Positions 1 through 23,051 of a stretch of DNA of 23,051 nt are shown piece by piece. The stretch lies in the NCBI GenBank assembly GCA_030632625.1, contig DAOVUK010000004.1, forward strand, positions 1-23,051. Reading direction: 5' to 3'. The notes under the pieces are model-generated. The model ran no database searches and had not been told where the DNA came from. It was given only the letters and a program-made list of their open reading frames with translations. The position numbers were made by a program, and so were the translations under genes. Origin of the DNA: Gammaproteobacteria bacterium (GTDB taxonomy: Bacteria > Pseudomonadota > Gammaproteobacteria > GRL18). The number at the start of each line of letters is the position of its first letter. Position 1 is the first letter of the stretch.

Positions 1-67
1 AGCCTTCAGCCTGTATTACTGAAGAGAGGCTCAATAGAGTATAGAATAATAACGCATATTGCAGCAC
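1..67 (-). CDS. Probable 5' end of a secreted protein, cut by the window edge
   Basis: Directly downstream of proS on the same strand an open frame runs off the left edge. From a GTG at 67-65 it reads VLQYALLFYTLLSLSSVIQAEG in two parts: a hydrophobic stretch (LQYALLFYTLLSL) and then SSVIQA before EG, which looks like a signal peptide with cleavage after QA. No ATG and no strong ribosome binding site is visible, so the start is uncertain. It lies 28 bases after the proS stop and would be co-transcribed with it. A lytic transglycosylase or another exported protein is possible, but nothing of the mature part is visible. The call rests only on the signal-peptide pattern. Confidence 0.3.
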   Translation of the reverse strand, partial: MLQYALLFYTLLSLSSVIQAEG

Positions 68-95
68 AGGCCGGCAAACAGATTTGTCTTTTTCT

Positions 96-1802
96 TTATA
101 AGGCCAGTACATAGTTTACAATATCATCAACAGGAATTTCTTTTGCTTCGTTGTCTGTTCGCCCTTTAAATTCAAACACCCCCTTATCAAGACTACGTTC
201 ACCAATCACAATTCGGTAGGGGATACCAATGAGTTCCATATTTGCAAACATGACACCAGGGCGTTCTTTACGGTCATCAAACAGCACTTCAATGCCTGCC
301 GCTTCTAATTCGGCATAAAGCTTCTGTGCAGTTTCTCTGACACGTTCACTTTTATGCATGTTCATAGGGACAAGGCCGATTTTAAAGGGAGCCAGAGCAT
401 CTGGCCAGATAATGCCATTGTCATCATGATTTTGTTCAATGGCTGATGCAACCACACGGGAAACACCAATACCATAACAGCCCATGCTCATGATTTCGGC
501 CTTGCCGTTATCAGCGAGAACACTGGCATCCATCGCGGTAGAATATTTCTTACCAAGCTGGAATATATGTCCTACTTCAATGCCGCGTTTAATATTGAGA
601 ATACCCTGACCATCCGGGCTGGGGTCACCATCAAGGACATTACGAATATCAACAACTGAGCCGGGTTCGACATCTCTTTGCCAGTTAACACCCATCAAAT
701 GCTGGCCGTTTACATTGGCGCCACAAATGAAATCACTACACATGACAGCACTGCGATCGATGAAGCTGGGCACTGACAGACCAACCGGGCCTATGGAGCC
801 GGCATCACAACCTGCAGCCGCTTTAATTTCTGCATCACTGGCAAAGGTGAGAGGTGTTGCAACAGCAGTCAGTTTTTCTGCTTTAATTTCATTTAATTCG
901 TGATCGCCTCTGAGTACCAGAGCAATGACATCTGCGTCAATATCATCACTGGCTTTGACCAGTAAGGTTTTTAACGTCTGTGCAGGGGCAACGTTGAGAA
1001 ATTGACTGACCTCCTCAATGCTGTGCTGCTGCGGCGTATCGACAGTGGTTTTTTCCTGAGTGGCTGCCGCACGCTCAGTGGTGCAGATTGCTTCAGCCAT
1101 TTCAATATTAGCGGCATAATCACTTGCGCTGCTGAAAGCAATCGCATCTTCACCTGAATCAGCCAGTACATGAAACTCATGAGAAGCATTGCCGCCAATT
1201 GAGCCGGTGTCTGCATGAACCGCACGAAATTCCAGCCCCATACGGGTGAAAATACGCGAATAACAGTCATACATCTTTTCATAAGTGGTTTGCAGGCACT
1301 CCTGAGAGGCATGAAAAGAATAAGCATCTTTCATAATAAATTCCCGGGAGCGCATAATACCAAAACGAGGGCGAATTTCATCGCGAAATTTAGTTTGCAC
1401 CTGATAAAAAATGGCCGGCAGCTGCTTATAACTTTTTAATTCATGACGCACCAGATCGGTAATGACTTCCTCATGCGTCGGGCCAATACAAAATTCACGA
1501 TTGTGGCGGTCGGTAATACGTAATAATTCCGGGCCATATTGCTGCCAGCGACCAGATTCCTGCCATAATTCCGCAGGCTGAACTGCCGGCATTAATAATT
1601 CCTGAGCACCGGAACGATTCATTTCTTCACGAACAATTGCTTCTGCTTTGCGCAACACTCTTAGTCCCAGGGGCAGCCAGGAATAGAGACCGGATGCTAA
1701 TTTTCGGATCATGCCTGAACGGAGCATAAGCTGATGGCTGATGATTTTGGCATCAGCAGGTGATTCTTTGAGAGTAGGTAGAAAATACTGTGAAGTGCGC
1801 AT
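96..1802 (-). CDS. proS: Proline--tRNA ligase (ProS, bacterial type with editing insertion)
   Basis: This enzyme charges tRNA-Pro with proline in the cytoplasm. The 568 residues match the length of the bacterial-type enzyme. Class II synthetase motifs are visible: motif 1 near residues 55-75 (ending QELLMP), motif 2 near 138-162 ([10 protein letters not shown], then FIMKDAYSF), and motif 3 near 440-460 ([17 protein letters not shown]). The segment between motifs 2 and 3, about residues 225-400, corresponds to the YbaK-like editing domain that hydrolyses Ala-tRNA-Pro. The C-terminal anticodon-binding domain follows ([12 protein letters not shown] to the end, including [21 protein letters not shown]). 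The ATG at 1802 gives the expected N-terminus [14 protein letters not shown] fold-back repeat lies upstream, between this gene and the tautomerase gene. The gene looks intact and housekeeping. Confidence 0.97.
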
Positions 1803-1884
1803 TAATAGTCTTCTTTACAATAAGGGGATTTAATAAATAAGCGGTAGAAAAAAGATCATTTTACCCTAATCAGATGAACTGTAC

Positions 1885-2049
1885 TAGGAGCCTGTCCGGG
1901 AATAGAAGTCGTAGCGAGGGAAAGCTGTTTTGAGTCAGATTTTTTTATCATTTGAAGCCAATAGTTGTTCTATTAAATGAAAATGATAGGAAAATATGGC
2001 CAAAATCAGCTTTTCCGCAGTAGGCTTTCTATTCTCGGACAGGCTCCTA
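1885..2049. mobile_element. TA-flanked fold-back element (MITE-like)
   Basis: Terminal inverted repeats of 23 bases at 1885-1907 and 2027-2049 match with one mismatch (GGAGCCTGTCCG core on each end). Both ends are bounded by TA, as expected for an IS630/mariner-type insertion that duplicates TA. The interior also pairs across the centre: GGAAAGCTG-TTTTG against the complement of CAAAATCAGCTTTTCC, and TATCATTT against AAATGATA. The whole element is therefore an imperfect palindrome with arms of about 80 bases and a central AATAG/CTATT pair. No coding sequence is present, so mobility would have to be supplied in trans. Confidence 0.7.
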
Positions 2050-2064
2050 AATTATACTACGAGC

Positions 2065-2409
2065 CTAAAATGTTCTGCCGTCCCAGCCCCATAAATGCCG
2101 TTGTGCATTGCTGAATTCAATATAAATTCGATTAGGATTAATCTCCAGCAGCTTACTGATCTGCTGACATAACTCACTGGATAGTTCGCTGGTTTTATCT
2201 TCCGGCAGATTGATGCTTTTTAATTCAATATATGCAGCAGGTTCAGTTGTTCCGGACATGGTCATACTGACCTGAGCTTCGAGCAGGCTCATTACATAGC
2301 TTTCCGGCTTGGCAAGTATACCGGCTGTTTTTGCAGAAATTGATCGACAGCATTCCAGTTGTTTGTCCTTAGTCAGAGATTGATTGGTTCTTATAATGAT
2401 ACAGGGCAT
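2065..2409 (-). CDS. MIF / D-dopachrome tautomerase superfamily protein
   Basis: The 114-residue protein aligns over its full length with the macrophage migration inhibitory factor fold, a trimeric keto-enol tautomerase superfamily. After Met removal the N-terminus would be Pro (MPCIIIRTN), the catalytic base of this superfamily. Other family landmarks are AKPESYVMSLL (equivalent to the KPPQYIAV region containing the active-site Lys), SGTTEPAAYIELKSI (equivalent to SSEPCALCSL), NPNRIYIEF (equivalent to SPDRVYINY) and the terminal WGWDGRTF. No signal peptide is present, so it should be cytoplasmic. The in vivo substrate of bacterial MIF homologues is generally unknown. It is separated from proS by the fold-back element and is probably transcribed alone. 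Assignment to the family is secure; the function is not. Confidence 0.9.
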   Translation of the reverse strand: MPCIIIRTNQSLTKDKQLECCRSISAKTAGILAKPESYVMSLLEAQVSMTMSGTTEPAAYIELKSINLPEDKTSELSSELCQQISKLLEINPNRIYIEFSNAQRHLWGWDGRTF

Positions 2410-3164
2410 GAAGATGAACTCTTATTTTATGAAGGTGTTTTACATAGTTGTAAAATTATCATTCTACCGCTAAAAAATCCAGTTAAACACAATGAATATT
2501 TTGCAATTTGTGTTCAGTTTTTTTAAGGGTAAGCCCTAATAGGAATTATGATTTGAATTCATTATTATCAGCCCATAACGTGAGGCTAAAGAAGGGAATC
2601 TTTATTTTTTAAAGTTAGAATATGCTTATATAATTGAATGATTATTATTGGTGTTTCCGGCTTTATAATAAGAACCTTGATTTTAAATAGGGTTTTCCAA
2701 ACACGAATAAAAAAAAGAAAAATTAGCTCTTTAGTTGTAAAAGTACATTATTATTGATGAAAATAATAAAAAGTGTCTTGTAATAACTATAAAAAAATAA
2801 TAAGTTTAATATCTTATAGTGAACGGGGTCTCATTTCGGGTTTACCATCTATTTATCGCGAGTTAAAGAAAAATGTCGCGACAATGGATTGATCCGTATA
2901 GAATAGCAATTTGCGGTATGAAATTTTTTCCATTAAAACTATTTTACATTAGAACTATTTGTTTTCACTGAAGCTGTTATCACTGAATTCAGACATACCG
3001 TTCTTATAAATAAAAAGATAAAAAGATAAAGAGATTATTAATTTTATCTTTACTACAGACATTGTACTTTTCAGGTCAGCTCAATTCGTTAGGCCTGCAG
3101 AGTCAGCTATGCAAAGTTAAATCAAATGACGAATACAAACTACTAATCAGAAAGGTATTAAATA
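2410..3164. other. AT-rich intergenic region before the RND operon
   Basis: These 755 bases contain no convincing gene. They are very AT-rich. A short possible transposase remnant (2797-2889, listed separately) overlaps a perfect ten-base palindrome TGTCGCGACA at 2874-2883. Near 3007-3051 there are short ATAAAAAG direct repeats, followed by an AT-only hairpin (AAAGATAAA against TTTATCTTT). The region must contain the promoter for the adaptor gene at 3165, but I cannot single out a convincing -35/-10 pair in such AT-rich DNA. Confidence 0.6.
2797..2889 (+). pseudogene. Possible remnant of an IS30-family transposase N-terminus
   Basis: One frame reads ...ISYSERGLISGLPSIYRELKKNV and then a stop at 2890. 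This resembles the start of IS30-type transposases, where an E-R-x-x-I segment is followed by the helix-turn-helix ending ISREL(K/R)RN. Here the two parts seem joined with the intervening residues deleted. No start codon, no catalytic DDE region and no inverted repeats are found. The match is short, so it could be chance. Confidence 0.3.
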
Positions 3165-4301
3165 ATGTTTAGACGCTTAAGTGGCACTTTTGTTCTAAGT
3201 ATTGGATTGCTATTGGGTGGGCAGGCTTTTTCCAGCGAAATTATTGAAGTCGGAGCACAGCAGGATTTAGAGCAGGTTTTTCTTGGTGGTAGTGTTGTTC
3301 CATACAAAGAAGTGACGCTCTCTGCGCAGATGCCCGGACGAGTAGAATACCTGGCCGGTGATGAAGGCGATTCCTTTGAAACGGGTGCTTTGCTGGTGAC
3401 TATCAGTGACGAAAGTTTACTGGCAAAGCGCAAATCAGCAATTGCTCAATATGATCAGGCTGTCGCCTCCCTGCAGAATTCTCAGGTTCAGTATAATCGT
3501 GAACTCTGGTCTCCGCAAAGTGAAAATGCTACTCAGATGCCTGGAATGGGAATGCCCGGTATGTTTGACCAGATGTTTACCAAACAGATGGGCGATTCAA
3601 TGGGCTATGGTGATAAGGATGTTCAACGTCAGGCGGATCTTTACAACCAGGGTGCTGCAGTCAACCAGGCTCAGTCGCGTGTAAGAAGTGCTCGGGAGGC
3701 TATTAATGAAATTAATGCCAGCATAAGAGACACTCGCTCAATAGCACCGTTCAAAGGTATGATCATTAAAAAACTGGTTGAAGTCGGTGACACGGTTCAG
3801 CCGGGAATGCCTTTAATTTCTTATGCAAATACAGATTACATTCGAATTCGCACAGAAGTGCCGGTGAGATTAGTGCCTTTTCTAAAAGTCGGTGATACTG
3901 TCAGGGCTTATCTGGATGTCAATGGCTTGATGATTCCTGCTAAAGTGGCTCAGATTTATCCCCTGGCTGATAAAAGCAAGCACACAGTGACAGTGAAATT
4001 TGATTTACCCATTGGTACTCGCGGCGTTCCCGGAATGTATGCTGAAGTAGCAATACCGGTTAAAAATTCAAAGCTCAACACATCTATTACTATTCCCAGA
4101 ACCAGTATTCTTAAACATATGGGCAGTTTACCCAGTGTCCTGGTAATGAATGACCAGAATATTGCTGAAATGCATGTCATTCGTCTGGGTAAAAAAGTCG
4201 ATGGCGGTAAATTTTATACGGTACTTTCCGGCCTGAAGTCAGGTGACCGGATTGTTGACCACCCACCTCAGAACTGGAGACCTGGTCTGCCGATAAAGTA
4301 A
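3165..4301 (+). CDS. RND efflux periplasmic adaptor (membrane fusion protein) with a Met-rich insert
   Basis: This 378-residue periplasmic adaptor should link the inner-membrane RND pump encoded next to it to an outer-membrane channel; no TolC-like gene is in the window. Residues 1-23 form a signal peptide (LSGTFVLSIGLLLGGQAFS). A lipoyl half-motif follows (VPYKEVTLSAQMPGRVEYLAGDEGD, split near 46-69), then a coiled-coil hairpin at about 85-185, the second lipoyl half (IRDTRSIAPFKGMIIKKL, VEVGDTVQPGMPL), a beta-barrel domain and a membrane-proximal domain ending near DRIVDHPP. Within the hairpin, residues 125-146 contain seven methionines (MPGMGMPGMFDQM...QMGDSM), which is unusual. The start follows AGAAAGG at a suitable distance. 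It lies 135 bases upstream of the permease and is likely in the same operon. Confidence 0.93.
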   Translation: MFRRLSGTFVLSIGLLLGGQAFSSEIIEVGAQQDLEQVFLGGSVVPYKEVTLSAQMPGRVEYLAGDEGDSFETGALLVTISDESLLAKRKSAIAQYDQAVASLQNSQVQYNRELWSPQSENATQMPGMGMPGMFDQMFTKQMGDSMGYGDKDVQRQADLYNQGAAVNQAQSRVRSAREAINEINASIRDTRSIAPFKGMIIKKLVEVGDTVQPGMPLISYANTDYIRIRTEVPVRLVPFLKVGDTVRAYLDVNGLMIPAKVAQIYPLADKSKHTVTVKFDLPIGTRGVPGMYAEVAIPVKNSKLNTSITIPRTSILKHMGSLPSVLVMNDQNIAEMHVIRLGKKVDGGKFYTVLSGLKSGDRIVDHPPQNWRPGLPIK

Positions 4302-4436
4302 TATTTCTGAGGCATTCTCTTTAATCTAAGGCGTACCGATCACTGTTCAGATAAAGGGGTGTACTGTCTCGTTAACAATGAGTCAAGTACAAACTGAGCA
4401 GAGTAATAATAAATAAGCACGGGTAAGTTTAATCAT

Positions 4437-7400
4437 ATGGATAACACAAAAAATAGACAAGATTTGGGTTTGGCTGGAAATCTGACTCAGACTTTTATGC
4501 ATTCGCCGTTAACCTTATTACTTCTGATTGCAACATTTGCTATTGGTCTTGCAGGTTTTATGTTGACCCCAAGGCAGGAAGATCCGCAAATATCAGTGCC
4601 TATGGCCGATATTTTTGTCAGTTATCCGGGTGCATCAACCGAGCAGGTTGCGTCACTGGTTGCTGTTCCTTTAGAGCGAATTATGAGTGAAATACCCGGT
4701 GTTAAGCATGTCTATTCTGCTTCTCAGCGGGATCAGGCCATGGTGACAGTGCAATTTGAAGTCGGTGAGGACATGGGGCCCTCACTGGTAAAGTTGTATG
4801 ACAAATTACAGTCCAATATGGATAAAATCCCACCAGGGGTTTCTCCGCCGCTGGTTAAGCCCAAAGGTGTTGATGATGTGCCGCTGGTGGCTTTGACTTT
4901 GTGGTCTGAAAGTCTTGATGATGCGGCCTTACGATTGATTGCACTGGATGTGATGCAGGAATTAAATGAAATTCCTGAAACCAGTCAAAGTTTTGTGATC
5001 AGTGGCCGTCAGGAACAGTTACGAATTGAAGTTAAGCCGGAACGTCTGGCGGGTTATGACATCACTCTGGAGCAGATTGCCGGTACTATTATGACGGCTA
5101 ATAGTGAAAAAACTGTTGGCTCTATTGAATCGGGCGACAATAGCTTTAATCTTTATACCGGCGCATTTTTACGCAATGCTGAAGATGTTGAACGCCTGGT
5201 GGTTGCCATGCATGATGGTAATCCTGTTTATGTAAGAGATGTTGCCGATGTAATTCATGGACCGGGTGAAGCACATAAGTTTGTTAATTTCTATACTGGT
5301 CCTGCTACTTCAGAAACTAAATCCGCAAATGGTTATCCTGCAGTGACATTGGCTATCGCTAAAAAAGTAGGCACCAATGGTGTGAGTGTTGTTGAAGAAG
5401 TTCTCGAGCGTGTTGATGCCATGAAAGGGCGTCTGATTCCAAGCAATGTGGAACTCAGCGTGACCCGAAATTATGGTAAATCAGCACAGGATAAAGTGAA
5501 CGGTCTGATGTTTAAACTGGTACTGGTGACAATTGCCGTATCAATACTTATCTTCTGGTTCCTTAACTGGCGTGCTGCTCTGGTTTGTTTTATTGTTATT
5601 CCAAATGTGATTCTTGTGACGACTTTCTTTGCATTGATCATGGGCTACACCATTGACCGGGTGAGTTTGTTTGCCCTCATTTTCTCCATTGGTATCCTGG
5701 TGGATGATGCCATTGTGGTGGTTGAAAATATGTATCGTCGCTGGGCGATGGATGGTGAAATTTCTGACAGCACGTCGATTGATGCCGTCAGAGAAGTAGG
5801 CAATCCAACTATTCTGGCAACCTTTACTGTAATTGCTGCTTTATTACCTATGGGTATGGTGCGAGGAATGATGGGGCCTTATATGGAACCTATTCCGGCT
5901 CTGGGTTCTGTGGCGATGATGTATTCATTGTTTGCCGCATTTGTGTTCACGCCTTATCTGGCCATTCGATTTAAACCGGCGATGGATTCTCTGCATAAAA
6001 TGGAAGAGTCTGAACATAAGACCGTAAAGCGTCTGGATGGTTTTTATCGCAGGATCCTTAATCCGCTTATTGACAGCAAAGTAGCTGGTTATGGTTTTTT
6101 AATCGGACTTTTTGCTATTTTCTTTCTCGCTAGCAGTTTGTTTTATTTTAAAGCGGTTAAAGTGAAAATGATGCCGCTTGATAATAAATCCGTTTTTAAT
6201 GTAGTGATTAACTTTCCTGAAGGGACTTCATTGCCGATAACCGCCAATCTGACCCGTCAAATGGCAGAAAAGGTAAGGCAGGTTCCTGAAGTCACTGCAA
6301 TTCAATCTTATGTTGGTACCGCATCACCTTTTGATTTTAATGGTCTTGTGCGTCATTATTACTTACGCCAGCAGCCCTGGCAGGCCGATTTAAATGTACA
6401 ATTACTGCATAAGAAAGAACGCGACAGAACCAGTCACCAGATAGCCCAGGAAGTCAGAAAAACCCTGACTGAATTGATTGCTGAAAAAGTAAAAGCAGGT
6501 GTTTATACCAAACTGGATGCGCCAAGAATCCAGATTGTGGAAATGCCGCCAGGTCCTCCTGTGCTGCAGTCAATGGTTGCTGAAGTTTATGGTCCGACCG
6601 CACATGAACGGCATGCAGTGGCAATGAAATTGACCAAATTATTTGAGCAGTCAGATTCTATTGCTGATGTGGATAATTATATTCAGAAACCTTATCAAAT
6701 CTGGAATTTCAGAGTCAATCGTGAGAAAGCCATTCGTGTGGGTGTCAGTGTTGACGCCATTAATAAAACATTAGAAATGGCCATGGGCGGTTTTGTTCTG
6801 GGCGATATTAAAGATGGCTCAATACTGGAAGCAACGATGATTGTGTTACAGGTGCCGCTGGATGTTCGTGCAAACTTTAATTACCTCAGCCAGCTGCCTG
6901 TTCCGACAATGCAGGGAAGTAGTGTGCCTCTGGCAGAATTGGGTGTCTTCAGTAAAGGTCATAAAGAAGCCGTTATCTATCATAAAGATTTAAGAGATGT
7001 TGAGTATGTTATTGGTGAGGTCGTGGGTGAATTTGCGGCACCCATTTACGGTATGTTTGACGTCTGGGATATGCTGGATCTGGAAGAAAATCTGGGACCG
7101 CGCAAAGAAGTGATAGAAGGCACCTGGATGGGACCACCGGGTTCATCTGACATGCACAGGCGCTCAGGTTTTGAATGGACCGGCGAATGGACGGTGACCT
7201 ATGAAACTTTCCGTGATATGGGCCTGGCTTTTTGCCTGGCTATTATTATGATTTATATGCTGGTTGTCTGGGAATTTGGTAATTTTATCCAGCCAGCCAT
7301 TATTATTTCTCCTATTCCTTTGACTCTGGTGGGGATTATTCCCGGGCATGCTATTATGGGTGCAGAATTTACGGCGACCTCAATGATCGGCTTTATTGCA

Positions 7401-8327
7401 CTGGCTGGAATTATTGTGCGTAACTCTATCTTGCTGATGGATTATTCTCGTCAGGAAATTCGCCGTGGTGTGGAAATCAGAGAAGCCATTATTATGGCCT
7501 GTATCACTCGAACACGACCTATTATTATTACCGCATTAGCGCTGCTAGTTGGTTCTACCGCGATTCTATTTGACCCAATCTTTCAGGGTATGGCAATTTC
7601 ACTGATGTATGGTACTTTTGTCTCGACCATTTTGACATTAGTTGTTATTCCCCTGGGATGTTATAGCGGGCGTGCTGCTTTTTGTGAAATTATGAAGGAA
7701 GACCACCCTGATTATCAGGTCTGTGTGGAGCAAAAAAATCAATTAAAAGATAAAAAATCTTCAGATGGCAGTGCTATAGGTAAAATTTTATTCACTTCTT
7801 ATACGGTTATTGTCACAGTTGTGCAAATGATCTGGTGGAGTCTGCAGGGGCTTTATACGCTTGCCTTTAAGAGAAGAAAAAAGCCTGCAGCTGCGCCTGA
7901 TTCTAATACGCCCGCTCCGGCTTCTAATACACCTGCTCCTGCGTCTAAAGCGCCTGAATCTAAATCAGCGGCTCAGCCGGAAGTGGTAAAGAGTGAGGCA
8001 TTAACTGCTGCAAAGACCGCAGCAAAGACTGCAGCAAAGACTGCAGCACCGGCTGCTGAAGCCGGGACAGAGGAAAAACCTGCAGCTGCTGAAACAAAAG
8101 CAGACATAAAGGCGGCAGATGTTGTAACAACATCTGATACGGCTGAAAAGGAAAAAAAGCCAGTGCTTAAGAAAAAGCCTGTTATCAAAAAAGCCATTGC
8201 GAAAAAGAAGGCGGTGAGCACTAATAAAGCAGGCACAGCGGATAATAAGCCTGTAAGTACTGTCAAGAAAGCGCTTAAAAAGAAAGGACGCCGGGGCATA
8301 CAGTTAAAAGGTGACCTGGAAGAGTAA
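4437..8327 (+). CDS. RND-family efflux permease with extra C-terminal hydrophobic segment and basic low-complexity tail
   Basis: The first ~1090 residues form a complete RND pump of the inner membrane, driven by proton import. An N-terminal helix is followed by the PRQEDP motif and a large periplasmic loop (FVSYPGASTEQVASLVAVPLE). TM4 carries the proton-relay pair D423-D424 (GILVDDAIVVVEN), and a second periplasmic loop follows. TM10 has R995 (IIVRNSILLMDY) where AcrB has K940; this variation also occurs elsewhere in the superfamily. After TM12 the protein is not finished. A further hydrophobic stretch at about 1115-1144 (ILFTSYTVIVTVVQMIWW...) is followed by 152 residues (1145-1296) rich in Lys, Ala, Pro, Thr and Glu. 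That tail includes SNTPAPA repeats, four TAAK/TAA units and a very basic end (KKALKKKGRRG). Substrate is unknown. The start at 4437 follows GGGTAAG. Confidence 0.92.
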   Translation: MDNTKNRQDLGLAGNLTQTFMHSPLTLLLLIATFAIGLAGFMLTPRQEDPQISVPMADIFVSYPGASTEQVASLVAVPLERIMSEIPGVKHVYSASQRDQAMVTVQFEVGEDMGPSLVKLYDKLQSNMDKIPPGVSPPLVKPKGVDDVPLVALTLWSESLDDAALRLIALDVMQELNEIPETSQSFVISGRQEQLRIEVKPERLAGYDITLEQIAGTIMTANSEKTVGSIESGDNSFNLYTGAFLRNAEDVERLVVAMHDGNPVYVRDVADVIHGPGEAHKFVNFYTGPATSETKSANGYPAVTLAIAKKVGTNGVSVVEEVLERVDAMKGRLIPSNVELSVTRNYGKSAQDKVNGLMFKLVLVTIAVSILIFWFLNWRAALVCFIVIPNVILVTTFFALIMGYTIDRVSLFALIFSIGILVDDAIVVVENMYRRWAMDGEISDSTSIDAVREVGNPTILATFTVIAALLPMGMVRGMMGPYMEPIPALGSVAMMYSLFAAFVFTPYLAIRFKPAMDSLHKMEESEHKTVKRLDGFYRRILNPLIDSKVAGYGFLIGLFAIFFLASSLFYFKAVKVKMMPLDNKSVFNVVINFPEGTSLPITANLTRQMAEKVRQVPEVTAIQSYVGTASPFDFNGLVRHYYLRQQPWQADLNVQLLHKKERDRTSHQIAQEVRKTLTELIAEKVKAGVYTKLDAPRIQIVEMPPGPPVLQSMVAEVYGPTAHERHAVAMKLTKLFEQSDSIADVDNYIQKPYQIWNFRVNREKAIRVGVSVDAINKTLEMAMGGFVLGDIKDGSILEATMIVLQVPLDVRANFNYLSQLPVPTMQGSSVPLAELGVFSKGHKEAVIYHKDLRDVEYVIGEVVGEFAAPIYGMFDVWDMLDLEENLGPRKEVIEGTWMGPPGSSDMHRRSGFEWTGEWTVTYETFRDMGLAFCLAIIMIYMLVVWEFGNFIQPAIIISPIPLTLVGIIPGHAIMGAEFTATSMIGFIALAGIIVRNSILLMDYSRQEIRRGVEIREAIIMACITRTRPIIITALALLVGSTAILFDPIFQGMAISLMYGTFVSTILTLVVIPLGCYSGRAAFCEIMKEDHPDYQVCVEQKNQLKDKKSSDGSAIGKILFTSYTVIVTVVQMIWWSLQGLYTLAFKRRKKPAAAPDSNTPAPASNTPAPASKAPESKSAAQPEVVKSEALTAAKTAAKTAAKTAAPAAEAGTEEKPAAAETKADIKAADVVTTSDTAEKEKKPVLKKKPVIKKAIAKKKAVSTNKAGTADNKPVSTVKKALKKKGRRGIQLKGDLEE

Positions 8328-8340
8328 TTGTCGTTTTATC

Positions 8341-8365
8341 CCTTATCCAGCTTGCTGGCTTAAGG
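8341..8365 (+). terminator. Hairpin after the RND permease (weak terminator candidate)
   Basis: CCTTATCCAGC and GCTGGCTTAAGG are near-complementary arms around a two-base loop, starting 13 bases after the permease stop. There is no T-tract after it, so intrinsic termination is uncertain. It could instead protect the 3' end of the RND mRNA. Confidence 0.35.
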
Positions 8366-8404
8366 CACAATGAAGCCTGTCCCGGCATTATTTGAGCAAG
8401 AACT

Positions 8405-8420
8405 TTTATGCTAAGATGTC
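8405..8420 (+). promoter_or_regulatory. Possible extended -10 promoter for the sulfur globule-like gene
   Basis: TGCTAAGAT at 8409-8417 fits an extended -10 element (TGn plus a four-of-six match to TATAAT). It lies 40 bases before the start codon at 8457, leaving room for a leader with the GGAG ribosome binding site at 8446. No good -35 hexamer is present at the right distance. Confidence 0.3.
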
Positions 8421-8456
8421 AGGGACAATAAACTCACTATCAAATGGAGTGTCTAT

Positions 8457-8900
8457 ATGAAGTATGTAGCAACAGCGTTAGCAGCGGCAATGCTTGCAGG
8501 TGCAGTCATTATACCAATGCAGGCCAGTGCCTTTTGGGATGATGGCAATAGCAATACAAACTGGAATACTTATGGTAATAATAACTGGAATAACAGCGGT
8601 TATGGCCGCGGCAGCGGTAATGGCTGGGGTGATGGTTCCGGTGATGCTGACATGGATGGTGATATTGAAATCACCATAAAAACCAGAGCTCGAGGTCGCG
8701 GCAATGCCAATACACGTGGTTCTGCATCAGGCCGTGGTTATGGCAGTGGTTACAATAAATGGGATAATCGATTCCAGGGGTATGGTGATCAGCGTTATAT
8801 GAATAACCAGGGTTATGGTGGTTACAGACCATATGGCTATGCTCCTTATGCTCGTCCTCCTGTTGCTCCAGCCCCAACTCCGGCACCAGCAGCAAAATAA
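8457..8900 (+). CDS. Sulfur globule family-like secreted protein
   Basis: The 147-residue protein has a clear signal peptide (residues 1-25, MKYVATALAAAMLAGAV to QASA) cleaved before Phe-Trp. The mature part is low complexity and rich in Gly, Asn, Tyr, Trp and Arg (NTNWNTYGNNNWNNSGYGRG). It has an acidic stretch (GDGSGDADMDGDIEI) followed by RARGRGNANTRG and GYGSGY repeats, and ends in a Pro/Ala tail (PPVAPAPTPAPAAK). This order (AFW start, Gly/Asn/Trp block, D/G block, R-G block, Pro/Ala end) is what I know of the structural envelope proteins of bacterial sulfur globules. They are exported and coat periplasmic S0 deposits. Such compositions can converge, so another Gly-rich secreted protein is possible. 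It has its own probable promoter and a strong terminator after it. Confidence 0.7.
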   Translation: MKYVATALAAAMLAGAVIIPMQASAFWDDGNSNTNWNTYGNNNWNNSGYGRGSGNGWGDGSGDADMDGDIEITIKTRARGRGNANTRGSASGRGYGSGYNKWDNRFQGYGDQRYMNNQGYGGYRPYGYAPYARPPVAPAPTPAPAAK

Positions 8901-8917
8901 ATCATTAAACAAAAAAT

Positions 8918-8953
8918 GCTAGCGCCTGCAGCAAAAGGAGGCGTTAGCTTTTT
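8918..8953 (+). terminator. Rho-independent terminator after the sulfur globule-like gene
   Basis: GCTAGCGCCT (8918-8927) pairs with AGGCGTTAGC (8939-8948) with one mismatch, and TTTTT follows. It lies 18 bases after the stop codon and before the ribosome binding site of the ParA gene. Partial read-through would let the first gene be made in large excess over the downstream genes. Confidence 0.85.
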
Positions 8954-8971
8954 GATGGACAGGAGTTTTAA

Positions 8972-9592
8972 ATGATTACAGTGGTAGGTAACCTGAAGGG
9001 TGGTACGGGAAAAAGTACAGTCACTTTTAACCTGGCGGTCTGGCTGGCGTTAAATGATCATGAAGTACAACTATTTGACCTTGATCCCCAGGCAACTTTA
9101 AGTGATGTCGGTGATATTCGTGAAGAAGATGAATATGAGCCTCTTATATCTATCAGTAATTCAATTGACGAGTTAAAAAAAGCGCATAATGAAGAAGTGC
9201 TCATTGATGTCGGTACAGCGGATACTGATTCCATGAAGACGGCAATTTCTCTGACCGATCGCATTATTGTACCTGTACCTCCAAGCCAGGCTGATATCTG
9301 GTCAACACAGCGCTTTATAAAAATGGTTTTAGATATACGTGGTAAAAAAAATATGCCGCAAATGCTTGGTTTTGTTAACCGGGCTGATACCCATAAAGGT
9401 GTCCGGGAAACAGGTGAAGCAGAAGATGCTCTCAAGATGCTGCCTCATATAGATTTAATTGGTACTCGCTTATATCAAAGAACGACTTATCGACGCTCTT
9501 TCAGTGAAGGTCTGGCTGTATTTGAGCTAGAACCTAAAGGAAAAGCGGCGGCAGAAGTCAATAAGTTTGCCAGCATTGTGTATTCGGGATAA
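8972..9592 (+). CDS. ParA/MinD-type positioning ATPase
   Basis: The 206-residue protein is a small ParA-family P-loop ATPase without an N-terminal DNA-binding extension. The deviant Walker A KGGTGKST is at residues 9-16, including the signature lysine needed for ATP-sandwich dimers. Walker A' is LFDLDPQATLSD (34-45), Walker B is VLIDVGTAD (76-84), and IIVPVPPSQADIWS follows at about 98-111. Proteins of this size usually position cargo (plasmids, chemoreceptors, carboxysomes, flagella) through a nucleoid- or membrane-bound gradient. No ParB gene or parS-like repeats are nearby, so it is an orphan. Its neighbours suggest the cargo may be linked to sulfur globules or a membrane complex. AGGAG at 8961-8965 gives a well-placed start. 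Confidence 0.9.
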   Translation: MITVVGNLKGGTGKSTVTFNLAVWLALNDHEVQLFDLDPQATLSDVGDIREEDEYEPLISISNSIDELKKAHNEEVLIDVGTADTDSMKTAISLTDRIIVPVPPSQADIWSTQRFIKMVLDIRGKKNMPQMLGFVNRADTHKGVRETGEAEDALKMLPHIDLIGTRLYQRTTYRRSFSEGLAVFELEPKGKAAAEVNKFASIVYSG

Positions 9593-9659
9593 AAATTCCT
9601 GGAATTTAACCTCATACTAGTTGAGCAGGTATATTGTGGTAACATCAGTCGGACCGGAA

Positions 9660-10412
9660 ATGAAATTTTTTCGCTGGATACTCAGTCACTTGATGCTGAT
9701 TATCGTATTGTCACTGCTTATCTATGTCTATTGGAATAGAAGTGAAATTTGGTCTGAAGAAGCCTCTAGTGAACAGCTAAGTGAACCGGTGGCTATTGCC
9801 ATAGAAAACCCAAATAGAGCGGAAGTCGGTTCTTCAAGTGAAATTTATCAGCGTATGAAACGGTATAGAGAATCGCTTAGTGTAACAGAACGGGAAGTTA
9901 TGGATAAAGCCGCATCAACATTTCACCAGGTGTCCGATGATACTCTTAAATATCCTGTTGAAAGTGAAATAGAAGCTAAGCAGGAGAATCTGGAAAATAC
10001 TGAACAACATATACTGCCCGGGAAAGATGCTGCTGAACAAATTTCTGCTGTAGCAGTGAACAGCACACAACAAGTTATTGATGATAGTGCCAGGGAAGAA
10101 GTGATAATTGTCCATGAGGCTGAGACAGATGATTCACTGGAAAATGAATTAAATGAAGATTTTGAGGTGGTGATAAGTCAGTCTCCGACTTCATCAGCGC
10201 ATAATACTAAAGAGCATAGCACTGAAGCAAATAGCACTGAAGAAAATAGCTCTGAAGCGCAGACTAAAAGTCTACAACAACAGATACGAAACAGACAGAA
10301 ACAATTACAAAATCAGATGGTCATGTTGATACCCTTTGGTTCCGAAAGCAGTTCAGATGAAAATAGTTCTGATGAAAACAGTTCTGATGAAAATAAAGCG
10401 CAGCAGCAATAA
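9660..10412 (+). CDS. Single-span acidic membrane protein of unknown function
   Basis: I do not recognise a family. From the ATG at 9660 the protein has 250 residues. One transmembrane helix (about 5-25, ILSHLMLIIVLSLLIYVYW) follows a short basic start (MKFFR), so the rest should be outside the cytoplasm. The remainder is strongly acidic and rich in Ser, Glu, Gln and Asn, probably disordered. It contains two sets of tandem five-residue repeats (STEAN/STEEN/SSEAQ and SSDEN three times) and a Gln-rich segment between them (QQQIRNRQKQLQNQ). An upstream TTG at 9621 would add 13 residues, but it lacks a ribosome binding site, whereas GGA precedes 9660 at six bases. It lies 67 bases after the ParA gene and is likely in the same operon. 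A palindrome (AAATTCC-T-GGAATTT, 9593-9607) lies between them. Confidence 0.75.
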   Translation: MKFFRWILSHLMLIIVLSLLIYVYWNRSEIWSEEASSEQLSEPVAIAIENPNRAEVGSSSEIYQRMKRYRESLSVTEREVMDKAASTFHQVSDDTLKYPVESEIEAKQENLENTEQHILPGKDAAEQISAVAVNSTQQVIDDSAREEVIIVHEAETDDSLENELNEDFEVVISQSPTSSAHNTKEHSTEANSTEENSSEAQTKSLQQQIRNRQKQLQNQMVMLIPFGSESSSDENSSDENSSDENKAQQQ

Positions 10413-10710
10413 ACTAAAAATCCCAAGCCTGCTGAACAGCGAGGTCAGATAATTAAGAGGAAACGGGAAGAGACTAATATCCTAAATCACAAAAGGTTAG
10501 TAAGGAAGCCTGAGGTGAATAAGACTATAATTATAATAATAATACTGCATAATCCGCATAAAATGAATTGCTTTATTAGTAAATACTAATAAACTTAAAT
10601 AATAACTACCTATTGTGAGTAATTCATTTTACAATAGGTAGAGATAAAGTAATTTATGCTTTTTAAAAGATTGATTACTAAGGGGTGGTTAATGTTTAGG
10701 AGAGAAAAAA
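10413..10710. other. Intergenic region with two inverted repeats
   Basis: No gene is seen in these 298 bases. An eight-base inverted repeat (TATTAGTA-AA-TACTAATA, 10574-10591) is followed by a perfect eleven-base one (10606-10641, listed separately). A short GC-containing hairpin near 10427 (CCTGCTG/CAGCGAGG) has no T-tract. The region probably contains a promoter for the gene at 10711. Confidence 0.5.
10606..10641. promoter_or_regulatory. Perfect 11-base inverted repeat upstream of the coiled-coil gene
   Basis: CTACCTATTGT (10606-10616) and ACAATAGGTAG (10631-10641) are perfect reverse complements separated by 14 bases. It ends 69 bases before the start at 10711. There is no T-tract, so it is more likely an operator or a leader hairpin than a terminator. 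Confidence 0.45.
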
Positions 10711-11316
10711 ATGCCTATCAAAAGGTTATACCATAAACTGACAGCTGACGCAGATGCAACAGGTTTTGATTCAGATACGATTGATGAGCGTAGAAAAGGC
10801 TCTGATGTCAAAGGGCAGCGTCTACAGCTAATTGTTTATACCGCGTTATTTGCATTTATCGTATTAGCGGCTTACGGTTATTATCTGATTTTCAATCTGA
10901 CCCATGATGTCCATTCATTGTCTAATGATGTCAGGCAAATGACCCGTTCTGTAAATCAGATGTCGATGTCAGTCCATACCAATATGGAAATCATTGCCAA
11001 TAGTATTGTACAGATGCAGCGTAGTACCAGCTCAATGGCTGATACGGTTTCTCAGGCAATGCCTGAAATGGCTGCAAATACTACCACAATGACGGGAGTT
11101 GCGCAAAATGTTGGTGACCGTATTGATGGAATCAGTACCAATATCCAAACTATGAGTGTCGGCCTGGTTGCCATGCAGCGAGATATGTGGAGTATGAATA
11201 AAACGGTATCAAATCCAGCTGAAAGTATGTTTGACAGCATGACTCCATGGGGTAGTGGACGTAATAACTCTCGGGGTTCGCCAGGCCCATTGGCTTTTCC
11301 ACCGCCAGTACGTTAA
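10711..11316 (+). CDS. Single-span protein with Met/Ser-rich periplasmic coiled coil
   Basis: I do not recognise a named family. The 201 residues start with a basic and acidic cytoplasmic segment (about 1-37, including DERRKGSDVKGQR). One transmembrane helix follows (about 38-61, LQLIVYTALFAFIVLAAYGYY). A long helical region at about 65-165 has regular spacing of Val, Ile and Met (QMTRSVNQMSMSVHTNMEII...MQTMS-like runs) typical of a coiled coil and resembling chemoreceptor signalling helices. It ends in a Gly/Pro tail (SPGPLAFPPPVR). The positive-inside rule puts the coiled coil outside the cytoplasm. AGGAGAG six bases before the ATG fixes the start. It sits between the acidic single-span gene and the EHD-like GTPase, so a scaffold or linker role is plausible. 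Confidence 0.8.
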   Translation: MPIKRLYHKLTADADATGFDSDTIDERRKGSDVKGQRLQLIVYTALFAFIVLAAYGYYLIFNLTHDVHSLSNDVRQMTRSVNQMSMSVHTNMEIIANSIVQMQRSTSSMADTVSQAMPEMAANTTTMTGVAQNVGDRIDGISTNIQTMSVGLVAMQRDMWSMNKTVSNPAESMFDSMTPWGSGRNNSRGSPGPLAFPPPVR

Positions 11317-11360
11317 TATTAAAAATTATCGTCACTACTCAGCGTATTCATCTTTTACCA

Positions 11361-11374
11361 TCTCTATATAGAGA
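11361..11374. promoter_or_regulatory. 14-base perfect palindrome before the EHD-like gene
   Basis: TCTCTATATAGAGA is self-complementary and lies 21 bases before the start codon at 11396, just ahead of the GGAG ribosome binding site. It could be a protein-binding site or a small leader hairpin affecting translation. Confidence 0.3.
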
Positions 11375-11395
11375 GCAGCAGGAGCAGAAGTACCA

Positions 11396-12904
11396 ATGTT
11401 TGAAGGCCCGAGCACATTACTTAAATCAAGATTACAGAGCCTGCAGGATAATCTGGCGACAGAAAACCCAGTTCTGATAGATGCAGTCGATTCCTTTAAA
11501 GAACTGGATAAGGTGGCTTACCGTCTTGGGCTGCTGACTACCGATCAATCATTTGCCACTACTATTTCATGGTGGCCGCTCATTTCGGTGCTGGGTACTT
11601 TTTCTGCCGGCAAATCCTCTTTTCTGAACAGCTATCTTGATGTCAATCTGCAATTAACCGGTAATCAGGCGGTTGACGACAAATTTACGGTTATTTGCTA
11701 TAGCCAGGAAGACAAGGTGAGGGTTCTGCCTGGTCTGGCTCTTGATGCCGATCCACGTTTGCCGTTCTATCAAATCAGTGAAGATATAGAAAAAGTATCA
11801 GCTGGTGAAGGCAGTCGGATTGATACTTATTTGCAGCTTAAGACCTGCAAAAGTGATGTTTTAAAAGGCAAAATTCTTATCGATTCTCCTGGATTTGATG
11901 CTGACGAACAACGTAATGCGACCCTGAAAATTACTGATCATATTATTGATTTAGCCGATCTGGTTCTGGTCTTTTTTGATGCCAGGCATCCGGAACCCGG
12001 TGCCATGAAAGATACTCTGGAACATCTGGTTGAAGGGACTATTCGTCGTAATGACGCTGGAAAATTCCTGTTTATTCTCAATCAGATGGATTCCACTGCT
12101 AAAGAAGATAATGCCGAACAGGTCGTTGCAGCCTGGCAGCGGGCAGTGGTGCAGACCGGGCTTTCAACCGGCCGATTCTACTGTGTTTATAATGAAAAAG
12201 TAGCGCCTGAAATTCCTGATGAGTATCTAAGAAAACGATATAAAGATAAACTTGATATCGATATGGGTGAAATAGAACATCGTATGCAGGAAGTGAGTGT
12301 TGAACGGGTGTATCGAATTATCGGCGCTCTGGAAAATACTGCCAACCAGATTGAACAGCTTGCTGTGCCTAAAATTAAAGAAGCCATGGCTGCCTGGTAT
12401 CGCTCAGTTTTAATTACTGACGGCATACTCTATGGCTTATTAATTTCATTACTGCTTGGACTTTCAATTTATGCCGGTTATTGGACGGACTGGTCCTTTC
12501 AACCACCCTGGCTGGAATCACTTAAAACCAGCCCTGTGGTTCAGGGAGTCATTGTAGTTGTCTTTGTGGTGATTTTCGGAGGCATACATTTCTGGGTGCG
12601 TCGAATGATTGCCAGAAGAATTGTCAAAAAATTACCCACTGAAAATGGCCCGGGTAATATCGCCGCTGCTTTTATAAAAAATACTTATCCGCTGCGCAGT
12701 GTGTTTGCAATTAAACCGGCAGGATGGGGCAGAAGAGGTCATAGAGCCATTGAGCGGGTACGCAATGAAGCGGATAATTTTGTTAAATCACTTAACGATA
12801 ATTTTGCTGATCCATTAGGACGCAAAGAAGCTGAACGTCTGGCTGCAGAAGAGCAGCAGCGCAATAAAGAAGTTGCTCAACTGGCTGAAGAATCTGTTAG
12901 CTAG
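11396..12904 (+). CDS. EHD/dynamin-like GTPase with two membrane segments
   Basis: The 502-residue protein has the nucleotide-binding motifs of the dynamin superfamily: P-loop GTFSAGKS (67-74), DSPGFD (163-168) and NQMD (229-232). Other segments follow the EHD branch closely: VDDKFTVICY (like PTTDRFIAVM), RVLPGLALDADPRLPF (like GTVPGNALVVDPKKPF), and DLADLVLVFFDARHPEPG (like ERVDLIILLFDAHKLD). After a helical region come two hydrophobic segments, about 338-362 and 380-400, then about 100 mostly helical, charged residues. There is no EH domain. EHD proteins oligomerise on and bend membranes; here the anchoring is apparently by integral helices. The start has GGAG at 11381, a little far. It is the last gene of the co-directional set from 8457. 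EHD proteins use ATP, so the nucleotide is uncertain. Confidence 0.85.
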   Translation: MFEGPSTLLKSRLQSLQDNLATENPVLIDAVDSFKELDKVAYRLGLLTTDQSFATTISWWPLISVLGTFSAGKSSFLNSYLDVNLQLTGNQAVDDKFTVICYSQEDKVRVLPGLALDADPRLPFYQISEDIEKVSAGEGSRIDTYLQLKTCKSDVLKGKILIDSPGFDADEQRNATLKITDHIIDLADLVLVFFDARHPEPGAMKDTLEHLVEGTIRRNDAGKFLFILNQMDSTAKEDNAEQVVAAWQRAVVQTGLSTGRFYCVYNEKVAPEIPDEYLRKRYKDKLDIDMGEIEHRMQEVSVERVYRIIGALENTANQIEQLAVPKIKEAMAAWYRSVLITDGILYGLLISLLLGLSIYAGYWTDWSFQPPWLESLKTSPVVQGVIVVVFVVIFGGIHFWVRRMIARRIVKKLPTENGPGNIAAAFIKNTYPLRSVFAIKPAGWGRRGHRAIERVRNEADNFVKSLNDNFADPLGRKEAERLAAEEQQRNKEVAQLAEESVS

Positions 12905-12943
12905 TACCAGAACACATTAATTCTGATGCCTTGACAATTAAGA

Positions 12944-13030
12944 GTAGGTTGGCGCTGAGCTTGCGAAGCCCAACAATAACCGGCTAATCAGCATTATCTG
13001 TTGGGCTTCGCAAGCTCAGCGCCAACCTAC
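12944..13030. repeat. REPIN-like element: perfect 32-base inverted repeat
   Basis: Arms at 12944-12975 and 12999-13030 are exact reverse complements separated by 23 bases. Each arm begins with GTAG on its own strand (GTAGGTTGGCGCTGAGC, then TTGCGAAGCCCAACA) and each can also fold on itself through GTTGG/CCAAC and CGC/GCG. A GTAG tetranucleotide beside a small imperfect palindrome, in two inverted copies, is the architecture of REP doublets mobilised by RAYT enzymes. Confidence 0.75.
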
Positions 13031-13093
13031 ACTCTGAAAGAAGTCATCCTGTGCAGATGAATAGGCCATTAGCCAAACTAATAGTTTAAAACC

Positions 13094-13126
13094 AAAAAAG
13101 CGATGTATACACATCGCTTTTTTTTT
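13094..13126. terminator. Strong intrinsic terminator, likely bidirectional
   Basis: GCGATGT (13100-13106) pairs with ACATCGC (13111-13117) around ATAC. Nine T follow, and six A precede the stem, so it can act in both directions. It would end transcription of the cluster finishing at 12904. Confidence 0.85.
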
Positions 13127-13329
13127 GGCCATGGAAGGCCTTATACTGCGAAGCACAGGGATGTGCGAGAGCAGTGCTTGGCCATGGAAGGCCTTATGCT
13201 ACGAAGCGCAGGATAAGGTAGAGTACGAAACAAGTTTCTACTCTACCTAACACAGGGATGTGTACCCCAAGGGCACTTCCTGCGGGCGCGGAGCAGTGCT
13301 TGGCCATGGAAGGCCTTATACTGCGAAGC
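13125..13329. repeat. Direct-repeat array with a palindromic GGCCATGGAAGGCC core
   Basis: Three near-identical 30-base copies occur at 13125-13154, 13178-13207 and 13300-13329, each beginning TTGGCCATGGAAGGCCTTAT and ending CGAAGC. Copies 1 and 3 look identical; copy 2 has two changes. Copies 1 and 2 are 53 bases apart. Between copies 2 and 3 lies extra sequence with a perfect ten-base inverted repeat (AGGTAGAGTA at 13216-13225, TACTCTACCT at 13239-13248) and the small hairpin CACAGGGATGTG, which also occurs between copies 1 and 2. No coding sequence is present. Confidence 0.7.
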
Positions 13330-13390
13330 TGCACATACATAAACCAACGTATCTGCTATAGTTTGAATAACATCTTTTGGAATCGAATAT

Positions 13391-13774
13391 ATGAATTTTG
13401 AAAAAGTTTCTTTTGCTTTTTTTGTTGTTTTTGCTCTGACCATTAATTTTGGTTTTTTTATTGGTGATATTGATAACCCGGCGCATCATCATGTCTACGA
13501 ATTATTTGCTGCTATTGTTATCAGTCTGATAGCCACAGTCATTAAGTTGGGTGATCGTTCTCATATAGGTGCGGTATTATTAGCCACCAGTCTGGTGGCT
13601 GATATTCATCTGTTTGCTGCGGCAATTATCTGGGGGATTGCGGAGCATATGTTAGCTTCCGGGGTTAGCCCGGCGATTATGGCTACTATTGTTTCTGTTT
13701 CAGGGGGTGCTCTGATTGCTAATCTGACATCGGTTGTATTACTGGTGATTGAAACGGTTGTTGTACGGCGCTGA
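13391..13774 (+). CDS. Small four-span membrane protein (possibly DUF6394)
   Basis: The 127-residue protein is almost entirely hydrophobic, with helices at about 7-25, 36-53, 58-85 and 97-124. Features are a His cluster after the first helix (NPAHHHVYELF, 29-39), KLGDRSHIGAVLLATSLVADIHLF (split near 52-75) and a short basic end (VVVRR). I recall an uncharacterised family (DUF6394) of this size found beside TrkA-type channels, but cannot confirm membership. It is 64 bases upstream of the channel gene on the same strand, so they are probably co-transcribed. It may be a channel partner. A GGA nine bases before the ATG is a modest ribosome binding site. Confidence 0.75.
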   Translation: MNFEKVSFAFFVVFALTINFGFFIGDIDNPAHHHVYELFAAIVISLIATVIKLGDRSHIGAVLLATSLVADIHLFAAAIIWGIAEHMLASGVSPAIMATIVSVSGGALIANLTSVVLLVIETVVVRR

Positions 13775-13838
13775 ACTTTTTACTCCTGAGTGAAGTGAAA
13801 AAATCTTAAAACAAAAAACATAAAAGTAGCGTAATGTA

Positions 13839-15743
13839 ATGAATAGCTTTATTTTCTTACTGCTCAAACGGATCCGTTTGCCAATTATGCTGCTGATCAT
13901 CAGTTATGCAGTTGTCATATTGGGCTTTGTACTGATTCCCGGTCAGGATGATCAGGGAAATGTCTGGCATATGAGTTTTTTTCATGCCTTTTATTTTGTT
14001 AGTTTTATGGGATCGACTATTGGCTTTGGTGAAATCCCTTATGAATTTACTAATGCTCAGAGAATGTGGACGTTATTTGGTATTTATGCCACTGTGACTA
14101 TCTGGTTATACAGTATTGGCTCACTTATAAGTACCTTACAAAATCCTGCTTTTAAGAAAGTATTAAAAGAAAATGACTTTCGAAAAAAAGTAAGGCGCAT
14201 AAGAGAACCTTTTTATCTGATTTGTGGTTATGGTGATACAGGTAAATTACTGGCCCATGAATTATCTGAAAATCATATTTTATCAGTAGTCGTTGATATC
14301 GATCCGGTTCGTATTGATAGTCTTGAAATTGATGAACCCGATATCGATATTCCTGCTCTGGCTGCCAATGCTTCCTTCCCGCAGGTTCTTGAAACTGCAG
14401 GCCTGACTCATGAATATTGTCAGGGAGTCATTGCTTTAGCCAATAAAGATGAAGTTAATCTGAAAATTGCCATTACCGCACGCTTATTGAATAAAGAACG
14501 AATGTTAGATGATCATCTTATGGTGGTTTGCCGGGCAGAAACCGCCGAAGCTGAAGCCAATATGGCTTCTTTTGGAACAACCCACATTATTAATCCTTTT
14601 GAAATTTATGCCAGACGACTCGCCTTATCTGTCCGTTCTCCCAGTGCTTATCTGATTTATGAATGGCTGACAAACCCCTATCATAAAGTGAGAAATGAAC
14701 CAATTAAGCCGCCAAAAGGCATTTGGGTTATCTGTGGTTACGGACGCTTCGGCAAAGCGGTATCAAGGCACTTAAATTATATCGGCATAAGAACTGTTAT
14801 CATTGAAGCGTCTCCTGAAATAACTAACCCGCCTGAGGGTACAATTACCGGAAGAGGGACAGAAGCTGTTACTTTACGTGAAGCTAAAATTACCGAAGCC
14901 GCGGCCATTGTGGCAGGTACGGATAATGATGCCAATAATTTATCCATTGTCATTACGGCTCAGGATGAAATGAAACGTTATCATCGAGGGAAAAAACGCG
15001 ACCAGGAAGACAATGAAAAATATGCTTTAAAAGGTTTTATGGAAAAAAATGATCTTGAGTTGCAGCCTGAGACAGATGAACTGCAGGAAGTTAAATTGTT
15101 TTCTATTGCCAGACAAAATTTTAGCCGCAATGAGACGGTATTTGAAAAAGCAGAACTGGATTTTATTATGCAGCCGGCAAGTATCGTTGCGGGTGAAATT
15201 CTTTCAATTATAAAAACACCCTTGTTATCTACATTTCTATCATTAGCCAGACGACAAAAAGATCAATGGGCTAATCTCCTGATCAGTCGACTCAGCAGCT
15301 TTATTGATAATACTGCAATGACCTGGATGGTTGAAATTTCTGAAAAGCAAACGCCTGCCGTGATGTGTTTTCTAAAAAAAGGTAAAATTACCACTGAACA
15401 AATTTTAAGACATCCCAGAAACAGGGATAAACCCTTGAAATGTGTTGTCTTATTAGCACATCGAAAAAAAAGCAAAGCATCATTACATCGTCATGAAATG
15501 TCAAACAGGAGTTCATCAACAAAATTTGATAATTTTTTATTGCCGGATAAAGATTTTGAAATAAATGAAGGTGATCAGTTGTTGATTTGTGGTGATAAAG
15601 AAAGCATGCACTTAATGTGCTGGTCTGTCAGCAATATTAATATCTACACTTACATTCATACCGGTTACGAATTAGCCGGTGGTTATATTTGGCAGTGGTT
15701 CTACAAACATAAACTTTTACAGCAAGAGAATAAAACAGGATGA
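13839..15743 (+). CDS. Two-pore-helix potassium channel-like protein with two TrkA-N (RCK) domains
   Basis: The 634 residues begin with two transmembrane helices (about 13-33 and 78-100) around a pore loop. The selectivity-filter position reads TIGFGE (60-65), where most K+ channels have TVGYGD. Two cytoplasmic Rossmann-type RCK domains follow: GYGDTG at 130-135 with VVDIDP downstream, and GYGRFG at 300-305 with VIIEASPE. Each should bind a nucleotide or ligand and gate the pore. A highly charged linker (about 378-420, HRGKKRDQEDNEKY) follows the second Rossmann part. The C-terminal region ends in a segment typical of a TrkA-C-like domain (FEINEGDQLLICGDKESM). The last bases overlap the next gene by ATGA, so translation is coupled. 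A K+ flux role is probable; ion preference is not certain given the filter. Confidence 0.88.
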   Translation: MNSFIFLLLKRIRLPIMLLIISYAVVILGFVLIPGQDDQGNVWHMSFFHAFYFVSFMGSTIGFGEIPYEFTNAQRMWTLFGIYATVTIWLYSIGSLISTLQNPAFKKVLKENDFRKKVRRIREPFYLICGYGDTGKLLAHELSENHILSVVVDIDPVRIDSLEIDEPDIDIPALAANASFPQVLETAGLTHEYCQGVIALANKDEVNLKIAITARLLNKERMLDDHLMVVCRAETAEAEANMASFGTTHIINPFEIYARRLALSVRSPSAYLIYEWLTNPYHKVRNEPIKPPKGIWVICGYGRFGKAVSRHLNYIGIRTVIIEASPEITNPPEGTITGRGTEAVTLREAKITEAAAIVAGTDNDANNLSIVITAQDEMKRYHRGKKRDQEDNEKYALKGFMEKNDLELQPETDELQEVKLFSIARQNFSRNETVFEKAELDFIMQPASIVAGEILSIIKTPLLSTFLSLARRQKDQWANLLISRLSSFIDNTAMTWMVEISEKQTPAVMCFLKKGKITTEQILRHPRNRDKPLKCVVLLAHRKKSKASLHRHEMSNRSSSTKFDNFLLPDKDFEINEGDQLLICGDKESMHLMCWSVSNINIYTYIHTGYELAGGYIWQWFYKHKLLQQENKTG

Positions 15744-16789
15744 AGTGTTTCATATTACAGCAGCAGAATAAAAATGGAATATCTTCAAAAAATAATATCT
15801 TATTAATGATTATATTTGTTGCCCCATTGTTGTTAATATTGTTGTTCACAATGCCTGTCTATGCACAAAGCAGCTACCTTTTTCCCAGTGATATCATTGA
15901 TCAAGCTGAGCAGTCCCAATATGATGTGGGACGTGTAAACCGTTATGCAAGCCAGCGAAAGTGGATCTATCCTGAAGACACACAAACCGAATGGCCATAT
16001 GCTCCTGAACAGGCTAATCCGCTTATTCAATTTTCAAGAGAATTTCACTATCCAGGGGAAAACTATGTTAAGCAGCCTGGCGGCCATAATTTTCAGCGGG
16101 AAATAAAAAAAGATTTTGTACCCCAGGCTGAATACATGTACCAGAGAAAATATATTCAGTCCAATCCAGGTTTGCTTTACCCCAGTGATATGGAAGTCAA
16201 TAGACGCTCAATTAACAAAAACTCATATAGCCCCAATTCATTTAGTTCGAATATTTCGCGCCCAGGCTCTTTCCCGGCAAACTCTTTCCCCACAAAAAAG
16301 GATTACGACAGACAAGCAGGGCAGGCAAGGCAAAACACCCGGATTCAATATGTTCCGGTGCCGGTTTATAGTGTTCCCGGTACTTTGCCGGGCACAGTTC
16401 CCGGTGTGGTGACTCCTGGAAAAATGGTGCCGGGCTATAGCCATCTTAGTCCTGATTATAATTATGGTGGTCTAAGCTCAGGTTTTCCAAGATCGGGTTT
16501 TCCAAGATCTGGTTTTCCAGGCTCAGGTTTGCCAAGATCTGGTTTATTTTCTGGCTTACAGGATCAGAGGCTGTTTAATTGGAGAGGTTTGAATAATAGT
16601 GGTATAAGTCCTTTTCTGGGACCTCAATATAACCCCATGACAGGGCTTGGAATTTTTCCTGGAGGCAGTAATTTGTCTGATACATTTTATAAGAGCTATG
16701 ATGACCATTCACAAAATACCAGTCCCTTTGCCAGCCCGGATACTATGGTTCCAGGCTTTTCTATGCCGGATATGTATGCCCCGCACTAA
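15740..16789 (+). CDS. Secreted Pro/Gly/Tyr-rich protein of unknown function, coupled to the channel gene
   Basis: I do not recognise a family. The 349 residues start with an unusually long N-region and a hydrophobic core (about 22-40, LMIIFVAPLLLILLFTMPV), with probable cleavage after VYA (42). The mature protein is rich in Pro, Gly, Ser, Tyr and Asn. It carries a recurring motif (LFPSD, IYPED, LLYPSD) in the first half and tandem repeats in the second half (SGFPRSGFPRSGFPGSGLPR), preceded by PVPVYSVPGTLPGTVPG. Cysteine is absent after the signal peptide. The ATGA overlap with the channel stop indicates coupled expression; a later Met at 15806 would also keep the signal peptide. Such sequences suit an extracellular or periplasmic structural protein. 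Confidence 0.75.
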   Translation: MKCFILQQQNKNGISSKNNILLMIIFVAPLLLILLFTMPVYAQSSYLFPSDIIDQAEQSQYDVGRVNRYASQRKWIYPEDTQTEWPYAPEQANPLIQFSREFHYPGENYVKQPGGHNFQREIKKDFVPQAEYMYQRKYIQSNPGLLYPSDMEVNRRSINKNSYSPNSFSSNISRPGSFPANSFPTKKDYDRQAGQARQNTRIQYVPVPVYSVPGTLPGTVPGVVTPGKMVPGYSHLSPDYNYGGLSSGFPRSGFPRSGFPGSGLPRSGLFSGLQDQRLFNWRGLNNSGISPFLGPQYNPMTGLGIFPGGSNLSDTFYKSYDDHSQNTSPFASPDTMVPGFSMPDMYAPH

Positions 16790-17011
16790 TTGATGCTCCC
16801 TAAAGTTATCTTTAAATTTTTGCCTGAGCTGAGTGTATTTCTGCGATTAATTTCAAGCACTAAATATTAGTAAATACTTATAAATAAAAAGTATCCTGAA
16901 AAATATAAAATAATGTAGTTTTTCCAATTTTCCTTATGAATAATTGCAAAGTTTGCTGATAAGGCAGTATCAGTTTTAGTTTACTACTCATTAGTTATAA
17001 GGAAAACCAAA

Positions 17012-17047
17012 ATGCCAACATTCGTACGCACAGAAAATAGTGCTTGA
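17012..17047 (+). CDS. Possible leader peptide of 11 codons
   Basis: ATG at 17012 opens MPTFVRTENSA and stops at TGA. AAGGA at about 16999-17003 is at a suitable distance for a ribosome binding site. Its stop lies inside the first arm of the following hairpin, an arrangement seen in leader-peptide attenuators. No gene under its control is obvious. Such short frames are common by chance. Confidence 0.25.
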   Translation: MPTFVRTENSA

Positions 17048-17092
17048 ACTGGTTATTGCTTCAAAAAGAAGCAATAACTGAGTTTAAACACT
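17039..17092. ncRNA. Long hairpin, possible structured RNA element
   Basis: A perfect eleven-base stem (GTTATTGCTTC 17052-17062, GAAGCAATAAC 17068-17078) closes on AAAAA. Beyond it pairing continues imperfectly through TTGAACT/GAGTTTAA to AGTG/CACT, giving over 20 paired positions. It may be the 5' half of a structured transcript ending at the next hairpin. Confidence 0.4.
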
Positions 17093-17102
17093 GGCTCTTT
17101 AT

Positions 17103-17171
17103 GACAAAGAAAGCCCGATCACCTTGACCGCCAGGGATGGCGGTCAAAGGTGGCCGGGCTTTCTTTGTGTC
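17103..17171 (+). terminator. Large GC-rich hairpin, terminator-like
   Basis: Outer arms GACAAAGAAAGCCCG (17103-17117) and CGGGCTTTCTTTGTGTC (17155-17171) pair, and an inner perfect nine-base stem TTGACCGCC/GGCGGTCAA (17124-17132, 17139-17147) closes on AGGGAT. The CACC and GGTG flanks pair as well. The T-rich right arm (CTTTCTTTG) supports a terminator role, though there is no clean T-tract outside the stem. Confidence 0.55.
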
Positions 17172-17175
17172 AGCT

Positions 17176-17203
17176 GTAGAGACGTTGCATGTAACGTCTC
17201 TAC
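17176..17203. repeat. REP-like palindrome (GTAG...CTAC)
   Basis: GTAGAGACGTT (17176-17186) and AACGTCTCTAC (17193-17203) are perfect reverse complements with a six-base loop. The GTAG end matches the tetranucleotide recognised beside REP hairpins by RAYT enzymes. Repeats of this type are common in several bacterial phyla. Confidence 0.65.
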
Positions 17204-17348
17204 ATAAAAATATCCCCCCCCAAAAAGACATACTGACAAATCTATAAGAATATAGTAGACTTCTTCATCCAAATTTATTCACTATTTAGGTGAGTTAATT
17301 TGGGTTGAAAATTTATGTTATATAAAGTTAACAAATCAGGTAATTATT

Positions 17349-17538
17349 ATGGGTAGACCAGACGTCTCACATCATTCCTTATGAAAGCTCATTTGTCCCT
17401 GAGATTTTAACAGATGAACACAAGATTAAATTTGCCTGTCATCCTGGCGTATCTTGCTTTAATGCCTGTTGTAAACAGGCTGATGATATGCTCAAAGAAC
17501 AGGAACAAGCAGCTCAAAAGAAAGCTCAAGGGAAGTAA
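17349..17538 (+). pseudogene. Broken YkgJ-type cysteine-cluster protein gene
   Basis: ATG at 17349, with AGG eight bases upstream, opens MGRPDVS and then meets a stop. A +1 shift near 17362-17367 continues as SHIIPYESSFVPEILTDE and KIKFACHPGVSCFNACCKQAD, then KEQEQAAQKKAQGK and a stop at 17538. The CHxGxSCFNACC block is the N-terminal cysteine cluster of the YkgJ family (putative metal-binding proteins). The usual PYDxxRL segment and the rest of the domain are missing; the cysteine block runs straight into what looks like the charged C-terminal end of a protein. It seems to have suffered a frameshift and a large internal deletion. Confidence 0.6.
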
Positions 17539-17549
17539 TAGATATTTAT

Positions 17550-18113
17550 ATGTTACTTAATCAAAAAACAGATTTTTCGGCCACTTCAAGGATGAAGATT
17601 GGTATTATCTCTGACACTCATGAAGAATTAGCTGATCAGGTGATTGCTGTAATCAAAAGTTGTGATATTGCAATACATGCAGGCGACATCGGTTCAAGTC
17701 AGGTTCTTGAAACATTACAGCCAAAAACAGGTCATGTTATTGCCGTTGCCGGGAATAATGATAAGCCTTATCTTTGGGATTTTAAGGACTGGCAGCTGGT
17801 AAAAAATCTTCCACAGGTTCAGGAATTATCCGTACCAGGCGGTAAAATTGTTGTTGAACATGGTCATGAACATGATATGCATAAACCTGCGCATCATGAT
17901 TTAAGAGCTGCTCATCCTCAGGCCAGGCTTGTTGTCTATGGTCATACCCATATACAGATAATTGATGAAGATGCACCAGGGCAGCATATACTTAACCCTG
18001 GAGCTGCAGGGTATACAAGAAATAAGGGCGGACCGTCCTGTATTGTTCTGACAATTGATAACAATACCTGGGATTATGAAGTGTTTAAATTCTCAGATGC
18101 AAGTGTTGTCTGA
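17550..18113 (+). CDS. YfcE/MJ0936-type metallophosphoesterase
   Basis: The 187-residue cytoplasmic protein has the complete metallophosphoesterase motif set: SDTH (21-24), GDIGS (45-49), GNND (68-71), VEHGHEHD in the second half and GHTH, followed by NPGAAGYTRN. Small single-domain members of this family hydrolyse phosphodiesters with two metal ions, commonly Mn2+; the physiological substrate is usually unknown. The start is ambiguous: ATG at 17550 gives 14 extra residues ahead of MKIGIISDTHEE, while ATG at 17592 gives the usual compact N-terminus. Neither has a well-spaced ribosome binding site (AAGG abuts 17592). The gene converges with nhaA, whose stop is 29 bases away. Confidence 0.92.
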   Translation: MLLNQKTDFSATSRMKIGIISDTHEELADQVIAVIKSCDIAIHAGDIGSSQVLETLQPKTGHVIAVAGNNDKPYLWDFKDWQLVKNLPQVQELSVPGGKIVVEHGHEHDMHKPAHHDLRAAHPQARLVVYGHTHIQIIDEDAPGQHILNPGAAGYTRNKGGPSCIVLTIDNNTWDYEVFKFSDASVV

Positions 18114-18142
18114 TAGTCTGTCTGTTTTACAACCAAAGAATA

Positions 18143-19333
18143 CTATTTTGCTAATACCTTGTTGAGATAAAAATAACCAACAATTGCTGATATTGTTGAA
18201 CCAACCAGAATACCTAAACGGTCATTCATTAGTGTCGCTTCAGTACCGCCTTGTTCAAACGCTAATGAACCGATAAACAGGCTCATAGTAAAGCCAACCC
18301 CGCAAAGAAATGAAACACCATAAAGTTGCTTCCAGTTGATATTTTCCGGTAATGACGCAATTCCCAGTTTAACCGCTATAAAACTAAAAAGCATAACACC
18401 TATTTGTTTACCGAAAAATAGGCCCAGAATAATTCCTAATGGAATAGGTTCCAGTAATGTGCTGATGCTCAGGCCTTGTAGAGGAACGCCAGCATTGGCA
18501 AAAGCAAATATGGGTATAATGACATAAGAAACACTGCCATGAAGATCATGCTCCAGTGTTTTGGATAATGATCTTTCATCTTTAGAATCGGTTCTTAAGG
18601 GAATAAAAAAAGCCAGCACAACACCTGCCAGAGTTGCATGCACTCCAGACTTTAAAACAGCAACCCACAAAATAACACCAACCAGAATATAGGGAGCGAT
18701 ACTTTTTAATTTATTAAAATTGAATAATGCCAGAATAGAAAGTGAGGCAATAGCAACCACAAGACTGGTAACCGATAAATCGCTGGTGTAAAAAATAGCG
18801 ATAATGACAATTGCTCCCATATCATCCATGATAGCCAATGAGACCAGAAAGATTTTTAGAGCAATTGGGACTCTTTTTCCAAATAGGGCAAGAATTCCCA
18901 GTGCAAAGGCGATGTCCGTTGCTGCTGGAATTGCCCAGCCTTTTAGTGCTGCGGGATCATTCCAGTTGAGTGATGCATAAATTAAGGCTGGAAATAACAT
19001 TCCTCCCATTGCAGCAAAAGCCGGGAAGATGATTTTTTTAGGCTCAGATAGTTCTCCCTCCAGCAGTTCTCTTTTTAACTCAAGGCCTATTAAAAAGAAG
19101 AAAATTGCCATTAGTCCATCATTAATCCAGAGAATTAATGGTTTAGCGATATGTAAAACCCCAATTTTAATTTCCACAGGAATATCAAGAAGAGCAGCAT
19201 AAATCCCAGATAATGGTGAGTTAGCAACAATAATGGCTAACAATGCGGCTATTATTAAAAGGATACCACTGGCACTTTCTTTTTTTAAAAAATCTTGAAA
19301 TAAATTGATTAAATTATTATCTGAGGAGTGCAT
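18143..19333 (-). CDS. nhaA: Na+/H+ antiporter NhaA
   Basis: The 396-residue inner-membrane antiporter exports Na+ (or Li+) in exchange for two protons and supports pH and salt tolerance. Length and sequence match the family throughout: an N-terminal helix after FLKKESASGILLIIAA, LIGLELKRELLEGEL, PAATDIAFALGILALFGKR containing the TDIAFA motif of helix IV, and SLAIMDDMGAIVIIAIFYT with the two adjacent aspartates that bind Na+ (D163-D164 in E. coli). LCGVGFTMSLFIGSLAF follows near the C-terminus. The ATG at 19333 has AGGA about ten bases upstream. It is transcribed alone, facing away from the SHOCT lipoprotein gene. The function is secure. Confidence 0.97.
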   Translation of the reverse strand: MHSSDNNLINLFQDFLKKESASGILLIIAALLAIIVANSPLSGIYAALLDIPVEIKIGVLHIAKPLILWINDGLMAIFFFLIGLELKRELLEGELSEPKKIIFPAFAAMGGMLFPALIYASLNWNDPAALKGWAIPAATDIAFALGILALFGKRVPIALKIFLVSLAIMDDMGAIVIIAIFYTSDLSVTSLVVAIASLSILALFNFNKLKSIAPYILVGVILWVAVLKSGVHATLAGVVLAFFIPLRTDSKDERSLSKTLEHDLHGSVSYVIIPIFAFANAGVPLQGLSISTLLEPIPLGIILGLFFGKQIGVMLFSFIAVKLGIASLPENINWKQLYGVSFLCGVGFTMSLFIGSLAFEQGGTEATLMNDRLGILVGSTISAIVGYFYLNKVLAK

Positions 19334-19447
19334 TCTGATAGTGTCCTATAAAAGCTGTTGATACGCATTATGTCAGGATTGTGATAATGTAATTTTATAA
19401 CTGAATACAGATGTGGATTTTAAAAAGGACAACTGATTAAAATTTTA

Positions 19448-19477
19448 TTGGCTAAAGTAAATATATGTTATTATGCT
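19448..19477 (+). promoter_or_regulatory. Candidate sigma-70 promoter for the SHOCT lipoprotein
   Basis: TTGGCT (19448-19453) and TATGCT (19472-19477) are four-of-six matches to -35 and -10, spaced by 18 bases. Transcription would start near 19484. This lies after an upstream in-frame ATG at 19465, favouring the later start at 19516. Confidence 0.4.
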
Positions 19478-19515
19478 GTACTTCACTAAATTATTTTATT
19501 TATATGGAATTCATT

Positions 19516-19725
19516 ATGACACAAATTAAGTTTATTTTATTGATGCTGTTTGTTTTATCCCTGACAGCTTGTGGCGGCGGCGGTACTGATATTCAAACAA
19601 CTACGACAACTACGACGATGGGACAGGAGTTAATGGATCTGGATGAGAGTTATAAAAAGGGAATTCTGACTGAAAAAGAATATAAAAATGCCAAAGAAAA
19701 TATAATGGATCGATATGATCAATAA
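19516..19725 (+). CDS. Small SHOCT-domain lipoprotein
   Basis: From ATG 19516 the protein has 69 residues. A lipoprotein signal (MTQIKFILLMLFVLSLTAC) ends in the lipobox LTAC followed by GGGG, so the Cys should be lipidated. A Thr-rich linker follows (TTTTTTT), and then a short helical hairpin MDLDESYKKGILTEKEY...MDRYD, which matches the SHOCT pattern (L-x-x-L-x-x-x-G-I-L-T-x-x-E-F/Y). SHOCT modules sit at the ends of many proteins and are thought to mediate oligomerisation. The longer frame from 19465 would put 17 residues ahead of the signal and precede the likely transcription start, so I reject it. The gene overlaps the convergent gene by seven bases. Confidence 0.8.
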   Translation: MTQIKFILLMLFVLSLTACGGGGTDIQTTTTTTTMGQELMDLDESYKKGILTEKEYKNAKENIMDRYDQ

Positions 19726-20285
19726 TTAGTTTGATGTTTTTGCCATGCAATTTCAATCGCCTGATGCAACTCATCAGCGCTTGAAATGCTTGATTGTGTG
19801 ATCAGAATTTCTTCAAATAATGCACGTATCCTGCGATTTTGAACATTAACTTTCTGGCCTTCCCAGTGTCTTTTTTTCAGGTGTTTAGATAATTTCACAT
19901 AGGTTGCAGCGACCATATCATAGGCAGTTTTAAGTTTTCCCTTTTGTGCATGAGAACGAACCTTTTCTGTAATTGTCCGGGCGTGCTGCTCACTTTCCTG
20001 CAGTGTTTCTGCCATGACTAATTTATCCTGCAGCTGAACAAAAGCAGGCTGCCTGAAGGCTGCGCTTTTTCTGATATTTTTTTTCCAGGTTATTGTGACG
20101 AGTGGTTGGTTTGAATCATTTCTATACATTATTCTTGAGTCAAGGCGATTTGATTTTGAGCAGCCCTGGTTTGTGAATTCAATTGTGCCGTCCGGTTGGG
20201 TACATTGAGTGATGCTTGCCGCGATAGCAGTATGGCTTAGCAATAGCTTTAATATAAAAAGTAAAGCGATGAGTTTTTTATTCAT
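19719..20285 (-). CDS. DUF4124 domain-containing secreted protein
   Basis: The 188-residue protein has a signal peptide (MNKKLIALLFILKLLLSHTAIA, cleaved near residue 22-23). It is followed by a DUF4124 module: ITQCTQPDGTIEFTNQGCSK has the family pattern of an aromatic or Gln, Cys, D/P-x-G, F-x-(N/D)-x-x-C, with two cysteines that could form a disulfide. The remaining ~130 residues are mostly helical and basic (KKHLKKRHWEGQ-like stretches) and do not match anything I recognise. DUF4124 proteins are periplasmic and common in proteobacteria, with no defined function. It converges with the SHOCT gene and shares seven bases at the 3' end, so antisense interaction of the mRNAs is possible. Confidence 0.85.
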   Translation of the reverse strand: MNKKLIALLFILKLLLSHTAIAASITQCTQPDGTIEFTNQGCSKSNRLDSRIMYRNDSNQPLVTITWKKNIRKSAAFRQPAFVQLQDKLVMAETLQESEQHARTITEKVRSHAQKGKLKTAYDMVAATYVKLSKHLKKRHWEGQKVNVQNRRIRALFEEILITQSSISSADELHQAIEIAWQKHQTNY

Positions 20286-20505
20286 GTTGTTCTATCAGCT
20301 TCAATATCAGGGCCTTGTCGGGCCTTTTAGTGCTTTAAAATTTATTGCTTTAGAGTAACGCTTTTATCCTGACGATTAAGACTATTATAGCGTATAAAAC
20401 AAATCTGTTTGAAATATAGTCATTTTTTTTAATATTTTGCTGGCACATACCGGTATTGAATTATAAAATAAGCAATATGTATTAAAAATTTGTCATTGAG
20501 GAACT

Positions 20506-21864
20506 ATGGCAGTTCAGAATAAAAAAATTATAGCGCAGAATATTTCTATCGGCATGTATGTTTCTGGTCTTGATCGTCCCTGGATTGAAACTGACTTCCT
20601 TCTTGAAGGTTTTTTTGTTGAAACGATTAACGATATTGAGCGCTTACAGAGTATCTGTAAATTTGTCTATATTGACGTTGAACTGACCAAAGAGCGGATT
20701 GGTGTTGATGTTGTCGAGTCTTCTTTTCTGGCAAAAATTAAAACAATTGCTACTACTGATGTCAGGGACTTGAGTTTCAGCAGAAGTTCCAAGAAGGGCT
20801 TACCTCGTCGCGAGACCACCTACAAAAAGACCAGCTCTTTTGCGACGGAATTTCGAACAGCCAATCAGCTCTACAAAGATATAACACTGACCGCATCCCA
20901 GATTTTTTCTGATGCCAGTTCTGGCGCTGATATTAATTTAAGCTCAGTTAAACGCTCAGCAACCGCTGTTGTTGATAGTGTGGTGCGTAATCCTGATGCT
21001 TTTTTATGGTTAACCCGGTTACATGAAAAGGATACCCACACCCATAGCCGTTCGCTGAGAACTTCTATCTGGTCTATTGCTTTTGCTCGTCATCTGGGGC
21101 TTGAAAAACCTAAGCTGAATAATTTATCGACAGCATTACTTTTGTGCAATATTGGTAAAGCAAAGTTGCCGATTGAGTTGCTTGAAAATGAAGATGATTT
21201 GACTGAGGAACAGCAGCAGGAATACCAAAAGCATGTCGACTATACGCTTGACGCCCTTAAGATTATGGGGCGTACACCTCAGGCAATTATAACTATTATC
21301 AAATTACATTGTGAACGCTTTGACGGTTCAGGTTATCCGATGAAATTAATCGGTGATGAAATACCACTATTAGCACAAATTGCAGGCCTGGTCAGCTATT
21401 ATGAAGAAATTACCAATCACAGAGTACAGGAAGATTCACTGGATCCGACTCGTGCAGTAGAACATCTTTATAGTATGCGTAATAAGCAATTTATGTCTGA
21501 ACTGATTGAAGAATTTATTTGTTCTATCGGTATTTATCCAGTGGGTTCGATTGTTGAGTTGAATTCAAAAGAAATTGCCATTATTGTTGAGCAAAATGCT
21601 AAAAATCAGCTGCTGCCGCAGGTGCTTATTCTTCGTGATAATAATCGTCAACCTGTCACGGTGTTTAAGCTGCTGGATTTATATGAAATTAACCAGAACA
21701 GTGATATTCGTCCAAAACTTATCAATACTTATCCCCTTGGGACGTTTGGCATTGATGTAGAAGAGGTAACTCAGGGACTGGCCAGAGCAACTAATAAAGA
21801 TGATGAAATAAATGAAACATGGAATTTAAAAGGTTTACTAAACAAATTATCTCTTAAAAAATAA
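20506..21864 (+). CDS. DUF3391 / degenerate HD-GYP domain protein
   Basis: The 452-residue cytoplasmic protein starts with a DUF3391 region (about 5-125, ISIGMYVSGLDRPWIETDF, FVYIDVE). An HD-GYP-like domain follows (about 160-345). HD-GYP enzymes degrade cyclic di-GMP using metal ligands. Here H180, H243, H268 and D273 and the GYP triplet (276-278) remain. The defining HD pair is C214-N215 (LLCNIGK instead of LLHDIGK), the second His of HHE is C269, and the late Asp (usually VxDxYD) is S297. The protein is therefore probably not a phosphodiesterase and may act as a c-di-GMP-binding or scaffolding pseudoenzyme. A C-terminal region (about 346-452) follows. GAGGA just before the ATG supports the start. 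It is four bases upstream of the next lipoprotein gene. Confidence 0.88.
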   Translation: MAVQNKKIIAQNISIGMYVSGLDRPWIETDFLLEGFFVETINDIERLQSICKFVYIDVELTKERIGVDVVESSFLAKIKTIATTDVRDLSFSRSSKKGLPRRETTYKKTSSFATEFRTANQLYKDITLTASQIFSDASSGADINLSSVKRSATAVVDSVVRNPDAFLWLTRLHEKDTHTHSRSLRTSIWSIAFARHLGLEKPKLNNLSTALLLCNIGKAKLPIELLENEDDLTEEQQQEYQKHVDYTLDALKIMGRTPQAIITIIKLHCERFDGSGYPMKLIGDEIPLLAQIAGLVSYYEEITNHRVQEDSLDPTRAVEHLYSMRNKQFMSELIEEFICSIGIYPVGSIVELNSKEIAIIVEQNAKNQLLPQVLILRDNNRQPVTVFKLLDLYEINQNSDIRPKLINTYPLGTFGIDVEEVTQGLARATNKDDEINETWNLKGLLNKLSLKK

Positions 21865-21868
21865 TATT

Positions 21869-22438
21869 ATGAAACAAATTCTATTAATAACGATTTCTTT
21901 TTTCCTGGCTGGCTGCCAGCCAGCATTAATTCGGACAGAGAATGCCTATGTTGAAATTTCCTCTCAGGCATCAATAGAAATTATGCAATCTATTAAAGTG
22001 TCTTCCAACTCGGCCAGAGGCTTTTTGCAAAATGGTAAAGTAATTTCTCCGGGGCAATTAAATTTATACGATATCAATTGTGAAATTGAAATTAATACAG
22101 TTTCTGAAGAACGTCAGATAATCGAGCCAGGTGTATTTAATGTCATTTCAATTGCTCAGGAAGAAAGCCCCATCGTTAAACGCAAGAATGAGAAACAGTT
22201 TATGACAAAGCCGATCATGATTGCCTCCCTGAATTATGCCTGGTTTTCGGATTCCCCGGTTGATATAAAACGTTATTATCGTTTCAGACTGACAGCACAG
22301 GATCTTGAATCTAAGCCTGTGACTGAGGTAAGAGCTATGATCTGCAGGGGAGCACAAGATACTCCATATGCTGCTGAATTACCAACTTATGAACAAATGA
22401 TGGCGGCAAGCGGAAAGTATATAAAATTTAACTTTTGA
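21869..22438 (+). CDS. Lipoprotein of unknown function
   Basis: I do not recognise a family. The 189-residue product has a lipoprotein signal (MKQILLITISFFLAGC, lipobox LAGC, Cys 16). The mature part is mainly beta-type with two further Cys (DINCEIEIN and AMICRGAQ) that could pair. Near the C-terminus are YYRFRLTAQDLESKPVTEVRAMICRG-like features (shown here in parts: YYRFRLTAQDLE, VTEVRAMICRG). The gene begins four bases after the HD-GYP stop with no ribosome binding site of its own, so it is probably translated by coupling. Confidence 0.75.
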   Translation: MKQILLITISFFLAGCQPALIRTENAYVEISSQASIEIMQSIKVSSNSARGFLQNGKVISPGQLNLYDINCEIEINTVSEERQIIEPGVFNVISIAQEESPIVKRKNEKQFMTKPIMIASLNYAWFSDSPVDIKRYYRFRLTAQDLESKPVTEVRAMICRGAQDTPYAAELPTYEQMMAASGKYIKFNF

Positions 22439-22535
22439 CCCTTTTTATTAGTAACTAAAGGTATGACTTGATGCGATACTGGCATCTGTTTATACTTTTA
22501 TTATCAAACAATTTACAGCAAAGAGTGGAAACAAA

Positions 22536-22913
22536 ATGCAACATAATAAAATCCTGAAAATTACCATAAAGAGTGTTATTGCTTTGTGCTTTATATTGAT
22601 GCTTGCGACTAATTCATACGCAGTAAATATGCAGCATCTTAAATATAGTCCAGTGGCAAGATTCACTCCTGAAGATTTTGAAATGCTGCAGACCACAGCT
22701 AAAAAAGCACTCAATGATAATAAAAATGGAGTAAGTAGTGAATGGAAAAATCCAGAGTCTAATAATTCAGGTTCTATTACTCCGTTAAATACCTCCATGA
22801 TTGATGGTATGCATTGTCGAAAAGTTGAAATTATCAACAGGACTGAAAGTAAATCCGGAACCACTGTTTTTACCTTCTGTAAGGTGGGTGAGCGTTGGAA
22901 GGTTCTAAAATAG
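22536..22913 (+). CDS. Small secreted protein, surface-antigen-like
   Basis: The 125-residue protein has a signal peptide (about 1-29, ITIKSVIALCFILMLATNSYA). The mature domain begins FTPEDFEMLQTTAKKALND and ends HCRKVEIINRTE, TTVFTFCKVGERWKVL. The two cysteines (in HCRKVE and FCKVGE) and the final G-x-W-K/x-V resemble the C-terminal half of RT0821/Lpp0805-type surface proteins, which lack known biochemistry. GTGGAAAC before the ATG serves as a modest ribosome binding site. The antisense frame over most of it is a shadow. Family assignment is tentative. Confidence 0.7.
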   Translation: MQHNKILKITIKSVIALCFILMLATNSYAVNMQHLKYSPVARFTPEDFEMLQTTAKKALNDNKNGVSSEWKNPESNNSGSITPLNTSMIDGMHCRKVEIINRTESKSGTTVFTFCKVGERWKVLK

Positions 22914-22947
22914 GGACTGACCAAATAGAGTAATTCATCTTTACACT

Positions 22948-23016
22948 TGTAGGGGCGAATTCATTCGCCTGGATGTGAGTCTACAATCTCGCAAGGCGAA
23001 TGAATTCGCCCCTACA
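22948..23016. repeat. REPIN-like inverted repeat at the window end
   Basis: Arms of 22 bases at 22948-22969 and 22995-23016 are exact reverse complements around a 25-base spacer. Each arm is TGTAG plus a G followed by a hairpin, GGCGAAT-TC-ATTCGCC, so it has the REP form: GTAG next to a palindrome, in two inverted copies. Confidence 0.8.
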
Positions 23017-23051
23017 TATGATAGGCATTCTTTAAAGAACATGAATGTAAA

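Follow-up and report, generated by a model that had tools for sequence, protein, structure and literature searches.

The described systems closest to the locus analysed here fall into several groups. McdAB, which positions carboxysomes, likewise has an orphan-type ParA, with no ParB, encoded beside genes for a body that serves storage or metabolism, and its partner is described as having a short basic terminal peptide in the accessible part of PMC12204374. In the present locus, by contrast, the cargo would be periplasmic, ParA would have the C-terminal tail of a pump as its partner, and no McdB relative was noticed. A charged, disordered terminus is said to mediate the binding of partners to ParA/MinD ATPases (PMC10241942, PMC12204374, available portions), but the basic partner ends in those portions are N-terminal, whereas that of the RND pump is C-terminal. 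ParF of the ParF-ParG system of plasmid TP228 is the nearest solved relative of the ParA (E 1.6e-13), but no ParG or centromere was seen at the locus, which is chromosomal and has a conserved neighborhood with the pump. SgpA-D of Allochromatium vinosum belong to the same Pfam SGP family as the sulfur globule protein of the locus, and sgpD is described beside a gene for a hydrophobic/amphiphilic exporter; ParA, the tail motif, and the NTPase go unmentioned in the available portion of that account (PMC10386293). EHD and bacterial dynamin-like NTPases resemble the NTPase of the locus, which is closest to EHD4 in profile and fold but has a hydrophobic hairpin, lacks an EH domain, and is tied to a sulfur globule locus. 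AcrB-type RND permeases share the ACR_tran domain and an adaptor partner, but the pump described here falls under all the listed NCBIfam cut-offs for named RND permease subfamilies (best 436.2 versus 1250 bits) and has a long basic tail with RRGI(R/Q/K)LK; no outer-membrane factor gene was seen beside its gene. PhaF and AlgP share the concept of a basic tail by which a storage granule is tethered to DNA (PMC13052382, accessible part). These systems serve cytoplasmic granules and involve neither ParA nor a pump. Their Lys/Ala/Pro tails presumably resemble the pump tail. In the open-access literature searched, no description of sulfur globules together with ParA, RND, or Magnetococcus was found, and the word "sulfur" is absent from the main text of a 2025 review of organelle positioning. 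One open-access paper on sulfur globules mentions dynamin and states, in its available portion, that the genomes it covers are without it.

The window, a stretch of 23,051 nucleotides from a gammaproteobacterial contig, contains the features listed in Table 1. The initial annotation had described five consecutive plus-strand genes at 8457..12904 as one cluster. All five were confirmed as open reading frames at those places, but the span was too narrow because it omitted the adaptor and RND genes at 3165-8327, which are the most constant partners of ParA. The order of the conserved unit is adaptor, RND pump, sulfur globule protein, ParA, bitopic proteins 1 and 2, and EHD-like NTPase. The cluster extends beyond the source strain, as an ortholog of ParA is present in 62 of 350 gammaproteobacterial genomes, representing 32 family codes, with recurring neighbors, and the locus is also found in Magnetococcales, including Magnetococcus marinus MC-1. 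The grouping of the genes exceeds chance because it recurs across many families. The genes linked by this comparison are those of the RND pump and adaptor, the sulfur globule proteins, ParA, and bitopic protein 2, joined in Gammaproteobacteria by the EHD-like NTPase. In the lowest-scoring ParA group (five genomes), none of the cluster neighbors is in the stretch that contains ParA. Promoter-like sites numbered 17, versus 24.3 in shuffled sequences, and terminator-like sites 13, versus 8.2; the hairpin between sgp and parA is a possible partial terminator.

Table 1. Features of the locus in the window
Feature	Position	Strand	Basis or remark
RND periplasmic adaptor (HlyD/MFP family)	3165..4301	+	NCBIfam RND_mfp TIGR01730, 148 bits, cut-off 94.9
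RND permease, 1296 aa, C-terminal tail after residue ~1076	4437..8327	+	Pfam ACR_tran, 487.6 bits, cut-off 28
RND C-terminal tail, 220 residues, Lys/Ala/Pro-rich, net charge +18, hydrophobic stretch near its start	7665..8324	+	
RRGIQLK tail motif, proposed ParA contact	8289..8309	+	Sequence comparison
Sulfur globule protein, exported, Gly/Asn/Tyr-rich	8457..8900	+	Pfam SGP PF17228, 32.2 bits, gathering cut-off 26.7
Hairpin followed by U run, sgp-parA spacer	8918..8953	+	Spacer z -3.8; not listed by terminator scan
ParA-type ATPase, KGGTGKST	8972..9592	+	Profile matches, alignment, ortholog grouping, structure-profile search
Bitopic protein 1, one membrane span, acidic repeats	9660..10412	+	Internal ATG of the 9621 ORF taken as start
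Bitopic protein 2, one membrane span, Met-rich coiled-coil-like C terminus	10711..11316	+	Kept across families
EHD-like dynamin-superfamily NTPase, hydrophobic hairpin	11396..12904	+	Pfam Dynamin_N, 56.4 bits, cut-off 27

The assignment of the 8972 protein as a ParA with KGGTGKST, made previously, agrees with the Pfam matches, which make it a ParA/CbiA-type ATPase. The deviant Walker A motif with its signature lysine is present, and Lys9, Gly10, Gly11, Gly13, Lys14, Ser15, and Thr16 are invariant in 13 of 13 orthologs. After ParF, its closest solved relatives include McdA, Soj, and MipZ, all of them partition or positioning ATPases. The ortholog group stands apart from other ParA matches in the same genomes, and the score against NCBIfam ParA_partition (NF041546) is 129.8 bits, below the 180-bit cut-off. 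No ParB-like gene was seen by inspection among the window open reading frames beside parA. A reading as a plain partition protein was rejected on gene context and ortholog grouping.

The link of the locus to sulfur globules is well supported. As had been proposed, the 8457 protein is a member of the sulfur globule family, and sulfur globule proteins are also encoded beside parA in distant families; open reading frames of this kind are concentrated upstream of parA, far over the background given by the remainder of the fetched loci. Pfam SGP matches were found in 48 of the 62 genomes with ParA and in 5 of the 288 gammaproteobacterial genomes that lack it. The expected co-occurrence with sulfur oxidation genes was also observed, with dsrA or soxB in 61 of 62 genomes with ParA and in 94 of 288 without it, as raw counts that ignore kinship; there are thus 94 sulfur-oxidizer genomes without a ParA ortholog. 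The exception, G017, has a ParA ortholog with both dsrA and soxB below threshold, yet SGP matches were found in it. Of the two sulfur oxidation genes, dsrA was scored in the 15 Magnetococcales genomes and is lacking in two of them; Pfam SGP was found in three. Upstream of parA, an SGP-like gene is missing in 33 of 59 gammaproteobacterial loci outside family f1, in 7 of 19 loci in f1, and in 4 of the 15 from Magnetococcales; contig ends cut some of these loci. The sulfur globule protein was therefore ruled out as the constant partner of ParA, because it is often missing beside parA; the constant partner is the pump.

In all 21 loci from L031 to L051 the RND gene lies upstream of parA, the neighborhood of pump and ParA recurs in distant families and in Magnetococcales, and the adaptor adjoins the RND gene in related loci whose contigs extend that far. 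The pump has a long basic tail, of 128 to 352 residues, that ends in RRGI(R/Q/K)LK. In six-frame open reading frames of 85 loci (813,108 residues), the pattern RGI[RKQ]L[KN] occurs 62 times, each time C-terminally in an RND or in a short open reading frame resembling a piece of an RND tail. The motif or a close variant is present in 55 of 55 scored pumps from genomes with ParA and in none of nine comparable pumps from clusters without it. These 64 comparable RNDs do not include the pumps of G363, G131, G247, and G345, which were dropped because they group with tailless paralogs of ParA-containing genomes; with them, the count without ParA had been 0 of 13. On the RND tree, ParA and the motif each change five times, at the same places, and all five independent pairs agree (sign test p 0.0625, with only five independent losses). 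In seven genomes with ParA that lack the pump in the ParA stretch, the pump keeps the motif nonetheless. RND paralogs without the motif occur in genomes with ParA (C157 in G000; C30 and C49 in G038), so the motif marks only the cluster-type copy of the pump. The loss of the tail signal in the compared clusters without ParA suggests a hold of ParA on the pump, through which stored sulfur would be placed in the cell. A hydrophobic stretch precedes the basic part in 31 of the 55 tails from genomes with ParA and, if membrane-spanning as a thirteenth transmembrane helix, could place the tail motif in the periplasm; the other 24 tails (one from a broken frame) lack this stretch and still have the motif.

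Bitopic proteins 1 and 2 each contain one strong hydrophobic segment by inspection, in agreement with the single span first assigned to them, and their C termini are predicted from topology rules to be periplasmic. Bitopic protein 1 is poorly conserved past its start, and among the relatives of bitopic protein 2 is a named one in Allochromatium palmeri. The two proteins had also been suggested to connect ParA with its cargo, a role that the comparison does not favor. The nine clusters without ParA all retain the adaptor, the pump, and bitopic protein 2, several have open reading frames like bitopic protein 1, and five retain the NTPase. Because the bitopic proteins persist without ParA and the trait that tracks ParA is the RND tail motif, they were set aside as the link, and the tail is the likely contact of ParA. 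The EHD-like character of the 11396 protein was borne out by the Dynamin_N match and by a profile match to EHD4 in the PDB (E 8.6e-6). With Foldseek, EHD4 and EHD2 chains rank 1 to 4 against the AlphaFold model, with modest TM scores (0.36-0.47 by query length and 0.37-0.60 by target length). No EH domain or EF-hand was found in the Pfam scan.

We consider the chances about even that this is a conserved sulfur globule locus of sulfur-oxidizing bacteria with a ParA-type spatial organizer acting through the pump tail. The RND tail would lie in the cytoplasm and serve as the partner peptide of ParA, the role that basic ends have in other partners of such ATPases. Nucleoid-bound, ATP-bound ParA would capture the tail, and contact with the tail would trigger ATP hydrolysis and then release. 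Pump-adaptor complexes would thereby be spaced and, through the membrane, so would the periplasmic sites of globule assembly, such that globules would be distributed along the cell and divided between daughters. Bitopic proteins 1 and 2, together with the EHD-like NTPase, may shape the membrane pocket around the globule. That ParA positions globules or governs their inheritance is what we infer from the gene comparisons.

Other explanations assign ParA a different task. It might position the RND pump for the pump's own purpose, such as sulfide defense or export at a chosen site, with the sulfur globule proteins as co-regulated passengers. The tightest coupling detected, that of ParA with the pump tail, fits this explanation, as do the frequent absence of SGP genes beside parA and the genomes in which pump and adaptor are without SGP-like neighbors; we nevertheless regard it as unlikely, since SGP genes cluster strongly at the locus and track ParA over genomes, and the adjacency of pump and SGP survives the absence of ParA in G103 and G227. 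BcsQ of cellulose synthesis is a ParA-like protein, and by comparison the ParA of the locus could be an ATP-dependent switch or assembly factor that gates the pump through its tail rather than a positioner. The joint gain and loss of ParA and tail motif and the identity of the partner as a transporter would be expected of such a switch, which seems a still weaker candidate given that the nearest solved relatives are partition or positioning ATPases and that so long a tail would exceed the need of a simple switch.

It is improbable that the association with sulfur oxidation is an inherited coincidence and that the cluster has a general role in sulfur-oxidizing lineages. Coincidence would accommodate the neglect of kinship in the dsrA and soxB counts, the subthreshold scores of G017, and the two Magnetococcales genomes without dsrA, but sulfur globule genes are physically within the locus in two classes, and G017 itself has SGP matches. 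The presence by chance of a ParA for plasmid or chromosome partition is very improbable: although the protein is similar to ParF and other type Ib ParA proteins, and the source names, where given, among the 120 relatives listed are "chromosome partitioning protein" or "AAA family ATPase", the conserved context with the pump, the separate ortholog group, the subthreshold partition score, and the lack of an adjacent ParB on inspection all argue against it.

The analysis names a conserved multi-gene locus and provides an orphan ParA group with a candidate partner peptide, and the losses of ParA in nature are ready-made controls. The locus of M. marinus MC-1 connects the system to a second bacterial class. 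No account of the placement and sharing of periplasmic sulfur globules was found in the literature searched, in which the mutant work described in the accessible part of PMC10386293 concerns coat proteins. The full proposal, which we hold tentatively and at somewhat less than an even chance, is one of trans-membrane organelle positioning, in which nucleoid-associated ParA would act through the inner membrane, gripping a conserved basic peptide of the RND pump to place and partition periplasmic globules, and the EHD-like NTPase would mold their pocket, in a system kept in sulfur-oxidizing Gammaproteobacteria and magnetotactic cocci from which ParA and the peptide were lost together about five times. 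If this is true, positioning of the ParA type, for which the available portions of the cited literature describe cytoplasmic cargos, would also reach a cargo across a membrane.

Five consecutive + strand genes had been described in the initial annotation, and all five are present as claimed in the ORF listing of the window. The 8457 product is a sulfur globule protein (SGP) by Pfam PF17228 (32.2 bits versus a cut-off of 26.7), the domain scan bore out the 8972 product as a ParA-type ATPase, and the EHD-like 11396 product is a dynamin-superfamily NTPase whose profile matched EHD4 in the PDB. With the AlphaFold model of this NTPase (pLDDT 82.6), EHD4 and EHD2 chains took ranks 1 to 4 with modest TM-scores; ParF of TP228 was nearest to the window ParA in a ParA profile search. 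The five genes are real, but the interval assigned to the cluster omits two upstream genes, those for an adaptor and an RND permease (the pump). Outside the ATP site, ParA group residues such as R50, E52, and P57 are invariant in 13 of 13 and are candidate contacts. The hairpin between sgp and parA is absent from the promoter and terminator scan listing of the window; strong but differing hairpins were obtained for all five sgp-parA spacers folded from f1, the family of the window (z −3.4 to −6.2). The hairpin may lift the level of the globule protein above that of ParA.

Features of the window locus and of related loci
Feature	Location	Remarks
MIF-type tautomerase gene	2065-2409 (- strand)	upstream of adaptor; also in many f1 loci
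Adaptor	3165-4301	upstream of the interval first assigned
RND permease	4437-8327	upstream of the interval first assigned
Hairpin and U run	8918-8953	between sgp and parA; stable
Inverted and direct repeats	12941-13329	NTPase-DUF6394 gap; 35-nt inverted repeat (97% complementary) and three 39-nt direct repeats
DUF6394 gene and TrkA-N/ion-channel gene	13391-15743	after NTPase; same in most f1 loci and in genome G018
Exported Pro/Tyr/Gly-rich protein	15740-16789	downstream in f1 relatives too (26-55% identity); may be a further globule-type protein
Single-span DUF302 protein	L065:10232-10822	between parA and bitopic 2; similar ORFs in many families; domain assigned from one copy tested
Another exported protein	L195:6311-6943 (Magnetococcus marinus); L052:9062-9889 (Thiodictyon)	between pump and parA; weak DUF4412 match in the L052 copy
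Separate motif-bearing tail ORF	L065:7874-8142 (G016); L111:8221-8541 (G079)	downstream of an RND frame broken before the tail
Second RND of the window genome	G000:C157:1104-4319 (L254)	tailless; adaptor alongside; 57% identical to window RND

The core observation, a co-directional cluster of five genes, was confirmed. In a search of 57 genomes, a close ParA ortholog was found in all 24 from f1, the window genome included (66–100% identity), and in 3 of 33 class-level genomes (54–59%). parA is preceded by the RND gene in 21 of 21 named loci (L031–L051). Downstream of it, 19 of these loci have bitopic 2 and the NTPase, and the remaining two contigs stop too early to show them. Contigs that extend further continue with genes for a DUF6394 protein and a TrkA-type channel. 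L052, L053, and L055, from Thiodictyon and Chromatiaceae, share adaptor, RND, ParA, and bitopic 2 with the window; in L052 and L053 the NTPase gene sits upstream in divergent orientation. L054 retains adaptor, RND, and ParA. Because the RND accompanies ParA across the L031–L055 loci compared, the pump is the most constant ParA neighbor. The NTPase was not found in the 15 other-class loci.

When 350 gammaproteobacterial genomes were searched with a profile, conservation extended well beyond the strain: a ParA ortholog was present in 62 genomes (ParA+) of 32 family codes, and scores fell from 187 bits for the weakest ortholog to 115 bits for the next match. Five of the 62 (188–207 bits; families f85 and f116) had no cluster neighbors in the fetched stretch. 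In a phylum sample, 38 of 219 genomes had the ortholog, 37 of them nongammaproteobacterial; among 15 out-of-class stretches fetched, 11 match named Magnetococcales records, including Magnetococcus marinus MC-1 (G374). The proposed correlation with sox and dsr genes held: dsrA or soxB is present in 61 of 62 ParA+ genomes, G017 being the sole exception, versus 94 of 288 others (Fisher p = 3e-24, kinship between genomes uncorrected). Over the 350 genomes, dsrA was above cut-off in 106 genomes and soxB in 139; counting partial matches raises these numbers to 113 and 141. Of the 15 other-class genomes, 13 have dsrA above cut-off.

Pfam SGP matches occur in 53 of the 350 genomes, comprising 48 of 62 ParA+ and 5 of 288 ParA− genomes (G103, G111, G163, G227, and G363). 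To count as SGP-like in this analysis, an ORF needed an export signal plus a body rich in Gly, Trp, Tyr, and Asn. Such ORFs occur in the 5 kb preceding parA in 26 of 59 gammaproteobacterial loci outside f1, 12 of 19 f1 loci, 11 of 15 other-class loci, and none of five loci of the lowest-scoring ParA group. Their density is 31 per 239 kb upstream versus 1 per 681 kb elsewhere in the 59 loci, 12 per 92 kb versus 0 per 198 kb in f1, and 21 per 66 kb versus 2 per 197 kb in the other class. For Pfam SGP matches, a distance from parA of 5 kb or less was recorded in at least 16 of 62 ParA+ genomes, in four of which the match scores below the family cut-off. Three of the 15 other-class genomes have Pfam SGP matches, and each of the three has one equally near to parA. 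By these sequence comparisons, the sulfur-globule link of the locus is strongly supported. Exported Pro/Tyr/Trp-rich proteins are also encoded between pump and SGP in many loci.

Beyond its RND core, which stops at about residue 1076, the window pump continues for 220 residues in a tail rich in Lys, Ala, and Pro that terminates in RRGI(R/Q/K)LK. Tails span 128 to 352 residues in the 53 ParA+ pumps with an intact frame. A hydrophobic stretch occurs in 31 of 55 ParA+ tails and could, if membrane-spanning, place the motif on the periplasmic side. The pattern RGI[RKQ]L[KN] occurs 62 times in 813,108 residues of the loci scanned (six-frame ORFs of at least 60 aa), each time at the C terminus of either an RND or a short RND-tail-like ORF, the latter situated at contig ends or frame breaks. 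RND relatives were sought in 40 chosen genomes and 66 further ParA− sulfur oxidizers, and tails were read for those scoring at least 1250 bits, 70 RNDs in total. All 55 from ParA+ genomes have the motif or a near variant (KGIRLK in G153; RGIRLN in G275 and G311; RGIRIK in G305; RGIRLR in G440; RGIRAD in G230). Of the 15 RNDs whose genomes yielded no ParA, 13 lack it; in G111 the motif is present and the contig stops just past the pump, and in G185 the contig stops inside the tail.

Ten additional RND copies were fetched to test the pairing of motif and ParA against paralogs. Tailless paralogs exist in ParA+ genomes (contig C157 of the window genome and C30 and C49 of G038), and the pumps of G363, G131, G247, and G345 were dropped as non-comparable because they group with these. 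Nine comparable ParA− pumps of five family codes remain (G103, G227, and G330; G124, G240, and G339; G200; G326; G163), each adjoined by adaptor and bitopic 2, and a second profile search of their genomes found no orthologous ParA (best 83 bits). The motif is present in 55 of 55 ParA+ pumps versus 0 of 9 of these (Fisher p = 4e-11, kinship uncorrected); the G163 tail remains long and is degenerate at its end. On the RND tree, ParA and motif each change five times, at identical places, and the five independent pairs that rest on supported branches are all concordant (p = 0.0625 by sign test, the smallest value possible with five pairs). Both states occur within f75 (G097 with ParA, G326 without) and f141 (G275 with, G163 without).

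The bitopic proteins had been proposed to link ParA to its cargo, a role not supported in view of their persistence where ParA is gone. G103, G227, G330, G200, and G326 have adaptor, motif-less RND, bitopic 2, and NTPase together with no ParA between, and adaptor, RND, and bitopic 2 likewise persist in G240, G124, G339, and G163. Bitopic-1-like ORFs occur in G103, G227, G200, G326, and G240, an SGP-like ORF in the G103 cluster, and an SGP beside the G227 pump. These partners, kept in ParA-free clusters, are therefore independent of ParA, and the tail motif is dependent on it. The motif is also retained in G038, G055, G107, G199, G253, G305 (as a variant), and G350, where the ParA stretch has no pump, and it is therefore more than a linked marker.

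Partners of ParA/MinD ATPases are said, in an excerpt, to bind via a charged, disordered N terminus (PMC10241942), and a preprint excerpt describes the short basic N terminus of McdB as necessary and sufficient (PMC12204374). The RND tail matches these descriptions but differs in being C-terminal and borne by a membrane protein. In Allochromatium vinosum, SgpD is said to be encoded beside a hydrophobic/amphiphilic exporter gene (PMC10386293, excerpt), which agrees with an RND link; the exporter may correspond to this pump. The word "sulfur" is absent from the main text of a 2025 review of organelle positioning (PMC13052382), whose subjects include carboxysomes, magnetosomes, PHB, and polyphosphate. 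No open-access paper was found that joins sulfur globules with ParA or describes such a composition and topology. In the mechanism as corrected, the pump tail would replace the bitopic linkers as the ParA contact. ParA located on the nucleoid would bias pump complexes via the tail, periplasmic globule sites coupled to these complexes would be biased likewise, and the membrane surrounding the globule would be the site of action of the EHD-like NTPase and the bitopic proteins. The locus may work like a ParA-type cargo positioning system.
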